From positions 1,426,001 to 1,490,000 of the forward strand of contig NZ_CP064655.1 in assembly GCF_018141525.1 (NCBI RefSeq): a DNA stretch of 64,000 nucleotides. The letters are read 5' to 3'. Under the pieces are notes generated by a model, which saw only the letters and a program-made list of their open reading frames with translations, did not search any database and was not told where the DNA came from. How positions within the stretch are numbered: the first letter of the stretch is position 1; the number at the start of each line of letters is the position of its first letter. This document shows, piece after piece, positions 1 to 64,000 of the stretch. A program made the position numbers and the translations under genes. Origin of the DNA: Miltoncostaea marina. Its GTDB lineage: Bacteria > Actinomycetota > Thermoleophilia > Miltoncostaeales > Miltoncostaeaceae.

Positions 1-1538
1 GGCAGCCCGGCCGCCTCGCGCGCCAGGTACGCCAGCGCCCGCCAGCGCGGCGACGCGAGCTTGGCGGCGCCGTCGGGCAGCCGGACGATCTCCTCCTCCA
101 CCGCCCGCGCCGACGACCAGCCGTCGGACAGGCGCGCCAGGCGCTCGATGTCGGCCTCGGGCAGCGCCAGCGCGGCGCCGAGCTCGCGGATGGCCATGCG
201 GATGCGGAAGGTGGGGAAGGCCGCCACCAGCGCCGCGTGCTGGTGGCCGTAGCGGCGGATCACCTCCTCGATGAGCCGCTCGCGCACGTCGCGCGGGAAG
301 TCGAGGTCGATGTCGGGCACCGACGCCATGTCGCGGTTGAGGAAGCGGCCCAGGAAGAGCCCGTTCTCGACCGGGTCGATGTGCGACAGGCCGGTGAGGT
401 AGCAGACGATCGAGCCGACCGACGACCCGCGCCCCCGCCCGGGCGGCAGCCAGCGGCGCGCCGAGCCCGCCGGGCGCACGGTCAGCGCGACCTCGCGGGC
501 CAGCTCGAGGATGTCGCGGTGGAGCAGGAAGAACCCGGCCAGGTCGTGGTGGGCGATGAGGGCGAGCTCCTCGTCGAGCCGCCGCCGGGCCGCCGCCCGC
601 CTGCGGGCGTTGGGGTAGCGCGCGCCGAGCTGGTGGACGCACAGGGCCGCGAGCGCCTCCTGCGCCGTCTGCCCGGGGTGCGACCCCGTGAAGTCGGGGA
701 AGCGGTAGCCGAGGTCGCGGGTGAGGTCGAACTCCAGCCGCTCGGCGATGCGCACGCTCTGGGCGACCGCCTCGGGGTGGTCGGCGAAGCGGGCGGCCGT
801 CTCCGCGGGCGGCCGCAGGACGGCCTGGCGGTTGCCGCGCCGATGCTCCTCCGAGCCGTCGAGCGTCAGCCGGTGGCGGATCGCGACGAAGGCGTCCTGC
901 AGCAGCGCGCGCTCGGGGGCGTGCGCGTGCGGGTCGCCGGTGGCGACCGCCGGCACGCCGGCGGCCTCGGCCAGGCGGACGAGGTCCCGCGCCAGCCGCC
1001 GGTCGCCGCGGGTCATCGTGCGCTGGATCTCCACGTGCACGTTGCCGGGCCCGAAGTCGCGCGCCAGGTCGCGCACGGCCTGGAGGGCGGCCCGCCGCTC
1101 GCCCGCCGCGACCAGCCGCGGCACGAGGCCGTGGCGGGCGCAGCCGGTGAGGCACACGAGGCCCGCCGCGTGGGGGCCGAGCGCGTCGCGGTCGAGCGCG
1201 GGCGGTAGGGGGCGCCGGTCGGGCGGCGGCCGCGTGTCCCGGTGGGCGATCGTGACGAGCCGGCAGAGGTTGGCGTACCCGCGCGCGTCGGCCGCCAACA
1301 GCGTGAGATGCGAGCCGTCGCGCAGGGTGAGCTCGGCGCCCGTGATCGGGCGCACCCCGCACGCGCGCGCCGCGTGCGCGAACGCCAGCGAGCCGCACAG
1401 GCCGTCGTGGTCGGTGAGCGCGAGCGCGGCGTGGTCCATCCGCGCCGCCGCCTCGGCCATCTCCTCGGGGGCCGAGGCGCCGTCGAGGAAGCTGAAGGCC
1501 GAGTGGGCGTGGAGCTCGACGTAGGGGGTCCGGGCCAT
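1..1538 (-). CDS. dnaE2: Error-prone DNA polymerase III alpha subunit DnaE2 (N-terminal part, cut by window edge)
   Basis: This is the 5' half (about 512 codons) of a C-family DNA polymerase; the rest lies beyond base 1. The protein starts MARTPYVELHAHSAFSFLDG, the PHP-domain opening typical of DnaE-type polymerases (LHAHS, then LTDHDGL). Further on, near residues 385-400, it has GSIVCYLTGLSHIDP and then DIDLDFPRD, the catalytic palm region of PolIIIalpha, which holds two of the metal-binding aspartates. DnaE2 proteins are usually about 1,050-1,100 residues and act with ImuB in SOS mutagenesis and translesion synthesis. The assignment to DnaE2 rather than replicative DnaE1 rests on the LexA box 4 bp before the ATG and on the nearby imuB. 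The SOS box covers the likely -10 (TACGAA), so LexA would block transcription directly. The start is the first ATG after the box. Confidence 0.9.
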   Translation of the reverse strand, partial: MARTPYVELHAHSAFSFLDGASAPEEMAEAAARMDHAALALTDHDGLCGSLAFAHAARACGVRPITGAELTLRDGSHLTLLAADARGYANLCRLVTIAHRDTRPPPDRRPLPPALDRDALGPHAAGLVCLTGCARHGLVPRLVAAGERRAALQAVRDLARDFGPGNVHVEIQRTMTRGDRRLARDLVRLAEAAGVPAVATGDPHAHAPERALLQDAFVAIRHRLTLDGSEEHRRGNRQAVLRPPAETAARFADHPEAVAQSVRIAERLEFDLTRDLGYRFPDFTGSHPGQTAQEALAALCVHQLGARYPNARRRAAARRRLDEELALIAHHDLAGFFLLHRDILELAREVALTVRPAGSARRWLPPGRGRGSSVGSIVCYLTGLSHIDPVENGLFLGRFLNRDMASVPDIDLDFPRDVRERLIEEVIRRYGHQHAALVAAFPTFRIRMAIRELGAALALPEADIERLARLSDGWSSARAVEEEIVRLPDGAAKLASPRWRALAYLAREAAGL

Positions 1539-1542
1539 GGGG

Positions 1543-1554
1543 GAACGCATGTTC
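1543..1554. promoter_or_regulatory. LexA (SOS) box of dnaE2
   Basis: GAACGCATGTTC matches the actinobacterial LexA operator GAAC-N4-GTTC with a perfect palindrome. It lies 4 bp upstream of the dnaE2 ATG and overlaps the probable -10 element. The same motif appears in front of imuB and of the small gene at 37107-37463. Confidence 0.9.
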
Positions 1555-1616
1555 GTACCGGCCCGGCCCCGATGCAAGCGGGCGCGGCGCGATGCGACGC
1601 GGCCCCGCCCGGGGGC

Positions 1617-2504
1617 TCAGCGCGGCCCGCCCGCCTCCGGCCGCCACGCGGGCGCGTACATCCCCGCGTCCGGCCCCGAGCGCGTGATCCGCCGCGCCGG
1701 TCCGCCGGCCGCGGGGACCAGGTACAGATCCTGCCGGCCGTGGCGCACGGCGTACACCGCGATCCAGCGGCCGTCCGGCGACCACGCCGGGTCGAGCTCC
1801 GCCCACGGCGTGCGCGTCAGGCGGTACGCGCCCGTGCCGTCGGCGTCGACCAGGTACAGGTCGCCGTCGCGCGCCACGACGAGCCGGCGCCCGTCCGGCG
1901 ACCAGCTCGGCGCCGCCCCGGCCGTCAGCGGGCGCGCCCGTCCGCCGGCCGCCGGGGCGATCAGCACGCGCGGCCGGCCGCGCGCGTCGTCGCGCGTGAC
2001 CGCCAGGCGCCGTCCCTCGGGCGACCACGCGGGCGCGTAGGCGTCGCGCAGCAGCCGGCGCAGCCCCGTGCCGTCGGGGCGCACGACCCACACGGCCGAC
2101 GAGCACCCGGTCGACTCGATGCGGCCGCCGTCGCCGGCGAACGCGATCAGGCGTCCGTCGGGGGACCACGCCGGGTCGAGCGCGAAACCGCCCGCGCGGG
2201 TGACGCGCACGATGCGGCGGCCGTCGGCCGTCACCGCATGGATCTCCCAGCGGCGGCCGCCGTCCGTGGTGCGCGAGAACGCGATCCGGCGCCCGTCGGG
2301 CGACCACGACGGCTCGCCGTCGATCCCCCGCCCGCCGGTGATCACCCGCACCGGCCCGCCCGCCGCAGCGACCCGGACCAGGTCGGCGTCGTCGCCGTGG
2401 CCGCGGACGGCGACGAGCGTCCCCGAGGCCGGGACGGCCTGCGCGGCCGGCGGGGCGGCGAGCGCGCCCGCGACGAGGAGGGCGGCGAGGGCGGCACGGG
2501 TCAT
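1617..2504 (-). CDS. TolB-like beta-propeller protein, secreted
   Basis: A 295-residue protein with an N-terminal signal peptide (MTRAALAALLVAGALAAPPAAQA) followed by at least six repeats built around the PD40/WD40-like motif WSPDGRRIAF (for example EPSWSPDGRR, DPAWSPDGRLIAF, APAWSPEGRR, APSWSPDGRR, DPAWSPDGRWIA). Such repeats form TolB-type six-bladed beta-propellers. These are usually periplasmic or extracytoplasmic protein-interaction modules with no enzymatic activity of their own. The ATG is preceded by GGAGGAC at a good distance. It is transcribed toward dnaE2 on the same strand but lies upstream of none of its parts, and no neighbour suggests a partner. Function beyond the fold is unknown. 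Confidence 0.8.
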   Translation of the reverse strand: MTRAALAALLVAGALAAPPAAQAVPASGTLVAVRGHGDDADLVRVAAAGGPVRVITGGRGIDGEPSWSPDGRRIAFSRTTDGGRRWEIHAVTADGRRIVRVTRAGGFALDPAWSPDGRLIAFAGDGGRIESTGCSSAVWVVRPDGTGLRRLLRDAYAPAWSPEGRRLAVTRDDARGRPRVLIAPAAGGRARPLTAGAAPSWSPDGRRLVVARDGDLYLVDADGTGAYRLTRTPWAELDPAWSPDGRWIAVYAVRHGRQDLYLVPAAGGPARRITRSGPDAGMYAPAWRPEAGGPR

Positions 2505-2691
2505 GGGACGAGCGTCCTCCCGCCGGGCGGCGGGCGCGTCCGGTCCCCCCCGGTGGCGGCTGCGGGAAACCGGCACCTCCGGCGCATCGGCGGCCGCCGC
2601 GCCCCGGGCCGCACGGCGCGGGCCTGGCCGGCCGGTGCACGAGGGCGACGGGCGCGGGTGCGGGCGGCGTGGCCGTGGGTAGAGGAGCGGC

Positions 2692-3831
2692 ATGCGCGAG
2701 GTCGCGCCGCCGTCCGAGGGCGAGAGCCTCTCCGAGGCCATCCGGCGCGCGCCCGCGCGCGAGGTGGTCGTGCGGCCGCTCACGATCGTCGTCCTGCTGG
2801 GCACGATCCTGCTCGTCGGCACGGTGGTCTGGGTGCTGCTCAGCGCCTGGCAGGTGGTCTCGTGGATCGTGATCGCCGCGTTCCTCGCCGTCGCCCTCAT
2901 GCCGGCGGTCGACGCGCTCGAGCGGCGCGGGATGCCCAACGCCCCCGCGGTGACGGTCGTGGCCGTGCTCGCCCTCGGCGCGATGGGGCTGCTCGCCTGG
3001 GCCCTGATCCCGCCGCTCATCGCGCAGACCACCGAGCTCGTCCGCGCCGTGCCGGACGCCCTCGACGAGATGGCGCGCGGGCGGGGGCCGCTGGGGTTCC
3101 TCGAGCGCGAGTACGGCCTCGTCGAGCGGGCGCGCGAGGCGGCCGCCCAGACCGACGGCGCCACGGTGCTCGGCTTCACCTCGCCCGCCATCGGGTTGCT
3201 GCGCGGCCTCGTCACCGCGGTCGTCGGCGCGGTGACGGTCTTCTTCCTCACGATCTTCATGCTCCGCGACGGCCGCCGGCTGGTGGAGTCGGCGCTCGAG
3301 CTGGTGCCGCCGGCCACGCGCCCGCGGGTGGCCCGAGCGCTCGGCGGCGTCACCGTGACCATCCGCGGCTACGTGCAGGGGAACCTGCTGATCACGCTCA
3401 TCGCGGGCGTGGTCGCCTGGGCGGTCCTGCGCGCGACCGGGGTGCCGTACGCGGTGCCGCTCGCCCTCGTGGTGGCAGTGCTCGACCTCATCCCGCTGGT
3501 GGGCGCGTCGCTCGCCACGGCGATCGTGGGCGCCGTCTCGCTCACGGAGGGCGTCTGGGCCGCGCTGATCGTCGTCGCGGTCCTCATCGTGTACCAGCAG
3601 ATCGAGAACCACCTGCTCCAGCCGGTGATCTACGGGCGCACGGTGCAGCTGTCGCCGCTGGCGATCCTCATCGCGGTGCTGCTCGGCGCCGCGCTCGCCG
3701 GCATCGTGGGCGCGCTCGTCGCGATCCCGGTCGCCGGGTCGCTGCAGGTCGTGGTGCGCGAGGTGCTCGCCGCCCGCCGCGAGCGCGCCGCCGTCGCGGT
3801 CGTCGCCCCCGGGCCGCCGCCGGACGGGTAG
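2692..3831 (+). CDS. AI-2E family transporter (TqsA/YdiK-like permease)
   Basis: A 379-residue polytopic membrane protein. Two hydrophobic segments near residues 30-70 are followed by a pair at 83-110, a soluble stretch (about 115-165) and a second cluster of helices (about 170-355). The segment ending GRTVQLSPLAILIAVLLG and the preceding NHLLQPVIYG are hallmarks of the AI-2E transporter family (PF01594). Members export autoinducer-2 (TqsA) or act as Na+/H+ antiporters or in osmotic stress; the substrate cannot be told from sequence. The length is normal for the family. The start ATG has GAGGAGC just upstream. It stands alone between divergent and co-oriented genes. Confidence 0.85.
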   Translation: MREVAPPSEGESLSEAIRRAPAREVVVRPLTIVVLLGTILLVGTVVWVLLSAWQVVSWIVIAAFLAVALMPAVDALERRGMPNAPAVTVVAVLALGAMGLLAWALIPPLIAQTTELVRAVPDALDEMARGRGPLGFLEREYGLVERAREAAAQTDGATVLGFTSPAIGLLRGLVTAVVGAVTVFFLTIFMLRDGRRLVESALELVPPATRPRVARALGGVTVTIRGYVQGNLLITLIAGVVAWAVLRATGVPYAVPLALVVAVLDLIPLVGASLATAIVGAVSLTEGVWAALIVVAVLIVYQQIENHLLQPVIYGRTVQLSPLAILIAVLLGAALAGIVGALVAIPVAGSLQVVVREVLAARRERAAVAVVAPGPPPDG

Positions 3832-3922
3832 CGGCGCCGCGGGCCGCCGTGGCGCCGGCCGCCGGGGGCTGGCCCCGCGACCCGCCCCGGCGCTACGCTC
3901 GGCCGGTCGTCGAGGAGGCGCG

Positions 3923-4753
3923 ATGGGCGAGCCCGCGGAGAAGGCCGGCCTGCGGAACGCGTGGGGGCGGGTGGCCGACGCCTACGAGGACGCCTGGGCC
4001 GAGCGCACCGCCCACCTCACCGCCACCGGGCTGGACCTGCTGGCCGCCCCGGCGGGCGGGCGCGGGCTGGACGTGGCCTGCGGCCCGGGGCTGACGACCG
4101 TCGCCCTGGCGGAGCGGCTCGACGGCGGCGAGGCCCTCGGCGTGGACTTCGCGCCCGCGATGGTGGAGCGCGCGACCGCGCGCCACGGCGCCCGCCCCGG
4201 GGTGGCCTTCGCGGTGGACGACGCCGAGCGGCTCGGGCAGCCCGACGCCGCCTTCGACGTGGTCACGTGCAGCTTCGGGCTCATGTACTGCTACGACGCC
4301 ACGGCGGCCGTCCGGCACATGGCCCGCGTCGTGCGCCCGGGCGGGCGGGTGCTCAACGTGGTGTGGGGCCGGGCGGCGCGGGTCTGGTTCGTGCCCGTGA
4401 TCGAGCTCATCGAGAGCCGGGCGGAGTACTACTCGGCCGTCTGCCCGATGATGTTCTTCTACGGCCTGCCGGGCGTGCTGCCGCGGATGCTCGGCGAGGC
4501 CGGCCTCGAGCCCGTGGAGGCGCGGGCGCTCGACGCCCGCATGCGCTTCCCCGGCGTGGCCGACGCCGTGGAGACCGCGATCGCCGCGGGCCCGCTGTGG
4601 GGCCTGTTCGCCAACCGGCTGGACGCGCGCGCCCAGGCCGAGGTGCGGGAGGCGCTCGCGGCGCACGTCGAGTCGCTCGCCGAGCCGGACGGCGCCGGCA
4701 TCGCGCTGCCCGCGGAGGCGGTCGTCGTGGTGGCCGGACGACCGGGCGGGTGA
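3923..4753 (+). CDS. Class I SAM-dependent methyltransferase
   Basis: A 276-residue protein with a Rossmann-type methyltransferase domain. Motif I is GLDVACGPGLTTVALAERL (about residues 49-67), the acidic end of strand beta2 is ALGVDFAPAMVERA, and motif III-like FDVVTCSFGLMYCYD follows. The pattern matches the Methyltransf_11/25 families that modify small molecules; the substrate is unknown. A TACGCT -10 is followed by an ordinary leader with AGGAGGCG before the ATG, so this gene is translated in the Shine-Dalgarno mode. It converges on the DUF4389 gene with 19 bp between the stops. Confidence 0.8.
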   Translation: MGEPAEKAGLRNAWGRVADAYEDAWAERTAHLTATGLDLLAAPAGGRGLDVACGPGLTTVALAERLDGGEALGVDFAPAMVERATARHGARPGVAFAVDDAERLGQPDAAFDVVTCSFGLMYCYDATAAVRHMARVVRPGGRVLNVVWGRAARVWFVPVIELIESRAEYYSAVCPMMFFYGLPGVLPRMLGEAGLEPVEARALDARMRFPGVADAVETAIAAGPLWGLFANRLDARAQAEVREALAAHVESLAEPDGAGIALPAEAVVVVAGRPGG

Positions 4754-4772
4754 CGGGCGGTCCGGCGGCCCC

Positions 4773-5342
4773 CTACGCCTCGACGTCGGTGGAGAAGCTC
4801 GGGTAGCGGTCGGTCAGCAGCAGCGCGTAGCCGTGCGTCTGCGCGGTGAAGCGGATGATCCAGGCCACGAGGTTGCGCAGCCCGAGGGGCATCGCGCCCG
4901 TGAACAGGCACGCGAACCAGGCGATGATGCCGAGCACCTCGAGCAGGTACCCGAGCACCTGCGCCACGATCAGCGCCGGGATCACGAGCACGATGCGAAA
5001 GCCCGTCTTCCACCGGTTCTGCGGCGCCGGCGGGGCGATCGCCAGGTCGGCGTCGTAGGGCCGGTCGCCGAGGAAGCCGGGGTAGGGGTCGGCCAGGAAG
5101 AACAGGTATCCCGACACCTGCGCGCTGTAGCGCAGGAACTGGGCGATGAAGTCGTGCAGCCCCTGGGGCGTCCTGCCGGCGAACAGGGTCGCGAACCAGC
5201 TCACGATCGCCGCCAGGGCCACCACGATGCCCCACAGCGCCAGCCAGATGGCGTGCGGGATGACGAGGATGATGCGGAACGCGACGGTCAGGCGCGTGCG
5301 CCGCAGGTCGTCGGTGACGTGGAGGCGGATGGGGTGGTCCAT
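4773..5342 (-). CDS. DUF4389 domain membrane protein
   Basis: A 189-residue membrane protein made of two similar halves. Each half has a pair of hydrophobic segments with the DUF4389 pattern: VAFRIILVIPHAIWLALWG, then TLFAGRTPQGLHDFIAQFLRYSAQVSGYLFFLADPYP in the first, and IVLVIPALIVAQVLGYL, then CLFTGAMPLGLRNLVAWIIRFTAQTHGYALLLTDRYP in the second. The internal duplication is visible by eye. The biochemical role of the family is not known. The promoter looks leaderless: TAGGCT (5349-5354) ends 6 bp before the ATG. Confidence 0.8.
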   Translation of the reverse strand: MDHPIRLHVTDDLRRTRLTVAFRIILVIPHAIWLALWGIVVALAAIVSWFATLFAGRTPQGLHDFIAQFLRYSAQVSGYLFFLADPYPGFLGDRPYDADLAIAPPAPQNRWKTGFRIVLVIPALIVAQVLGYLLEVLGIIAWFACLFTGAMPLGLRNLVAWIIRFTAQTHGYALLLTDRYPSFSTDVEA

Positions 5343-5386
5343 GCGGGCAGCCTACGGCCGCCTCCGGACGCACGTCGACACGCGCA

Positions 5387-5523
5387 CGCACGTGAGAGAG
5401 CGCCGGTGCCCGCGGCGCTCTCTCTGTGTGCGATGCGCCCGGGTGCCCTCCGGGCGTCGCTGTGGCTCTGTCCAGCACCACATGCATCGGCGGGAGCGCG
5501 TGGCGTCCTGCTGATGCACAGAG
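5387..5523. ncRNA. Candidate structured RNA with a pseudoknot, unknown family
   Basis: The gap between the DUF4389 gene and the amidase holds nearly back-to-back helices. Hairpin 1 is 5394-5404 paired with 5414-5424 (11 perfect pairs), extended by 5387-5391 with 5428-5432. Hairpin 2 spans 5430-5460: GCGA, then 7 GC-rich pairs with a 7-nt loop, with a 2-nt bulge. P3 is TGTGG (5461-5465) with CCACA (5478-5482). P4 is TGCATC (5483-5488) with GATGCA (5513-5518). The loop of P3 (CTCTG, 5466-5470) pairs with CAGAG (5519-5523), which makes an H-type pseudoknot. Hairpin 2, P3 and P4 abut with no linker. All pairs are Watson-Crick, so the strand cannot be decided. It resembles none of the riboswitches I can recall (not ydaO or SAM). 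It may be the leader of the amidase or an independent RNA. Confidence 0.45.
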
Positions 5524-5582
5524 GTATTGCCCATGCCCGGAGCTGCCGAAACGATGGAGGCGGACCGCGCGACCCGGCCTCG

Positions 5583-5611
5583 TTGGGCGGGGTGCCCCCC
5601 GGGGCTACGAT
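5583..5611 (+). promoter_or_regulatory. Promoter of the amidase gene
   Basis: TTGGGC (5583-5588), a 17-bp spacer and TACGAT (5606-5611) predict transcription starting near 5618. This lies downstream of the ATG at 5527, so that ATG could not serve transcripts from this promoter. It supports the later AUC start at 5653. Confidence 0.5.
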
Positions 5612-5652
5612 GCGCGCGCTCCGCCCCCGCCACCGAACGAAGGGGACGTCCC

Positions 5653-6663
5653 ATCCCGCGCCTCGCACGCCGCATCGCCCTCCTCGCAGCCGCGCTCGCC
5701 ACCCTCGCCGTGCCCGCCGCGGCGTCCGCCGCGCTGCCCCGCGTCGCGGTCGATCCCGGCCACGGCGGCGCCGACACCGGCGCCGTGGGCCGCCTGCCCG
5801 CCGGCACGCCCACGGGGATGACGCCGCGGGCCGACGCGCAGGGCCGCACCGTGCTGTACGAGAAGGACGTCAACCTCGACATCGCCGTGCGGCTCGACGC
5901 CTGGCTGCGGGCGCGCGGGGCGCGGACCCTCATGACCCGCACGGGGGACCTCGCCGGCGGCGACCGGCCGTTCACCACCACCGGGGCGGACCTGAAGGCG
6001 CGGGTGGACATGGCCAACGAGGCCGGCGTGGAGCTGTTCGTGTCGGTGCACAACAACGCGCTCGGCGCCACCACCAGCGGCACCGAGACGTTCCACTACT
6101 ACTACTCGAGCGCCGCGGCGCGGGTGCTGGCGAGCGACGTGCAGGCGGCCGTGGTGGCCGCGCTGGGCCTGCCGGACCGCGGGGTGAAGAGCGCCGGCTT
6201 CTACGTGCTGCGCCACACCCGCATGCCGGCGATCCTCGTGGAGGGCGGCTTCCTGACCAACCCGTCCGAGGCGCTGCTGCTGGCGAGCCCCGACGTGCGC
6301 CAGCGCATCGCGGAGGCGATCGGCCGCGGGGTCGAGCGCTACGCGGCCCGGGACGTCGTGGCGCCGCCGCGGCTGCCCGCCACCATCGGCCCCTGGAAGA
6401 CCAAGCCCAAGCGGGTGCCGGCCGGCTACCGGCTGGTGAAGACCGGCCGCACGAACCCGGTGGGCCGCGGCGGCTGGCTCGCCGTGGTCGCGGGCTTCCG
6501 CCAGCCGGTCGTCACGCGCGCCCGCCCGGCGACGATCGGCCCGTGGTCGACGAGGCCCCGGAGCGTCCCGGCCGGCTACCGCCTGGTGAAGACCGGCCGC
6601 GCCAACCAGGTCGGCCGCGGCGGGTGGCTGGCCGTGCTGGGGGCGGGGGCGACCTCGCGCTGA
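5653..6663 (+). CDS. N-acetylmuramoyl-L-alanine amidase (Amidase_3), secreted
   Basis: A secreted cell-wall hydrolase cleaving the MurNAc-L-Ala bond, 336 residues from the proposed start. After a clean signal peptide (PRLARRIALLAAALATLAVPAAASA) comes an Amidase_3 domain with the zinc ligands and catalytic residues: VDPGHGG, EKDVNLD, SVHNNA and VEGGFLTN. The C-terminus has two 45-residue repeats (ATIGPW..KP..VPAGYRLVKTGR..VGRGGWLAV), probably wall-binding. The start is unusual. The frame has no ATG, GTG, TTG or CTG between the promoter and the signal peptide; an ATC codon at 5653 follows AAGGGG by 8 bp. An ATG at 5527 exists in frame but gives an implausible 42-residue basic extension. Either AUC is used or the base is a sequencing error. 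Confidence 0.85.
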   Translation: MPRLARRIALLAAALATLAVPAAASAALPRVAVDPGHGGADTGAVGRLPAGTPTGMTPRADAQGRTVLYEKDVNLDIAVRLDAWLRARGARTLMTRTGDLAGGDRPFTTTGADLKARVDMANEAGVELFVSVHNNALGATTSGTETFHYYYSSAAARVLASDVQAAVVAALGLPDRGVKSAGFYVLRHTRMPAILVEGGFLTNPSEALLLASPDVRQRIAEAIGRGVERYAARDVVAPPRLPATIGPWKTKPKRVPAGYRLVKTGRTNPVGRGGWLAVVAGFRQPVVTRARPATIGPWSTRPRSVPAGYRLVKTGRANQVGRGGWLAVLGAGATSR

Positions 6664-6676
6664 GGCGGCCGGCGGG

Positions 6677-6928
6677 TCATCCCTGGACGAACCAGCGCCC
6701 GTCGGCGGCGTCGCGGTAGACCACGGTGAGCCGGCCGGGCTCGAGGACGAGCTCGAAGTAGTGGCGGTGGACCGGCCGGCCGGTCCACCAGAGGTCCTGC
6801 ACCAGCCAGTCGTCGCGCACGGCCTCGACCCTGCGGCGACGGCCGCCGGCCTCCACCTGCGCCGGCAGGCCCCGCGCGTCCTGCACCACCCGCGCCGGGC
6901 GCGGGCCCCGCAGCGGCCGCAGGCTCAC
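6677..6928 (-). CDS. DUF6504 family protein, coupled to imuB
   Basis: An 83-residue protein whose GTG start overlaps the imuB stop (GTGA), so the two are translated together. The core VEAVRDDWLVQDLWWTGRPVHRHYFELVL resembles DUF6504 proteins, small proteins often found directly downstream of Y-family polymerase genes in actinobacteria. The Trp/Tyr-rich WWTGRPVHRHYF segment is its main hallmark. Function is unknown; the context implies a role with ImuB in SOS mutagenesis. A start further upstream is possible but would lie inside imuB. Confidence 0.7.
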   Translation of the reverse strand: MSLRPLRGPRPARVVQDARGLPAQVEAGGRRRRVEAVRDDWLVQDLWWTGRPVHRHYFELVLEPGRLTVVYRDAADGRWFVQG

Positions 6929-8118
6929 GGCTCGAGCGGCGCCAGCGCCCACCGCCGCTCGGGCAGGCGCGTCCACGGCTCGATCTCGACCACCCGCAGC
7001 AGCGCGTCGTCGCCCTGGGCGGCGCGCACCTGGCGCACGGCCTCGCCCGCCCGCGCCCTGCGCTCCTCGGCGGGGGAGGACACGGCCGTCAGCTGACGGC
7101 CGCCGAGCGAGCCGGAGGCGTCGCCGCCGATCCACAGCTCCGCGACCGGCCCGGTGACCTCGGCCAGGCGCGGCAGGGCGGCCACGGCGAGCCGGCCGGC
7201 GTCGGCCGTGGCCTCGCGGAGCGTCAGGTCACGCGCCCACGAGCCGCCGTCGGCCAGGCGCGCGCGCAGCGTCAGGGTGCGCAGCGCCGTCCCGCGCCCC
7301 TGCGCGGCGCCCGCCAGCTCGCCCAGCAGCAGCCGGGCGGCGGCCTCGAGCGCCGGCAGGGCGCCGACCGGCTCGGGGAAGGCGACCGACGCCCGCAGCG
7401 GGCGGGGCGGGGTGCGCGGGCGCAGGGCCCGCCCGGCCTCGCCGCGCGCCAGCCGCCAGGCCGTCAGGCCGGGGAAGCCCAGGCGGTCGAGCGCGGCCGC
7501 CCGCGGCAGCCCGGCCACCTGCCCGATCGTGCGCAGCCCCAGGTCGCGCAGCGCCGCCACGAGGCGCGGCTCGAGCGGCAGCCGGTCGACCGGCAGCGAC
7601 GCGAGGAACGCGGCGACCTCGTCGTCCTCGAGCACCAGCGCCCGCCCCGGCGCGGCCTCGCGGGCGGCCTGCAGGGCGGCGAAGAGCGACGGGGCGGCGC
7701 CCACCCGGCCGTCGGCGCCCACGGGTAGCGCGGCCCGCACGCGACGCAGCACGCCGTCGAGGCCCCCGTGCAGGCGCAGCGTGCCGCGCGCGTCGAGCGC
7801 CGCCCCCTCGAGGCCGAACGGCTCCACCGCGAACCCCGATGCCTCGAGGCGCGCCATCGTGCGCTCGAAGGCCTCGGCCGCCGCGTCGGGGTCGGCCACC
7901 ACGAGGTCGAGCCCGGGGCAGCGCGCGAGCGCCTCGCCCACCCGCAGGCCGGGCCGCACGCCCTGCGCCTCGGCGGCGGGGGTGCAGAGCCCGACCACCT
8001 GCGGGGCGCCCGGCGGCGGCCCGAGCGCGACCGGCGCGTCGAGCGGCCGCCGCGCGTTGAGCAGCGCGACGAGCAGGGGGAGCCGCGGGATGTGCACGGC
8101 GACGATCACCGAACACAT
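6925..8118 (-). CDS. imuB: ImuB-like Y-family DNA polymerase homolog (SOS mutasome)
   Basis: About 397 residues. The N-terminus (VIVAVHIPRLPLLVAL, then VVGLCTPAAEAQGVRPGLRVGEALARCPGLDLV) is the Y-family palm/finger region in the ImuB form. The catalytic acidic residues of true Y-polymerases are not obvious, as is usual for ImuB. A helix-hairpin-helix (LGLRTIGQVAGLPRAAALDRLG) follows, then the little-finger region. ImuB acts as a hub that brings DnaE2 to the clamp. The ATG at 8118 lies inside the LexA box; a GTG at 8109 just after it is an equally likely start. No imuA/imuA' gene lies upstream. DUF6504 follows with a GTGA overlap. Confidence 0.85.
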   Translation of the reverse strand: MCSVIVAVHIPRLPLLVALLNARRPLDAPVALGPPPGAPQVVGLCTPAAEAQGVRPGLRVGEALARCPGLDLVVADPDAAAEAFERTMARLEASGFAVEPFGLEGAALDARGTLRLHGGLDGVLRRVRAALPVGADGRVGAAPSLFAALQAAREAAPGRALVLEDDEVAAFLASLPVDRLPLEPRLVAALRDLGLRTIGQVAGLPRAAALDRLGFPGLTAWRLARGEAGRALRPRTPPRPLRASVAFPEPVGALPALEAAARLLLGELAGAAQGRGTALRTLTLRARLADGGSWARDLTLREATADAGRLAVAALPRLAEVTGPVAELWIGGDASGSLGGRQLTAVSSPAEERRARAGEAVRQVRAAQGDDALLRVVEIEPWTRLPERRWALAPLEP

Positions 8119-8122
8119 GTTC
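8111..8122. promoter_or_regulatory. LexA (SOS) box of imuB
   Basis: GAACACATGTTC is a GAAC-N4-GTTC LexA operator that overlaps the start codon of imuB. LexA bound here would cover the transcription start. The box being so close to, or inside, the translation start fits a very short or absent leader. Confidence 0.88.
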
Positions 8123-8295
8123 GCGCATGGCCCGGACGCCCGCAAGGAGCCATGGCCTCGGTGCGCTCTCGGGGTGCATCGCCCCGCCGACGACGTCCGG
8201 GGCGGGCCGGGGCGCACCGATGACGACGACCGGACGGGCGCGCCAGGAGGGATGGGGCGGCGGCGGCGGGCCTCCAGGGGCTCCGGGGCGGCGTC

Positions 8296-8865
8296 CTAGT
8301 CCTGCGGCAGCACCGCGTGGACCCGGGTGATGAAGACGTGGAACTCGCTCACCCAGTCGCGCAGGAAGGCCTCCGTGCTGGGGTCGGTCACCTCGCCCGA
8401 CTCCCCGATGAGCCCCGGCCGCATCTGGATGTAGGCCTCGGGGGAGGTCATCTGGGGCGCGTTGCAGAAGGCGAGCACGGCGCGCAGGCTCTGCTGGGCC
8501 ACGGCCGTGCCGATCGCGCCCGGCGAGGCGCCGATCACGGCCGTCGGCTTGCGCGCGAACGAGTTCTGGCCCCAGGGCCTGCTGGCCCAGTCGATCGCGT
8601 TCTTGAGGGCGCCCGGGATGGAGCGGTTGTACTCGGGCGTGACGAACATGATCGCGTCGCTCGCGGCGATCGCGTCCTTCAGCGCACGGGCCTGCGGCGG
8701 GTAGTCCTCGTCGAGGTCGTGGTTGTAGAGCGGCAGGTCGGCGATCGGGATCTCGCGGAACTCGAGCTCCGCCGGCGCCAGGCGGATGAGCGCCCTCGAG
8801 AGCACCCGGTTGATCGACCGCCGCGAGAGGCTGCCGATGAAGTAGCCGACCGAGTACGTGGTCAT
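8296..8865 (-). CDS. NAD(P)H-dependent FMN reductase / quinone reductase family
   Basis: A 189-residue flavodoxin-like protein of the NADPH-dependent FMN reductase family (PF03358). The FMN phosphate loop is GSLSRRSINRVLSRAL (residues 11-26), and the conserved FVTPEYNRSIPGALKNAIDWASRP (about 74-97) is the classic flavin-contact motif of the ChrR/AzoR-like members. It probably reduces quinones, azo dyes or FMN with NAD(P)H in the cytosol. Length is normal. It lies upstream of imuB on the same strand but is separated from it by 177 bp without a gene and has no LexA box, so it is unlikely to be in the SOS group. Confidence 0.85.
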   Translation of the reverse strand: MTTYSVGYFIGSLSRRSINRVLSRALIRLAPAELEFREIPIADLPLYNHDLDEDYPPQARALKDAIAASDAIMFVTPEYNRSIPGALKNAIDWASRPWGQNSFARKPTAVIGASPGAIGTAVAQQSLRAVLAFCNAPQMTSPEAYIQMRPGLIGESGEVTDPSTEAFLRDWVSEFHVFITRVHAVLPQD

Positions 8866-8950
8866 GGCGTCCCGTCCCGTGTGGATGCGGCCGCCGGCCG
8901 CGGCCGCGCATACCGGGGCGTACCCGGGGCGCGGCCGCGGGAACCTCCCG

Positions 8951-9607
8951 CTACGCCCGGGGGCGCCCCCAGCGGTCGTCGTGCACCAGGGTGCGCCACG
9001 GCCGGCGCGCCGCCGCCAGGGCGGGCGGCAGCCCCGACGGGAACTCCTCGGGGTATCCGAGCGGCGTCACGAGGGGCGCCTCGAGCTCGTCGGGGATGCC
9101 CAGCAGCGCCCGGAACTCGGCCTCGACGAACCACTGGAAGACGGTGGGCACGGTGCCGAGGCCCTTGGCCCGGGCGGCCACCATGAGGTTCTCGAACATG
9201 AAGCCCACCGACACGATGTCGGCGTCGCGCTCGAAGGTCTCGTGGCCCTCCGGGTAGGAGTGGCGCGGCACGCGCAGCCCGACCAGCCAGACGGGCACCT
9301 GCGGGTAGGTGCCGAGCGCCTGGGCGGCGTAGCCGCGCGCCCACTCGGCGTGCTCCTCGGGCGTCGCGCCCTCGGCCGCCGGCCGCGCGATGCGGAAGTA
9401 CTCGGCCCCGCCGCGCATGATCAGCTCCGCCAGCGCGGCGCGCGTCTGCGGCTCGCGCACGACGAGGATGCTCCAGGCCTGGGCCATGCCGCCCGTGGGC
9501 GCCAGCAGCGCCAGCCGCAGCAGCTCGTCGAGGTCCTCATCGGCCACGGGCCGGTCGGTGTAGCGCCGCACGCTGCGCCGCATGCGGATGGCCTCGAGCG
9601 CGTCCAT
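8951..9607 (-). CDS. Nitroreductase family protein
   Basis: A 218-residue FMN-dependent nitroreductase-like enzyme. The opening MDALEAIRMRRSVRRYTDRPV is the family's FMN phosphate-binding RxSxRxY stretch, and the following LLRLALLAPTGGMAQAWSILVV is the usual FMN/substrate pocket segment. The C-terminal part has GLGTVPTVFQWFVEAEFRALLGIPDELE, another typical block. It likely reduces nitro compounds, quinones or enones using NAD(P)H. GAGGAGG precedes the ATG, and a TAGGGT -10 further upstream leaves a normal leader. It is followed on the same strand by the FMN reductase; the two flavoenzymes may be one unit. Confidence 0.85.
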   Translation of the reverse strand: MDALEAIRMRRSVRRYTDRPVADEDLDELLRLALLAPTGGMAQAWSILVVREPQTRAALAELIMRGGAEYFRIARPAAEGATPEEHAEWARGYAAQALGTYPQVPVWLVGLRVPRHSYPEGHETFERDADIVSVGFMFENLMVAARAKGLGTVPTVFQWFVEAEFRALLGIPDELEAPLVTPLGYPEEFPSGLPPALAAARRPWRTLVHDDRWGRPRA

Positions 9608-9652
9608 CGGTCCTCCTCGGTCGGTCGACGACCGGACCCTACGCGCCGCGCG

Positions 9653-10059
9653 TCAGTCCTCGTCGGGCCGCCTGCGGGCGCTCTTGACCGCCGCCCGGCG
9701 GGCCTTCGCGGCCAGGCGCCGCTCGGCGGACGCCCGCGTGGGCCGGGTGGGCCGGCGGGGGGGCGGGGCGGGGGCGAGGGCCGCGGCGACCCGCCGCTCG
9801 AGGCGCGCCACCACCGCCGCGCGATTGCGCTCGCGCGAGCGCTCGGCCTGGCTCGTCATGCGCAGGGGCCGCTCGTCCAGGCGGAGGGCGCGCGCGAGGC
9901 GCGCCGCCGTGCGCTCGGGCAGCCCCTCCAGGTGCTCCCGGCGCAGCGTCAGCTCGGCGCGCGTCTCGGCGTGGTCGCGGCGCTGCCCGCCGGGGCCGGA
10001 GGAGCGCGACCAGTCCCACGAGCCCCGCTCGGCGAGCAGGGCGGCGACCCGCTCCGGCG

Positions 10060-10063
<4 letters not shown>
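9653..10063 (-). CDS. arfB: Alternative ribosome-rescue factor / aminoacyl-tRNA hydrolase ArfB
   Basis: A 136-residue class-I release-factor-like protein. It has the catalytic GGQ in SRSSGPGGQ (about residues 20-28), the RF-1 domain block around ETRAELTLRREHLEGLPE, and the C-terminal MTSQAERSRERNRAAVVARL with the basic tail (RRLAAKARRAAVKSARRR) that enters the mRNA channel of stalled ribosomes. It frees ribosomes stuck without a stop codon. The GTG start overlaps the topB stop (GTGA), so its translation depends on that of topoisomerase III. This is an unexpected partner. Confidence 0.88.
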
Positions 10064-12606
<2,543 letters not shown>

Positions 12607-12685
12607 GGCGGCGGAGGGTAGCACCGGTCCCGCGGCGTCCGTCCACCCCCTGAGGGGCGCCGCCAGGGGCCGGCGGGACCGGGCC

Positions 12686-13717
12686 CTACGGGCCCGCGAT
12701 CACCTGCGCGGTGGCCCGGTAGACGTCCTCCGGCACGGTCTTGAGCACGCTCACCGCGTCGGAGAGGGGGATGTCGGTGATGCGGCCGCCCTGCAGCGCG
12801 ACCATCCGGCCGTAGCGGCGCTCCGCCGCCAGCGTGGCGGCCTGCGCGCCGTAGCGGGTGGCCAGCACGCGGTCGTAGGCGATCGGCGTGCCGCCGCGCT
12901 GCACGTGGCCCAGCACCACCGGGCGCGCCTCGGCGCCGGTGCGCTCGGAGATGAGCTCGGCGAGGCGCTCGCCGACGCTCTGCTTGGCGAGCTGCACGTG
13001 CCCGAACTCGTCGACCTCGCCGCCGGCGTCCTCGTCGCCCAGCACGACGCCCTCGCTGACGACCACGATCGCGTAGCGGCGCCCGCGCTCGCGGCGCTCG
13101 GTGACCCGCCGGCAGACCTCGGCCACGTCGGGCCGCTGCTCCGGGATCAGGATCACGTGCGCGCCGCCGGCCGTGCCGGCCTCGAGGGCGATCCACCCGG
13201 CGTGGCGGCCCATCACCTCGACCACGATCACGCGGTCGTGCGACTCGGCCGTGGTGTGGAGGCGGTCGATCGCGTCGCTGGCGATCTGCACCGCGGTCCA
13301 GAAGCCGAACGTGTAGTCGGTGCCGGACAGGTCGTTGTCGATCGTCTTCGGCACGCCGATCACGTTGAGGCCGTGCTCGTCGTGCAGGCGCCGCGCCACC
13401 CCGAGCGTGTCCTCGCCGCCGATGGCGATCAGGGCGTCGAGGCCCAGGTCGGCGAAGGCCCGGACGCAGCGCTCGCCGCCGTCGGGGTCCTTGAACGGGT
13501 TTGTGCGGGAGCTGCCCAGGATCGTGCCGCCGCGCGTCAGGATCGGTCCGACGACGTCGCGGTCGAGCGGCTGGGTGTCGCGCTGCAGCAGCCCGCGCCA
13601 GCCGCCGTGCAGGCCGACGTGCTCGTGGCCGTGCTGCAGGCCCACCCGCACCGCCGCCCGGATGACGGCGTTCAGGCCGGGGCAGTCGCCTCCTCCGGTG
13701 AGCATTCCGATTCGCAT
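12686..13717 (-). CDS. pfkA: 6-phosphofructokinase, probably PPi-dependent
   Basis: A 343-residue phosphofructokinase converting fructose 6-phosphate to fructose 1,6-bisphosphate. It starts MRIGMLTGGGDCPGLN (nucleotide loop), with PKTIDNDL (catalytic Asp), VVEVMGRHAGWIAL and HVQRGGTPIAYDR. The donor-site residues are diagnostic. The loop reads GGEDT with Asp103, and Lys124 precedes TIDND. ATP enzymes of E. coli type have Gly at both places; PPi enzymes such as that of Amycolatopsis methanolica have Asp and Lys. So pyrophosphate is the likely phosphate donor and the step is reversible (inference). The gene appears leaderless, with TAGTGT (13725-13730) 7 bp before the ATG. Confidence 0.9.
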   Translation of the reverse strand: MRIGMLTGGGDCPGLNAVIRAAVRVGLQHGHEHVGLHGGWRGLLQRDTQPLDRDVVGPILTRGGTILGSSRTNPFKDPDGGERCVRAFADLGLDALIAIGGEDTLGVARRLHDEHGLNVIGVPKTIDNDLSGTDYTFGFWTAVQIASDAIDRLHTTAESHDRVIVVEVMGRHAGWIALEAGTAGGAHVILIPEQRPDVAEVCRRVTERRERGRRYAIVVVSEGVVLGDEDAGGEVDEFGHVQLAKQSVGERLAELISERTGAEARPVVLGHVQRGGTPIAYDRVLATRYGAQAATLAAERRYGRMVALQGGRITDIPLSDAVSVLKTVPEDVYRATAQVIAGP

Positions 13718-13748
13718 GCGGCGAACACTACCCGCAGGCGCGGGGGTC

Positions 13749-14642
13749 TCACGCACCGCGCGCCGGCCGCCGGCTGGCCGGGCCGGCCGGCACGCGCCCC
13801 AGCAGTCGCGTCAGCGCGCCGACCAGCAGGGCGCCGGTCGCGGCGCACAGGATGCCCGCCAGCGTGAGGGCGGTGCGGTCGTCTGCCACGCGCAGGAGGT
13901 CGGCCCGCCGCCCGAGCGCGACGGCCACGACCACCCCGAAGGCCAGGCCGAGCGCCGCGGCCAGGCGGCCGCCCGCGCGGGCCCGGCGGGCGTCGCCACC
14001 GGCCGCGACGCCCGCGCGCCCGGCCAGCGCCAGCGCGGCCGCCACGAGGGCCGCCCACGCCACGGCCACCCCGTACGCGCCGAGCACCTCGCTGGGCCGG
14101 TGCCAGCCGAGCGCCACCACCGCGAAGCCGACGGCGATCGCGTAGGCCCAGCCCACGAGCGCGGAGCTCGCCCGCAAGAAGGGCGGGCTCACCAGCACGA
14201 GCGCGGTCGCGAGCGACATCGCGACCGTCGCGTGGCCGCTCGGGAACGCCCCGGGGTCGCCGCCGGTCCCCGCGACGAGGTCGGGCCGGTCGACCCGCGC
14301 CTTGACGAGCTGGGTGGTGACGTTGGCGCCCAGCACCGCGACCCCCGCCCCGGCCGCCAGCAGGGGCCGGCCGCGCATGAGGGCGATGAGCATGATGCCG
14401 AGCCCGAGCAGGGCCAGCGAGGCGACGCTGATGGTGTCGAGCAGCCGCTGCGTGGCCTCGGCGGCGGCCGCGTCGCCGACCGGCGCGCCGACGCGGGCGG
14501 CGCGGTCGTCCCAGCGCTGCCCGGCCGCCGTGCCGACGGCGATCCGATGGACGCCGACGGTGCCGACGGCCGCCGCCGCGGCGAGGCCGGCGAGGGCGGC
14601 CGCCGCGCCGCGCCGGGTGGGGGTGCGCCCGCGGGGTGCCAT
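13749..14642 (-). CDS. PAP2-family phosphatase, membrane-bound
   Basis: A 297-residue protein with six or more hydrophobic segments and the lipid-phosphate phosphatase motifs in order: KARVDRPD (motif 1), FPSGHATVAMS (motif 2, catalytic His) and VALGWHRPSEVLGAYG (motif 3). In motif 3 the usual final Asp is Glu. After motif 3 come two further hydrophobic stretches, so the protein is longer than a minimal PAP2 domain. It may dephosphorylate undecaprenyl or phosphatidyl lipids. TAGATT (14650-14655) ends 7 bp before the ATG, a leaderless arrangement. It diverges from the GGDEF/HD-GYP gene. Confidence 0.82.
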   Translation of the reverse strand: MAPRGRTPTRRGAAAALAGLAAAAAVGTVGVHRIAVGTAAGQRWDDRAARVGAPVGDAAAAEATQRLLDTISVASLALLGLGIMLIALMRGRPLLAAGAGVAVLGANVTTQLVKARVDRPDLVAGTGGDPGAFPSGHATVAMSLATALVLVSPPFLRASSALVGWAYAIAVGFAVVALGWHRPSEVLGAYGVAVAWAALVAAALALAGRAGVAAGGDARRARAGGRLAAALGLAFGVVVAVALGRRADLLRVADDRTALTLAGILCAATGALLVGALTRLLGRVPAGPASRRPARGA

Positions 14643-14698
14643 GGACGTCAATCTAGGCGCCTCAAGCCCGGGCGCCGGGCGGCCGACCCTGAAGGGGC

Positions 14699-16723
14699 AT
14701 GGATGCGACCAGCCCGGCCCACGGCGCCGCGGCCTGCCGCGTGATCGTCGCCCACCCCGACGACGCGGTGCGGCGCGCCGTCGCGGCCCCACTCGCCGAC
14801 GCCGGCCACCCGGTCGCGGAGGCCTGCGACGGCGCCGCGGCGCTGGACGCCCTGCGCCGCGGGCCGGTGGGGCTGCTCGTGGCCTGCCCCAACCTGTCCG
14901 GCGGGGACGGGGTGAGCGTCGTGGCCGGCGCCCGGGCGGGCGCCGACGGCGGCCCGGCCGTGCTGGCGCTGGTGCCGCGCGGCGACGCCGGCGCGGCCCT
15001 GCGGGCGATCGTGGAGGGGGCCGACGACCACGTCGCCGTGCCCGCCGACCCGGTGGACCTGCTGGTGCGGGCGCGGGCCGCGCTGCACGGCGAGCGGCGG
15101 CGCACGGCCCTCGAGCAGGCGGCCCAGCGCCGCATCGCCGTGGCGGTGGCGGGAGGGGCGCTGCCGGACGAGGTGTTCGACCTGGTCGCCGAGGAGCTCG
15201 CCCGGGTGCACGACGTGGCGGGCGGGGCCGTCGTGCGGTTCGACGACGGCGAGGCCGCGTTCGTCGGGCGCTGGTCGGCGCGGCCCGGGTCGTGGCCGCC
15301 GCGGGAGCTGACCGTGCCGCTCACGAGCCCGCTGCCGGTGGCGGGCCCGCGGCGACCCGACGAGTTCCGCGCCTTCGCGGGCGCGATCCCCTGGGTGCTC
15401 GACCGCGACGCGTTCCACGTCGCGGCCGCGGCCCCCGTGCACGTGGGCGAGCGCCTCTGGGGCGCCGTCGTGGTGGCCTCGGACGGCCGCGACCCGCTGC
15501 CGCCCGGCACGCGCGAGCGGCTCGCGCGGGTCGCCGACCTCGTGACCCTCGCAGTCGGCGCCGCCGAGGCCCGGGCCGAGCTGGCGCGGCGGGCGGCCAC
15601 CGACCCGCTCACCGGGCTGCTCAACCGCGGCGTCTTCGAGGAGCGGCTGGCCGAGGAGACCGCGCGGGCCCGCCGGCACGGCCGGGACCTGGCGCTCGCG
15701 ATCGTGGACCTCGACCGCTTCAAGGACGTCAACGACCTGCACGGCCACGTGGTGGGCGACGCCGTGCTGCGCGAGACGGCGCGCCGGCTGGCCTCCCGGG
15801 CCCGCGAGGGCGACGTGGTGGCGCGCCTGGGCGGCGAGGAGTTCGGCTGGCTCATGCCCGAGACCGACGGCATGGAGGCCTGGCAGGCCGCCGAGCGGGC
15901 GCGGGCGGCGATCGCGGGCGCGCCCTTCCCGGAGGTGGGCCGCGTCACCCTGTCGGGGGGCGTCTGCGAGCTGGCCCGCGCCGAGGACGCGCTCGACCTG
16001 TACCGGCGCGCCGACACCGCCCTCTACTGGGCCAAGCGCAACGGCCGCGACGTGGTCTTCCTCTACACGCCCGAGGCGATGCAGGCCATGGGGGAGGAGG
16101 AGCGCGCCGCGGAGCTGCGTCGCGGCCAGGCGTTCGGCAGCATCCGGGTGCTGGCCCGCGCGGTCGACGCGAAGGACCCCTCCACGCGGCGGCACTCCGA
16201 GCGCGTGGCGGGCCTGGCCGGCCTGCTGGCCGAGCGGCTCGGCTGGCCGGCCGGCCGCGTCGCCCTGCTGCGCGAGGCCGCGCTGGTGCACGACGTCGGC
16301 AAGATCGCCGTGCCCGACACGGTGCTCTTCAAGCCGGGCCGCCTGACCGCGGCGGAGCGCGCCAAGGTGAGCCAGCACGCCGCGCTCGGCGCCGAGATGC
16401 TCTCGGACGTGCTGAGCCCCGAGCAGACCGCGTGGGTGCGCTCGCATCACGAGCGCTGGGACGGCGCGGGCTACCCCGAGGGGCTGCGCGGCGAGGCCGT
16501 GCCCGAGGGGGCGCGCCTCATCCACCTGGCCTCCGCGTGGGACGTCATGACCAGCACGCGGCCGTACGTGGCGGCGATGTCGGCCGACGAGGCGCTGGAC
16601 GAGTGCCGCCGCCAGGCGGGCGTGCAGTTCTGGCCGCGCGCGGTCGAGGTGCTCGCCGAGGCGGCCGAGCTGCGGCTGCTGGACGCCGCCGCCCTCGAGC
16701 GCCGTGCCGCCGCCCCCGTCTAG
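14699..16723 (+). CDS. Response-regulator-like GAF-GGDEF-HD-GYP protein (c-di-GMP turnover)
   Basis: A 674-residue multidomain signalling protein. Residues 1-130 resemble a receiver domain, but the phospho-acceptor site reads VACPNLSG, so it is probably degenerate. A GAF-like region (about 150-295) follows. The GGDEF domain has an intact GGEEF site at about residue 378 with the inhibitory RxxD site (REGD) five residues before it. The HD-GYP domain has HDVGKIAVPD at about residue 530 and HHERWDGAGYPEGL. Both synthesis and breakdown of c-di-GMP are therefore possible. The ATG follows AAGGGG. A larger paralogue lies at 22000-24741, and the two share the last 480 residues or so. Confidence 0.9.
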   Translation: MDATSPAHGAAACRVIVAHPDDAVRRAVAAPLADAGHPVAEACDGAAALDALRRGPVGLLVACPNLSGGDGVSVVAGARAGADGGPAVLALVPRGDAGAALRAIVEGADDHVAVPADPVDLLVRARAALHGERRRTALEQAAQRRIAVAVAGGALPDEVFDLVAEELARVHDVAGGAVVRFDDGEAAFVGRWSARPGSWPPRELTVPLTSPLPVAGPRRPDEFRAFAGAIPWVLDRDAFHVAAAAPVHVGERLWGAVVVASDGRDPLPPGTRERLARVADLVTLAVGAAEARAELARRAATDPLTGLLNRGVFEERLAEETARARRHGRDLALAIVDLDRFKDVNDLHGHVVGDAVLRETARRLASRAREGDVVARLGGEEFGWLMPETDGMEAWQAAERARAAIAGAPFPEVGRVTLSGGVCELARAEDALDLYRRADTALYWAKRNGRDVVFLYTPEAMQAMGEEERAAELRRGQAFGSIRVLARAVDAKDPSTRRHSERVAGLAGLLAERLGWPAGRVALLREAALVHDVGKIAVPDTVLFKPGRLTAAERAKVSQHAALGAEMLSDVLSPEQTAWVRSHHERWDGAGYPEGLRGEAVPEGARLIHLASAWDVMTSTRPYVAAMSADEALDECRRQAGVQFWPRAVEVLAEAAELRLLDAAALERRAAAPV

Positions 16724-16736
16724 GCCGCGCGGGCGG

Positions 16737-17021
16737 TCAGCCCTCCGGGTCGCCGCAGCGCAGGTCGACCGGCTCGCCCGCGGCCGCGAGCGACTCGCCG
16801 GCCCGCAGCGGCCCGGCGACCACGCCGGCCGTCACCGGCCCGAGGTCGGCGATGCGCATCTTGGCCCGGCAGACCGGCTGCACCACCTCGGCGAAGGCGG
16901 CCTCGGCCAGGCGCCGCGCCTCCTCGGCGCCGGCGGCGGCGACCACCACCTGCTCGTGCTGGAAGGGCCCCTCCCAGCCGCTCGTCGCGGCGAAGAGGCG
17001 CAGCGGGGGATCCGAACTCAC
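16737..17021 (-). CDS. Small hypothetical protein
   Basis: A 94-residue protein I do not recognise. It has no signal peptide or membrane segment. The middle is an alanine-rich amphipathic helix (AEEARRLAEAAFAEVVQPVCRAKMRIADLG), followed by a short glycine-rich part with GPLRAGESLAAAGEPVDLRCGDPEG. The GTG start is chosen because TACGGT (17028-17033) ends 6 bp upstream, the leaderless pattern seen for many neighbours. It converges on the GGDEF/HD-GYP gene with 13 bp between them and diverges from the L,D-transpeptidase gene. Confidence 0.6.
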   Translation of the reverse strand: MSSDPPLRLFAATSGWEGPFQHEQVVVAAAGAEEARRLAEAAFAEVVQPVCRAKMRIADLGPVTAGVVAGPLRAGESLAAAGEPVDLRCGDPEG

Positions 17022-17096
17022 GCGCACACCGTAGCCAAGACGACCGCCGGCGTCGTAGAACCTGTCGCCGGAGCCGATCGGAGAGGGAGGCGGGGG

Positions 17097-18125
17097 ATGT
17101 CGAAGGGTCGTGGCGGGGTGGCCGCCGGGGCGGTGCTGGCGGCGGCGCTCGTGGCGCCGGCGGCCGCGTGGGCGCAGGCGCCGCCGGGCGCCCGTCCGGC
17201 GGCGTTCGCGGCCCCGGCGGCCGTGCCGGCGGGCGAGCGCGCCGAGGTCTCGGGGCGCGTGGCGCCGGGCACGCCCGGCGTGCCGGTGGCGATCGAGCGG
17301 CTCGAGGGCGGCGCCTGGGCGCCGGTCGCGCGCACGACGACCGGGCCGCGGGGCGCCTTCGCGGCGCGGGTGCGCATGCCCCGCCCCGGCAACCTGCGCG
17401 CCGTCGTGGTGGCCGCCGACGGGACGGTCGCCGTCTCGCGGCGGCGGTTCGTCGGCGTGCGCCGGCGGGTGAGCCTGCGGGTCACGGCCGCGCCGATGGA
17501 GAACATCTCCGGCCGGCCGTTCACCGCGCGGGGCGCCGTGGTGCCGTCGCGCCGCGGCGAGCGGTTCGTGCTGGAGGGCTCGGTGGACGGCGGCCCGTTC
17601 CGGGCGATCCGGAGGGTCACCGCGCCCGCCGGGCGCGTGCGGACGACCTTCACGCCGCCGACCGGCGGGCGCTGGCGCTTCCGCCTGGTGGCCGCGCCGC
17701 GGCCCGGCGCCGACTCGGGCGGGCGGGCGACCACCGCGCCGATGGACGTCTTCGGCGCGAACCCGCACGGCGTGCCGCGGGACGCCGACCGCTACCTCGT
17801 GCAGGCGATCTCCGAGTTCCGCCTCTACTACTACGAGCACGGGCGCCTGCGGCGCGTGTTCCCCGTCGTGTTCGGCGCGCCCTCGACGCCCACGCCGCTC
17901 GGCAGCTACCGCGTCTACGCCAAGACCGGCCCGCCGAGCGCCGCCTTCGGGCCCAAGGTGCTCTGGTACCACCGCGGCTACGGGATCCACGGCACCAACC
18001 AGGAGTACCTGCTGCAGCACCGGGTGCGGTACTACTCGCACGGCTGCACCCGCAACTACAACGTCAACATCCTCTGGCTCTGGGACCGCGTGCCGGTGGG
18101 CACCCCGGTCCGCAACATCGCGTAG
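17097..18125 (+). CDS. L,D-transpeptidase (YkuD), secreted
   Basis: A 342-residue secreted enzyme. The signal peptide (MSKGRGGVAAGAVLAAALVAPAAAWA) is followed by two beta-sandwich-like regions (about 45-130 and 130-220) with Pro/Arg-rich strands, then a C-terminal YkuD catalytic domain. The substrate strand is ISEFRLYYYEHGRLRRVFPVVFG, and the catalytic site is IHGTNQ followed by YYSHGCTRNY (Cys nucleophile, HGC). It forms 3-3 cross-links in peptidoglycan or attaches proteins to it. GAGAGGGAGG precedes the ATG. A second L,D-transpeptidase lies at 20266-21006 with a different accessory domain. Confidence 0.88.
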   Translation: MSKGRGGVAAGAVLAAALVAPAAAWAQAPPGARPAAFAAPAAVPAGERAEVSGRVAPGTPGVPVAIERLEGGAWAPVARTTTGPRGAFAARVRMPRPGNLRAVVVAADGTVAVSRRRFVGVRRRVSLRVTAAPMENISGRPFTARGAVVPSRRGERFVLEGSVDGGPFRAIRRVTAPAGRVRTTFTPPTGGRWRFRLVAAPRPGADSGGRATTAPMDVFGANPHGVPRDADRYLVQAISEFRLYYYEHGRLRRVFPVVFGAPSTPTPLGSYRVYAKTGPPSAAFGPKVLWYHRGYGIHGTNQEYLLQHRVRYYSHGCTRNYNVNILWLWDRVPVGTPVRNIA

Positions 18126-18161
18126 CCGCGCGGCCCCGGGGCGGCTGCTAGCGTCGCCGCG

Positions 18162-19399
18162 ATGCCGTCCCGGGCACCCGCCGTCGCCGGCGTCGCGCTG
18201 GCGCTGCTCGTCCCCCAGGCCGCCGAGGCGGCCTGGTCGGGCGGCGCGCCCCTGTCCGCGCGCGACGGCGCAGGCTACGCCGACGCGGAGGCCGCGACCG
18301 AGGCGGGTCAGGCCGTCGTGGCCTGGATCCGCACCCCCCGGGGCGGCGCGCCGCGCGCCGCGCGGGTGCAGGTCGCCTCGCGCGCCGGGCGCGACTGGAC
18401 GCGGCCCGTCACCGTGTCGGGGGCGGCGCGCGCGCCCCGCGGGCGGCCGTCAACGCGCGCGGCGACGCCGTGGTGGCCTGGGTGGTGGGCCGCCAGGTGA
18501 TGGCGGCCACCCGCCGCGGCGACGGCGGGCGCTGGCGGGTCGCGCGGGCCGCGGTGGCGGGCGCCGACCTCGCCGGCCTGCGGGCGGCGGTCGATCGCCG
18601 CGGCCGGCCGTCGGTGCTGTGGAGCGAGCGCCGACGCGGGGGCTTCCTGGTGCGCCTGGCATCGCGGCCGTCGGAGCGGGCCGGCTGGCGGGCGCGCCCG
18701 CCGCGGATCGCGACGCCGGGGGGCGAGGCCCCCTCGGTCGCCCTGTCGCCGGCGGGCGCGCTGGTCGTGTGGCGCGACGGTGGCGGCGTGCGGGCGGCGC
18801 GGACGTCCGCGGGCGCGTTCGAGCGGCCCCGGACGCTCTCCGCCGAGGCCTCCGACGGCGCCGCCGCGGCCATCGGTCCCTCCGGTGGCGCGATGGCGTC
18901 CTGGAGCGGCCGCCTGCCGGGCGGCACCTCGGTCGTGCTCGCGACGGACCGGTCGGCCGCCGCTCGCGGCTGGCGCCGCTCGGGCGACGTCGGCATCGGC
19001 ACCGGGCCCGTCGCGGCGATCAACGACCGCGGCGACGCGGTCGTCGCCTGGAGCGCGGCCGGGCCGGGCGAGCCTCAGGGCATCGAGGCGGCCACGCGGC
19101 GCGGCGACGGCCGCTGGCGGCCGTCGACGGTCGTGGCGCGCCGCGAGTGCGACTGCGCGCTCGACCCGGTCGACGTGGCGGTCGACGGGCACGGCGGCGC
19201 GCTCGTCGGCTGGCGCGCCGTGGCCGCCGACGGCGGCGAGCACGGCGCCGCCGCCGCGCTCGCGCCCGGGGGGCGCGACTGGCGGCCGCTGCCCGGCAGC
19301 CCCTCATCCACGCCCGCGGTCGCCGCGGGCCGGGGCGCGGGCGGGCTCGCGGCCTGGGTGGAGGGCGGCCGCGCGGTGCGCGCCGCCTGGGCCCGGTAG
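18162..19399 (+). pseudogene. Secreted repeat protein, interrupted by a frameshift
   Basis: Two adjacent frames read as one protein of about 412 residues. The first (18162-18500) has a signal peptide (MPSRAPAVAGVALALLVPQAAEAA) and the start of the repeats. The second runs on from about 18446 to 19399. The break lies between 18416 and 18446 in a run of G and GC repeats (TCGGGGGCGGCGCGCGCGCC), where one missing or two extra bases would restore GARAPRAAVNARGDAVVAW. Repeats share a motif such as NDRGDAVVAWSA and VDGHGGALVGWRA, which suggests a beta-propeller-like surface protein. Whether the lesion is real cannot be decided here. The -10 TAGCGT (18149-18154) lies 7 bp before the ATG. Function is unknown. 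Confidence 0.65.
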
Positions 19400-19470
19400 G
19401 GGTCGCCGGGCGCCTTGGATTCGGCCGCCGCGGCTGATTCGATACGCGCTGACCGGGCTCGAGGAGGACG

Positions 19471-20259
19471 ATGACCACGATGGTGCAGGAGGGGCGCGCG
19501 GCCGCCCCCTGGTCGCTCGCGCGGAGGGTCGTCACCGGCCTGGTGCAGCCCGGCGGCGCGCCGATGGCGCGGCGGGCGCTCGACGGCGCCCGGCTGGACG
19601 ACGGCGACCGCGTGGTCGAGCTCTCGCCGGGCCTCGGCCTGACCTCCGCGCTCGTCCTGGAGCGGGGGCCGCGCGAGTGGACCGCCGTCGAGCCCGACCC
19701 GGCCGGCGCCGAGCACCTGGGGCGCACGACCGCCGGCGCCGGCCGCCGGGTGGTGGAGGCGCCGATCGCCGCCACGGGCCTCGCCGACGGCTCGGCGACC
19801 GTCGTGGTCGCCGACTGCGTGCTGGGCCCGCTCGACGACGAGGGCCGGGCGGCGGCCCTCGCGGAGGCCGCCCGCCTGCTGCGCGCCGGGGGGCGGGTGG
19901 CCCTGCACGAGCTCACGCCGGCCGAGGACGCCCACCCGGCCGCCCTCGACGAGCTGGCGGGCTGGGGCGTGCGGGCGACCGGCGAGGACGGCTGGCGCGC
20001 GGCCATGCGGGCCGCGGGCCTGGTGCCGATCGGCGCGGTCGCCGGGCGCCTGCGCCTGCGCGCGCCCGCCGAGCTGATGCGCGCGGCCGGGCCGCGCACC
20101 GCCCTGCGGCTCACGCGCGGGGCGGCCCTCGACGCCGACGCGCGCACCGCCGCCACGCGCGTGCGCCAGGCGGTCGAGCGCCACGAGCTCGCGCTGCGCT
20201 CGCTCGTGGTCGTGGCCGAGGTGCCGCTCGTCTTGGGGATGCGCCGTCCCCGCCGATAG
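19471..20259 (+). CDS. Class I SAM-dependent methyltransferase
   Basis: A 262-residue protein with methyltransferase motif I VVELSPGLGLTSALVLERG (about residues 48-66), an acidic loop WTAVEPDPAGAEHLGR, VVVADCVLGPLDDEGRAAALAEAARLLRAGGRVALHEL (motifs post-I to III), then a C-terminal helical part that holds no recognised domain. The substrate is unknown. GGAGGAC sits 5 bp before the ATG. It is followed after 6 bp by the second L,D-transpeptidase gene and then the acetyltransferase, so the three are probably one transcript. Confidence 0.75.
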   Translation: MTTMVQEGRAAAPWSLARRVVTGLVQPGGAPMARRALDGARLDDGDRVVELSPGLGLTSALVLERGPREWTAVEPDPAGAEHLGRTTAGAGRRVVEAPIAATGLADGSATVVVADCVLGPLDDEGRAAALAEAARLLRAGGRVALHELTPAEDAHPAALDELAGWGVRATGEDGWRAAMRAAGLVPIGAVAGRLRLRAPAELMRAAGPRTALRLTRGAALDADARTAATRVRQAVERHELALRSLVVVAEVPLVLGMRRPRR

Positions 20260-20265
20260 CGAGCG

Positions 20266-21006
20266 GTGATGCGCCTGCGCCTTCCTCTCGCCGCGGCGGC
20301 GACCGCCGCCGCGGCCGCGCTCCTGCCCGCCGCCGCCGGCGCCGCGCCCGCGTCCGCCGGGGAGCGGGCGTCCGCCGTGCCGTCGGCGCCCACGCCGGCG
20401 CGGGCCTGGATCGGGCGGCTCGTGGTGCGCACCGTGGCCCGCGCCGCGCCCCGCGGCTCGGCGCGGGTGGTCACCCGGCTGGACCCGCACGCCGAGCTCG
20501 GGCCGACCCACTACCTGGTCACCCGCTCGGCCGTGCGCAACGGCGCCCGCTGGCTCGAGGTGCTGCTCGCGGTGCGCCCCAACGGGCGGCGCGGCTGGGT
20601 GCCCGCCGACTTCTTCCAGCTCTCCACGACCGCCGTGCGCGTGACGATCGACCTGAGCGACCGCCGGCTGACGGTGCACCGCCGCAACCGGGTCGTGATG
20701 CGGGCGCCCGTGGCGGTCGGCAGGGCCGGCACGCCCACGCCGGTGGGCAGGCGGTTCGCGGTCGCCGAGCAGATCCGCATGGACCCGCGCGGCTTCCTCG
20801 GCCCGGTCGTGCTGCCGCTGACCGGCTACTCCGAGACGCTCAACGAGTTCGCCGGCGGCAACGGCCGCGTCGCGATCCACGGCACGAGCCTGCCGGAGCT
20901 CATCGGGACCCGCGCGAGCCACGGCTGCGTGCGCATGTACAATCGCGACATCCGCCGGCTGGCCCGGCTCGCCCGGGCGGGCACGCCGGTCGAGATCCGC
21001 CGGTAG
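20266..21006 (+). CDS. L,D-transpeptidase (YkuD) with SH3-like domain, secreted
   Basis: A 246-residue secreted enzyme. The signal peptide (LRLPLAAAATAAAAALLPAAAGAAPA) is followed by an SH3b-like region (about residues 42-120, ending NGRRGWVPADFFQLS) and a YkuD domain. TIDLSDRRLTVHRRNRVV is the first strand, TPTPVGRRF the turn, and IHGTSLPELIGTRASHGCVRMYNRDI the catalytic HGT/SHGCVR signature with the active Cys. It builds 3-3 peptidoglycan cross-links. Start GTG at 20266 or the next ATG at 20269. It is co-directional and tightly spaced with its neighbours. Confidence 0.88.
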   Translation: MMRLRLPLAAAATAAAAALLPAAAGAAPASAGERASAVPSAPTPARAWIGRLVVRTVARAAPRGSARVVTRLDPHAELGPTHYLVTRSAVRNGARWLEVLLAVRPNGRRGWVPADFFQLSTTAVRVTIDLSDRRLTVHRRNRVVMRAPVAVGRAGTPTPVGRRFAVAEQIRMDPRGFLGPVVLPLTGYSETLNEFAGGNGRVAIHGTSLPELIGTRASHGCVRMYNRDIRRLARLARAGTPVEIRR

Positions 21007-21010
21007 GGAC

Positions 21011-21568
21011 GTGCTGCTGCCGGACCCGCCGCTGCGCGACGACCGTGTGGCGCTGCGGGCGTGGCGGCGGGACGACGTGCCGGCGATCGTGGCCGGCTGC
21101 CGCGACCCGCTGGTGCAGCTGTGGACGCGGGTGCCGCGCGACTACGGGGAGGACGACGCCCGGGCGTTCGTCGCCGGCGCGGCCCGCGGCCGCATGCTCG
21201 GCGAGGCCCTCGACCTGGCGATCGCGGACCCCGCCGACGACCGGGTGCTCGGGGCGGTCGGCCTGCTGATGGACCGCCACGACGGCCGGCGCGCGGAGAT
21301 CGGCTACTGGGTGGCGGCCGCCGAGCGGGGGAGGGGCGTGGCCCGCCGCGCCTGCGGGCTGCTGTCGCGGTGGGCGCTCGGCCCCGGCGGCCTGGAGCGG
21401 CTCGACCTGCAGGCGTCGGTCGCCAACCCGGCCTCGCTGCGGGTGGCGGAACGCTGCGGCTTCGTGCGCGAGGGGACCATGCGGGCCGCCTGGTACCGCG
21501 GGCCGTCGCGCACCGACATGGCGCTGTTCTCGCTGCTGCCCTCGGACCTCGGGCGGCGCGGAGCGTAG
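21011..21568 (+). CDS. GNAT family N-acetyltransferase (RimJ/RimL type)
   Basis: A 185-residue acetyltransferase. DDRVALRAWRRDDVPAIV is the usual RimJ/RimL opening, AEIGYWVAAAERGRGVARRACGLLSRWAL is the acetyl-CoA binding segment (R/Q-G-x-G, here RGRGVA), and LQASVANPASLRVAERCGFVREGTMR is the C-terminal block. It likely acetylates an N-terminus or a small amine; the substrate is not predictable. It starts with GTG 5 bp after the transpeptidase stop and belongs to the same apparent operon. Confidence 0.82.
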   Translation: MLLPDPPLRDDRVALRAWRRDDVPAIVAGCRDPLVQLWTRVPRDYGEDDARAFVAGAARGRMLGEALDLAIADPADDRVLGAVGLLMDRHDGRRAEIGYWVAAAERGRGVARRACGLLSRWALGPGGLERLDLQASVANPASLRVAERCGFVREGTMRAAWYRGPSRTDMALFSLLPSDLGRRGA

Positions 21569-21598
21569 TCTCCGGCACCGGTCCGACACGGAGGCGAC

Positions 21599-21937
21599 GT
21601 GGAGCGAGCGGCGAGCGGCGGCGGGTCCATCTGGGAGGACGGCCTGGGGCGGCGGGACGAGGACGCGCGCGTCCTCCTGCGCGGCGAGGTCGAGCTGACG
21701 GCCGATCCGCAGACGGTGCGCTACGGCGACGGCCGGCCGGCGCGCGCGGTGGTCGAGGCCGTCCGGGCCGGGCCGGCCTTCCGCGGGCGACCGGTCGTCG
21801 ACGCCCTCGTCAGCGAGGGGCTCCGGCCGGTGTACCTGCGGATGTCGCCCGAGCAGGCGCGCGCCCTGGCCGCGCTGCTCGGCCGGGCGGCGGACCGGGC
21901 GGAGGCCGAGGGCCCGGGCCCGGCGCCGCCCGCCTGA
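21599..21937 (+). CDS. Hypothetical protein
   Basis: A 112-residue protein, not recognised. No signal peptide or membrane segment is visible. The middle (VRYGDGRPARAVVEAVRAGPAFRGRPVVDALVSEGLRPVYLRMSPEQARALAALLGRAADRAEAEG) looks like a compact alpha/beta fold ending in a helix. GGAGGCG precedes the GTG start by 6 bp. It follows the acetyltransferase gene after 30 bp. Confidence 0.6.
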   Translation: MERAASGGGSIWEDGLGRRDEDARVLLRGEVELTADPQTVRYGDGRPARAVVEAVRAGPAFRGRPVVDALVSEGLRPVYLRMSPEQARALAALLGRAADRAEAEGPGPAPPA

Positions 21938-21999
21938 AATTGCGAAAAGGTGCCGTAGCGCAGTAGAGCGCGGGCGGCAACCCGCCTAACCTGGCCGGG

Positions 22000-24741
22000 A
22001 TGGCGCCCCGACGGCTCACCGGTCCGCGCGCGGACGCGCTCACGCGGGCCCTGTTCGACGCGGTGCCCGGCGGGATCCTCGTGCTGGACGCCGCCGGGGT
22101 CGTGGCCGACGCGAGCCCGGCGCTCTGCGAGATGCTCGGGTACCCGCGCGACGAGATGGTCGGCCGCGCGCCGCCGCACCCCTGGTGGGTCGACGGCATG
22201 CTCGCCGCCGGGACCCGCCGCTTCAGCCCGGCCGCGCGCGAGGCGCCGGCCGTGCTCGTGCGCCGCGACGGCACGACCATCGCGGCGATCGTGCGGACCG
22301 CGCCGCTGCGCGACGGCGACGACGACGCCGGGACGGTGGTCTCCGTCGCGCCCGCGCCGCTCGCCCCGGGCCTGCCGATGGGCGACGAGAGCCACCGCGC
22401 GGTGGTCGCCGCGCTGCACGAGGGCGTCATGGTGCACCGCGCCGACGGGACGATCCTGTCGTGCAACCCCAGCGCGGAGCGCATCCTGGGGGTGCCCGCG
22501 GAGCGGATCGTCGGCCGCCGCCCCGCGACCTGGGACGCGGTGCGCGAGGACGGCACGCCGATCCCCGACGAGGAGTACCCGGTCGCGCTCGCCGCGACCA
22601 CCGGGCGGCCGCAGACCGACGTGGTCGTGGGGCTGCGCACCGACGACGGCGTGCGGTGGATCGCCGTCAACGCCCAGCCGGTGCCGGGCGACGACGGCCG
22701 CCCGATCGCGGTGGTCGCCTCCTTCACGGACGTGGCCGCGCGCCGGCGCCGCGAGGAGCTCGTGGCGCGGCTGGGGCGCATCCTCGAGCAGTCGCGCGAC
22801 GAGGTCTACGTCTTCGACGTCCGCTCGCTGCGCTTCGTCCAGGTCAACCGCAGCGCGCTCGCCAACACGGGCTACGCGATGGGCGAGCTCGAGGCGATGA
22901 CCCCGCTCGATCTGCTGCCGGAGCTCGACGCGGCGGCCTTCGCCGCGGTGGTGGAGCCCCTGCGCTCCGCCGACGTGGAGCGCGTGCAGTTCGAGACCCG
23001 CTTCCGGCGCAAGGACGGGACCACCTACCCGGTGGACGTGCGCATGCAGCTCGTCGGCACGGAGACCCCCGCGGTGATCGCCGCGGTGGTGCTCGACATC
23101 ACCGCCCGGCACGCCGCCGAGCAGGAGCTGCGCCGGCGCGAGGCCGAGAACCGGCGCCTCGCGCGCGAGCAGGGCGCGCTGCGCCGGGTGGCGACCGCGG
23201 TGGCGGTCGAGCGCGACCCCGAGTCGGTGTTCGACCTCGTCTGCGAGGAGGCCGTGCGGCTGATCGGCGCCCGGGGCGGCGGCCTGGTGCGCTACGAGGA
23301 CGGCGGGGCGGCCCGGGTCGGCGCGTGGAGCGTGGCCGGGGCGGCGCCCGCGTTCGGGCCGCACGAGCCGCCCGACGGCGAGGGCGTGGCCGCGCTCGTG
23401 CGCCGCACCGGCCGCGCGGCCCGCGTGGAGCGCGCCGACGGCGAGGGCGCGAGCGTCACGGTGGCGGCGCCCGTGCGCGCCGGCGAGCGCCTCTGGGGCG
23501 CGATCGCCGTCGCGGGCACGGAGGCCGACCGGATCGCGCCCGACGCCGCCGACCGGCTGGGGCGCTTCGCCGAGCTGGTCGGCATCGCGATCTCCAACGC
23601 CGAGGCGCGCGCGCGGCTGGCCGCGCTCGCCGCCACCGACCACCTGACGGGCCTCGCCAACCACCGCGCGTTCCAGGAGCGCCTCGCCCAGGAGGTGGTG
23701 CGCGCCGGCCGTCACGGGCGGCGCGTCTCGCTGGCGGTGCTGGACCTGGACCACTTCAAGCGGGTCAACGACGACCTGGGGCACCAGGCCGGCGACGCGG
23801 TGCTGCGCGAGGCCGCCCGGCGGCTCGCCGCCCTGACGCGCGCCGGCGACCTCATCGCCCGCGTCGGCGGCGACGAGTTCGCCTGGCTCATGCCCGAGAC
23901 CGCGGGGATGGAGGCGTGGCAGGCCGCCGACCGGGCCCGCGAGGCGATCGCGGCGGAGCCCTTCCCCGGCGTCGGCCACATGAGCGTGTCGGCCGGCGTC
24001 TGCGACCTCGACCAGGCGCCGCACCACTCCGAGCTCTTCCGGCTCGCCGACGGGGCGCTCTACTGGGCCAAGCAGCACGGCCGCGACGTGGCCTTCCTCT
24101 ACTCGCCGGAGGTCGTCGAGGTGCTCTCCGACGCCGAGCACGCGGAGCGCCTCACGCGGCTGCAGGCGCTCCAGAGCATCCGCGTGCTCGCGCGCGCCGT
24201 GGACGCGAAGGACACGTCCACCCGCCAGCACTCCGAGCGGGTCTCCGAGGTCGCGGGCGCCCTCGCCATCGCGCTCGGCTGGGACGCCGAGGCCGCCTCG
24301 GCGCTGCGCGACGCCGGGCTCGTCCACGACGTGGGCAAGATCGCGGTGCCCGACGCGATCCTCTTCAAGCCCGACCGGCTGACGCCGGAGGAGTTCCGTC
24401 GCGTGACCGCCCACGCCGCCCTCGGCGCGCAGATGGTGGCCGACGTGCTCTCGGCCGACCAGGTGGCCTGGGTGCGCGGCCACCACGAGCGCTGGGACGG
24501 CCGGGGCTACCCCGACGGCCTGGCCGGCGAGGCGATCCCCGAGGGCGCGCGCATCCTCACGCTCGCCGACTCGTGGGACGTCATGACCTCGCAGCGCCCC
24601 TACGGCGTGCCCCTGTCGCGCGAGGACGCGCTGGCCGAGTGCCGGCGCTGCTCGGGGGCCCAGTTCTGGCCCGCTGCGGTCGAGGCGCTCGAGCGCGCCG
24701 TGGCCGGGGGCGCGCCGCCCTTCGGGCCGGCGAGACCCTAG
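22000..24741 (+). CDS. PAS-PAS-PAS-GAF-GGDEF-HD-GYP protein (c-di-GMP turnover)
   Basis: A 913-residue soluble sensor/effector. Three PAS domains can be traced: 18-115 (VPGGILVLDAAGVVADASPALCEMLG), 128-250 (ALHEGVMVHRADGTILSCNPSAERILG) and 265-375 (VYVFDVRSLRFVQVNRSALANTGY). A GAF-like region (about 400-540) and a GGDEF domain follow; the latter has GGDEF at about residue 623 and an RxxD inhibitory site (RAGD) before it. The HD-GYP domain has HDVGKIAVPD at about 776 and HHERWDGRGYPDGL. Both activities look intact. TAACCT (21987-21992) ends 7 bp before the ATG, so the mRNA is probably leaderless. It overlaps the tetR stop by 4 bp in convergent orientation. Confidence 0.9.
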   Translation: MAPRRLTGPRADALTRALFDAVPGGILVLDAAGVVADASPALCEMLGYPRDEMVGRAPPHPWWVDGMLAAGTRRFSPAAREAPAVLVRRDGTTIAAIVRTAPLRDGDDDAGTVVSVAPAPLAPGLPMGDESHRAVVAALHEGVMVHRADGTILSCNPSAERILGVPAERIVGRRPATWDAVREDGTPIPDEEYPVALAATTGRPQTDVVVGLRTDDGVRWIAVNAQPVPGDDGRPIAVVASFTDVAARRRREELVARLGRILEQSRDEVYVFDVRSLRFVQVNRSALANTGYAMGELEAMTPLDLLPELDAAAFAAVVEPLRSADVERVQFETRFRRKDGTTYPVDVRMQLVGTETPAVIAAVVLDITARHAAEQELRRREAENRRLAREQGALRRVATAVAVERDPESVFDLVCEEAVRLIGARGGGLVRYEDGGAARVGAWSVAGAAPAFGPHEPPDGEGVAALVRRTGRAARVERADGEGASVTVAAPVRAGERLWGAIAVAGTEADRIAPDAADRLGRFAELVGIAISNAEARARLAALAATDHLTGLANHRAFQERLAQEVVRAGRHGRRVSLAVLDLDHFKRVNDDLGHQAGDAVLREAARRLAALTRAGDLIARVGGDEFAWLMPETAGMEAWQAADRAREAIAAEPFPGVGHMSVSAGVCDLDQAPHHSELFRLADGALYWAKQHGRDVAFLYSPEVVEVLSDAEHAERLTRLQALQSIRVLARAVDAKDTSTRQHSERVSEVAGALAIALGWDAEAASALRDAGLVHDVGKIAVPDAILFKPDRLTPEEFRRVTAHAALGAQMVADVLSADQVAWVRGHHERWDGRGYPDGLAGEAIPEGARILTLADSWDVMTSQRPYGVPLSREDALAECRRCSGAQFWPAAVEALERAVAGGAPPFGPARP

Positions 24742-25328
24742 GTCGCCGCGGGCTCCCGCGGCCCCGCCCGCAGCCCGGGCAGGGCGCGGGCGACCAGGCG
24801 GGCGACGTACGGCTCGTCGCAGGGCTCGCCGGTGATCAGGGCGCGGTAGAAGAGCGGGCCGGCCAGCTGCGCGACGGCCTCGTCGATGTCGAGGCCGGCC
24901 GGCAGGTCGCCGCGCTCGATGCCGCGCGCGAGCGCGTCGGTGAGCGGGCGGCGCCGCTCCACCAGGGTGGCCCGGTGCAGCCGGCCGAGCTCGGGGTCGC
25001 GGGAGGCGCTGTCGACCAGGGAGCGCAGGGTGTTGCACCAGCTGCGGTCGGAGAGCCGGCGCCCCAGGCCGGCGAGCACGCTCACGAGGTCCTCCTCGGT
25101 CGAGCCCGTGTCGACGCGCGGCACCGGCGGGCCGGCGCAGCAGCCGAAGGCCTCCACCAGCAGCGCCTCGCGCGTGGGCCAGTGGCGGTAGATGGTCGTC
25201 TTGGCCACGCCGGAGCGGGCCGCGACCGCCTCGATGGTGACGCCCTCGAACCCCTCCTCGGCGATGAGGTCGCCGCACGCCCCGAGGATCGCGGCCTTCG
25301 ACCGGGCGACGCGCGGATCGATTCGCAT
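24738..25328 (-). CDS. TetR-family transcriptional regulator
   Basis: A 196-residue repressor. The TetR helix-turn-helix lies at residues 8-55: ILGACGDLIAEEGFEGVTIEAVAARSGVAKTTIYRHWPTREALLVEAF. The rest is an all-helical ligand domain without sequence clues to the ligand. AGGGAGGGG precedes the ATG. It diverges from a DHA2-type efflux gene, and the intergenic region holds two matching palindromes, so it most probably represses the pump and perhaps itself. Confidence 0.88.
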   Translation of the reverse strand: MRIDPRVARSKAAILGACGDLIAEEGFEGVTIEAVAARSGVAKTTIYRHWPTREALLVEAFGCCAGPPVPRVDTGSTEEDLVSVLAGLGRRLSDRSWCNTLRSLVDSASRDPELGRLHRATLVERRRPLTDALARGIERGDLPAGLDIDEAVAQLAGPLFYRALITGEPCDEPYVARLVARALPGLRAGPREPAAT

Positions 25329-25369
25329 CCCGGGACCCCTCCCTTTGACGAAACTTCACCGAGCAGCGG

Positions 25370-25399
25370 TTGACGGGCTTCGCTACGCGGCCGTATCGT
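25370..25399 (+). promoter_or_regulatory. Promoter of the DHA2 efflux gene
   Basis: TTGACG (25370-25375), an 18-bp spacer and TATCGT (25394-25399) form a good sigma-70-type promoter. The first palindromic operator lies across the spacer and -10, and the second just after the start site, so a repressor bound at either would block polymerase. Confidence 0.65.
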
Positions 25400-25432
25400 A
25401 GCGCGCGCTGCGCTACGGGTGCGTAGCGCAGC
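25381..25432. promoter_or_regulatory. Two phased palindromic operators for the TetR regulator
   Basis: Site 1 is CGCTACG-cggc-CGTATCG (25381-25398, one mismatch). Site 2 is a perfect 11-bp inverted repeat, GCTGCGCTACG-ggtg-CGTAGCGCAGC (25407-25432). Both share the half-site CGTAKCG and a 4-bp spacer. Their centres are 30 bp apart, close to three helical turns, which suggests two dimers on the same DNA face. A single GTAGCGCAG half-site also occurs at 21957-21965, upstream of the PAS protein. Confidence 0.75.
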
Positions 25433-25470
25433 CAGGATTCCCGCAACCGCAGAAACAGGAGGCACCGGTC

Positions 25471-26919
25471 GTGCCTGCGTCGACATCGCGCAAGTGGATC
25501 GCCCTGGTCCTGCTGTGCGCGACCCAGTTCCTGGTGGTGCTCGACGTCGCCATCGTCAACGTCGCGCTGCCGTCCATCCAGACCTCGCTGGACTTCTCCC
25601 AGGCCGACCTGCAGTGGGTCGTGAGCGCGTACACGCTCACGTTCGGCGGGCTGCTGCTGCTGGGCGGCCGCGCCGCCGACCTGCTCGGCCGCCGCCGGGT
25701 GTTCATGGCCGGGCTGGCGCTGTTCTCGCTCGCCTCGCTCGCGTGCGGCTTCGCCGAGTCGGACTCGTTCCTGATCGCCGCGCGCGCCGTCCAGGGCGTG
25801 GGTGCCGCGATCATCTCGCCCGCCGCGCTCTCGATCCTCGTGACCACCTTCGAGGAGGGCGCCGAGCGCAACAAGGCGCTCGGCATCTGGGGCGCGATCG
25901 CCGGCATCGGCGGCGCGGCCGGCGTGCTCGCCGGCGGCATCCTCACCGACGGGCTGGGGTGGGAGTGGATCTTCTTCGTCAACGTCCCGGTGGGCCTGCT
26001 GGTGCTGGCGCTCGTGCCGCGCTTCATCGACGAGAGCCGCGCCGAGGGCGTCACCCGCAACTTCGACGTGGCGGGCGCCGTCACGGTCACCGCCGGGCTC
26101 TCGCTGCTGGTCTACGCCCTCGTCAACACCGACTCCGCCGGGTGGGGGTCGGCCGAGACGATCGGCCTGCTCGGGGCCTCGGCCGCGCTCGTCGCCGCGT
26201 TCGTCGCGATCGAGATGCGCGCCGCGGCGCCGCTCATGCCGCTCGGCATCTTCCGTCTGCGCAGCCTGACCGGGGCCAACGTCGTCGGCCTGCTGCTCGG
26301 GGCGGCGATCTTCTCGATGTTCTTCTTCCTGTCCCTCTACATGCAGCAGGTCCTGGGCTACTCGGCGCTGCGCTCCGGGTTCGCCTACCTGCTCGTGGCG
26401 ATCGTGATCGTGCTCGCCGCGGGGGCGTCGCAGGCCCTGGTCACGAGGCTCGGCGTGCGCACCGTGCTCGCCACCGGCATGTCGCTGCTGACCCTCGGGC
26501 TGCTCTGGTTCACCCAGATCGACGTCTCCGGATCGTACGCCGTCGATCTCGTGCCCGGGTTCCTCCTGACCGGCGTGGGCCTCGGCTTCTCGTTCGTCCC
26601 GGTGTCGATCGCCGCCCTGCAGGGCGTGCGGGCGCACGAGGCGGGCGTGGCGTCGGGCCTCATCAACACGTCGCAGCAGATCGGGGGCGCGCTCGGCATC
26701 GCCGTGCTGTCGACGATCGCGACGTCGCACACCGCCGACGTCCTGCGCGACGCGGGCGGCGCGTCGCAGGCCGTGCCGGGCGCCCTCACCGAGGGCTTCC
26801 AGTACGCCTTCGCGGTGGGCGCGGCGCTCGCCGTGGTCGGCCTGCTGGCGACGCTGGTCTCGTTCGGGCGCCGCAGCGAGCCGCAGGGCGCCGGCGCGAC
26901 CGCGGAGGAGGGCGCCTAG
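25471..26919 (+). CDS. MFS drug-efflux transporter, DHA2 family (EmrB/QacA type)
   Basis: A 482-residue major-facilitator protein with about 14 membrane segments. The start LVLLCATQFLVVLDVAIVNVALPSIQ is the DHA2 motif D1 region (LDxTIVNVALP type), GGRAADLLGRRRVFMAG is motif A, and RAVQGVGAAIISPAALSIL is motif B. DHA2 members export drugs, dyes and lipids using the proton gradient. GGAGGC precedes the GTG start. It is controlled by the divergent tetR gene. A strong hairpin follows the stop. Confidence 0.9.
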   Translation: MPASTSRKWIALVLLCATQFLVVLDVAIVNVALPSIQTSLDFSQADLQWVVSAYTLTFGGLLLLGGRAADLLGRRRVFMAGLALFSLASLACGFAESDSFLIAARAVQGVGAAIISPAALSILVTTFEEGAERNKALGIWGAIAGIGGAAGVLAGGILTDGLGWEWIFFVNVPVGLLVLALVPRFIDESRAEGVTRNFDVAGAVTVTAGLSLLVYALVNTDSAGWGSAETIGLLGASAALVAAFVAIEMRAAAPLMPLGIFRLRSLTGANVVGLLLGAAIFSMFFFLSLYMQQVLGYSALRSGFAYLLVAIVIVLAAGASQALVTRLGVRTVLATGMSLLTLGLLWFTQIDVSGSYAVDLVPGFLLTGVGLGFSFVPVSIAALQGVRAHEAGVASGLINTSQQIGGALGIAVLSTIATSHTADVLRDAGGASQAVPGALTEGFQYAFAVGAALAVVGLLATLVSFGRRSEPQGAGATAEEGA

Positions 26920-26939
26920 GGCGCCTCGGGCGCGGGTGC

Positions 26940-26972
26940 GGGCGCGGGGCCCCGGGCACGGGCCCCGCGCCC
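26940..26972. terminator. Strong hairpin between convergent genes
   Basis: GGGCGCGGGGCCC (26940-26952) pairs perfectly with GGGCCCCGCGCCC (26960-26972) around a 7-nt loop. It lies between the convergent efflux and FAD oxidoreductase genes. There is no T-tract, so it may act as a barrier or a Rho-assisted bidirectional terminator. Confidence 0.6.
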
Positions 26973-27006
26973 CCCGCGCCCCCCGCCCGCGGCCCGGGCT
27001 CGCGCG

Positions 27007-28215
27007 TCAGATGTGGAGCTCCTCGGGCTGCGGCCGGCGGCGCCGGAAGCGATCGCCCGACAGGTCGGCCGCCGCGGGGAAGGTGACGAAGCGCCCGGCG
27101 CACATCAGCTCGGCGAGCGACAGGCCGGCGGCCCACGACTGCATCACGCCCCGGCCCGAGAACGAGTGGGCCTCCCAGGCGTTGTCGAGGCCCCCGATCC
27201 GTCCGAGCAGCGCGGAGTTGTCGGGCGACAGCTCGTAGAGCCCGGTCCATCCGCGCACGTGCTCGAGGCGGTCGAAGGCGCTCGCGCGGTGGGCGAGCCG
27301 CGGCCAGATCTCGCGCTCGAAGAAGGCCGCGCCCTCGTAGGCGAACCGGTACCCGGGCGGGTCGCCCGGCGGGGAGTAGCCGGCCAGGAAGCGTTCCGGC
27401 GCCTCGTGGTGCAGGTAGACGTCGCTCGAGTCGACGATCATCCCGTGCTGCGAGAGGTCGACGTCGCGCGTGGCGACCAGGCACAGCGACCGCGGGACCG
27501 CCCGGCAGGGGACCGGCGCGCCGAGCAGGCGGGCGACCGGCCCGGCCCACGGCCCGGCCGCGTTCACGACCCGGTCGCAGCGCACGATCCGCGCGGCGCC
27601 GGGCGGCGCGGGGCGGCCCTCGAGCGCGGCGCCGGCGGCGGCCGCGCCGACCTCGCGCACCTCGAGCGCCGTCACCCGCCGGCCCTCCCGGCGGGCGCCG
27701 ACGACGAGCGCGCGATCGACCAGCCGGGCCCCCGCCGCGCGGGCCCGGGAGCGGAAGTGGTCGCGCACGGCCGTCGGGTCGACGAGCCCGTCGCGCGGGG
27801 AGAAGGTCGCGCCGGCGAGGTCGTCGACGCGGTCGACGAACGGCAGCCGCCGGCGCACCTGCGCAGGGGTCAGCAGCTCCACCTCCCGGCCGTGGCGGTT
27901 CTGCACCGGCACGTGCCGCACCGCGCCCGCCCAGCGCCCGGGGCCGTGCAGCCACAGGTAGCCCCGCTCGCGGAAGCGGAACTCCTCGGCGTGCCGGGCC
28001 ATGAAGTCGATCGTCGCCGCGCAGAGCTCGATGTTGACCGGCCGCCACCACGTCGCCCGGACGCCGCCGGCGTTGAGCTGCGACGACGACCGCTCGCCGG
28101 CCAGGTCGGGGTCGAGCACGACGACCCCCGGCTCGCCCATCTCGGCGAGGTGCATCGCCACGGCGCTGCCGACGATGCCGCCGCCCACCACCAGCGTGCC
28201 CGCGCGGTCCTCCAC
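27007..28215 (-). CDS. FAD-dependent oxidoreductase (DAO family)
   Basis: A 402-residue flavoprotein of the D-amino acid oxidase/sarcosine oxidase group. The FAD-binding loop is LVVGGGIVGSAVAMHLAEMG (about residues 8-27), the second FAD contact is VVLDPDLAGERSSSQLNAGGVR, and the C-terminal dinucleotide contact is WTGLYELSPDNSALLGRIGG followed by HSFSGRGVMQSWAAGLSLAEL. It likely oxidises an amine or amino acid, with oxygen or another acceptor; the substrate is unknown. The GTG at 28215 is chosen for its GAGGGAGG site; an ATG at 28245 is in frame. It diverges from the LysM gene. Confidence 0.83.
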   Translation of the reverse strand: MEDRAGTLVVGGGIVGSAVAMHLAEMGEPGVVVLDPDLAGERSSSQLNAGGVRATWWRPVNIELCAATIDFMARHAEEFRFRERGYLWLHGPGRWAGAVRHVPVQNRHGREVELLTPAQVRRRLPFVDRVDDLAGATFSPRDGLVDPTAVRDHFRSRARAAGARLVDRALVVGARREGRRVTALEVREVGAAAAGAALEGRPAPPGAARIVRCDRVVNAAGPWAGPVARLLGAPVPCRAVPRSLCLVATRDVDLSQHGMIVDSSDVYLHHEAPERFLAGYSPPGDPPGYRFAYEGAAFFEREIWPRLAHRASAFDRLEHVRGWTGLYELSPDNSALLGRIGGLDNAWEAHSFSGRGVMQSWAAGLSLAELMCAGRFVTFPAAADLSGDRFRRRRPQPEELHI

Positions 28216-28260
28216 ACGGCCTCCCTCGGGGTCCCCCGCCACCATGCCACCCCGCGCTGC

Positions 28261-28279
28261 GGGCGGGGGAGGGGGAGGG
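28261..28279 (+). other. G-quadruplex-prone tract
   Basis: GGGCGGGGGAGGGGGAGGG fits the G3+N1-7 x4 quadruplex pattern, with single-base loops. It lies in the 138-bp gap between the divergent FAD oxidoreductase and LysM genes. More G-runs follow at 28286-28299 and 28311-28335. No other signal is seen in the gap. Confidence 0.5.
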
Positions 28280-28353
28280 CCCCGCGGGGGAGGGGCGGGC
28301 CGTGAAAAGAGGGAGGCGGGGGGGCCCGGGGAGGGATTGAAAACCCCGTCGCC

Positions 28354-29439
28354 ATGCCGATCATGGCGCGCATGAGCCACCATCAGGCGATCTCCCGGGC
28401 CGGCCTCGCGACGCTGTTCGCGACGCTGGCGATCCTCCTCCTGGCCGCCCTCGCCGGCGGCGCGCGCGCGGCGACCGTGACGGTCGCGCCGGGCGACACC
28501 CTCAGCGCCATCGCGGCCCGCCACGGCACCTCCGTGGCCGCCATCGCGAGCGCCAACGGCATCGCCGACCCGGGGCGGATCCGGGCGGGCGCGCGCCTCA
28601 GCGTGCCCGCCGGCGGCCCCGGCGGCGCGGTGCCGGCGGGCATGACCCCCGTGGGCACGGCGCCCGCCGGCATGACGCCCGCCGGCGCCACCTACACGGT
28701 GCGCTCCGGCGACACGCTGGCCGCGATCGCCGCCCGCCACGGCACCTCGGTGGGCGCCATCGCGGGCGCCAACGGCATCGCGGACCCGGGGATGATCCGG
28801 GCGGGGGCCCGCCTGGCGATCCCGGCCGGCGGCGCCCCGGCCGCCGCCCCGGCCGGCACCGCCGCCCCGTCGGGTGGCGGCTACACCGTGCGCCCCGGCG
28901 ACACGCTCGGCGCGATCGCCGCGCGCAGCGAGACGACGGTGCGGGCGCTGGCCGCGCTCAACGGCATCACGAACCCGAACGTCCTGTCGGTCGGCCGCAC
29001 GCTGTCCATCCCCGGCGGCGCGCCGGCGCCGGCCGCCGCGACGCCGACCTCGTCGGGCGACGTCGCGGCGCTCATCGCCCGGCACGCCGCCCGCTACGGC
29101 GTCGACCCCGCGCTGGCCCGCGCGGTGGCCTGGCAGGAGAGCCGCTGGACGCAGAGCGCCCGCTCGCACGCGGGCGCGATCGGGGTGATGCAGCTCATGC
29201 CCGGCACCGCGCGGTGGCTGGGGCCCGCCGTCATCGGCCGGCCGCTCGACCCGCACGACCTGGCCGACAACATCGAGGGCGGCGTCGCCTACCTCGGCTG
29301 GCTCACCCGGCAGTCGGGCGACGCCCGCACGGCCGTGGGCGCGTACTACCAGGGCCTCGACTCGCTGCGGCGGATCGGCCCCTACGACGACACCCGCGAC
29401 TACGTGGCGAGCGTCCTGTCGTTCGTCGGCAGGGTGTAG
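28354..29439 (+). CDS. LysM lytic transglycosylase, secreted
   Basis: A 361-residue cell-wall hydrolase. A signal peptide (about residues 14-38, LATLFATLAILLLAALAGGARA) is followed by three LysM repeats (TVTVAPGDTLSAIAARHGTS, TYTVRSGDTLAAIAARHGTS, GYTVRPGDTLGAIAARSETT) joined by Pro/Ala/Gly linkers. The C-terminal SLT domain has the catalytic Glu in AVAWQESRWTQSARS, then GAIGVMQLMPGTA and GGVAYLGWL. It cuts the MurNAc-GlcNAc bond to give anhydro sugars. Starts at 28354, 28363 and 28372 are all possible; the last gives the most typical signal peptide. The 3' end overlaps the opposite-strand gene by 40 bp. Confidence 0.88.
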   Translation: MPIMARMSHHQAISRAGLATLFATLAILLLAALAGGARAATVTVAPGDTLSAIAARHGTSVAAIASANGIADPGRIRAGARLSVPAGGPGGAVPAGMTPVGTAPAGMTPAGATYTVRSGDTLAAIAARHGTSVGAIAGANGIADPGMIRAGARLAIPAGGAPAAAPAGTAAPSGGGYTVRPGDTLGAIAARSETTVRALAALNGITNPNVLSVGRTLSIPGGAPAPAAATPTSSGDVAALIARHAARYGVDPALARAVAWQESRWTQSARSHAGAIGVMQLMPGTARWLGPAVIGRPLDPHDLADNIEGGVAYLGWLTRQSGDARTAVGAYYQGLDSLRRIGPYDDTRDYVASVLSFVGRV

Positions 29440-29942
29440 AGGGGGCGCCGGCCGCTCGCGAACGGCGACGCGCCGAGGCGGCGCAGCACCTCGTCGCCGG
29501 TGCGGGCCTGGCGGGCGCGCACGACGCGCAAATTGACCGCGTCGATCAGGCCGGCCGCCGCGACCACCCCGCCCAGCACGGCGCCGAGCTCGGGGGCCAG
29601 GGCGCAGGCGGCCGCGACGGCCACGAGGGCCAGGGCGAGGCCCACGACCGAGCGCCGCAGCGTCTGGCGCGCCGGCTCGACGGGCGTCCCGCCGGGCAGG
29701 GGCGGCGGCTCGGGCCCGCGCACCCACCGGGTCGCGACCCACGACAGCGCGCCGATCAGGGCGAGCACGACGGCGAACGGCACCACCACGCGCGCCGGCG
29801 AGTCGTCCTCGGCCGAGACGGCCACGGCGAGCCCGGCGAGCCCGATCGCCAGCTGGCCCACGGCGGTCGTCCGCAGCTCGACGGCGAGGCGCGCGACGGG
29901 CACGGACGGCGAGGGCTCGGGCACGGGCTGGGATACTGGCAC
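29400..29942 (-). CDS. Hypothetical membrane protein
   Basis: A 180-residue protein with four to five hydrophobic segments (about residues 24-42, 53-70, 94-112 and 118-135) and a charged C-terminal tail. No family is recognised. The start is uncertain: the GTG at 29942 sits 2 bp from the start of the divergent oxidoreductase, so an internal GTG may be the true start. It overlaps the LysM gene's end by 40 bp in convergent orientation. Confidence 0.6.
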   Translation of the reverse strand: MPVSQPVPEPSPSVPVARLAVELRTTAVGQLAIGLAGLAVAVSAEDDSPARVVVPFAVVLALIGALSWVATRWVRGPEPPPLPGGTPVEPARQTLRRSVVGLALALVAVAAACALAPELGAVLGGVVAAAGLIDAVNLRVVRARQARTGDEVLRRLGASPFASGRRPLYTLPTNDRTLAT

Positions 29943-29944
29943 AC

Positions 29945-30976
29945 GTGCCGCCCCCGCTCGCCATCCCGGTCGACGCGCAGCTGGTCGGCCACGACCCGGC
30001 CGAGCTGGCCGCGTTCGCGCGCGCGGCGGAGGGCGCGGGGCTGTCCCGCCTGTGGGCGCCCGAGCTGCACCGCTCCTCCACGATCCCGCTGGCCGTCGCC
30101 GCGGCGGCCACCGAGCGCATCGGCCTCGGCACGGGGGTGGCGCTCGCGTTCACGCGCAGCCCCATGGTGCTCGCGCTCGAGGCGCTCGACCTCGACGAGC
30201 TGTCGGGCGGCCGCCTGGCGCTGGGCCTCGGCGCGGGCGTGCGGCGGCTCAACGCGACCTGGCACGCGGGCCCCTACGAGCCGCCGGTGCGCCGCATGCG
30301 CGAGATGGTCGCCGCGGTGCGCGAGCTCGTCGCGGCCCTCGCCGCGGGGCGCGACGCCCGCTCGCCGGGCGAGCTGTACGACATCGACGTGCGCGGGCTG
30401 CGCCGCGGCCACCCGGCGCCCCGGGGCGCCGTCCCGGTCTGGCTGGCCGCGGTGCTGCCCGGCATGACGCGGCTGGCCGGCCGGGTGGCCGACGGCTTCC
30501 TCGACCACCCGGTCACCAGCCCGGAGTGGCTGCGCGAGCGCCTGCTGCCCGAGCTGCGGGCGGGCGCCGAGCGCGCCGGGCGGCCCGTGCCCGAGGTGGC
30601 GGCGGCGCTCATCTGCGCGGTCGACGACGACGACCCCGCCGCGGCGGTGCGCGCGGCGGCCGGCACGGTGGGCTTCTACGCCACCGTGCGCACCTACGAG
30701 CCGATGTTCGCCGAGCACGGCTTCGCCGCGCGGCTGCCCGCCATCCGGGCGGCCTTCGCGGACGGCGACGCGGAGCGGCTCGCCGACGCCGTGGGCGAGG
30801 ACATGACCGCCGCGTTCGCGGCGGCCGGCACGGCCGCGCAGGTGCGCGAGCGGGCGGGCGCCCTCGAGCCACTCGCCGGGCGCCTGTGGGCCACGCCGCC
30901 CCACCACGGGCAGGACGCGGCGGGGGTGCGCCGCTGGCAGGCCGGCATCCTGGGGGCCCTCGGTGACGCCGGCTGA
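29945..30976 (+). CDS. LLM class (luciferase-like) F420-dependent oxidoreductase
   Basis: A 343-residue TIM-barrel oxidoreductase of the bacterial-luciferase superfamily. IPVDAQLVGHDPAELAAFARAAEGAGLSRLWAPE is the usual first strand and helix, and ERIGLGTGVALAFTRSPMVLALEALDLDELSGGRLALGLGAG is the central signature of F420-dependent family members. It likely uses F420 (or FMN) to oxidise or reduce a small molecule; the substrate is unknown. GATACT (29932-29937) ends 7 bp before the GTG, so it is probably leaderless. Its 3' end overlaps ligD by 14 bp, an odd functional pairing. Confidence 0.82.
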   Translation: MPPPLAIPVDAQLVGHDPAELAAFARAAEGAGLSRLWAPELHRSSTIPLAVAAAATERIGLGTGVALAFTRSPMVLALEALDLDELSGGRLALGLGAGVRRLNATWHAGPYEPPVRRMREMVAAVRELVAALAAGRDARSPGELYDIDVRGLRRGHPAPRGAVPVWLAAVLPGMTRLAGRVADGFLDHPVTSPEWLRERLLPELRAGAERAGRPVPEVAAALICAVDDDDPAAAVRAAAGTVGFYATVRTYEPMFAEHGFAARLPAIRAAFADGDAERLADAVGEDMTAAFAAAGTAAQVRERAGALEPLAGRLWATPPHHGQDAAGVRRWQAGILGALGDAG

Positions 30977-33320
30977 GCTGCGGGAGTACCGCGCGAAGCG
31001 CGACTTCGACGCCACCCCCGAGCCCGCCCCGGGCGCGGCGGGCGTTGCGGGCGACGCCCCGCGCTTCGTGGTGCAGCGCCACGACGCCCGGCGGCTGCAC
31101 TACGACCTGCGCCTGGAGGTCGACGGGGCGCTCGCGTCGTGGGCCGTGCCGAAGGGCCTGCCCCTGCGCGAGGGCGCCCGCCGGCTGGCGGTGCGCACGG
31201 AGGACCACCCGCTGGAGTACCTCGACTTCGCGGCCGTCATCCCGGCGGGCCAGTACGGGGCCGGGCGCATGACGATCTGGGACCGCGGCACCTGGCGCGA
31301 GGAGCTGCGCACCGACGACGAGTGGAAGGTGGTGCTCGAGGGCGACGTCGTGCGCGGCCACTACCACCTCGTGCGCACCGGCGCGCGCGGGGGCAGGGAC
31401 GAGTGGCTGGTGTTCCGCTCGGCGAAGGGCCCGCCCGGCCCGCCGGACCCCACGCGGCGCTTCCGCGACACCCGCCCGATGCTGGCCGGCGCGTCGACCG
31501 GGCCCTTCGATGACCCGGCCTGGGCCTTCGAGCTGAAGTGGGACGGCTACCGCGCGCTGGCGCTGGTGACCTCCGACGCCACGGAGCTGCGCAGCCGCAG
31601 CGGCCGCGACATCTCGTCGTCCTACCCGGACCTCGCCGACCTGCGCGGGGCGCTGCTCTGCCAGGAGTGCGTGCTCGACGGCGAGGTCGTGGTGCTCGAC
31701 GCCCGGGGCAAGCCCGACTTCAACGCGCTCCAGAACGGCCGCGGGCCGTTCACCTACATGGTCTTCGACGTGCTGCACGTGGACGGCCGGTGGGTGGAGG
31801 ACCTGCCCTGGACGGAGCGCCGCGCGCTGCTCGCGCGCGTCGTGGCGCCCGAGGCGCCCCCCGCCGTGCGGCTGAGCGACCACGTCGAGGCGACCGGCAC
31901 CGCCCTCTTCCGCGCCGCCGCCGAGCAGGGCCTGGAGGGCGTCATCGCCAAGCGGATGGACGCGCCCTACCGCCCGGGCCGGCGGGTGGCCGAGTGGCGC
32001 AAGATCAAGGCGCGCCAGGAGATGACCGCCGTCATCGGCGGCTTCACGGAGGGGGCGGGGTCGCGGCGCGGCACGCTCGGCGCGCTGATCGTCGGCGAGC
32101 GCGACGCTGACGGCGCGCTGGTCTACCGCGCGCACGTTGGCTCGGGCTTCTCCGATCTGCGGGCGCGCGCCCTCTGGGACCGGCTGCGGGCCGACGAGGT
32201 CGGCGAGTCGCCGTTCGCCGGGCCCGTGCCGCCGGCGCCCCAGCGCCCGCGCTGGGTGCGCCCGGTGCTGGAGTGCGAGGTGCGCTTCGCCGAGCGCACG
32301 CCCGACGGCCGCCTGCGCGCGCCGGTGTTCCACGGGCTGGTGGAGCCGGAGCCGTCCGACGCGGGGCCGGACGTGCCCTCCGGCCCCTTCGGCTCGGCGG
32401 CCGGCGACCGCGAGGTGCGCGAGGGCGAGCGCTCGGTGACGCTCACCAACCTCGACAAGCCGTACTGGCCGCGCGAGGGGATCACGAAGGGCAACCTGCT
32501 CGACCACTACCTGCGCATGGCGCCGGTGCTGGTGCCGCACCTGGCCGGGCGCCCGATGATCCTGAAGCGCTACCCGAACGGGGTGGAGGAGGACTTCTTC
32601 TTCCAGCACACGGTCAATGAGGGCCCGGCGTGGCTGCGCCGGGCCGACCTCTCGCGCGGCGGCAAGCCGGGCGAGCGGACCAGCCGCTACGTGATCGTCG
32701 ACGACCCGATGGCCCTGCTGTGGCTGGTCAACCTCGGCTGCATCGACCTCAACCCGTGGCAGAGCCTGGCCGCGACCCCCGACGAGCCGCTGCACGTGCT
32801 GTTCGACCTCGACCCGGCGGACGGGCTGCCGTTCGCCAGGGTGGTGGAGGCGGCGCTGCTCGTGCGCGAGGCGCTCGACGGCCTGGGGCTGCGCGGCTAC
32901 CCGCGCACGTCGGGCGCGAGCGGCATGCACATCCTCGTGCCGGTGGTGCCGGGGCTCACCTTCGAGGCCGTGCGCTCGTTCGCGCGGGTGGTCAGCGAGG
33001 CGCTCGTGCGGGCCCGCCCGGACCTCATGACCACGGTCACCCGGGTGGCCGACCGCGGGCCGCGGGTCTACATGGACCACAACCAGAACGGCCGCGGGCG
33101 CAGCATCGCGAGCGTCTACTCCGTGCGGCCGCGCCCCGGCGCGCCGGTGGCGACGCCGCTGCGCTGGGAGGAGGTCACCCCGGACCTCGACCCGCGCGCG
33201 TTCACGATGGGCGTGGTCGCGCGCAGGGTGGAGCGCCACGGCGACCTCGCGGCCGGGCTGGTGGAGGACCGCCAGGCGCTGGAGCACGCCGTCGCGCGGC
33301 TGGACGGGGCCGCCGGGTGA
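30963..33320 (+). CDS. ligD: Multifunctional ATP-dependent DNA ligase LigD (NHEJ)
   Basis: A 785-residue bacterial non-homologous end-joining enzyme with domain order phosphoesterase, ligase, polymerase. The PE domain (about 30-155) has QRHDARRLHYDLRLE and EDHPLEY metal ligands. The ligase has the adenylated lysine in FELKWDGYRAL (Lys192), DGEVVVLD and EGVIAKRMDAPYRPGR. The polymerase/primase domain (about 480-785) has ITKGNLLDHYLRMAP, FDLDPADGLPF (catalytic Asp pair) and SGMHILVPV. This order is that of Pseudomonas LigD, not of mycobacteria (Pol-PE-Lig). No ku gene is in the window. Its GTG start is coupled to the upstream oxidoreductase, and the lipoprotein gene follows by GTGA. Confidence 0.93.
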   Translation: MTPAELREYRAKRDFDATPEPAPGAAGVAGDAPRFVVQRHDARRLHYDLRLEVDGALASWAVPKGLPLREGARRLAVRTEDHPLEYLDFAAVIPAGQYGAGRMTIWDRGTWREELRTDDEWKVVLEGDVVRGHYHLVRTGARGGRDEWLVFRSAKGPPGPPDPTRRFRDTRPMLAGASTGPFDDPAWAFELKWDGYRALALVTSDATELRSRSGRDISSSYPDLADLRGALLCQECVLDGEVVVLDARGKPDFNALQNGRGPFTYMVFDVLHVDGRWVEDLPWTERRALLARVVAPEAPPAVRLSDHVEATGTALFRAAAEQGLEGVIAKRMDAPYRPGRRVAEWRKIKARQEMTAVIGGFTEGAGSRRGTLGALIVGERDADGALVYRAHVGSGFSDLRARALWDRLRADEVGESPFAGPVPPAPQRPRWVRPVLECEVRFAERTPDGRLRAPVFHGLVEPEPSDAGPDVPSGPFGSAAGDREVREGERSVTLTNLDKPYWPREGITKGNLLDHYLRMAPVLVPHLAGRPMILKRYPNGVEEDFFFQHTVNEGPAWLRRADLSRGGKPGERTSRYVIVDDPMALLWLVNLGCIDLNPWQSLAATPDEPLHVLFDLDPADGLPFARVVEAALLVREALDGLGLRGYPRTSGASGMHILVPVVPGLTFEAVRSFARVVSEALVRARPDLMTTVTRVADRGPRVYMDHNQNGRGRSIASVYSVRPRPGAPVATPLRWEEVTPDLDPRAFTMGVVARRVERHGDLAAGLVEDRQALEHAVARLDGAAG

Positions 33321-33880
33321 GGCCGCGCGTGGCGTCCGCGCCCGCCGCGGCCGCGGCGGCGCTGGCGCTGGCGCTCGCGTCGGCGGGGTGCGGCGGCGGC
33401 GGCGCGGACGCCGGCACGGCGCCCGTCGCCGAGCCGGCGCGGTCCGGCAGCGGCTGGTTCGAGGGCTCCGGCGACGGCCTCGGCGCCTCGCTCGACCTGC
33501 GCGGCGAGGACGCCGTCGCGCGGGCGGTCGGCGACGCCGTGGCCGCGCGGGCGCGCCCGCCCGCGCGCGCGTCGGCGGTCGGCATCGCCGCGGTGGTCAA
33601 CGACCGCGCGGTCCCGGTGCCCGCGCCGCGCTTCACCGCCCTGTTCGAGGGCGGCGGCGCCCTGCCGCTGACCGGGGCGCACGAGGCCCTCGAGGGCCTG
33701 CGGGGGCCGGCCGCCCGGCGCGCCCGGGCCCTGCTCGGCCGGCCGCCGCGCGCGGTGCCTGCGGGCGGCGCGGTCACGATGTACGTGGTGCTGCGGGGCG
33801 CCCGCCCGGACGAGGTCGCCTCGGCGCGGATGGTGGCGCTCCCGGGCGAGCCGATCGCCTTGCCCGCCCGGACCCGGTAG
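33317..33880 (+). CDS. Hypothetical lipoprotein
   Basis: A 187-residue protein with a lipobox (LALALASAGC) at the N-terminus, which points to a diacylglycerol-modified outer-face lipoprotein. The mature part has no known domain. It contains DGLGASLDLRGEDAVARAVGDAV, IAAVVNDRAVPVPAPRFTALFEGG and AVTMYVVLRGARPDEVASARM, suggestive of a small alpha/beta fold. The GTG start overlaps the ligD stop (GTGA), so translation is coupled, but no functional link to DNA repair is evident. Confidence 0.65.
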   Translation: MRPRVASAPAAAAAALALALASAGCGGGGADAGTAPVAEPARSGSGWFEGSGDGLGASLDLRGEDAVARAVGDAVAARARPPARASAVGIAAVVNDRAVPVPAPRFTALFEGGGALPLTGAHEALEGLRGPAARRARALLGRPPRAVPAGGAVTMYVVLRGARPDEVASARMVALPGEPIALPARTR

Positions 33881-33912
33881 GGGTCCGCGCGCCGACGGCG
33901 AACAGATGGCGC

Positions 33913-34728
33913 GTGCCCCCCGACGTCCACGCCCTGGCGGAGCGGCTGCGCCGCGACTACGAGCGCTTCAGCCCCGCCCAGCAGTCCCTGGCCCGCTACC
34001 TGGCCGACCACCTCGCCGACGTGCCGCTGTTGTCCGCGCACGAGGTGGCCCGCGCCTCCCACTGCAGCCCGGCCACCGTGGTGCGCTTCGCGCAGTCCCT
34101 GGGCTACTCGGGATACCCCGAGATGCAGCGCATCGTGCGCCGGGCCCAGCGGCCCGGGCTGCCGCCGCGTCCGGGCGACCGCCAGCTCGGGCTGCCCTTC
34201 TCCGCCGAGGGCCTCGACGCCATGCTGGCGGCGGAGCGCCTGGCCCTCGACGACGCCGCGGAGCGCCTGACGGCCTCGGGCCTGGGCGCGGTCGTGTCGG
34301 CGCTCGGCGACCGCTCGCCGCTCATCGTGGCCGGCGAGGGGCACGCGCGCACGGTGGTCACGCTGGTGGAGGAGCGCCTGGCCCGCGCCGGCCGCCCGGT
34401 GCAGGCGATCACCGTCCTCGACCCCTCGGCGCGGGCGTGGCTCGACGCCCTCGGGCCGGCGGGCGCGGTGCTGGCGATCGCGATCGGGCGCGAGGCGCGG
34501 GTGGCCCAGGCGGCGGTCTCGGCGGCGCGCGCCGCCGGCGTGCCGGCCGCGGCGCTGGTCGACTCCAGCCTCAGCCCGCTCGCGCGCTCGCCGCTCGCCA
34601 GGGTGGTCCCCGCCGACGCCCGGGACGGCGCGCCGAGCCTCGTCGCGATGGTCGCGGTGGCCCAGGCCCTGGCCGGGGCGCTCGCGCCCGTCGAGCAGCG
34701 CCCCGACCTGGCGGCCGTCGGCGCCTGA
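33913..34728 (+). CDS. RpiR/MurR-family transcriptional regulator (HTH + SIS)
   Basis: About 271 residues. The N-terminal HTH_6 domain (FSPAQQSLARYLADHLADVPLLSAHEVARASHCSPATVVRFAQSLGYSGYPEMQRIV, about 19-76) is the RpiR type. The C-terminal sugar-phosphate-sensing SIS domain (about 110-260) has SPLIVAGEGHARTVVTLVEERL and GAVLAIAIGREARVAQAAVSAARAAGVPAAALVDSSLSPLA. Such regulators sense phosphosugars. No sugar operon is adjacent; pdxS follows on the same strand. The exact start is uncertain because several in-frame GTG codons exist. Confidence 0.82.
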   Translation: MPPDVHALAERLRRDYERFSPAQQSLARYLADHLADVPLLSAHEVARASHCSPATVVRFAQSLGYSGYPEMQRIVRRAQRPGLPPRPGDRQLGLPFSAEGLDAMLAAERLALDDAAERLTASGLGAVVSALGDRSPLIVAGEGHARTVVTLVEERLARAGRPVQAITVLDPSARAWLDALGPAGAVLAIAIGREARVAQAAVSAARAAGVPAAALVDSSLSPLARSPLARVVPADARDGAPSLVAMVAVAQALAGALAPVEQRPDLAAVGA

Positions 34729-34798
34729 GCCCGGCCGCGGGGCGGCGGGACCGGTCGGCTAGACTTCTGTGTCGGACATCGACACGAGGGGATCGCGC

Positions 34799-35695
34799 GT
34801 GGAGGAGACGAACGGCCGCACCGGCACGACGCGGGTGAAGACCGGCCTGGCGCAGATGCTGAAGGGCGGCGTCATCATGGACGTCACCACGCCCGAGCAG
34901 GCGCGCATCGCGGAGGAGGCCGGCGCCTGCGCCGTCATGGCGCTCGAGCGCATCCCGGCCGACATCCGCGCCGACGGCGGCGTCTCCCGGATGAGCGACC
35001 CGGAGATGATCGCCGGCATCCAGGAGGCCGTCTCCATCCCGGTGATGGCCAAGTGCCGCATCGGCCACTTCGTCGAGGCGCAGGTGCTGCAGGCCCTGGA
35101 CGTCGACTTCATCGACGAGTCCGAGGTGCTGACGCCGGCCGACGAGGCCCACCACATCGACAAGCACGGCTTCACGATCCCGTTCGTGTGCGGCGCGACC
35201 GACCTCGGCGAGGCGCTGCGGCGCGTCTCCGAGGGCGCGGCGATGATCCGCTCGAAGGGCGAGGCCGGCACCGGCAACGTCGTGGAGGCCGTGCGCCACA
35301 TGCGGGCGATCCGCGCCGGCATCGCCCGGCTGGCCGGCATGGCCCCCGAGGAGCTGCACGCCGCGGCGAAGGAGCTGCGCGCCCCGTACGACCTCGTGCG
35401 CCGGGTCGCCGACGAGGGCCGGCTGCCGGTCGTGCTCTTCTGCGCCGGCGGCATCGCCACGCCGGCCGACGCCGCGCTGATGATGCAGCTCGGCGCCGAG
35501 GGCGTCTTCGTCGGCTCCGGCATCTACAAGAGCCAGGACCCGGCCCGCCGCGCCCGCGCGATCGTCGAGGCCACGACGCACTTCCGCGACCCGGAGGTGC
35601 TGGCGCGCGTCTCGCGGGGCCTCAAGGAGGCCATGCCGGGGCTCGACATCGGCGCGCTGCCGGAGGGCGAGTTGCTCCAGGGCCGGGGGTGGTGA
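34799..35695 (+). CDS. pdxS: Pyridoxal 5'-phosphate synthase lyase subunit PdxS
   Basis: A 298-residue TIM-barrel enzyme making pyridoxal phosphate from ribose 5-phosphate, glyceraldehyde 3-phosphate and ammonia supplied by PdxT. The sequence is highly conserved: [27 protein letters not shown], the catalytic lysine in [13 protein letters not shown], the second lysine in [21 protein letters not shown], and [26 protein letters not shown]. The GTG at 34799 is chosen because GAGGGGATC precedes it and the -10 TAGACT (34760-34765) would put the transcript start after the earlier GTG at 34769. pdxT follows with a GTGA overlap. Confidence 0.96.
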
Positions 35696-36345
35696 CGGAG
35701 GCCCTCCCGGGAGGCCTCGGCCGCCCGCGCGTCGGGGTCCTGTCGGTGCAGGGGGCGTTCGCCGAGCACGCCGCCGTGCTCGCGTCGGTCGGCGCCGAGC
35801 CGGTCGACGTGCGCACGCCCGCCGCGCTCGGGGGTATCGACGCGATCGTGCTGCCCGGCGGCGAGAGCACGACGCTGGGGCTGGTGGCCGAGGCGTCGGG
35901 CCTGCTCGGGCGGCTGCGGACGCGCCTGGCCGAGGGGCTGCCGGCGCTCGGCACCTGCGCTGGCATGATCATGCTCGCCCGCGAGGTGTCCTGCGGCGCC
36001 CAGCCGCTCATCGGCGGCATGGACCTCGTCGTGCGCCGCAACGCCTTCGGGCGCCAGCGGGCCTCGTTCGAGACGACCCTGGCGGTCGAGGGGCTCGGCG
36101 CGGGCCCGGTCGACGCGGTGTTCATCCGGGCGCCGTGGATCGAGCGGGCGGGGCCGGGGGTCGAGGTGCTGGCGAGCCACGCCGGCCACGGCGTCGCGGC
36201 CCGCCAGGGCGGGATGATGGTGACGGCGTTCCACCCCGAGCTCTCGGGCGAGCGGCGGTTCCACGAGTGGCTGGTCGCCCGGGCGCGCGAGCGCCGCGAC
36301 GGCGAGCGCGGGGGCGAGAGGAGGCAGCGTGTCAGGGCACAGTAA
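35692..36345 (+). CDS. pdxT: Pyridoxal 5'-phosphate synthase glutaminase subunit PdxT
   Basis: A 217-residue class-I glutaminase delivering ammonia to Pdx[16 protein letters not shown] is the N-terminal signature, PGGESTTLG the oxyanion-strand motif, GTCAGMIML holds the catalytic Cys (about residue 89), and TAFHPEL holds the catalytic His-Glu. The GTG start overlaps the pdxS stop, so subunits are made in equal amounts. The tail runs 17 bp into yebC. Confidence 0.95.
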
Positions 36346-37078
36346 GTGGGCGACCATCAAGCGCAAGAAGGGCGCGGCCGACGCCAAGCGGGGCCAGCTC
36401 TTCTCCAAGCTCTCGCGGGCGATCATCGTCGCCGCGCGCGAGGGCGGCGGCGACCCGGACGCGAACAACGCGCTCGCCACCGCGATCCAGAAGGCGCGCG
36501 ACAACTCGATGCCGAAGGAGAACATCGAGCGCGCGATCCAGCGCGGCGCGGGCGGCACGGAGGGCGAGGCCTACGAGTCGATGCTCTACGAGGGCTACGC
36601 CCCCGGCGGCGTCGCCGTGATCTGCACGATCCTCACGGACAACCGCAACCGCACCGCGAGCGACCTCCGGCACATCTTCACCAAGAACGGCGGCTCGCTC
36701 GGCACGCCCGGCTCGGTCGCGTGGCAGTTCGACCGCAAGGGCGTGATCGTGGTCGACGGCGAGGGCATCGACGAGGACGCGCTCATGGAGGCCGCCCTGG
36801 AGGGCGGCGCCGAGGACGTCTCGCAGGACGGCGACTCCTGGCAGGTCACCACCGACCCGGCCGACTTCATGGCGGTGCGCGGCGCCCTGCAGGCGGCGGG
36901 CTTCGCCTACGCCTCGGCCGACCTCACGATGCTCCCCAAGACGACCGTCGTGCCCGACGAGAAGGAGGCCCGGCAGATCCTGCGCCTGGTCGACCAGCTC
37001 GAGGAGAACGACGACGTCCAGGACGTCTACGCCAACTTCGACATCCCCGAGCAGGTGCTGGAGGCCGTCGCCGGCTGA
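36329..37078 (+). CDS. yebC: YebC/PmpR family DNA-binding regulatory protein
   Basis: A 249-residue protein with the family signature [32 protein letters not shown] at the start, then NALATAIQKARDNSMPKENIERAIQRG and YEGYAPGGVAVICTILTDNRNRTASDLRHIFTKNGGSLG. YebC proteins bind DNA, and recent work links them to relieving ribosome stalls at proline-rich stretches. The common actinobacterial order pdxT-yebC-ruvCAB is kept, with extra genes inserted. GAGAGGAGG precedes the GTG; the gene overlaps pdxT by 17 bp. Confidence 0.95.
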   Translation: MSGHSKWATIKRKKGAADAKRGQLFSKLSRAIIVAAREGGGDPDANNALATAIQKARDNSMPKENIERAIQRGAGGTEGEAYESMLYEGYAPGGVAVICTILTDNRNRTASDLRHIFTKNGGSLGTPGSVAWQFDRKGVIVVDGEGIDEDALMEAALEGGAEDVSQDGDSWQVTTDPADFMAVRGALQAAGFAYASADLTMLPKTTVVPDEKEARQILRLVDQLEENDDVQDVYANFDIPEQVLEAVAG

Positions 37079-37106
37079 CCGCCGGCGCCGGCCCGTCGCC
37101 CTCCGC

Positions 37107-37463
37107 TCAGGCCGCGATCGGCAGGCGCGCCTGGGCGGGCGCCCGCGGCGCCCGGTAGGCGTGCGCCGTGTTGCCCCAGCCGCGCCGGCCCCAGACCGAC
37201 GCCCGCTCCGCGCGCCCGTCGCGCACCAGCGCGCGCAGCGCCTCGCGCACCGACGACAGCGCGGGCCCGCCGGCCTCATGGCCGAAGGCCAGCCGGTCGC
37301 GCACGTCCTCGGCGCTCCACAGCACGTCGGGGCGTGCCCGCAGCACCGCCTCGACCACCGCGGCCATGTCCGCCGCCGTCCACCTCGCCCCTGGACGTCC
37401 CCGCCGCAGGCGCTCCTCCGCTGCCATCACGTCCGCCTCCCCGCGCTCCTCGATCCCCGCCAT
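37107..37463 (-). CDS. SOS-controlled small protein, winged-helix-like, unknown function
   Basis: A 118-residue protein I cannot name. Residues 30-100 (TAADMAAVVEAVLRARPDVLWSAEDVRDRL, then ALSSVREALRALVRDGRAERASVWGRRGWGNTAHAY) look like a winged helix: three helices, then a beta-hairpin with Trp/Gly. It carries a LexA box (37489-37500) that overlaps the -35, and a -10 TAAAAT ends 8 bp before the ATG, so it is probably leaderless. An ATG at 37496 lies inside the box and upstream of the predicted start site. It sits between yebC and ruvC, next to recombination genes. It may be a small regulator or part of the damage response (inference). Confidence 0.7.
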   Translation of the reverse strand: MAGIEERGEADVMAAEERLRRGRPGARWTAADMAAVVEAVLRARPDVLWSAEDVRDRLAFGHEAGGPALSSVREALRALVRDGRAERASVWGRRGWGNTAHAYRAPRAPAQARLPIAA

Positions 37464-37471
37464 GTGCGGGT

Positions 37472-37477
37472 ATTTTA
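37472..37477 (-). promoter_or_regulatory. -10 element (TAAAAT) of the SOS-controlled gene
   Basis: TAAAAT is AT-rich against an about 75% GC background and ends 8 bp before the ATG at 37463. The hexamer 17 bp upstream lies inside the LexA box. Confidence 0.7.
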
Positions 37478-37488
37478 GCACGCCAGGC

Positions 37489-37500
37489 GAACGCATGTTC
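37489..37500. promoter_or_regulatory. LexA (SOS) box of the 37.1-37.5 kb gene
   Basis: GAACGCATGTTC is identical to the dnaE2 box. It covers the predicted -35 of the small gene, with the -10 TAAAAT 11 bp further on, a layout that allows direct repression. Confidence 0.9.
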
Positions 37501-37581
37501 GGAGCGATCGCCGCCGCGTCGCGATGCCTCGGCGCGGGCTGACGGTCGCCCCGCGCGCCGGTGTGCGATTACCATCCCCGC

Positions 37582-37659
37582 ATGTCGGTGACGGTGGCCC
37601 GGCGCGGGCCCACGGCGGCGGGCGGGCGCGCCCGGGGGGTGGCGTGCCGGACGTCGTGA
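37582..37659 (+). CDS. Possible leaderless leader peptide upstream of the lipoyl-domain gene
   Basis: TACCAT (37570-37575) ends 6 bp before this ATG, the leaderless spacing used by many genes here. The reading frame is 25 codons (MSVTVARRGPTAAGGRARGV...) and ends 16 bp inside the next gene. It could couple translation to the lipoyl-domain protein. It could also be a relic of a frame change, or simply chance. Confidence 0.3.
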   Translation: MSVTVARRGPTAAGGRARGVACRTS

Positions 37660-37886
37660 TGCCGCGGCTGGGCGCGGACATGGAGGACGCGGTCGTCCTC
37701 CAGTGGCGCGTCGGAGTCGGCGACGTCGTGCGCCGGGGCATGTCGGTCGCCTACATCGAGACGGCGAAGGGCGTGTTCGAGGTCGCGGCGCCGGCCGACG
37801 GAGTCGTCGAGGCGCTCCTCGCCGCCCCCGGGGAGGTCGTCGCCGTGGGAGCCCCGCTCGCGCGGCTCCGGGACGAGGCCGGGTAG
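37644..37886 (+). CDS. Stand-alone lipoyl (biotinyl-like) domain protein
   Basis: An 80-residue protein that is just one lipoyl domain: VPDVVMPRLGADMEDAVVLQWRVGVGDVVRRG, then the lipoylation site ETAKGVFEV (consensus ETDKA), then DGVVEALLAAPGEVVAVGAPLARL. Such domains normally sit at the N-terminus of E2 acyltransferases or act as GcvH-like carriers; here nothing else of a dehydrogenase complex is nearby. It might be a carrier for a complex encoded elsewhere. The GTG start is preceded by GGGGGGTG at short distance. Confidence 0.75.
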   Translation: MPDVVMPRLGADMEDAVVLQWRVGVGDVVRRGMSVAYIETAKGVFEVAAPADGVVEALLAAPGEVVAVGAPLARLRDEAG

Positions 37887-37893
37887 CGCCCGC

Positions 37894-38396
37894 GTGCGTG
37901 CCCGGGAGGCGCCGGCGATGCCGCCGGCGGGGGCGGCGCGTCCCGCGGCGGATCCGCCCGTGAGCGCGGGCTGGGACCGCGACGCCCCGGGCGTCGTCGC
38001 CATGCCGAGCGGCCGCCTGGTCCGCGGCCGCTCGCTGCGGGCGGCCGAGCCGGCCGGCCCCGCGCCCGGCTTCGGCCTCTACCTTCTCGGGCGGCGCCCG
38101 TCGCCCGCGCCGGGGCCGTGGCCGTGGCGGTGGGTGCGCTGGCGCGACTTCGGCCTGCCCGCCGACCGCGCCGAGGCCCTCGCGGCCCTCGCCGCGGCGC
38201 TCGCCCGGGCGGACGGGGCGCGCGTCGAGCTCGCCTGCGCCGGCGGCCGCGGGGCACCGGCACGGCGCTCGCCGCCATGGCGGTACTGGACGGCCTGCCC
38301 CCCGGCGAGGTCGTCGCCTGGGTCCGCGAGCGGTACCACCCACGGGCGGTCGAGACGCCGTGGCAGCGCCGCTGGCTGGCACGCCTGGCCCGCTGA
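37894..38396 (+). pseudogene. Protein-tyrosine-phosphatase-like protein, frameshifted in the active site
   Basis: Read across two frames, this is a small dual-specificity phosphatase-like protein: GVVAMPSGRLVRGRSLRAAEP, WVRWRDFGLPADRAEALAALAAALARADGARVELACAGGRG, then GTALAAMAVLDGLPPGEVVAWVRERYHPRAVETPWQRRWLARLAR. The expected loop CAGGRGRTGT (C-x5-R) is broken. After GGCCGCGGG the sequence goes GCACC where GGGCGCACC is needed, one base short at about 38251-38255. The upstream frame then runs on out of phase and happens to be open into ruvC. Several starts are possible (GTG 37894, ATG 37918, GTG 37960). Either a recent knockout or a sequencing error. Confidence 0.7.
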
Positions 38397-39084
38397 CGGC
38401 GCCTCAGCGGGCGGCATCCCGGAGGGGGTCAGGTCACGATGGGCGCCGACGACCGCAGAGGGGCGCCCGGCGATCTCCACGGCCGTGGACATCGCCGTCG
38501 GCGCCGAGGTCGCCTCTCGTCGGCGGAGCGGGGTTCGCCCCCGGCATCGAGCTCGGGGCCGGGCTCGGGGTCGTGGCGGGACGCCGCGGCCGCCGCGGCG
38601 CGGTCGAGAGACCCGTGCGACGAGGCCGCCGCCCGCCGCGGACGGCGTCGAAGCGGGTCGCAGCCCGCGAGCGAGGTCACCGGCGTTCCGGGGGAGGATC
38701 GCCGGTGCCTGGTCGCGGGCGCCAATTGGCGTCGACCGCGTGCGCCAATCGCGTGACGCCGGCCCGGCCGTCCGTCCGTGCGCCACTTGGCGTCGACCGC
38801 GTGCGCCGATCGAGGGCGACGCCGCCGTGCGCCATGTGGCGCGATGGATGCGCCGATCGCGCAGGGCGCCGAGCGACCGCCCCCCCACCCGCCCGCGACG
38901 CGGGGGCACATCACGCGCCGCCCGGGTTCCCGCCGGACGTCCCGGCGCCCCGGCCGGCGCGGGCCCGGCGCCCCTCGCGTCCCGCGGGCGGCCGCCGAGC
39001 CGTCCGGCGCGATCGGTTGACTGCGGGGCGATGGGGAGCCGCACGCCGGAGGACACCGCCCGCCCGGGGCGAACCGAGGGGGCC
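38397..39084. other. 688-bp stretch with no convincing gene
   Basis: Between the phosphatase and ruvC no reading frame shows a recognisable protein. Frames on both strands are open only because of the high GC content. The stretch contains the three palindromic repeats at 38719-38861. A TTGACT (39017-39022) has no matching -10. The ruvC ATG has its own ribosome-binding site. Confidence 0.55.
38719..38861. repeat. Three imperfect repeats built on CGCCANNTGGCG palindromes
   Basis: Unit 1 has CGCCAATTGGCG at 38720-38731, unit 2 CGCCACTTGGCG at 38781-38792, unit 3 CGCCATGTGGCG at 38830-38841. Each is followed after 7-9 bp by TGCGCCRATCG. Units 1 and 2 also share TCGACCGCG between these parts, 30 of 32 bases identical over the core. 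Spacing is 61 and 49 bp. The paired conserved motifs with variable spacers suggest binding sites for a dimeric protein or a degenerate repeat element. Confidence 0.75.
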
Positions 39085-39582
39085 ATGGGAGCGCTCGTCC
39101 TCGGGGTGGACCCCGGCCTCGCATCGACCGGCTACGCCCTGCTGGCCGGCCCGCCCCAGCGCCCGCGGGCGGTGACCGTCGGCACGGTGCGGACCTCGCC
39201 GCGCACGGCGCACGCCCACCGGCTGCGCGCGATCCACGACGTCGTCGCGGAGCTGTGCGACGGCCGGGGCGTCGAGGCGGCCGCGATCGAGTCGTGGTTC
39301 ATCCACCCGATGAGCCGGTCGGCGATGGCGATGGCCGAGGCCCGCGGGGCGATCATCGTGGCGCTGGCGGGCGCGGGGGTGGAGGTGGTCGAGTACTCGC
39401 CTAACACGATCAAGCAGTCGGTGACCGGCTCGGGGAGCGCGGACAAGGGCCAGGTGCGGGCGATGGTGCGGCGGCTGACCGGCGCGGCGCCCGACACCGA
39501 CCACGCGGCCGACGCGCTGGCGGCGGCGATCTGCCACATGAGCTCTGCGCCGCTGCGGGGGGCCATCCGCCGGGCGCGCTAG
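39085..39582 (+). CDS. ruvC: Crossover junction endodeoxyribonuclease RuvC
   Basis: A 165-residue Holliday-junction resolvase. The four catalytic acidic residues are in place: GVDPGLAS (Asp near residue 7), AIESWF (Glu), and DTDHAADA (two Asp near the C-terminus). IKQSVTGSGSADKGQVRAMVRRL is the family's DNA-contact block. The ATG at 39085 follows GAGGGGGCC; an ATG at 39031 would add 18 residues without similarity. ruvA starts 10 bp after the stop. No LexA box precedes the ruv genes. Confidence 0.95.
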   Translation: MGALVLGVDPGLASTGYALLAGPPQRPRAVTVGTVRTSPRTAHAHRLRAIHDVVAELCDGRGVEAAAIESWFIHPMSRSAMAMAEARGAIIVALAGAGVEVVEYSPNTIKQSVTGSGSADKGQVRAMVRRLTGAAPDTDHAADALAAAICHMSSAPLRGAIRRAR

Positions 39583-39592
39583 CGTTGAGCGG

Positions 39593-40180
39593 ATGATCCG
39601 CTCCGTCAGGGGGCGCGTGCTGGCGCACGAGACCGACGGCCCCGTGATCGAGGTCGGCGGGGTCGGGCTGCTGGTGCGCGTCTCGGCCACGACCGCCGGG
39701 TCGCTGCCCGCCCCCGGCGCGGAGGCGTCGCTGATGACCGTGCTCGTGGTGCGCGAGGAGTCGCTCGACCTCTACGGCTTCGCGACGGCCGCCGAGCGGG
39801 CGCTGTTCGAGGCGTTCACCACGGTGAGCGGGGTGGGGCCGCGGCTGGCGCTGGCGATCTGCGCGGTGGCCCCGCCGGACGAGCTGCGCCTGGCGATCGC
39901 GCGGGGCGACAGCGCGCGGCTGCAGGCGGCGAACGGCGTCGGCAAGCGCACGGCGGAGCGGCTGGTGCTGGAGCTGCGCGACCGCCTGGGGGCCCTCGAC
40001 GGGGCCGCGCCGGCGACCGGCGGCGGCGCGGCGGCCGACGCGCACCTGGCGGCGCGCGACGGCCTGGTGGCCCTCGGCTTCCGGGTCGACGAGGCCGACG
40101 CGGCGCTCGCGGACGCACCGGCCGGCCTCGACGCGGAGGGCCTCGTGCGGCACGGCCTCGGCCGCCTGCGGCGCGCATGA
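39593..40180 (+). CDS. ruvA: Holliday junction branch migration protein RuvA
   Basis: A 195-residue protein that binds four-way junctions as a tetramer and loads Ruv[31 protein letters not shown] is the N-terminal OB-fold, [15 protein letters not shown] and [21 protein letters not shown] are the paired helix-hairpin-helix motifs, and the C-terminal residues (about 150-195) form the RuvB-binding domain. It overlaps ruvB by ATGA. Confidence 0.95.
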
Positions 40181-41241
40181 GCGAGCCCGGCGCCTGGGGC
40201 ACCGACCCGGCGGCGGCCGGCCCGGAGGGCCGGCTGGCGTCCGGCGAGCCGATCGGGCCCGAGGACGACGTCGAGCGCTCGCTGCGCCCGCGCCGGCTGG
40301 GCGACTTCATCGGGCAGGACGCGGTCAAGCAGCAGCTCGCCATCTTCCTGCAGGCGGCGCGCCAGCGCGGCGAGGCGCTCGACCACGTACTGCTGGCCGG
40401 CCCGCCCGGGCTCGGCAAGACCTCGCTGGCCGGCATCGTGGCGGAGGAGCTCGGCGCCGGCTTCCACGTCACCAGCGGCCCGGTGCTCGAGCGCAAGGGC
40501 GACCTGGCCGCCGTGCTGACCGCGCTCGAGCCGCACGACGTGCTCTTCATCGACGAGATCCACCGCCTCAACCGGGCGATCGAGGAGGTGCTCTACCCGG
40601 CGATGGAGGACTTCCAGCTCGACGTCGTGCTGGGCCAGGGCCCCTCCGCGCGCACCCTGCGCCTCGACCTGCCGCGGTTCACCCTCATCGGCGCGACCAC
40701 CCGCACCGGCCTGCTCACCACCCCGCTGCGCGCCCGCTTCGGCGTCTTCCACCGGCTCAACTACTACGGCGCCGGGGAGCTCGCGGCCATCGTCCACCGC
40801 TCGGCCCGCCTGCTGGGCGTGGAGGTCGACGACGACGGCGCCGCCGCGATGGCGGCCCGCTCGCGCGGCACCCCGCGCATCGCCAACCGCCTGCTGCGGC
40901 GGGTGCGCGACGTGGCCCAGGTGCGCGGCGCGGCGCGCATCGACCGGGCGGTGGCCGAGGAGGCGCTCGAGCTGCTGGAGGTCGACGCGCTCGGCCTCGA
41001 GGAGCTGGACCGGCAGATCCTGCGCCGGCTGGCCGAGACCTTCGAGGGCCGGCCGGTGGGCCTCGGCACGCTCGCCGACAGCGTGGGGGAGGCCGCCGAC
41101 ACGATCGAGGACGTCTACGAGCCCTACCTCCTGCAGGAGGGCCTGCTCAAGCGCACGCCGCGCGGCCGGGTGGCCACGCCGCGCGCCTTCCGCCACCTGG
41201 GGCTCGACCCGCCGGCGGCCGAGCAGACGGGGCTCTTCTAG
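40177..41241 (+). CDS. ruvB: Holliday junction branch migration ATPase RuvB
   Basis: A 354-residue AAA+ motor. The start of the conserved region is [21 protein letters not shown], Walker A is [15 protein letters not shown], Walker B is [13 protein letters not shown], sensor 1 is [19 protein letters not shown], and the winged-helix C-terminus ends [23 protein letters not shown]. It pumps DNA through the RuvA tetramer. The ATG overlaps the ruvA stop. A hairpin follows the stop. Confidence 0.96.
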
Positions 41242-41250
41242 GCCCCGCGT

Positions 41251-41280
41251 CGGCGGGCGGGGGCGGTCGTCGCCCCGCCG
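41251..41280 (+). terminator. Hairpin after ruvB
   Basis: A GC-rich stem (41251-41265 with 41271-41280, loop GTCGT) lies 9 bp after the ruvB stop. No T-tract is present. It probably marks the end of the ruv transcript. Confidence 0.5.
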
Positions 41281-41334
41281 CGGCACGGGCGATGCCGTCT
41301 GGCGTCGTCCACCGGCGCCGGGTATCGTCGCCAC

Positions 41335-41745
41335 ATGGACCGATCCGTGAGCGAGGTGATGGCGGACGTCAAGGTGCGGCTGTCGCCGGACGACTCCATC
41401 CGCCGCGCCGCCGCCCGGCTGCGCGACGCCCGGACGGGGCTGGCGGTGGTCGATGCCGACGGGGGCGGCGTGTTCACGGAGCGCGATCTGCTGCGCGCGA
41501 TCTCCGAGGGCGTCGACCTCGACTCGGCTCGGGTCGGCGACCACATGACGCCGCAGCCGGTGGCCGTCTCGGCCGACACCACGCTCGGCGAGGCCTGCGA
41601 CCGCATGATCGAGCGGGGCGTGCGCCACCTGCTGGTGGCGGGCGCCGACGGCGCCGTGACCGGCGTGCTGAACATGCGCGACGTCGTGGGCGTGCTGTCG
41701 GGCGCCGCGGCGCTCGGCGCGGTGCCGCCCGCCCGCGGCTCCTGA
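41335..41745 (+). CDS. CBS domain-pair protein
   Basis: A 136-residue protein made of two CBS motifs: SVSEVMADVKVRLSPDDSIRRAAARLRDARTGLAVVDADG with FTERDLLRAI, and VGDHMTPQPVAVSADTTLGEACDRMIERGVRHLLVAGADG with LNMRDVVGVL. CBS pairs bind adenosine nucleotides (AMP, ATP, SAM) and act as energy sensors; the target is unknown. TATCGT (41323-41328) ends 6 bp before the ATG, so the mRNA is likely leaderless. Confidence 0.87.
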   Translation: MDRSVSEVMADVKVRLSPDDSIRRAAARLRDARTGLAVVDADGGGVFTERDLLRAISEGVDLDSARVGDHMTPQPVAVSADTTLGEACDRMIERGVRHLLVAGADGAVTGVLNMRDVVGVLSGAAALGAVPPARGS

Positions 41746-41761
41746 CCGGGGGCCGCCGGGC

Positions 41762-43033
41762 TCAGTCCTCCGGGCGGGCGTGCCCGGCCCGCAGCGCGGC
41801 CGGGATGTTGCGAACGAGCTCCACCGGGTTGCGCATCAGGTTGGCGCGCAGGCCCACCGGCGGCCGGTCGTCGCCCAGGCCGCCCTTCGCGGCCAGCACC
41901 TCGAGGTAGAGGGCCTCCACCCGGCGGGCGACCTCGCGCCAGGCGTAGCGCTCCACCGTCAGGCGCCGCCCCCGCTCGGCCCACTCGGCGCGGCGGGCGG
42001 GGTCGTCGAGCAGCTCCGCGATGCCGGCGGCCAGGTCGCGCGCGTCGTGCGGCCGCGCCCAGCGGGCCGGCATGCCGTCGCGGATCACCTGGCGGAAGCC
42101 GATGTTGTCGGCGCAGACGACCGGCGTGCCGCTGGCGGCGGCCTCCAGCAGCACCACGCCGAACGAGGCGAGCGTGCAGGGCGAGGCGAACACGTCGGCC
42201 TCGCGGTAGAGGCGGGGGCGCTCCTTGTCGACGCTGCCCAGCCACTGCACCCGGTCCCAGACGCCGAGCGAGCGCGCCAGGCGGTGGTAGCGGCGCCGCA
42301 GCGGGCCGTCGCCGGCCGCCTGGATCACGAAGTCGCGCCCCTCGTCCCGCAGGATCCGCGCCGCGGCCAGCAGCGTGTCGAGCCCGTTGCGCGGCTCCAG
42401 CCGCCCCATGAAGAGGATGCGCGGCGGTCCCGGCGGCCGCGGCTCGTCGCCGGCGAGCGGCCGGAACAGGTCGGTGTCGACCCCGTTCGGGATGATGTCG
42501 AACCGCTGCCCCCGGAAGTACGGGCTGAGCGCGGTGACGCACGCGTCGGAGACGGCGATGAGGCGGTCGGTGCGCGCCATCGTGCTGCGCACGTACGCGA
42601 ACAGGTGGCGGTAGCCCCAGTGGCCGCCCTCGAAGTAGGTGTGGAACGTCCCCACCCGCACGGGCGCGGTCGAGGCCCGCAGCGCCCAGAGGCAGATCGT
42701 GGGGTGGGCCAGGCCCTGGGCGTGGACCACGTCCATGTCACGCAGGGTGCGCGCGACGGCCGCCTTCAGGCCCGGGCCGACCGTGAGGCGGGCGATGGAG
42801 CCGTTGCCGTACACCGGCATGGAGAGGCCCATGCGCACCGTGCGGTAGCCGTGCTCGGCGAGGTTCTCGGCGTCGACCGCCCGCGCGCGCGCCTTGCGCC
42901 CGAACGGGGCGAGGCTCGTGACCACGGTCACCTCGTGGCCGCGGCGCGCCAGCTCGCGGCTGAGGTTGTGGGTGTGCTCCGACACGCCGCCGAGCACCGG
43001 GTAGGCGTACTCGGTGACCATCGCGATCCTCAT
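41762..43033 (-). CDS. Glycosyltransferase family 4 protein
   Basis: A 423-residue GT-B enzyme. MRIAMVTEYAYPVLGGVSEHTHNLSRELARRGHEVTVVT is the acceptor domain start, IIPNGVDTDLFRPL and RILFMGRLEPRNGLDTLLAAARIL start the donor domain, and VFASPCTLASFGVVLLEAAASGTPVVCADNIG carries the GT4 donor-binding E-x7-E-like region. Comparable enzymes make glycolipids such as phosphatidylinositol mannosides. It overlaps the upstream PAP2-family gene by ATGA, so a role in glycolipid synthesis is plausible (inference). Confidence 0.87.
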   Translation of the reverse strand: MRIAMVTEYAYPVLGGVSEHTHNLSRELARRGHEVTVVTSLAPFGRKARARAVDAENLAEHGYRTVRMGLSMPVYGNGSIARLTVGPGLKAAVARTLRDMDVVHAQGLAHPTICLWALRASTAPVRVGTFHTYFEGGHWGYRHLFAYVRSTMARTDRLIAVSDACVTALSPYFRGQRFDIIPNGVDTDLFRPLAGDEPRPPGPPRILFMGRLEPRNGLDTLLAAARILRDEGRDFVIQAAGDGPLRRRYHRLARSLGVWDRVQWLGSVDKERPRLYREADVFASPCTLASFGVVLLEAAASGTPVVCADNIGFRQVIRDGMPARWARPHDARDLAAGIAELLDDPARRAEWAERGRRLTVERYAWREVARRVEALYLEVLAAKGGLGDDRPPVGLRANLMRNPVELVRNIPAALRAGHARPED

Positions 43034-43788
43034 GCCGGTCGCCGCTCCCACGGGCGCGGCAGGCCGCCGGCCAGGCGGTCGGCGATCAGCAGGCCGAGCA
43101 GCACGGCGCCGAGCCCGCCGACGGCGTCGAGCCACCAGTGGTTGGCCGTGGCCATGACCACGTAGATCATCGTCGCGGGCCAGAGCAGGGCGAGCCAGCG
43201 CCACGGCGACGGGCGCAGCAGCCAGATGAGCGCCATCGCGAACAGGATCGTGTAGCCGCAGTGCATCGACGGCATGGCGGCGAACTCGTTGCGGAAGGGC
43301 TGGAACCAGGAGAGCGCGCCCCCCAGCTCGAGGCTCTCCTTCGTGGGGTCCTCCATCCCGAGCCCGGTCAGCCGCGGCGGCGCCAGCGGGTAGAGCCAGT
43401 AGCCGATCACCGCGAGCCCGTTCGTGATCCAGAACCAGTTGCGGAACATCGCGAAGTGCTCGCGGCGCCGGAACCAGACCCAGAAGAACATGACGACGAA
43501 GCCGGTCGTGTGGGCCAGCGTGTAGAACCAGGTGGTCGCGAACTCGACCGCGCCGATGGACAGCGTCCAGTCGTGCACGTCAGGCTCGATGAACAGGCCC
43601 AGCGCCTTCTCGAGGTCGACGACCTGCTCGGCGTGCCGGAGCGGCCGCTCGGGCGACGCGACCGCCACGAGGTCGCGGAGCCACTCGTAGGCGACCGTCA
43701 GGAGCAGGAAGAGGGCCAGCTCCGCCGCGATCGGCCACCGGGCGGACCAGACGCGCGCGAGCGGCGAGGGGCGTGCGGCGACCGTCAC
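43030..43788 (-). CDS. PAP2-superfamily membrane protein (inositol phosphorylceramide synthase-like)
   Basis: A 252-residue protein with about six membrane segments. It has AVIGYWLYPLAPPRLTG, then FAAMPSMHCGYTILFAMAL (catalytic His, motif C2) and ATANHWWLDAVGG (motif C3, His/Asp). This is the PAP2_3 arrangement of inositol-phosphoryl transferases and related lipid enzymes. The GTG at 43788 is chosen since TACCTT (43797-43802) ends 8 bp upstream. The following glycosyltransferase gene overlaps by ATGA. Confidence 0.82.
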   Translation of the reverse strand: MTVAARPSPLARVWSARWPIAAELALFLLLTVAYEWLRDLVAVASPERPLRHAEQVVDLEKALGLFIEPDVHDWTLSIGAVEFATTWFYTLAHTTGFVVMFFWVWFRRREHFAMFRNWFWITNGLAVIGYWLYPLAPPRLTGLGMEDPTKESLELGGALSWFQPFRNEFAAMPSMHCGYTILFAMALIWLLRPSPWRWLALLWPATMIYVVMATANHWWLDAVGGLGAVLLGLLIADRLAGGLPRPWERRPA

Positions 43789-43828
43789 GGCGGCGCAAGG
43801 TAGCACGCGTCCCGGCCGCCCCCGGGCG

Positions 43829-43869
43829 GGGTTCCGGCCGTCCCTGCGCGCCCGGGGATGACGGAACCC
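43829..43869. promoter_or_regulatory. Inverted repeat upstream of yajC
   Basis: GGGTTCCG (43829-43836) and CGGAACCC (43862-43869) are perfect inverted 8-mers 25 bp apart. They lie between the divergent PAP2 and yajC genes, and the second arm ends 5 bp before the yajC -10 (TATCGT, 43875-43880). They could be an operator or a hairpin followed by TTT. Confidence 0.4.
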
Positions 43870-43944
43870 TTTGCTATCGTCGCCCGCGCCGGGCGCAGGG
43901 AGGCCCGGTCGCTGACGGCCGCCCCCACGAGGTGAACCCGCCGA

Positions 43945-44241
43945 ATGGCAATCCTCCTGCCGATCTACATCATCCTGTTCATCGGGCTGATCTACCTGTT
44001 CGGCGTGCGCCCGCAGCAGAAGCGCCGGCGTGAGCTCGAGAACATCATGAACCGGCTCCGGCCCGGCGACGAGATCGTCACCGTCTCGGGCATCTACGGC
44101 ACGGTCAGCGAGATCGAGGACGGCGAGACGCTGCTCCTCGAGGTCGCGGAGGACACCGACATCCGCATCGCCAAGGCCGCCGTCGCGCGCGTCCTGACCC
44201 CCGCCGACGCGGTGGTCGCGACGCCCGGCGACGACGCCTAG
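43945..44241 (+). CDS. yajC: Preprotein translocase subunit YajC
   Basis: A 98-residue protein with one N-terminal membrane helix (LLPIYIILFIGLIYLFGVRPQQKRRRE) and a soluble domain with LRPGDEIVTVSGIYGTVSEIED, the standard YajC core. YajC joins SecDF in the accessory translocon that helps protein export. The -10 TATCGT leaves a leader of about 58 nt. secDF follows 17 bp later. Confidence 0.93.
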   Translation: MAILLPIYIILFIGLIYLFGVRPQQKRRRELENIMNRLRPGDEIVTVSGIYGTVSEIEDGETLLLEVAEDTDIRIAKAAVARVLTPADAVVATPGDDA

Positions 44242-44258
44242 CCGCGGGGCGCGGGCCC

Positions 44259-47113
<2,855 letters not shown>

Positions 47114-47117
<4 letters not shown>

Positions 47118-47458
47118 CCACCGTCCGCGAGGGCATCGAGCAGGCGATCCTGCTGTCGATCGGCGCGGCCGCGCTCACCCGCGAACGCGCCGAGACCGCC
47201 GTCGCCGAGCTCGTCCGCAAGGGGCAGCTCGGCACGGAGGAGGGCGCGGTGATCGTCGACCGGCTGATGGCCCGCGTGCGCGGCGAGGGCGCCCCGGCGG
47301 GCGGCATCGTCGGGCGCCTGGAGGGCGGGATGCAGGGGATCATGCGCGAGCTGGGCGTCGTCACGCGCGCCGAGCTCGACGACGTCCAGCTGCGCCTGGT
47401 GGAGATCGAGCACCGCCTGGCCCTGCTGGAGCGCGCCGCGGAGGCTGGCCCCGGCTGA
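47114..47458 (+). CDS. Phasin-like small coiled-coil protein
   Basis: A 114-residue all-helical protein. The N-terminal part (EQAILLSIGAAALTRERAETAVAELVRKGQLGTEEGAVIVDRLMARV) strongly resembles small phasin / polyhydroxyalkanoate-synthesis-regulator proteins, which bind granule surfaces. The C-terminus (ELDDVQLRLVEIEHRLALLERA) is a leucine heptad coiled coil. The ATG overlaps the secDF stop (ATGA). No PHA synthase is in the window, so the real partner is unknown; a membrane or granule role is possible. Confidence 0.65.
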
Positions 47459-47461
47459 GCC

Positions 47462-47483
47462 GCGGCCGGGCGCGCCCGGCCGC
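47462..47483 (+). terminator. Hairpin after the phasin-like gene
   Basis: GCGGCCGGGC (47462-47471) and GCCCGGCCGC (47474-47483) form a nearly loop-less perfect palindrome 3 bp after the stop. It probably ends the yajC-secDF transcript; there is no T-tract. Confidence 0.55.
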
Positions 47484-47558
47484 CTCAAGACGCGTGGGCG
47501 CCGCCCGATAGAGGGTCGACGGCCCCCGGACGCTGGGGCCACCGGCAACGGGGGACCC

Positions 47559-48125
47559 GTGCGCTACCGACTGGTGATCCTCGCCGCCCTCGTGGCGGGC
47601 GCGGCCTACGTGGTCGCCCGCGAGCGACGCCCCCCGACCCCGCCCGGGGCCGAGCGGTGGCCGCGCCCCGCCCCGGCCCCGGCCCCGGGGCCACTCGCCG
47701 GGCCGGCCGCCGCCCGGCCGGCCGCCGTCCGGCCGGCCGCCGACGAGCCGGCCGCCCTCCGGCTGGCCGTCGACGAGTCGGCGGCGGCCGCCGCCCCGGC
47801 CCGCGCGGTGCGCGCGGCGGGCCGCTTCTCGGCGGGCGGCTGGGCCGCCGCCGCGGGCCACTGGATCCCGTGCGGCGTCACCTTCCCAGCGCGGGCCGAG
47901 GACGGCGCCGAGGTCGCCGACATCCGCCTCCACGTGGAGGCGGCCTGCAACGTCGCCGAGGGCGGCCTCGTGGTGCTCGGCGACCCGGGCTTCGCGCCCG
48001 ACGGCGAGGGCTTCACCCTCGTGGTCGCGGCCGCCGGGTCCGGCGGCTTCGCGGCGTCGGGCCGGTACGAGCTCCTGGCCCCGGGGCCCGCGCCGGCCTC
48101 AACGTCCGGGCCCGGCTGCCGATAG
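47559..48125 (+). CDS. Membrane-anchored protein with C-terminal GFAP-type domain (paralogue A)
   Basis: A 188-residue protein. One N-terminal membrane segment (YRLVILAALVAGAAYVVA) is followed by a Pro/Ala-rich linker with AGPAAARPAAVRPAADEPAA repeats and a C-terminal domain of about 85 residues. That domain reads GRFSAGGWAAAAGHWIPCGVTFPARAE, LHVEAACNVAEGGLVVLGDPGFAPDGEGFTLVVAAAGSGGFAASGRYEL. The same domain ends the next protein. I recognise no family. Start is a GTG. The orientation (domain outside or inside) is not certain; the charged side after the helix favours the C-terminus staying in the cytosol. Confidence 0.65.
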   Translation: MRYRLVILAALVAGAAYVVARERRPPTPPGAERWPRPAPAPAPGPLAGPAAARPAAVRPAADEPAALRLAVDESAAAAAPARAVRAAGRFSAGGWAAAAGHWIPCGVTFPARAEDGAEVADIRLHVEAACNVAEGGLVVLGDPGFAPDGEGFTLVVAAAGSGGFAASGRYELLAPGPAPASTSGPGCR

Positions 48126-48195
48126 GGGGAGGGGGGCCCGCCGGCCCCCGCCCGACGACGCGGCGGACGCCGCGACCCCCAGGAGGCCGCCCGAC

Positions 48196-49644
48196 ATGTC
48201 GATCCTGAACATCGCCATCATCGGTGGCGTCGTCCTGCTGGTGCTCGTGCTCGTCAAGATCCGCCGCGACGCGCGGCGCGACGACGGCGGGTGGCAGGCC
48301 GAGGAGCCCATGCCGCTGGCCGCCGCAGCGGGCCAGACGGCCGCCGCGTCCGAGCTCGCCCCGCCGGCCGCCGCCGCGTGGCCGCCGCCGCCGGCCGAGT
48401 GGCCCCCGGCGCACGCCGTGCAGGCGGACGAGCCCGGGGCGCCCGCCGACGACGCGCTCCCGGCGGCGTCCGCATCCCCCGACGACGCGGCGGTGGGCGT
48501 GGGCCCGGCGGCCCCCGAGGCGCGCGAGCCCCTCCCCGGGGCCGAGGCCCCGTCCGGGCCCGGGGCCGAGGAGGCGCCCGCGGCGGCCGCGCCGCCGGTC
48601 GCGGCGTACGCCTGGGCCGACGACGAGCTCATCACCGAGCCCGGCTGGCCGATGCCCGGCGACCTCGACGTGGCGTGGGCGGCCGGGCCCTCCGACCCGG
48701 CCCCCGCGTGGGAGCGGCCGGCGCCCCAGCCCGCCTCGCCGCCCGCGGGGGTCGCCGACCCGCCGCCGTGGACCGCCCCGGCGGCCGAGGAGCCGCCGGC
48801 AGCCGGGCTCGAGTGGATGACCCACGACCCGGCCGCCGACGGCGACCCGCCCGCGTGGACGCCGCCCGCGGGCGGCGAGCCGGCGTGGACGCCCCCGGCC
48901 GCCGACGCGGCCGACGGCGGCATCCAGTGGACGGTCGCCGGGGAGCCCGCCGCGACCGCGGCCGGCGAGCCGGCCGGCCCGGCCGGGGCCGTCGCGGACG
49001 ACGCGTCGCCGGCCGAGATCCCCCTGTGGTCGCCGCCGGCGGACGCGGCGCCCGCCTGGAGCGCGACGGAGGAGCACGAGGAGCCCGCCCCGCCGGCCGG
49101 GATCCCGGTCTGGGAGCCGCCGGCCGACGCCGGGCCGCTCCCGGAGATCGACCTCGGCCCGGCGCCCGCCGCGGAGTTCGCGCTGCCCTCGCTCGCGGGC
49201 CCCGGCATCGACCTGGACCCGCCCGTCGAGGTGCGGGTGGAGCCGGCCCCGTCGCCCGCGTCGCCCGCCCACGGCGCGTCCGCCGCCATCGACGCGGCGC
49301 TCGCCGGGTCGCCGGCGCCCGCCGCGCCGGCCGACGACCCGGCCCGCACGGGCCGATTCGCGCTCGGCGGGTTCGCCGTGCAGGAGGGCCAGCAGGCCTA
49401 CGGCGGGGTGTCCTTCCGGGCCGAGCTCGACGAGGCGCCCGCCGGGTGGGCCGTCGCGCCCGCCGCGGACGCGCCGCGCGGCACGATCGTGCTCGCCCTC
49501 GAGGGCGCGCTCAACTGCGTCCCCGAGGGCCTCGAGGTGGTGACCGAGCCGGGCTTCGCGCCCACCCGGGAGGGCTTCACGGTGCGCCTCGCCGCCGCCG
49601 CGCCCGGCCCGTTCGCCGCGAGCGGCACCTTCACCGTGCGCTGA
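48196..49644 (+). CDS. Membrane-anchored Pro-rich protein with C-terminal GFAP-type domain (paralogue B)
   Basis: A 482-residue protein. A single membrane segment (ILNIAIIGGVVLLVLVLVKIRRDARR) starts it. A linker of about 350 residues, rich in Pro, Ala and Trp, follows, with W-x-P-P units such as PPAWTPP, EPAWTPP, IPLWSPP and IPVWEPP. The C-terminal domain (GRFALGGFAVQEGQQAYGGVSF, then LEGALNCVPEGLEVVTEPGFAPTREGFTVRLAAAAPGPFAASGTF) matches that of the preceding gene. The two are tandem paralogues with very different linker lengths. A strong hairpin follows. Not recognised as a known family. Confidence 0.7.
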   Translation: MSILNIAIIGGVVLLVLVLVKIRRDARRDDGGWQAEEPMPLAAAAGQTAAASELAPPAAAAWPPPPAEWPPAHAVQADEPGAPADDALPAASASPDDAAVGVGPAAPEAREPLPGAEAPSGPGAEEAPAAAAPPVAAYAWADDELITEPGWPMPGDLDVAWAAGPSDPAPAWERPAPQPASPPAGVADPPPWTAPAAEEPPAAGLEWMTHDPAADGDPPAWTPPAGGEPAWTPPAADAADGGIQWTVAGEPAATAAGEPAGPAGAVADDASPAEIPLWSPPADAAPAWSATEEHEEPAPPAGIPVWEPPADAGPLPEIDLGPAPAAEFALPSLAGPGIDLDPPVEVRVEPAPSPASPAHGASAAIDAALAGSPAPAAPADDPARTGRFALGGFAVQEGQQAYGGVSFRAELDEAPAGWAVAPAADAPRGTIVLALEGALNCVPEGLEVVTEPGFAPTREGFTVRLAAAAPGPFAASGTFTVR

Positions 49645-49656
49645 CCGCGTCCCGGC

Positions 49657-49689
49657 GACGGGGCCCGGCGCGGCAGGCCGGGCCCCGTC
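49657..49689 (+). terminator. Strong hairpin after paralogue B
   Basis: GACGGGGCCCGGC (49657-49669) pairs perfectly with GCCGGGCCCCGTC (49677-49689) around a 7-nt loop, 12 bp after the stop and before the ubiB promoter. There is no T-tract. Confidence 0.65.
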
Positions 49690-49714
49690 CGCGGGGGCTG
49701 CTACGTTGGCCCGC

Positions 49715-51358
49715 ATGGCGCGTGGCGAACGGCGGCAGAACCTGGCGCGTCTCGGCGAGATCGCACAGGTCGCCGCGCGCCACGGGTTCGGCTACGCGTT
49801 CGGCCGCAAGGAGGAGCCCGGCGCGCTCGAGGGCGAGCCCGCCGCGCGCACGCGCGGCCGCCGGCTGCGCGAGATGCTCGACGAGCTCGGGCCCACCTTC
49901 GTGAAGTTCGGCCAGCTGCTGTCGACCCGGCCGGACATCGTCCCGCCCGACATCCTCGTCGAGCTGCGGGGCCTGCAGGACGACGCCCGCCCCGAGCCGT
50001 TCGACCGCGTCCGCGCCGTGGTCGAGGCGGAGCTCGGCATGCGGATGGAGCAGGTGTTCCTCGAGTTCGACGAGCGGCCGATCGCCGCCGCCTCGATCGG
50101 CCAGGTGCACCGCGCGCGCCTGCCCGGGGGGCAGGAGGTCGTCGTCAAGGTCCAGCGGCCCGACGCCGAGCGCCGGCTGGCCGCCGACGTGCAGCTGCTG
50201 CACCAGGCGGCCCGCGTGGCGCGCGAGCGCATCCGGCGGCTGCAGTTCATCGACCTGGTGGGCGCGGTCGACGAGCTGGCCCGCACCGTGCGCCGCGAGC
50301 TCGACTACAACATCGAGGCGCGCAACGCGGAGGTCTTCCGCCGCAACTTCGCCGGCGACGAGACCGTGCTCGTGCCCAGGGTGTTCTGGCGCTACACCAG
50401 CGGCCGCGTGCTCACGATGGAGCGGGTGGAGGGCACGCCGCTGAGCCAGGTCGACCTCGGCGCGTGGTCGGCCGACGAGCGCCGCACGCTCGCCAACCGC
50501 CTCTGCGAGACGTGGATGCAGATGGTGTTCGTCCACGGCTTCTTCCACGCCGACCCGCACCCGGCCAACGTGCTGGTGCGCGGGCCCGACCGGCTGAGCC
50601 TGGTCGACTTCGGCATGTCCGAGCAGCTCTCGCCGCGCGACCGCGAGGCGGCGGTGCGGCTGCTGATGGACATCCTCAACCAGGACGCCGAGCGCCTGCC
50701 GCGCCGCCTGCGCGCGCTGGGGGTGCGCTACCCGCGACAGATGGAGGAGGAGCTCGCCGAGCGGCTCGGCGTGATCCTGCAGCGCTACTCGGCGAGCGCG
50801 ATCGGCGAGATCGACGCGCGCGAGGTGCTGCGCGAGATCTTCGGCACCATCTACCGGCTCGACATCACGCTGCCGGCGCGCTGGGTGATGCTCGACAAGA
50901 CGCTCGCCACGCTCGCGGGGGTGGCGCTCGAGATCTACCCGGGGTTCAACGTCTTCGAGGTCGCCCGGCCCTACGCGATGCGCATGGCCGCGCAGCGCTT
51001 CCGGCCCGACCGCATCGCCGACCGGGTGCGGATCGACGCCGGCCGCTACGCGGAGGCGATGCTCGACTACCCGTTCCAGCTCTCCGAGCTGCTCGACGAG
51101 TTCAAGGACGGCGACATCGAGATCCGCATCCGCCCCGAGGGGTGGAGCGACGCGGTCGAGAAGGCCCAGGCCAGCGCCAACCGGCTGGCGCTGGCCGTGA
51201 TCGGCTCGGCGCTGCTGATCAGCTCGGCGCTCATCTCGGTGTTCGCCCAGTCGGCCGACCTGGCCGGCCTCGCGCTGATCGGGGTGCCGAGCGCCCTGCT
51301 CGGGTTCGCCATCGTCGGCTGGCTCTGCGCCGGCATCTTCCGGTCGGGCCGCTGGTGA
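49715..51358 (+). CDS. ubiB: ABC1/UbiB family atypical kinase
   Basis: A 547-residue protein of the AarF/UbiB/ADCK group. FVKFGQLLSTRPDIVP has the KxGQ motif, FDERPIAAASIGQVHRA the A-rich loop, VVVKVQRP the ATP lysine, ELDYNIEARNAEVFRRNF the ExD motif, and FFHADPHPANVLV plus LVDFGMSE the catalytic and metal sites. The C-terminus has two membrane helices (about 495-540). Members support quinone synthesis or lipid homeostasis by an ATPase activity. TACGTT (49702-49707) ends 7 bp before the ATG (leaderless). recJ overlaps the stop by GTGA. Confidence 0.92.
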   Translation: MARGERRQNLARLGEIAQVAARHGFGYAFGRKEEPGALEGEPAARTRGRRLREMLDELGPTFVKFGQLLSTRPDIVPPDILVELRGLQDDARPEPFDRVRAVVEAELGMRMEQVFLEFDERPIAAASIGQVHRARLPGGQEVVVKVQRPDAERRLAADVQLLHQAARVARERIRRLQFIDLVGAVDELARTVRRELDYNIEARNAEVFRRNFAGDETVLVPRVFWRYTSGRVLTMERVEGTPLSQVDLGAWSADERRTLANRLCETWMQMVFVHGFFHADPHPANVLVRGPDRLSLVDFGMSEQLSPRDREAAVRLLMDILNQDAERLPRRLRALGVRYPRQMEEELAERLGVILQRYSASAIGEIDAREVLREIFGTIYRLDITLPARWVMLDKTLATLAGVALEIYPGFNVFEVARPYAMRMAAQRFRPDRIADRVRIDAGRYAEAMLDYPFQLSELLDEFKDGDIEIRIRPEGWSDAVEKAQASANRLALAVIGSALLISSALISVFAQSADLAGLALIGVPSALLGFAIVGWLCAGIFRSGRW

Positions 51359-53946
51359 GCTGGCGCGCGCGGCGGGTGGCGTTCGCCGAGGTGGCGGCGC
51401 TGCAGGAGGCGCTGGAGGTGCCCGAGCCCGTGGCGTGGGCGCTCGTGCGCCGCGGCCTGGGCGACCCGGCGGCGGCGCGCGAGTTCCTGGCCTCCGACGG
51501 CGAGCTGGCGCCGGCAGAGGACCTCGCGGGCGTCGGCGCCGCCGCGGACCGGCTGGCGCGGGCCGTGCGGGCGGGCGAGCGCGTCGCGGTGCACGGCGAC
51601 TACGACTGCGACGGCGTCTGCTCGACCGCCATCCTGGTGTCGGCGCTGCGCGGGCGCGGCGGCGACGTGCGGCCGTTCCTGCCGAGCCGCTTCGACGAGG
51701 GGTACGGCGTCGCCGTCGGCACCGTCGAGCGGCTGGCCGCCGAGGGCGCGCGGCTGCTGGTGTGCGTCGACTGCGGCACCTCGGCGCTGGAGGCGCTCAC
51801 CCGCGCGACCGACCTCGGCATGGACGTCGTCGTGCTGGACCACCACCTCGCGGGCGGGCGGCGCCCGCCGGGCATCATCGCCAACCCCGCGCTCGGGCGG
51901 CCGCCCGACGACCTGCCGGCCGCCGCCGGGGTGGTGCACATGGTGGTGCGGGCGCTCGCGGCCCGGCTCGACGGCGGGGGCCTCGCGCCCGACCCCGACG
52001 AGTGCATGGACCTCGTGGCGCTGGCGACCGTCGCGGACGCCGTGCCGCTGGTGGGCGACAACCGGCGACGGGTGGCCCGCGGCCTGCGGATGATCCGCGA
52101 GGCGCCACGGCCCGGCATCGCGGCCCTGTGCGCCGCGGCGGGCCTCGAGCCGCGGGTGGTGAGCGCCCGGTCGCTCGGCTTCACGCTCGGTCCCAGCATC
52201 AACGCGGCCGGCCGGCTGGCCCACCCGGAGCGCGCGCTGGAGCTGCTGCTCGCGGCCGACCGCGAGACCGCCGACCCGATCGGCGCGGAGCTGTGGGCGC
52301 GCAACGCCGAGCGGCGCGAGGTGGAGCGGGCGATCGTCGACGAGGCGGTCGCGATGGTCGAGGCCGAGCCGGAGCACATCCGCGCCGCGGGCGTCGTGGT
52401 GGCTGCCGGCGACGGCTGGCACGAGGGCGTCGTGGGCATCGTGGCCTCGCGCCTGGTCGAGCGCTTCGAGCGCCCGGCGATCGTGCTCGCCCGCCAGGGC
52501 GGCACGGCGAAGGGCTCGGGGCGCAGCCTGCCCGGCGTCGACCTGCACGCGCTGGTCGACGCGGCCTCGGCGCCGCTGCTGCGCTGGGGCGGCCACGCCG
52601 GCGCCGTCGGCCTGGAGCTGCCGGCCGACGCGGTGGCCCGCTTCCGCGACGAGCTGATCGCGGCGGCCGAGGGCGCCCGGGCGGCGATCGCGCGCGCCCG
52701 CGTGCGGCCGGTCGACGCCGTGGTGGGCGGCCGCGACCTGACGCTCGCCACCGCCGAGGCGCTCGAGGCGCTCGCGCCGTTCGGCCGGGGCAACCCGCCG
52801 GTGCGGCTGGTGGTGCCGGGCGCCGCGGTGGAGTCGCCCGGTCGTGTGGGGCAGGGGCGGCACCTGGAGGTGCGGCTGCGTACCGGCGGCGTGCACGCGC
52901 GCGCGATCGGCTTCCGGATGGGCGAGCGGGCGGCCGGCGTCGACCCGGAGGTGCGCCACGACGCCGTGGTGTCGCTGGAGGTGGAGCGCTGGCAGGGCCT
53001 GGTGGGCCCCCGGGTGGCGCTCGACGCGCTGGAGCCGCTGGGCCCGGGCGAGCCGCTGCCCGGCATGTGCGCGCGGCCGTGCGACGCCGCGTGCCCGGAG
53101 CGGCGCGGCATCGACGAGCTGCGGGCGATCGTGGAGGAGGAACCGGCGGTGGCGACGCCGCCCGGCCACGCCGGCGACCCCGCCGGGGTGCGCGACCGGC
53201 GCGGCGAGGGCGCGTCGCTGGCCGCCATCGCCGCCCTGGCCGGCGCCGACCGCGGCGTGGTGGCGGTCGTGTCCGACACCGCGCGCCGGCGCGAGGCGCT
53301 GGTCGCGGCGCTCGAGCCGGCCCGCCTGGGCCTGGAGGTGGCGGTGCTCGGCGGCGCGCGCTGCGACCCGGGGGCGCTGGCGATGCGCCTGGCCCGGGCG
53401 CGGGGCGTGCCCGCGATGGCGATGCTCGACTACCACGCGCTGGCCGAGGTGGAGCCCCCCGAGGGCGTCCACATCGTGCTCGTCGACCCGCCCGCGGGGC
53501 CCGAGGAGGCCGCCTGGGCGCTGCACCGGGCGGCCGGCCGCTGGCTCCACCTGGTGTGGGGCGAGGCGGAGACGGAGCTGGCGCTCGCGGTGGCCGAGGC
53601 GGAGTGGGAGCTGCGCCCGGCCGCCGCCGCGGTGTGGACGGCGCTGCGCGACGGCGCGCCGCGCCCCTGGGGGCCGGAGCTGGAGCGCGCGCTCGTGGGC
53701 GACGGGGCGTGGTCGCGGCCGCCGCGGGTGGCGGCCCGGGCGCTCGCCGTGCTTGCCGAGGTGGGCCTGGTGGAGGTCGGCGAGGACGGCGTCCGCGCGA
53801 CGGCAGACCCCGACCGGCGCGAGCTCGACGGCTCGCCGCGCTACCGGGCGTGCCGCGAGCGGCTCGAGGAGGCGCGCCGCTACCTGGGGCTGGCGCCGAC
53901 CCTCGACCTGCGGACGGCCGCCGCGGAGGCCGCGCTCATCGGCTGA
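51355..53946 (+). CDS. recJ: Single-stranded-DNA-specific exonuclease RecJ, with long C-terminal extension
   Basis: An 863-residue 5'-3' ssDNA exonuclease. Conserved motifs are HGDYDCDGVCS (DHH motif I), VCVDCGTS, VVLDHHLAGG, ALATVADAVPL and the DHHA1 region with SGRSLPGVDLHALV and GGHAGAVGLEL. An OB-fold follows (about 480-560). The last 300 residues go beyond the size of E. coli RecJ (577). They start with a cysteine cluster (MCARPCDAACPERRG, about residue 569), then an alpha/beta region (VVAVVSDTARRREALVAAL, VHIVLVDPPAGPEEAAW) that resembles a helicase-like core without a P-loop, and a helical end. The GTG overlaps the ubiB stop. Confidence 0.92.
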   Translation: MSWRARRVAFAEVAALQEALEVPEPVAWALVRRGLGDPAAAREFLASDGELAPAEDLAGVGAAADRLARAVRAGERVAVHGDYDCDGVCSTAILVSALRGRGGDVRPFLPSRFDEGYGVAVGTVERLAAEGARLLVCVDCGTSALEALTRATDLGMDVVVLDHHLAGGRRPPGIIANPALGRPPDDLPAAAGVVHMVVRALAARLDGGGLAPDPDECMDLVALATVADAVPLVGDNRRRVARGLRMIREAPRPGIAALCAAAGLEPRVVSARSLGFTLGPSINAAGRLAHPERALELLLAADRETADPIGAELWARNAERREVERAIVDEAVAMVEAEPEHIRAAGVVVAAGDGWHEGVVGIVASRLVERFERPAIVLARQGGTAKGSGRSLPGVDLHALVDAASAPLLRWGGHAGAVGLELPADAVARFRDELIAAAEGARAAIARARVRPVDAVVGGRDLTLATAEALEALAPFGRGNPPVRLVVPGAAVESPGRVGQGRHLEVRLRTGGVHARAIGFRMGERAAGVDPEVRHDAVVSLEVERWQGLVGPRVALDALEPLGPGEPLPGMCARPCDAACPERRGIDELRAIVEEEPAVATPPGHAGDPAGVRDRRGEGASLAAIAALAGADRGVVAVVSDTARRREALVAALEPARLGLEVAVLGGARCDPGALAMRLARARGVPAMAMLDYHALAEVEPPEGVHIVLVDPPAGPEEAAWALHRAAGRWLHLVWGEAETELALAVAEAEWELRPAAAAVWTALRDGAPRPWGPELERALVGDGAWSRPPRVAARALAVLAEVGLVEVGEDGVRATADPDRRELDGSPRYRACRERLEEARRYLGLAPTLDLRTAAAEAALIG

Positions 53947-54005
53947 CGACGCCCGCCCACCGGGCGGCGTGCGGGCTCCGTCGACGGTCGCGGTACAGTC
54001 GACCC

Positions 54006-56216
54006 ATGGCGAAGGACCTCGCAGACCTCGACCTCGCGCTCGCGCCCGAGGTCCCCGACCTCGAGCAGGTCATCCTCGAGGTGGCCGAGCGACACCCCGA
54101 CGTCGACCGCGACGCGATCCGGCGGGCGTACCGCTACGCCGAGGAGCGCCACCGCGAGCAGGTCCGCAACTCGGGCGAGCCCTTCATCACGCACCCGCTC
54201 GGCTGCGCGCGCATCTGCGCCGGGCTGGGGCTCGACGCCACGGCCGTCATCGCCGCCCTGCTGCACGACACGGTCGAGGACACGAGCGCGACGCTCGAGG
54301 AAATCACGCGCGAGTTCGGCGCCGAGGTCGCCTCGCTGGTCGACGGGGTCACGAAGCTGTCGAAGATCCACTTCGAGAGCCGCGAGGAGCACCAGGCCGA
54401 GAACTACCGCAAGCTCATCGTCTCGATGTCGAGCGACATCCGCGTGCTGGTCGTGAAGCTCGCCGACCGGCTGCACAACATGCGCACGCTCGCCTACATG
54501 ACGAAGCCGAAGCAGATCCAGAAGGCCAAGGAGACGCTCGAGATCTACGCGCCGCTGGCGCACCGCCTCGGCATCCACTCCCTCAAGTGGGAGCTCGAGG
54601 ACCTGGCCTTCGCCACGCTGCACCCGCGGCGCTACCGCGAGATCCAGCAGATGGTCAACCAGCGCCGGCCCGACCGCGAGGCCTTCATCGCGGACGCCGG
54701 CCGCATCCTCGCCGCCGAGCTCGAGGAGGTCGGCATCACCGGCGTGGAGATCACCGGGCGGGCGAAGCACTTCTACTCGATCTACGAGAAGATGACCCGC
54801 AAGGGCAAGGAGTTCAACGAGATCTACGACCTCACCGCGATGCGGGTGCTGGTCGACTCGGTGAAGGACTGCTACGGCGCGGTGGGGATCATCCACTCGC
54901 TCTGGAAGCCGCTGCCCGGGCGCTTCAAGGACTACATCGCCATGCCCAAGCTCAACATGTACCAGAGCCTGCACACGACGGTGATCGGTCCCGGGGGCAA
55001 GCCGCTCGAGATCCAGATCCGCACCTACGCGATGCACGCCACGGCCGAGTACGGCGTGGCCGCCCACTGGCTCTACAAGCAGGGGGCGGGCGGCGAGCAG
55101 CCGGCCTGGGTGTCGCGGATGATGGACTGGCAGCGCGAGACCCACGACCCCAGCGAGTTCCTCGAGGCCCTGCGCTCGGACCTCTACTCCGACGAGGTCT
55201 ACGTCTTCACGCCGAAGGGCGAGGTGCGGGCCCTGCCCGCGGGCGCGACGCCGCTCGACTTCGCCTACGACGTGCACACCGACGTCGGCCACCGCTGCGT
55301 CGGCGCGAAGGTCAACGGCCGCATCGTGCCGCTCACCTACACGCTGCAGTCGGGCGAGTTCGTCGAGATCCTCACCTCCAAGTCGCCGCGCGCGCCGTCG
55401 CGCGACTGGCTGCAGCTGGTCACCACCACGAAGGCGCGCTCCAAGATCAGCCAGTTCTTCCGCCGCGAGCGGCGCGAGGACGCCGAGCACCGCGGCCGCG
55501 AGGCCCTGCAGGACCAGCTCCGCAAGGCCGGCCTGCCCAGCCAGCGGGTGGCCGGCTCGCCGATGCTGCTCGAGGTCATCCAGGAGATGGGCTTCAAGCG
55601 GGCCGACGAGTTCTACATCTCGCTGGGGCTCGGCAAGACCTCGGTCCAGACCGTGGTCAACAAGATCATGCAGCGGCTCAAGACCGGGCAGGCCGTGCCC
55701 GACACGCCGGCCCCGGCGGGGGTCACGCCGCGCGGGCGGCGGCCGCACACGGCGACGGCATCCAGCGAGCTCGGCATCGAGATCGAGGGCGCCTCCGACG
55801 TCCTGGTGCGGCTCGCGAAGTGCTGCAAGCCGGTGCCGGGCGACCCCATCCTGGGCTACATCTCGCTGGGGCGCGGCATCACCATCCACCGCGAGGACTG
55901 CCCCAACGCCAAGGCCCTGATGAAGAGCCCCGAGCGCTTCACCCCGGTCCACTGGGCGGGCGCCAACCAGCAGTCCTTTCGGGTCGAGATCGCCGTCGAC
56001 GCCTGGGACCGTGCCCGCCTCCTCGAGGACCTCTCCCGCGCCTTCGCCGAGGCGGGCGTGAACATCGTCTCGGCCAACTGCTCGATGGAGGACCAGATGG
56101 TCCACGACCGCTTCACCGTCGACGTCGGCGACGTGGAGACGCTCAAGTCGTGCATCTCCGGCCTGCGGCAGGTGGAGTCCGTCTTCGACGCCTACCGGGT
56201 GACGCCCGGCACGTAG
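54006..56216 (+). CDS. rsh: Bifunctional (p)ppGpp synthetase/hydrolase RelA/SpoT
   Basis: A 736-residue stringent-response enzyme. The HD hydrolase domain has HPLGCARICAGLGLDATAVIAALLHDTVEDT and DRLHNMRTL. The synthetase domain has FYSIYEKMTRKGKEFNEIYDLTAMRVLV and YIAMPKLNMYQSLHTTV with EIQIRT. TGS is at about 400-460 (VYVFTPKGEVRALPAGATPLDFAYDVHTDVGHRC). The zinc/RIS region has VRLAKCCKPVPGDPILGYISLGRGITIHREDCPN, and the ACT domain ends the protein. Both activities look intact, so one enzyme probably makes and degrades (p)ppGpp. TACAGT (53994-53999) ends 6 bp before the ATG (leaderless). Confidence 0.96.
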   Translation: MAKDLADLDLALAPEVPDLEQVILEVAERHPDVDRDAIRRAYRYAEERHREQVRNSGEPFITHPLGCARICAGLGLDATAVIAALLHDTVEDTSATLEEITREFGAEVASLVDGVTKLSKIHFESREEHQAENYRKLIVSMSSDIRVLVVKLADRLHNMRTLAYMTKPKQIQKAKETLEIYAPLAHRLGIHSLKWELEDLAFATLHPRRYREIQQMVNQRRPDREAFIADAGRILAAELEEVGITGVEITGRAKHFYSIYEKMTRKGKEFNEIYDLTAMRVLVDSVKDCYGAVGIIHSLWKPLPGRFKDYIAMPKLNMYQSLHTTVIGPGGKPLEIQIRTYAMHATAEYGVAAHWLYKQGAGGEQPAWVSRMMDWQRETHDPSEFLEALRSDLYSDEVYVFTPKGEVRALPAGATPLDFAYDVHTDVGHRCVGAKVNGRIVPLTYTLQSGEFVEILTSKSPRAPSRDWLQLVTTTKARSKISQFFRRERREDAEHRGREALQDQLRKAGLPSQRVAGSPMLLEVIQEMGFKRADEFYISLGLGKTSVQTVVNKIMQRLKTGQAVPDTPAPAGVTPRGRRPHTATASSELGIEIEGASDVLVRLAKCCKPVPGDPILGYISLGRGITIHREDCPNAKALMKSPERFTPVHWAGANQQSFRVEIAVDAWDRARLLEDLSRAFAEAGVNIVSANCSMEDQMVHDRFTVDVGDVETLKSCISGLRQVESVFDAYRVTPGT

Positions 56217-56267
56217 GGTGGCGCCGTGGCCCGGCACCGGCCGGGCCACCTGCTACCGTGGCCCGCC

Positions 56268-57017
56268 GTGGACTGGCTCGAGCTCGTCGCCCCCTCGGCG
56301 GCAATCCTCTCGCTCTTCGGCGTCGTCGCCCTCGCCGTGGTCGCGTTCCGGCAGGGTCGCCACATCCGCGGCCTGGAGGATCGCCTGGGGCGTGCGGGCG
56401 ACGCGGCGTCCGAGGCCTCGCTCCAGCGCATCGCCGAGCTGCAGGCCCGCCAGGGCATCTCGCAGGGCGCGCCGCCGGACGCCCGTGGGATGCGGCTGGC
56501 CGCGACGGTCGCGGCCGTCGCGGTGGTGCTGCTGGTCGCGATCGGCTCGGTCTGGTACGTCGTCGTGCGCGACGACGGCGGCGCCGACCCCGCGGCCTCC
56601 GGCGGCGACGCCACCACCGAGCAGCGCACCGCCACGGCGCCCGCCGAGCCGGTCGACGCCACCCTGGTGCCGGACGACGTGCCGGCCATCGCCGACAAGT
56701 CGATCTACTCGGTGGCCGTCTTCAACGCGAGCGGCCAGCAGGGCTACGCGAGCGACGTCGCCGCGCCCGCCCTCGTCAACGAGGGCTGGTCGGTGCCGGT
56801 GGTCGACAACCCGCCCGACGGCACGTCCGACCTGCAGGAGTCGGTCGTGATGTGGACGCGGGGCAAGCGCAAGGTGGCGTGGAGCGTCGCCGACGCGCTC
56901 GGCATCAAGCGCGCGCCGCCGCTCGAGGGGCTCACGCCCGACCAGTTCGGCAACGCCGACGTCGTGGTGCTGATCGGCCGCGACATCGCGGCGGACGGGA
57001 GCCCGCCGACCCCCTGA
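56268..57017 (+). CDS. LytR_C-domain membrane protein
   Basis: A 249-residue protein with two membrane segments (about 8-27, AAILSLFGVVALAVVAF, and 80-103, LAATVAAVAVVLLVAIGSVWYVVV) and a C-terminal LytR_C domain: YSVAVFNASGQQGYASDVAAPALVNEGWSVPVVDNPP, then GKRKVAWSVADALGIKRAPPL and FGNADVVVLIGRDI. The domain also ends many LytR-CpsA-Psr wall-ligase proteins, where it faces outside. Here it occurs without the catalytic LCP domain. TACCGT (56254-56259) ends 8 bp before the GTG, so the earlier ATG-like starts are less likely. Confidence 0.8.
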   Translation: MDWLELVAPSAAILSLFGVVALAVVAFRQGRHIRGLEDRLGRAGDAASEASLQRIAELQARQGISQGAPPDARGMRLAATVAAVAVVLLVAIGSVWYVVVRDDGGADPAASGGDATTEQRTATAPAEPVDATLVPDDVPAIADKSIYSVAVFNASGQQGYASDVAAPALVNEGWSVPVVDNPPDGTSDLQESVVMWTRGKRKVAWSVADALGIKRAPPLEGLTPDQFGNADVVVLIGRDIAADGSPPTP

Positions 57018-57024
57018 CGGGCCG

Positions 57025-58560
57025 TCAGGCCCCCCGCGGCGGCGCGCCGTGCCCGCCGCCGCCCGGCGTCTCGATGCCGAGCACCTGGCCCGCCCGCACC
57101 CGGCCGCGCCACTTGGCCGGCAGCTCCCCGCCGTCGAGGGTGGTGCGGCCCGGGGCGCCGTCGCCGCCGCCCGCGCGCCCGGAGGGGCCGCGCCCGCGGC
57201 GCTCGGCGATGACCGAGGCCTCGGCGTCGGCGAGCATCCGGATGCGGCGCTCCACGCCGTCCCCCCCGCGGCGGGCCCCGGCGCCGCCGGAGCCGCGGCG
57301 CACCCGGTAGGCCTCCACGCGCAAGGGGTACGCGGTCTCGAGCGCCTCCACGGGCGTGTTGAGCGTGTTGCTCATCGCCACGTGCACGGCGGAGGGCCCG
57401 TCCGCGGCCGAGGAGGCGCCCTGGCCGCCGCCGATCGTCTCGTAGTAGGTGAAGCCGGCGCCGCCGATCGTCAGGTTGTTCATCGTGCCCTGGCCCTGCG
57501 CCGGCACGTCGACGGCGCCGCCGAGCGCGGCGAACACGACGTCCACGATGCGGCTGGAGGTCTCCACGTTGCCGCCCGCCACCGCAGCCGGCGGCGCCGC
57601 GTTGACCAGCGTGCCGGGCGGCGCGACGACCTCCACCGGGCGGAAGGCGCCGGTCGAGGCCGGGATGTCGGGATCGGTCAGGCAGCGCACCACGAAGTAG
57701 ACGGCCGAGCGGGTCACCGACGGCGGGCAGTTGCAGTTCCCCGGGCCGGTGGGGTCGGTGCCCGTGAAGTCGACCCGCATCCGGTCGCCGGCGATCGTCA
57801 CCGCGACGCGGATCGTCAGGTCGCCCTCGGCGACGCCGTCGCCCTCCAGCGCCTCGGCGGCCGCGTACGTGCCGTCGGGCATCGCGGCGATCGCCGCCCG
57901 GGTGCGGCGCTCGGCGTACTCGAGCAGGTCGGTCAGCGCCGCCTCGACCGTCGCCGCGCCGTGGCGGGCCGCCACCTCGGCCAGGCGCCGCTCGGCCAGC
58001 CGGTGGGCCGCGAGCTGCGCGCGCAGGTCGCCCTCGCGCTCGCCGGGCGTGCGGGTGTTGGCGAGCAGCAGGTCCATCACGTCGGTCACCGGCTCGCCGC
58101 CCGCCACGAGGCGCACCGGGGGGATCACGAGCCCCTCCTGCACGAGCTCGCGCGAGCCGGCCGGCATCGAGCCGGGGGCCATGCCGCCCACGTCGGCGTG
58201 GTGCGCCCGCACGACGGCGTACGCGGCGGTGCGCCCCCCGACGGGCACGGCGCTGATGGTGGTGAGGTCGGGCAGGTGCGTGCCGCCCCGGTAGGGGTCG
58301 TTGACCACCCACACCTCGCCCGGCGCCGCGCCGCGGGCGCGGACCGCGGCGACGGCCTCCGGCATCGCGCCCAGGTGCACCGGGATCGAGGCCGACTGCA
58401 CCACCATCCGCCCCTCGGCGTCGAAGATCGCCGTGCTGCAGTCGCGGCGCTCCTTGATGTTGGGGCTGAAGGCGCTGCGCACGAGGGCTGCCTCCATCTC
58501 CTCGGCCACCGCGCGCAGCGCGTTGGCCATCACCTGCAGGGTGACCGGGTCGAGGGTCAC
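57025..58560 (-). CDS. hyuB: Hydantoinase B / oxoprolinase family protein (HyuB)
   Basis: A 511-residue subunit of the hydantoinase/5-oxoprolinase/acetone carboxylase group. Typical blocks are LVRSAFSPNIKERRDCSTAIFDAEGRMVVQSASIPVHLGAM, VNDPYRGGTHLPD, RAHHADVGGMAPGSMP, DFTGTDPTGPGNCNCP, and GAGARRGGDGVERRIRML near the C-terminus with ETPGGGGHGAP. It acts with HyuA in ATP-dependent hydrolysis of hydantoins, oxoproline or related amides; the substrate cannot be deduced. The GTG start overlaps the hyuA stop (GTGA). Converges on the LytR_C gene with 7 bp between them. Confidence 0.9.
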   Translation of the reverse strand: MTLDPVTLQVMANALRAVAEEMEAALVRSAFSPNIKERRDCSTAIFDAEGRMVVQSASIPVHLGAMPEAVAAVRARGAAPGEVWVVNDPYRGGTHLPDLTTISAVPVGGRTAAYAVVRAHHADVGGMAPGSMPAGSRELVQEGLVIPPVRLVAGGEPVTDVMDLLLANTRTPGEREGDLRAQLAAHRLAERRLAEVAARHGAATVEAALTDLLEYAERRTRAAIAAMPDGTYAAAEALEGDGVAEGDLTIRVAVTIAGDRMRVDFTGTDPTGPGNCNCPPSVTRSAVYFVVRCLTDPDIPASTGAFRPVEVVAPPGTLVNAAPPAAVAGGNVETSSRIVDVVFAALGGAVDVPAQGQGTMNNLTIGGAGFTYYETIGGGQGASSAADGPSAVHVAMSNTLNTPVEALETAYPLRVEAYRVRRGSGGAGARRGGDGVERRIRMLADAEASVIAERRGRGPSGRAGGGDGAPGRTTLDGGELPAKWRGRVRAGQVLGIETPGGGGHGAPPRGA

Positions 58561-60467
58561 GGCCGCTCCAGCACGATCGCGCCGAGCGGGTCGGTCGTGG
58601 CGGTCCAGCCCGCGCCGACCCAGCAGGTGGCGCCCTCCATGGGGATCACCGCCGGGCCGGCGACCGGCCGGCCCGGCTCGGCGGGCGCGATGGCGGGGTC
58701 GGCCCCCGGGCGCTCGGCGGCCAGCCGCAGGGTGACGGCCTCCACCGGGCGGCCGGCGTCGGCGTCGCCGTAGCGCTCCCGGTGGGCGGCGTGGAAGGCC
58801 TCGGCCAGCGCGTCCTCCGGCGCCGCCGGGTCCCACGGCACGGTGAGCGCGTGGCTCTGGCCCGCGTAGCGGCAGTCGGCGGCCGCCGAGTGGCGGGCCC
58901 CCGGCAGGTCGGCGCCGGCGCGGGCGGCGAGCGGCTCCAGGCGCGCGGCGAGGCCGCCGGCGCCGACCGGCGCGAGCACGGTCTGCACGTAGTCGCGCCG
59001 CTCGCCGGCCATCACGAGCCCCAGCGCGGCGAGCACGCCCGCCGCCGGCGGGGCGATGACGCGCCGCACGCCGAGCTCCTCGGCCACGGTGCAGGCGTGC
59101 AGCGGGCCGGCCCCGCCGAAGGCGATGAGCGTCGCCTCGCGCGGGTCCTCGCCGCGCTCGACGCTCACCCGCCGCAGCGCGCGCACCATCTCGCCGACGG
59201 CCACGGTCAGGATGCCCTCGGCGCACTCCTCCAGGCCCAGGCCCAGCTCGGCGGCCAGCCGCCCCACGGCCGCGCGCGCCGCCGCGGCGTCGAGCCGGAT
59301 GCGCCCGCCCAGCGCCACGTCGGCGGGCAGGCGCCCGAGCACCACGTCGGCGTCGGTCACGGTGGGGCGGTCGCCGCCCAGGCCGTAGGCCGCCGGGCCC
59401 GGTCGCGCGCCCGCCGAGTGGGGCCCCACGCGCAGCGCGCCGCCCGAGTCGGCCCACGCGATGCTCCCGCCGCCGGCCGAGACCGTGGCCACGTCCAGCA
59501 TCGGCAGGTGCAGCGGGTGCCCGGCGATGGTGGTCCCGGAGGCGCGCGCGGGCGCCCCGTCGCGCACGAGCGCCACGTCGCACGACGTGCCGCCCATGTC
59601 GAAGGTCAGGGCCAGCCGTCGCTCCTCCCGCGCGGCGAGCGCGGCCGCGCCGATCACGCCGCCGGCGGGGCCGCTCATCACGGTCCAGGCGGCGTGCCGC
59701 GCCGAGTCCTCGATCGGCAGCACGCCGCCGCTCGACTGCATGATCGCGGGCGCCGGCAGCCCGGCCTCGGCGGCGCGGCGGCCGAGCCGCTCGAGGTACC
59801 GGCGCAGGACGGGGGTGAGGTACGCGTCGACGACCGTCGTCGAGATGCGCTCGTACTCCCGGATCTCCGGCAGCACCTCGCTCGACACGCTCACGTGCAC
59901 GCCGGGCAGCGCCGCGCGCAGGGCCGCGGCCACGCGGGCCTCGTGCCCGGGGTGCGCGAACGCGAACAGCAGGCCCACCGCGACCGCCCCCGAGCCGTCG
60001 GCGCGGACGGCGGCCACCGCCCGCTCGAGCGACCCCTCGTCGAGCGGGGTGATCACGCCGTCCGGCCCGCAGCGCTCGCGCACCTCGTGCACGCGCTCCG
60101 GCGGCACGAGCGGGGCGGGGTGGTGGGCGTCGAGGCGGTAGAGGTGGGCGCGGTCCTGGCGCCGCAGCTCGAGCACGTCCCCGAACCCCTGCGTGGCCAC
60201 CAGGCTCGTGCGCGCGCCGGTGCCCTCCAGCAGCGCGTTGGTGCCCACGGTCATGCCGTGGCCGAAGCGGGTGACGTCGCCGGGGCCGAGCCCGGCCCGC
60301 CCGAGCGCCGCGAGCACCGCGGCCACCACGCCGTCGCTCTGGTCGTCGGGCGTCGTGGGGACCTTCGCCGTCACCAGGCGCCCGCCGGCGACGACGGCGG
60401 CGTCGGTGAAGGTCCCCCCGACGTCCACCCCGACCAGGGCGCCGTCCGCCGCGCTCGCCTCTATCAT
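58557..60467 (-). CDS. hyuA: Hydantoinase A / oxoprolinase family protein (HyuA)
   Basis: A 636-residue ATP-binding subunit. LVGVDVGGTFTDAAVV is the N-terminal phosphate loop, FGHGMTVGTNALLEG the second block, SSGGVLPIEDSARHAAWTVMSGPAGGVIGAA the third, and LALTFDMGGTSCDVALVRDG the actin-like ATPase phosphate-2 loop, followed by LDVATVSAGGGSIAWAD. The C-terminal part is the acetone-carboxylase-like beta domain. TAGAGT (60476-60481) ends 8 bp before the ATG (leaderless). It is co-translated with hyuB. Confidence 0.9.
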   Translation of the reverse strand: MIEASAADGALVGVDVGGTFTDAAVVAGGRLVTAKVPTTPDDQSDGVVAAVLAALGRAGLGPGDVTRFGHGMTVGTNALLEGTGARTSLVATQGFGDVLELRRQDRAHLYRLDAHHPAPLVPPERVHEVRERCGPDGVITPLDEGSLERAVAAVRADGSGAVAVGLLFAFAHPGHEARVAAALRAALPGVHVSVSSEVLPEIREYERISTTVVDAYLTPVLRRYLERLGRRAAEAGLPAPAIMQSSGGVLPIEDSARHAAWTVMSGPAGGVIGAAALAAREERRLALTFDMGGTSCDVALVRDGAPARASGTTIAGHPLHLPMLDVATVSAGGGSIAWADSGGALRVGPHSAGARPGPAAYGLGGDRPTVTDADVVLGRLPADVALGGRIRLDAAAARAAVGRLAAELGLGLEECAEGILTVAVGEMVRALRRVSVERGEDPREATLIAFGGAGPLHACTVAEELGVRRVIAPPAAGVLAALGLVMAGERRDYVQTVLAPVGAGGLAARLEPLAARAGADLPGARHSAAADCRYAGQSHALTVPWDPAAPEDALAEAFHAAHRERYGDADAGRPVEAVTLRLAAERPGADPAIAPAEPGRPVAGPAVIPMEGATCWVGAGWTATTDPLGAIVLERP

Positions 60468-60503
60468 CGCCGCCGACTCTACCGGGGAGGCCACGTCCGG
60501 CTC

Positions 60504-61352
60504 GTGCTGACCACCCTCGCGCTCGTCCTCGCGCCGGCCGCCGCGGCGGCCGCGGCGGGCGCCCCCGCCGCGGCGCCGGTCGAGCTGGCGCCGGGCCCGC
60601 CCAACGGCGACCTGTCGGCGGGCCTGGCGGGGTGGGAGGCGCTCGGCGTGGAGCCGGTGGTGCCGCTCGGCCGCGGCGTGCGGGTGCACGGCAACACGAC
60701 GCTCGTCTCGCCGCCGCTCGCGCTGCCGCCCGGCGCGCAGACGCTGCGCGTCACGGTGCGCGCGCCCGCCGGCGGGGCGCTGCTCGAGGTGCGCGCCCGC
60801 CCGGAGGCCGGCGGACCGGAGGTGCGCCTGGGCGAGCTCGAGCCCGGCCGGGCGCGCCGCTCGCTGCCGGTCGGCGTGGCGGGGCTCGCCGGGACCACCG
60901 TGCGGATCGTGATCGACCCGGTGCCGGCGCTCGGGACCAGCGTCGAGGTGCACCGCGTGGGCCCGGTCACCGCGCCCATGCCGCGCTGGCGGGTGGTCAC
61001 GGGGGCGCTCGAGGTGGCCGGCGCGCGCGGGCGGCGCTCGGTGCGGGTGGCCGACGCCCCGCTCGAGCTGGTGTCGCCGGCCGTCCGCCGGCCCCGGGGC
61101 GCCCGCGAGCTGACCCTGCAGGTGCGCGGCGACGGCCTGCTGCGCGCGCGGGCCGGCGCCCGCCCGGCCGTGGCGCGGGCGCTCGCGCGCTGGCGCACGG
61201 TGCGCGTGGCGCTGCCGCGCCGGGGCGCGACCGCCCGCCTGCGCCTGCGGGCCGTGCCGGGCCCGGGCGGGATGGAGCTGCGCCGCATCGGCGCGCCCGC
61301 CCCGGCGCGCGCTAGAACGACTGGACCGTCGGCCGGATCAGGATCTCGTTGA
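60504..61352 (+). CDS. Secreted beta-sandwich-like protein, unknown function
   Basis: A 282-residue protein with a signal peptide (VLTTLALVLAPAAAAAAAGAPA). The mature part looks like two carbohydrate-binding-module-like beta domains: about 30-150 with NGDLSAGLAGWEALGVEPVVPLGRGVRVHGN and LVSPPLALPPGAQTLRVTVRAPAGG, and 160-270 with WRVVTGALEVAGARGRRSVRVADAPLELVSPAV and ELTLQVRGDGLLRARAG. The NxxxxxGxxxW pattern followed by paired strands is common in CBM-like modules. No enzyme domain is visible. It overlaps the SDR gene end by 41 bp in convergent orientation. The start is uncertain. Confidence 0.6.
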   Translation: MLTTLALVLAPAAAAAAAGAPAAAPVELAPGPPNGDLSAGLAGWEALGVEPVVPLGRGVRVHGNTTLVSPPLALPPGAQTLRVTVRAPAGGALLEVRARPEAGGPEVRLGELEPGRARRSLPVGVAGLAGTTVRIVIDPVPALGTSVEVHRVGPVTAPMPRWRVVTGALEVAGARGRRSVRVADAPLELVSPAVRRPRGARELTLQVRGDGLLRARAGARPAVARALARWRTVRVALPRRGATARLRLRAVPGPGGMELRRIGAPAPARARTTGPSAGSGSR

Positions 61353-62013
61353 CGTCGACGTGCGGCGGCTGGGCCACCGCGAACATCACGGCCCGCGCGA
61401 CGTCGTCGGCGGTGAGCTGCGGCCCGCCGACCGGCGTGTCGTAGAACGGGGTCTCGACCGTGCCCGGCGAGACGAGCGTGACGCGCACCCCGGTGCCGTC
61501 GAGCTCCTGGCGGGCGGCCTCGGCCATCGCGGTGACCGACCACTTCGTGGCGCCGTAGAGCGAGCCCGGCGGCACCTTGCGGCCGGCCACCGAGCCCATC
61601 AGCAGCAGGTGGCCGCGCCGCGCGCGCAGCTCGTCCACGCAGGCGCGGATCGTGAGCGCCGCGCCGAGGACGTTCGTCAGCACCATCGCCCGCCAGTGCT
61701 CGACCGTCTCCTGCTGGAAGCCCCGCGTGGCGCCGAAGCCGGCGTTGGCGAACACCACGTCGATGCGGCCCATGTCGTCCAGGGCGCGCGCGACCATCGC
61801 GCGCTGGTCCTCCCACTCGGTGACGTCGCAGCGCACCGCCAGCGCGCGTCCGGGGCCGCCCAGCTCCCCGGCGAGGGCATCCAGCCGGTCGGCCGAGCGC
61901 GCCGCCAGGACCACCCGGTGCCCCGCCGCCGCCGCGGCGCGGGCCGTCGCCGCCCCGATCCCGCTCGAGGCGCCGGTGATCAGCACCACCCGGTCGTCGC
62001 CCGATCCGCTCAT
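61312..62013 (-). CDS. Short-chain dehydrogenase/reductase (SDR)
   Basis: A 233-residue classical SDR. VVLITGASSGIGAATARAAAAAG is the NAD(P) loop (TGxxxGIG), FANAGFG the NAG motif, GSVAGRKVPPGSLYGATKWSVTAM the catalytic Ser-Tyr-Lys (YxxxK: YGATK), and VSPGTVETPFY the cofactor C-terminal motif. The substrate is unknown. Its ATG overlaps the upstream zinc-ribbon gene (ATGA), so it is the last gene of a three-gene operon. Confidence 0.9.
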   Translation of the reverse strand: MSGSGDDRVVLITGASSGIGAATARAAAAAGHRVVLAARSADRLDALAGELGGPGRALAVRCDVTEWEDQRAMVARALDDMGRIDVVFANAGFGATRGFQQETVEHWRAMVLTNVLGAALTIRACVDELRARRGHLLLMGSVAGRKVPPGSLYGATKWSVTAMAEAARQELDGTGVRVTLVSPGTVETPFYDTPVGGPQLTADDVARAVMFAVAQPPHVDVNEILIRPTVQSF

Positions 62014-62882
62014 CCGCTGATCCTCCGCGCGTAGGCGCCCGGGAACTCCGGGCGCAGGCGCGACGCCTGGCCGACGGCGGCGCCGCGGTCGTCGTACACG
62101 CCCGAGAACACGACCCAGTAGCCGGGCCGCAGGCCGGTGAAGTCCGACGACCACAGCACGCCCGCCTCGTCGCCGCCGTCGCGCACCCGCGCCTTCGCGG
62201 CGCGGGCGTCGGCCTCGTCGCGCACCGACGACAGCACCGCGGTCCAGGCGGCGCGGCCGGGCGGCCAGTCCGACGCGCCGTCCCCCGGATCGGGCTCCGG
62301 ACCGGGCTGCGGCCGGGGCTCCGGCTGGGGCTCCGGGACGTCGTCGGTGGTCGGCGCCGTGGGGCCGGTCGCGGGCGGCCCGGTGACGGTGGGAAAGCCC
62401 GGGGTGGTCGGCTGCCCCGGCACCGTCGGCATCGTCGGCGTCGTGAACGAGGTGTCCGGCGGCAGGCCGCCGGTGGTCGGCGCGCTGGGCGGCAGCGGCG
62501 TGAACGGCCCCGTCGCCGTGAGCGTCGACGCGGTGGTCGTCCCGCCCCCGTCGTCGTCGGTGGCGACGGCGTACGCCAGGGCGCCGGCGCCCACGCCGAG
62601 CAGCGCGATCGCGCCCGCCAGCAGCGCCACGCCGCGGCCGCCGCGGCGCAGGCGGGGCGCGAGCGGGGTGGGGGAGCCGCACTCGAGGCAGTAGGTCTGG
62701 TCGGGCTCGAGCTCGGCCCCGCAGACCTCGCAGCGCGGCGGCCCGGCGGGCTCCGGCGGCGCGCCGTCACCCGGGGGCGGGGGCCCGTCCGGGGGGTCGA
62801 CCGCCGGCGGCTCGCGGCCGGCGGCGCCCGGGCCGGCGACGGGATCGGCCTCCTCCCGGCCGGTCGGCCGCTCCTCGCTCAC
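62010..62882 (-). CDS. Zinc-ribbon membrane protein with SPOR-like C-terminus
   Basis: A 290-residue protein. A Pro-rich start is followed by a zinc ribbon (CEVCGAELEPDQTYCLECG, two CxxC pairs, about 51-69), one membrane helix (about 83-108, GVALLAGAIALLGVGAGALAYAVA) and a long Pro/Thr-rich linker. The C-terminal domain (PGRAAWTAVLSSVRDEADARAAKARV, GYWVVFSGVYDDRGAAVGQASRLRPEFPGAYARRI) has the look of a SPOR peptidoglycan-binding fold. It probably spans the membrane with the ribbon inside and the SPOR-like domain outside. It starts with GTG overlapping the preceding stop (GTGA) and is coupled to the SDR. Confidence 0.7.
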   Translation of the reverse strand: MSEERPTGREEADPVAGPGAAGREPPAVDPPDGPPPPGDGAPPEPAGPPRCEVCGAELEPDQTYCLECGSPTPLAPRLRRGGRGVALLAGAIALLGVGAGALAYAVATDDDGGGTTTASTLTATGPFTPLPPSAPTTGGLPPDTSFTTPTMPTVPGQPTTPGFPTVTGPPATGPTAPTTDDVPEPQPEPRPQPGPEPDPGDGASDWPPGRAAWTAVLSSVRDEADARAAKARVRDGGDEAGVLWSSDFTGLRPGYWVVFSGVYDDRGAAVGQASRLRPEFPGAYARRISG

Positions 62883-63480
62883 GTGCCCCGCGGGACGTCG
62901 ATGACGGCGGTCGCCTGCTCGTCGCCCTCGGCCGAGACCGGCACGAGGCGGGCGCCGCAGCTCCAGCAGAAGCGGGCCCCGGCGTGAAAGGGCGAGCGGC
63001 AGGCCACGCAGCAGCCGACCGAGGGGTCGGCCGGCGCCCGGGAGCGCCGCTCGCGCCGCAGCTGATCGATCTCGGCCAGCCGCACGTCGATGTCGCGCAC
63101 CGTGTCGTCGATCTCGGCCACCTCGCCGGCGCGGCGGCGGGCCACGTCCTCGCCCAGCATGTCGCGGCGGTAGAGCTCGAAGGCGAGGCCGCCCAGGTGG
63201 TAGACGGTCTCCTCGCGGCGGGCCAGCAGGCGCCGCCGCTCCCGGCGCAGCCGGCGCGCGCTGGGCGCCCGCCCGGGCGCGATGGCGGGATCGTCGGCTT
63301 CGGGCACGGCCGGCTGCGCCGCGGCCGGCTCGTCGGCGGCCGGCGGCTCGGGGGCGGCGGCGGGGGCGTGATGGCCTCCGGGGCCAGGCGCCGCCGCCGC
63401 GGCAGCCAGCGCCGGCGGCCCTCCGGCGGGCCGTCCACGGCCGGCGTCGTGCGGTCGTCGGGGTCGGCGGGCGTCGTCAT
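62879..63480 (-). pseudogene. Zinc-ribbon coiled-coil protein, frameshifted in a poly-C tract
   Basis: The likely start MTTPADPDDRTTPAVDGP (ATG 63480) follows a TACGAT -10 (63493-63498), and the frame is coherent to APEAITPPPPP. After the run of C and CCG (about 63349-63370) the sensible frame is the next one. It reads EPPAADEPAAAQPAVPEADD, a coiled coil (ARRLRRERRRLLARREETVYHLGGLAFELYRRDMLGEDVARRRAGEVAEIDDTVRDIDVRLAEIDQLRRE) and a zinc ribbon (CVACRSPFHAGARFCWSCG). So one base seems lost or gained there. The ribbon and the next gene's ribbon suggest partners. Sequencing error is quite possible. Confidence 0.6.
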
Positions 63481-63542
63481 CGGGCTGCGTGCATCGTACC
63501 GGGCAGGTTCGTCGGCGCCCGGCGGGCCCCTGCGCCGGCATG

Positions 63543-63572
63543 TTGACCGCCGTCCGCGTGGCTCCCTATACT
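63543..63572 (+). promoter_or_regulatory. Promoter of the SAM riboswitch / threonine synthase transcript
   Basis: TTGACC (63543-63548), 18-bp spacer, TATACT (63567-63572): a near-consensus promoter in an otherwise very GC-rich background. The predicted transcript start (about 63579) coincides with the first base of riboswitch stem P1. Confidence 0.85.
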
Positions 63573-63578
63573 CGCCTC

Positions 63579-63679
63579 CGCATCAAGAGCGGTGGAGGGA
63601 CTGGCCCTGTGAAGCCGCGGCAACCAGCGCGATACGCGCCAGGTGCCAATTCCATCAGGCGGATCGCCTGGGAGATGCG
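63579..63679 (+). promoter_or_regulatory. SAM-I (S-box) riboswitch
   Basis: All core features of the SAM-I family are present. P1 is CGCATC (63579-63584) with GATGCG (63674-63679). The conserved cores AGAGCGGTGGAGGGACTGGC and CCTGTGAAGCCGCGGCAACC follow. P3 has GCGCGATACGCGC and then CAGGTGCCAATTCC. P4 is CAGGCG-gat-CGCCTG. It binds S-adenosylmethionine and shuts down the gene below, here threonine synthase. This is the first strong RNA regulator in the window. Confidence 0.95.
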
Positions 63680-63710
63680 AGCGTCCGACCGGTGCACCGC
63701 CCGTCGCCCT

Positions 63711-63739
63711 CGCCCCTCCCAGGGAGTGGGCGTTTCGTT
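63711..63739 (+). terminator. Candidate riboswitch-controlled terminator
   Basis: CGCCC-C-TCC (63711-63719) can pair with GGA-GT-GGGCG, followed by TTTCGTTCG. It lies 31 bases after P1 and 25 bases before the thrC start. When SAM is bound it could end transcription; otherwise an alternative pairing would have to sequester it, which I could not define with certainty. Confidence 0.5.
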
Positions 63740-63763
63740 CGTGGCGAGGACCGGGAGGACGGG

Positions 63764-64000
63764 GTGACACGGCATCAGACGGCGGCGACCGCGCTCCGAT
63801 GTAAGGAATGCGAGCGGACTGGCGAGCTCACCGCCGCCTACGTCTGCGAGTACTGCTTCGGCCCGCTCGAGGTGGTGTACGACACCGAGCGCATCGCGAG
63901 CGTCGTGAGCCGCGAACGCATCGCGTCGGGCCCCCCCTCGCTGTGGCGCTACAGCGACTTCCTGCCCTGCGCGCCCGATGACCCCTACGCCGGCCTGCCG
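63764..64000 (+). CDS. thrC: Threonine synthase (N-terminal part, cut by window edge)
   Basis: The first 79 codons of a PLP-dependent threonine synthase, running past base 64000. VTRHQTAATALRCKECERTGELTAAYVCEYCFGPLEVVYD holds the four-cysteine zinc-ribbon-like start found in many bacterial threonine synthases (CKEC...CEYC). SGPPSLWRYSDFLPCAPDDPYAGLP leads into the catalytic domain. It turns O-phosphohomoserine into threonine. The GTG start has GGGAGGAC at the proper distance. The upstream SAM-I riboswitch suggests a link to methionine or to an S-containing pathway. Confidence 0.88.
   Translation, partial: MTRHQTAATALRCKECERTGELTAAYVCEYCFGPLEVVYDTERIASVVSRERIASGPPSLWRYSDFLPCAPDDPYAGLP

Follow-up and report, generated by a model that had tools for sequence, protein, structure and literature searches.

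The stretch of DNA analysed here (the window, 64 kb of the source genome G000, which is a single high-GC contig of 3.37 Mb) contains a small minus-strand gene with an exact LexA (SOS) box in its promoter. Table 1 collects the coordinates, together with those of two further SOS loci in the window. The box is identical, letter for letter, to that upstream of dnaE2, as the sequence-only reading had stated, and the SOS set which that reading had drawn up with dnaE2 and imuB is borne out, with imuB in the window carrying a box of its own.

Table 1. Positions of the small gene, its control elements and the neighbouring SOS loci in the window
Feature	Position	Strand	Basis or comment
LexA (SOS) box GAACGCATGTTC / GAACATGCGTTC, palindromic operator	37489..37500	.	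exact site, -35/spacer region
-10 hexamer TAAAAT	37472..37477	-	11 nt downstream of LexA box
Shine-Dalgarno GGGGAGG	37436..37442	-	5 nt ahead of GTG; same-genus genome G001 has GGAGGAGG, spacing identical
Likely CDS, GTG start, 107 aa, small winged-helix protein	37107..37430	-	conserved start region, codon-position GC, dN/dS
118-aa reading from leaderless ATG at 37463	37107..37463	-	possible, not conserved
Predicted winged-helix core, residues 28-104 of 118-aa reading	37152..37382	-	AlphaFold2 model, Foldseek matches
C-terminal tail QARLPIAA + stop codon, beta-clamp-motif-like	37107..37133	-	resembles DinB motif; Q, L, I kept in G001
dnaE2 box GAACGCATGTTC	1543..1554		upstream of dnaE2
imuB	6925..8217	-	
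imuB box	8111..8122		

The LexA box and the gene behind it

SOS boxes of G000 follow the actinobacterial pattern GAAC-N4-GTTC, whose exact form occurs three times in the window, where shuffled sequence predicts 0.19, and 18 times genome-wide against 4 for the reversed control. When scored with a weight matrix trained on the dinB, lexA, recA, dnaE2, imuB and radical-SAM boxes of six genomes - with the target box left out - the site reaches 19.9, next to 18.7 for dnaE2 and 20.4 for recA (all G000). Accepted SOS genes of G000 and of the same-genus genome G001 score 18.7-30.5 and chance-like sites 13 or less, and within the window only the imuB box ranks higher. Our survey brought out a full SOS regulon in these genomes, with boxes at lexA, recA, dinB, dnaE2, imuB, mraZ, one radical SAM gene and a number of uncharacterised small genes; that one and the same survey recovers the lexA, recA, dinB, dnaE2 and imuB boxes argues that the site is the true LexA box of the genus. 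It is also the box of Streptomyces venezuelae (consensus tCGAAC-N4-GNNCGa), whose LexA regulon has recA, lexA, dnaE2 and the radical SAM gene in common with the one described here (PMC9380542). Other hypothetical proteins are listed in that regulon, and a small winged-helix gene of the present kind was not found in the literature examined.

The TAAAAT -10 hexamer that had been proposed is indeed present, and the box ends at a distance from it that suits a promoter block. In the sole orthologue, that of G001, the -10 reads TACGAT, the spacing to the box is the same (11 nt) and the box itself, GAACACACGTTC, keeps 8/8 core bases while two of its four spacer bases are changed, so that box conservation holds in the one relative where it can be read.

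The start codon, by contrast with the promoter, had to be revised. The leaderless ATG favoured by the sequence-only reading is lost in G001 through a 10-nt deletion, and both genomes have in common a conserved block, GGAGGCGGACGTGAT, which sets a Shine-Dalgarno sequence 5 nt ahead of an in-frame GTG. For these reasons the product is probably 107 rather than 118 residues long: the open reading frame from the ATG does give the 118 residues that had been reported, yet the GTG-initiated frame is most likely the CDS. Codon-position GC of this frame is 0.83/0.65/0.94, and differences between G000 and G001 fall on the three codon positions as 21/23/47. With dN 0.25 and dS 0.70 for the whole gene (dN/dS about 0.35), and dN 0.16 and dS 0.81 for the core (dN/dS 0.20), these figures mark the gene as genuinely protein-coding and as evolving under purifying selection. 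Judged from operator, promoter and coding signals, it is almost certainly a genuine gene under LexA control.

The protein is encoded in 2/42 family genomes, G000 and G001, at 68-70% identity. No further homologue appeared among 61 relatives or 399 class, 42 family and 397 phylum genomes, nor in GTDB contigs, viral contigs, plasmids or phages; the weak matches that we read were to winged helices of the Fur family, or to frames that were unrelated or overlapping. In G001 the gene sits between a VOC/glyoxalase-type and an alcohol-dehydrogenase-type gene (named from sequence), and yebC and ruvC lie elsewhere with no LexA box in the gap between them. This different locus excludes a conserved yebC-ruvC linkage and makes the position in G000, which had figured in the original description, incidental. 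Since the spacing of box and -10 is nevertheless the same at both loci, gene and operator appear to travel together. We see in this gene a rarely encountered accessory member of the SOS (LexA) regulon, and interest in it is justified less by its location than by its tail and by a family-wide companion, both described below.

Predicted fold and C-terminal tail

AlphaFold2, run on two sequences (pLDDT 76 on average, about 88 in the core and 44 in the disordered tail), models three helices (30-43, 51-59, 69-81) and a two-stranded wing (86-91, 99-104; numbering of the 118-aa reading). Foldseek matches to this model are generic winged helices only, with Fur as the best solved structure (2xig, E 6e-3) followed by MarR-like and PadR proteins. 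Thus, the winged-helix look noted from the letters is backed by prediction, and we consider it very probable that the protein folds in this way. That it matched nothing familiar also holds up: Pfam, NCBIfam, PADLOC and PHROGs gave no significant match and none above curated cut-off. Sub-threshold was a match of the G001 protein to HTH_32, a Pfam helix-turn-helix model known from transposases, and a marginal match to the phage tail-tube family PF11836 was likewise set aside as below cut-off. Likeness to the N-terminal winged helix of the Fur family is seen in the best structural match and in weak profile matches among relatives, but the protein stops after the winged helix, without the metal-binding C-terminal part or a dimerisation domain, and has no Pfam Fur match. 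Nor does it belong with ImuA or ImuA', given its predicted winged helix and the absence of a RecA-family match to it.

The tail, which the sequence-only reading had passed over, ends in QARLPIAA in G000 and QMELGIAA in G001. It is less conserved than the core, yet Q1, L4 and I6 are unchanged while neighbouring tail residues vary, a pattern that amounts to a single comparison because the collections searched hold two homologues only. In this lineage, DinB carries QLTLPL (G000), QLELPL (G001), QLELPI (G002) or QMELPV (G009). Beta-clamp-binding motifs are described as Q-aliphatic-x-[L/M]-(x)-[F/L], Ile being acceptable in last place and C-terminal tails being a usual site; Ala at position 2 is found in Pol III alpha and weakens clamp peptides (PMC11139829). 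QMELGI matches this definition and QARLPI does so with Ala at position 2, in either case with two further residues (AA) behind the motif and, in the G000 model, at the low confidence of the tail. Among window proteins, about 0.04% of 10-residue stretches and 0/28 C-termini contain a relaxed form of the motif, figures to be read with the motif having been noticed post hoc among a dozen SOS proteins. The small protein and DinB (Pol IV) are thus alike in a C-terminal Q-x-x-L-[P/G]-[I/L] hexapeptide, and dinB too is LexA-controlled in G000; they differ in that the small protein lacks a polymerase domain and, in G000, has Ala at position 2. The resemblance is suggestive rather than proof, and from these residues we put clamp binding by the tail at an even chance.

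Candidate roles in the damage response

Our preferred reading, to which we give a probability of roughly 50%, sees the protein as an SOS-induced, clamp-tethered DNA-binding accessory. In the undamaged cell, LexA would occupy its box in the -35/spacer region and keep RNA polymerase out, as expected from the geometry and from established SOS biology; upon damage, RecA-stimulated LexA cleavage would free the promoter. The product, presumably one winged-helix DNA-binding domain with a short flexible C-terminal tail (107 aa), could then dock its QxxLxI peptide in the beta-clamp pocket, much as the QLxLPL of DinB would, and the tail might thereby deliver the winged helix to clamps at stalled forks. 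There it may aid access of the DnaE2/ImuB or DinB polymerases or, alternatively, compete with the replicative polymerase and slow the fork. The clamp-like tail narrows the three roles that had been listed earlier (regulator, mutasome partner, checkpoint protein) in favour of one at the replication fork. With the accessory proteins of the ImuA/ImuB/DnaE2 mutasome, the small protein has SOS control in common; it is not homologous to them and is without a RecA-like or Y-polymerase fold.

As for the mutasome itself, ImuB of the family has, where the clamp motif is expected, the degenerate QLTAV or QLTAI, or QLTME in G009, and a RecA-family search of the genome returned recA itself as the only real match. 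The clamp contact of mycobacterial ImuB is made by QLPLWG (PMC10421592). The degenerate ImuB motif, together with recA as sole real RecA-family match, suggests that the mutasome may be organised differently here.

A LexA-controlled transcription regulator, whose winged helix binds specific promoters and relays the SOS signal to a second gene set while the tail has no partner, is in our estimation rather unlikely. Single-domain winged-helix proteins are mostly regulators, and the nearest fold and weak profile matches (Fur, MarR-like, PadR) are DNA-binding domains of regulators. This protein, however, has no dimerisation or sensor domain, an adjacent target gene is absent with neighbourhoods that differ between G000 and G001, and the kept Q, L and I of the tail would stay unexplained.

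Less probable still is a replication or division checkpoint inhibitor, that is, a small damage-induced brake on the replisome or divisome following the logic of SulA, YneA or SidA. Known SOS brakes are indeed small, lineage-specific and LexA-controlled, and a clamp motif could rival the replicative polymerase; but there is no membrane segment, whereas YneA and SidA have one, and direct evidence of toxicity is absent. Moreover, G002 and G003 lack the gene, which shows that the genus does not depend on it as a checkpoint.

A last possibility is that the gene is a leftover of a mobile element or phage, a winged-helix gene that came to lie downstream of a LexA box, where phage genes often sit, and that does nothing for the host. 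This would fit its patchy distribution, differing loci and weak sub-threshold matches to HTH_32 and a GTA/phage family, but is very improbable in view of purifying selection, of phage, plasmid and viral collections without matches and of inspected ORFs flanking either copy among which no phage gene was recognised.

The core of the original proposal, a LexA-controlled small winged-helix gene, came through all computational tests (conserved geometry, SOS-like box score, fold), and the clamp-tethered accessory is the reading that we carry forward. If its tail binds the clamp, this lineage would steer clamp traffic by small dedicated LexA-controlled proteins. Lineage-specific small SOS genes are a store of fork-control functions and division brakes in bacteria, of which few are known beyond some model species. 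In the literature, we found nothing on point for a small LexA-controlled clamp-binding protein, nor for SOS in Thermoleophilia.

Other LexA-box genes of the family

A second small gene codes for a protein whose N-terminal beta-clamp motif, of QL[LIT]LF type, is almost perfect (L026 / L112, G000:C1:991375-991698 minus; relatives L110-L137). Its products measure 98-108 aa in the genus and are encoded in 36/42 family genomes, and in 27/27 copies read an exact LexA box lies at or near the start codon. Across 13 aligned sequences the Q and the second Leu are invariant. The protein is without Pfam and NCBIfam matches, and no homology was found between it and the small winged-helix protein. Given the family-wide box and motif of this QLxLF gene, small SOS proteins that target the clamp are a plausible theme in the lineage; the gene is possibly the more important of the two, and keeps the clamp idea testable even if the winged-helix gene should be marginal. 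One may go further and envisage a new class of SOS effector, a winged-helix protein of minimal size that is anchored on the sliding clamp and acts alongside the QLxLF protein. Part of the damage response would then consist in saturating the clamp with small ligands that compete for it, and the degenerate motif of ImuB might be compensated; we hold this wider idea to be doubtful.

Another SOS-box protein, of 80-82 aa with the core ERLVGWIAWRTGRNQA (L025 box 1949, L050 box 8812, L059, L066, L083), is conserved, keeps a constant distance from its box across several genera and has no curated family match. At L028, L048, L063 and L067, a small winged-helix-like gene has its LexA box in common with a divergent metY-type sulfhydrylase gene; homology of that gene to ours found no support, with an hhalign probability of 1.2%. 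Radical SAM genes with a LexA box occur in four genus genomes and G009 (L034, L040, L054, L070, L078).

Upstream of mraZ in the dcw cluster there is a LexA-like box (L042, L061, L082, also L031 and L088), often with a second, weaker box 25-26 bp off; LexA bound the site of an mraZ homologue in vitro in the case of a gut-metagenome sequence (PMC3998124). Finally, at L081 and L084, from two further genera of the family, the LexA-like box GAACAGATGTTC stands some 145-196 nt ahead of a large gene resembling that of an adenosylcobalamin-type ribonucleotide reductase.

Follow-up and report, generated by a model that had tools for sequence, protein, structure and literature searches.

Among described proteins, the C-terminal domain of the pair reported here is closest in predicted fold to the H-type lectins (PF09458), represented by the C-terminal domain of discoidin I and II and by the agglutinins of Helix pomatia and Helix aspersa. 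The same fold class is found in the ends of phage tailspikes and tail fibres and in the R-pyocin foot (LKA1 gp49, KP32gp38 LEC and AP22 gp53), where it is C-terminal and follows a long stalk. In the R-pyocin and AP22 feet an H-type-lectin-like fold forms trimers, and sugar binding has been proposed for their distal loops (PMC6363177). The lectin-like domain of KP32gp38 is reported to be necessary and sufficient for trimerisation, and according to the same paper the domain alone forms more than 25-mers, trimers being found only together with the preceding domain (PMC13082707). FlhE and a protease domain are named as further cases of the fold in the LKA1gp49 paper (PMC5701251). In the papers examined, lectins and phage fibres are the main sources of H-type-lectin-like domains.

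ZipA is a described protein with a related layout. It has a helix with the N-terminus outside, a disordered, Pro-rich stalk that is first basic and then acidic, and a globular C-terminal head.

We describe two adjacent genes of Miltoncostaea marina, here called P1 and P2. The window is the whole analysed stretch of 64,000 nucleotides of contig NZ_CP064655.1, and all positions refer to it. The P1/P2 domain superposes in its predicted form on H-type lectins, but it has no Pfam match, its sugar-site loops are short in the model and it is predicted to be cytoplasmic on a membrane stalk. With the phage fibre ends it shares fold class and C-terminal position after a long stalk; the genes are, however, chromosomal, no tail gene is among the named neighbours and the stalk is predicted to be disordered rather than fibrous. 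P2 shares with ZipA the N-out helix and the charged, Pro-rich stalk, judging from the charge pattern and the full-length P2 model, whereas the predicted head fold and the neighbourhood differ and no sequence relation was found. No ZipA chain was among the best 50 matches listed, either in the Foldseek search or in the re-alignment.

Results

The gene pair and its shared domain

The two open reading frames are tandem neighbours, as the original prediction had described them, and in this genome each encodes a single hydrophobic N-terminal segment followed by a stalk and then by the same domain (Table 1). The stalks differ in length as claimed, and the common C-terminal domain comprises about 90-98 residues. 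The alignment of the two domain copies scores 149, whereas shuffled sequences average 32 (z 19.9). Masking of Ala and Gly, a check named beforehand as a refuting test, left a score of 69 against 24 (z 9.5), and masking of Ala, Gly, Pro and Ser gave z 7.8. The score was reached by none of 2000 shuffles in any of the three comparisons. A low-complexity artefact is ruled out by both maskings together with the codon-level selection given below. The adjacent paralogue pair with a common C-terminal domain is confirmed as a genuine observation. The genome is 3.37 Mb in a single contig, and P1 and P2 carry the only copies of the domain found in it.

Table 1. Positions of the P1 and P2 genes and their features in the window
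Feature	Position	Strand	Basis or remark
P1 gene	47559..48125	+	GTG start, 188 aa; relatives have homologues at the corresponding locus
P1 hydrophobic segment, residues 5-21	47571..47621	+	Kyte-Doolittle 17-residue mean 2.19
P1 stalk, Pro/Ala-rich, about 63 residues	47622..47810	+	[LV]xEW repeats in several relatives, none in Miltoncostaea marina P1
Shared C-terminal domain, P1 copy	47811..48080	+	Domain searches, alignment, shuffle tests
P2 gene	48196..49644	+	ATG start, 482 aa; relatives have homologues at the corresponding locus
P2 N-terminal membrane helix and basic end, residues 3-28	48202..48279	+	Charge count, full-length model
P2 stalk, disordered, acidic, Trp/Pro-rich, about 355 residues	48280..49344	+	Sequence, model
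PMPL motif, just past the basic block of P2	48307..48318	+	In 8 of 13 assessable P2 stalks
Conserved P2 stalk motif DDELITEPGWPMPGD	48619..48663	+	PGWP core present in all 13 P2 stalks that could be assessed
Shared C-terminal domain, P2 copy, predicted H-type-lectin-like beta-sandwich	49348..49641	+	Alignment, structure model
Strong hairpin after P2, without T run	49642..49700	+	z -4.26 against shuffles

Predicted fold and sequence libraries

The single-chain AlphaFold model of the domain, made from 22 sequences, is a six-stranded beta-sandwich (pLDDT 95.8, pTM 0.84) with strands at residues 2-12, 18-24, 35-38, 48-57, 78-85 and 89-99. The full-length P2 model has a helix at residues 3-28, chiefly low confidence at about 30-380 and the domain strands at 385-481, with block means of at least 92. 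Foldseek gave a best E-value of 5.8e-3 against the PDB and none below 1e-3. When these PDB matches were re-aligned, the nearest solved chain among the matches listed was discoidin II (rmsd 1.9 over 79 residues), with a Z of 8.4 that lies just above the value near 8 at which a common arrangement can be all that is seen. Discoidin I was second among the matches listed (Z 8.0, rmsd 2.2, 79 residues), the Helix agglutinins had Z 6.2-6.8 (Helix aspersa 6.8, Helix pomatia 6.7) and phage or pyocin fibre ends had Z 6.6 and lower. The top lectin rows have 9-14% identity to the domain. Two matches in a viral model library fell below an E-value of 1e-3, one of them an uncharacterised phage protein and the other a minor tail protein, and tail-fibre and 'H-type lectin domain' proteins were among the lower rows. 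Nucleophosmin cores were rejected as a candidate; Foldseek gave them low probability and a TM of about 0.3-0.37, and they were not among the best 50 re-aligned matches.

Against six H-lectin sequences, hhalign found little similarity (probability 8 and 16%). The weak alignment pairs GVSFRAELDEAP with SVTFPKPFPQVP of an H-lectin, a segment that is the lectin 'VTF...P' stretch. None of the 34 domain members matched PF09458 in hmmscan. Because sequence-level support is weak, the domain is named H-type-lectin-like by its predicted fold and is not taken as a member of PF09458. Among 296 genomes of the phylum, three had H_lectin (PF09458) itself, all outside Miltoncostaeaceae; a search of three genomes from the class of G325 gave only the already known H_lectin locus, and the H_lectin seed had no match in phages.

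No known sequence family was found for the pair in Pfam, NCBIfam, PHROGs (best E-value 0.07, for P1) or the PDB sequences. P1 scored 10.7 bits against DUF6893 (PF21833), with residues 5-21 only and a curated cut-off of 24.6. A weak single-sequence PDB match of RpfB (E 0.27, residues 5-43) was discarded, as it was not repeated by the profile search. The literature on Miltoncostaea, Miltoncostaeaceae and the H-type lectin fold in the library searched yielded no description of P1/P2 proteins. The view that no family has this pattern holds for the sequence, which is outside all libraries searched, but not for the fold, since the prediction resembles H-type lectins and the C-terminal domains of phage tail fibres. 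Both the architecture and the sequence family are without precedent in these libraries, whereas the predicted fold is a known one.

Gene neighbourhood

The gene order is yajC-like ORF, secDF, phasin-like ORF, P1, P2, ubiB, recJ and relA/spoT. ORF 43945-44241 is one that we take to be yajC; secDF occupies 44259-47117 and the phasin-like ORF of 114 aa 47114-47458. The pair thus lies between Sec accessory genes and ubiB, as originally described, and the neighbourhood check extended this to relatives. Copies were found between secDF and ubiB/recJ in all 13 genomes, out of 18 positive ones, that have both flanks on one contig (G000, G001, G002, G004, G005, G006, G007, G010, G011, G013, G017, G018 and G022), with recJ instead of ubiB in G011. 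The other five (G003, G009, G015, G019 and G024) have contig breaks, and their visible flanks are consistent with placement between secDF and ubiB. G011 carries a very divergent short version, a 182-aa open frame at L051 6647-7195 between secDF and recJ, without ubiB there.

Sixteen negative loci were fetched and the distance from the phasin-like gene to ubiB was counted in 12 of them, L100 and L106 being too short, L096 lacking ubiB and L104 lacking both ubiB and the phasin-like gene. In genus g10, where the domain is missing, the slot is empty and the distance is 25-61 bases (11 genomes); in G008, also without the domain, it is 233 bases. Immediate placement of ubiB upstream of recJ was seen in none of 19 out-of-family loci.

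Several features of the flanking sequence were recorded. The phasin-like ORF, which is near ubiB and present in 13 of the 16 loci without P1/P2, matches NF047773 with an E-value of 1.7e-6, below the cut-off. Its C-terminal stretch has a weak likeness to the BMFP family (PF04380, E 0.025), which includes UbiK. The end of the fused SecDF (46700-47117) has a long acidic low-complexity tail followed by the basic 'RRHRNVQRRRRR', and similar SecDF ends occur in several g10 relatives, e.g. 'RERRHSQVKKRRRR'. Upstream of yajC, on the minus strand, 43030-43806 encodes a membrane protein with a weak match to phosphoinositol dihydroceramide synthase (NF052609, E 7.5e-5, well short of the cut-off), and because of this match its product is perhaps a PAP2-like lipid enzyme. 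Directly 3' of the phasin-like gene there is a GC-rich hairpin (47456-47500) without a T run, which is not clearly beyond shuffles (z -1.34). This hairpin and the likewise GC-rich one at 49642-49700 may bound a P1-P2 unit. Rfam gave no match in 40000-56000, and no sigma-70-like promoters were found in 43000-52000.

The neighbourhood raises the reading that P1 and P2 are accessory subunits of the Sec holo-translocon (SecDF-YajC) and act as an extra YajC. The position downstream of secDF in all 13 two-flank genomes agrees with it, as does the predicted N-out/C-in topology, which is that of YajC. The reading is nevertheless unlikely, considering that the g10 locus is without the pair, that the strong hairpin after P2 and the weaker one after the phasin-like gene may separate the pair from its neighbours and that some relatives have no helix.

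Membrane topology and sugar-site loops

In all 12 P2-type proteins with a visible helix there is no Lys or Arg before the 17-residue helix window and there are 5-15 in the next 40 residues, counted from start codons of our choice. The bias is weakest in Miltoncostaea marina P2, with five Lys/Arg and six Asp/Glu in the 40 residues, and in G010 an Arg is the first residue of the helix window. P2 of G018, whose frame is without a helix and whose N-terminus looks frame-broken, was excluded from the count. Most P1 helices, that of Miltoncostaea marina included, are flanked by Arg on either side, and the charge rule is therefore ambiguous for P1 alone.

Of 14 P1 rows two were left out, G003 because it is cut by a contig end and G007 because its helix is in another frame, likely through an assembly frame break. 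A hydrophobic N-terminal segment is missing in any frame from six of the 12 assessable rows (G006, G009, G015, G018, G022 and G024), a count to be read with the fact that most relatives are MAGs, in which frame breaks can hide N-termini, as in G007. The segment is present in frame in G000, G001 (weak), G002, G010, G013 and G017. The clearest case is P1 of G006 (L059 6123), which starts behind an AAGGAGG ribosome site and is scarcely more than the bare domain. A cytoplasmic head is favoured because the basic block of P2 follows the helix, with none before it, and because six P1 relatives are free of a helix; judged from these charges and frames the C-terminal domain of P1/P2 probably lies on the cytoplasmic side.

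At the sugar-site end of the model the loops look short, about 5, 7 and 3 residues by strand order. No conserved Trp/His pair was found at the position of 'TWHNTKVY' in the Helix agglutinin, where most rows read like AAxxGPFAAS, and three P1 rows have a His near the agglutinin-site position (register by eye in both cases). Among the residues of the domain that are invariant or nearly so are glycines in loops and the Asn that follows strand 4. Short loops in the model and the lack of a conserved Trp/His pair make sugar binding less likely, although the loops of the R2 pyocin foot are nearly as short.

The original prediction, which is supported in part, had offered two possibilities, a membrane-tethered display and a scaffolding pair, and the second of these is the reading tentatively preferred in the Discussion. 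A true lectin pair outside the cell, with the helix as signal anchor, the stalk crossing the wall and the head binding surface or foreign sugar, would fit the best-ranked structural neighbours, which are sugar-binding lectins or phage adhesins, and the Pro/Ala-rich stalk, which looks like a wall-spanning linker; P1 with its Arg on both sides of the helix is not decisive alone. The basic block of P2, found after the helix and not before it, predicts the C-terminus inside, and the six P1 relatives are without a helix in any frame, so that display is unlikely. The model loops also compare with 22, 12 and 9 residues in the Helix agglutinin, but those of the R2 pyocin foot, 4, 9 and 4 in Table 2, are nearly as short (PMC6363177). 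Taken with all of this, a displayed lectin pair is distinctly improbable.

A tether in the manner of ZipA, joining a cytoskeletal or division protein to the membrane, would account for the layout of N-out helix, basic and then acidic Pro-rich stalk and C-terminal globular domain that P2 has in common with that protein. Such a family was not matched in Pfam or NCBIfam, the predicted head is a lectin-like sandwich and no division gene is among the named neighbours, and we see little likelihood in it.

The lectin-like fold and the predicted cytoplasmic side could also be combined in a cytoplasmic protein binding a sugar or glycolipid at the membrane, e.g. a storage glycan or a precursor of the wall. 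The position of the Trp/His pair of the agglutinin is not conserved, though a His is nearby in three P1 rows, and conservation falls instead on loop glycines and the Asn after strand 4; such a role is very unlikely.

Distribution, duplication and selection

The profile of 34 domains matched 18 of 42 genomes of Miltoncostaeaceae, with a weakest best match of 1.1e-24. Outside the family, in a class sample of 299 genomes, the sole match at an E-value of 0.01 or below was in G266; it was partial (positions 2-44, E 0.003) and is taken as chance rather than as a true relative. All five matches at 0.001 or below in a phylum sample of 396 genomes were family members. The class search scored no more than 17 first-look candidates per genome and the phylum search no more than 12, so that distant relatives could be missed. 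With a single sequence and a loose limit (E up to 1) 71 of 101 relatives were matched, those outside the family at 0.0035 or worse. Within the genomes sampled the domain family was found only in one bacterial lineage, Miltoncostaeaceae, as far as these profile searches indicate, and the P1/P2 pair is missing from the largest genus of the family.

The P2 domain had no tblastn match in 50,697 phage records and no match in plasmids, and the alignment A2 gave 31 pattern matches in viral contigs of which none was confirmed. A mobile origin was rejected on these results, which also set the domain apart from the phage fibre ends.

In a tree of the 34 domains, one branch with support 100/99 separates all P2/P3 copies, together with G004 and G005, from all P1 copies, together with G011. 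The placement of the long rows G011, G004 and G005 is unsure. The third domain copies of G006 and G017 are on the P2 side of the tree. These third copies are in tandem and have their own hydrophobic N-terminal segment (L059 8374-9297 and L062 8197-9129). If the root lies on the 100/99 branch, the duplication is older than the sampled genera, and P1 and P2 would then derive from a duplication that predates them. In the RecJ tree the 14 negative g10 rows form one clade, and the branching at the base of the family is not settled by the tree. The RecJ tree fits both a later gain of the pair and its loss from g10, G008 and G014.

Five comparisons gave a dN/dS of 0.07-0.20 for the domain, and one comparison gave 0.42 for the P2 stalk with helix. 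Judged by these ratios, the domain is under purifying selection. That P1 and P2 are open frames produced by very high GC and not true genes, as the 80-86% GC of the region and the long antisense frames might suggest, is ruled out by the homologues in 18 of 42 family genomes and by nucleotide changes chiefly in the third codon position (3, 3 and 28 in one pair) at the low dN/dS given above, and the confident fold prediction also speaks against it, which leaves this reading virtually no chance.

Stalk motifs

Of 18 P2-type rows 13 were counted for stalk motifs; G009, G015 and G019 were dropped because they are open to the contig end, G004 because it has no helix and G011 because of its short stalk. 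PGWP occurs once in each of the 13 stalks against 0.4 expected in total, and PGWPxPG in 12 of them, G010 being the exception. The visible parts of the five dropped rows contain no PGWP. The repeated W-x-P-P units that had been noted in the longer linker are enriched in Miltoncostaea marina P2, with five against 0.75 expected from shuffles, and across the 13 stalks there are 16 against 6.35 expected, yet in six of the 13 only. The enrichment in this genome therefore stands, but the conserved element of the P2 stalk is PGWP. A search for partner proteins with PGWPxPG in the same genome gave two further DNA matches, both in frames that by eye appear to be non-coding.

The P1 stalks, for which up to 230 open-frame residues ahead of the domain were used, contain 23 [LV]xEW against 0.67 expected. 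Twenty-one of these are in G001, G002, G003, G007, G009 and G018, and the motif is missing from Miltoncostaea marina P1 and from five other P1 rows.

Discussion

The reading that we tentatively prefer, while giving it somewhat less than even odds, is that the paralogues P1 and P2 act as scaffold proteins attached to the cytoplasmic membrane on its inner side, probably with trimeric heads and with partner-binding motifs in the stalks. Homology, selection, synteny, conserved motifs and an old duplication are established for the pair, and its fold, disordered stalk and topology are predictions. Both proteins would be anchored by a short N-terminal helix, N-out and C-in, and the basic block of P2 would keep the start of its stalk at the membrane. 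The long, acidic, Trp/Pro-rich disordered stalk of P2 would bear short binding motifs, PGWP being the candidate, and the repeated LxEW may be binding motifs in P1 of several relatives. The H-type-lectin-like C-terminal domain would serve as an oligomerisation head. Comparison with the structural neighbours suggests a trimer as the likeliest state, and trimeric heads would bundle several stalks into one multivalent hub at the membrane. The analogy with KP32gp38 leaves the number of subunits unfixed, because the isolated domain of that protein forms more than 25-mers.

Trimerisation, motif-mediated partner binding and any tie to the adjoining Sec genes are what we infer in this scaffold reading. 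Against it, Miltoncostaea marina P1 is without LxEW and the proteins of G004 and G011 are without PGWP. A more specific form of the scaffold reading is speculative and rather unlikely. It describes a lineage-specific cytoplasmic scaffold in which a trimerisation module of the tail-fibre/lectin type has been reused as a membrane-tethered intracellular hub; a client, at the Sec locus or at some other place on the membrane, would be recruited by the multivalent motifs of the stalk.

If the scaffold reading is true, the H-type-lectin-like fold would serve as an intracellular oligomerisation head in bacteria. P1 and P2 would provide a pair of marker proteins for an actinobacterial family that has been little studied, and the PGWP stalk motif would give a handle for finding partners.
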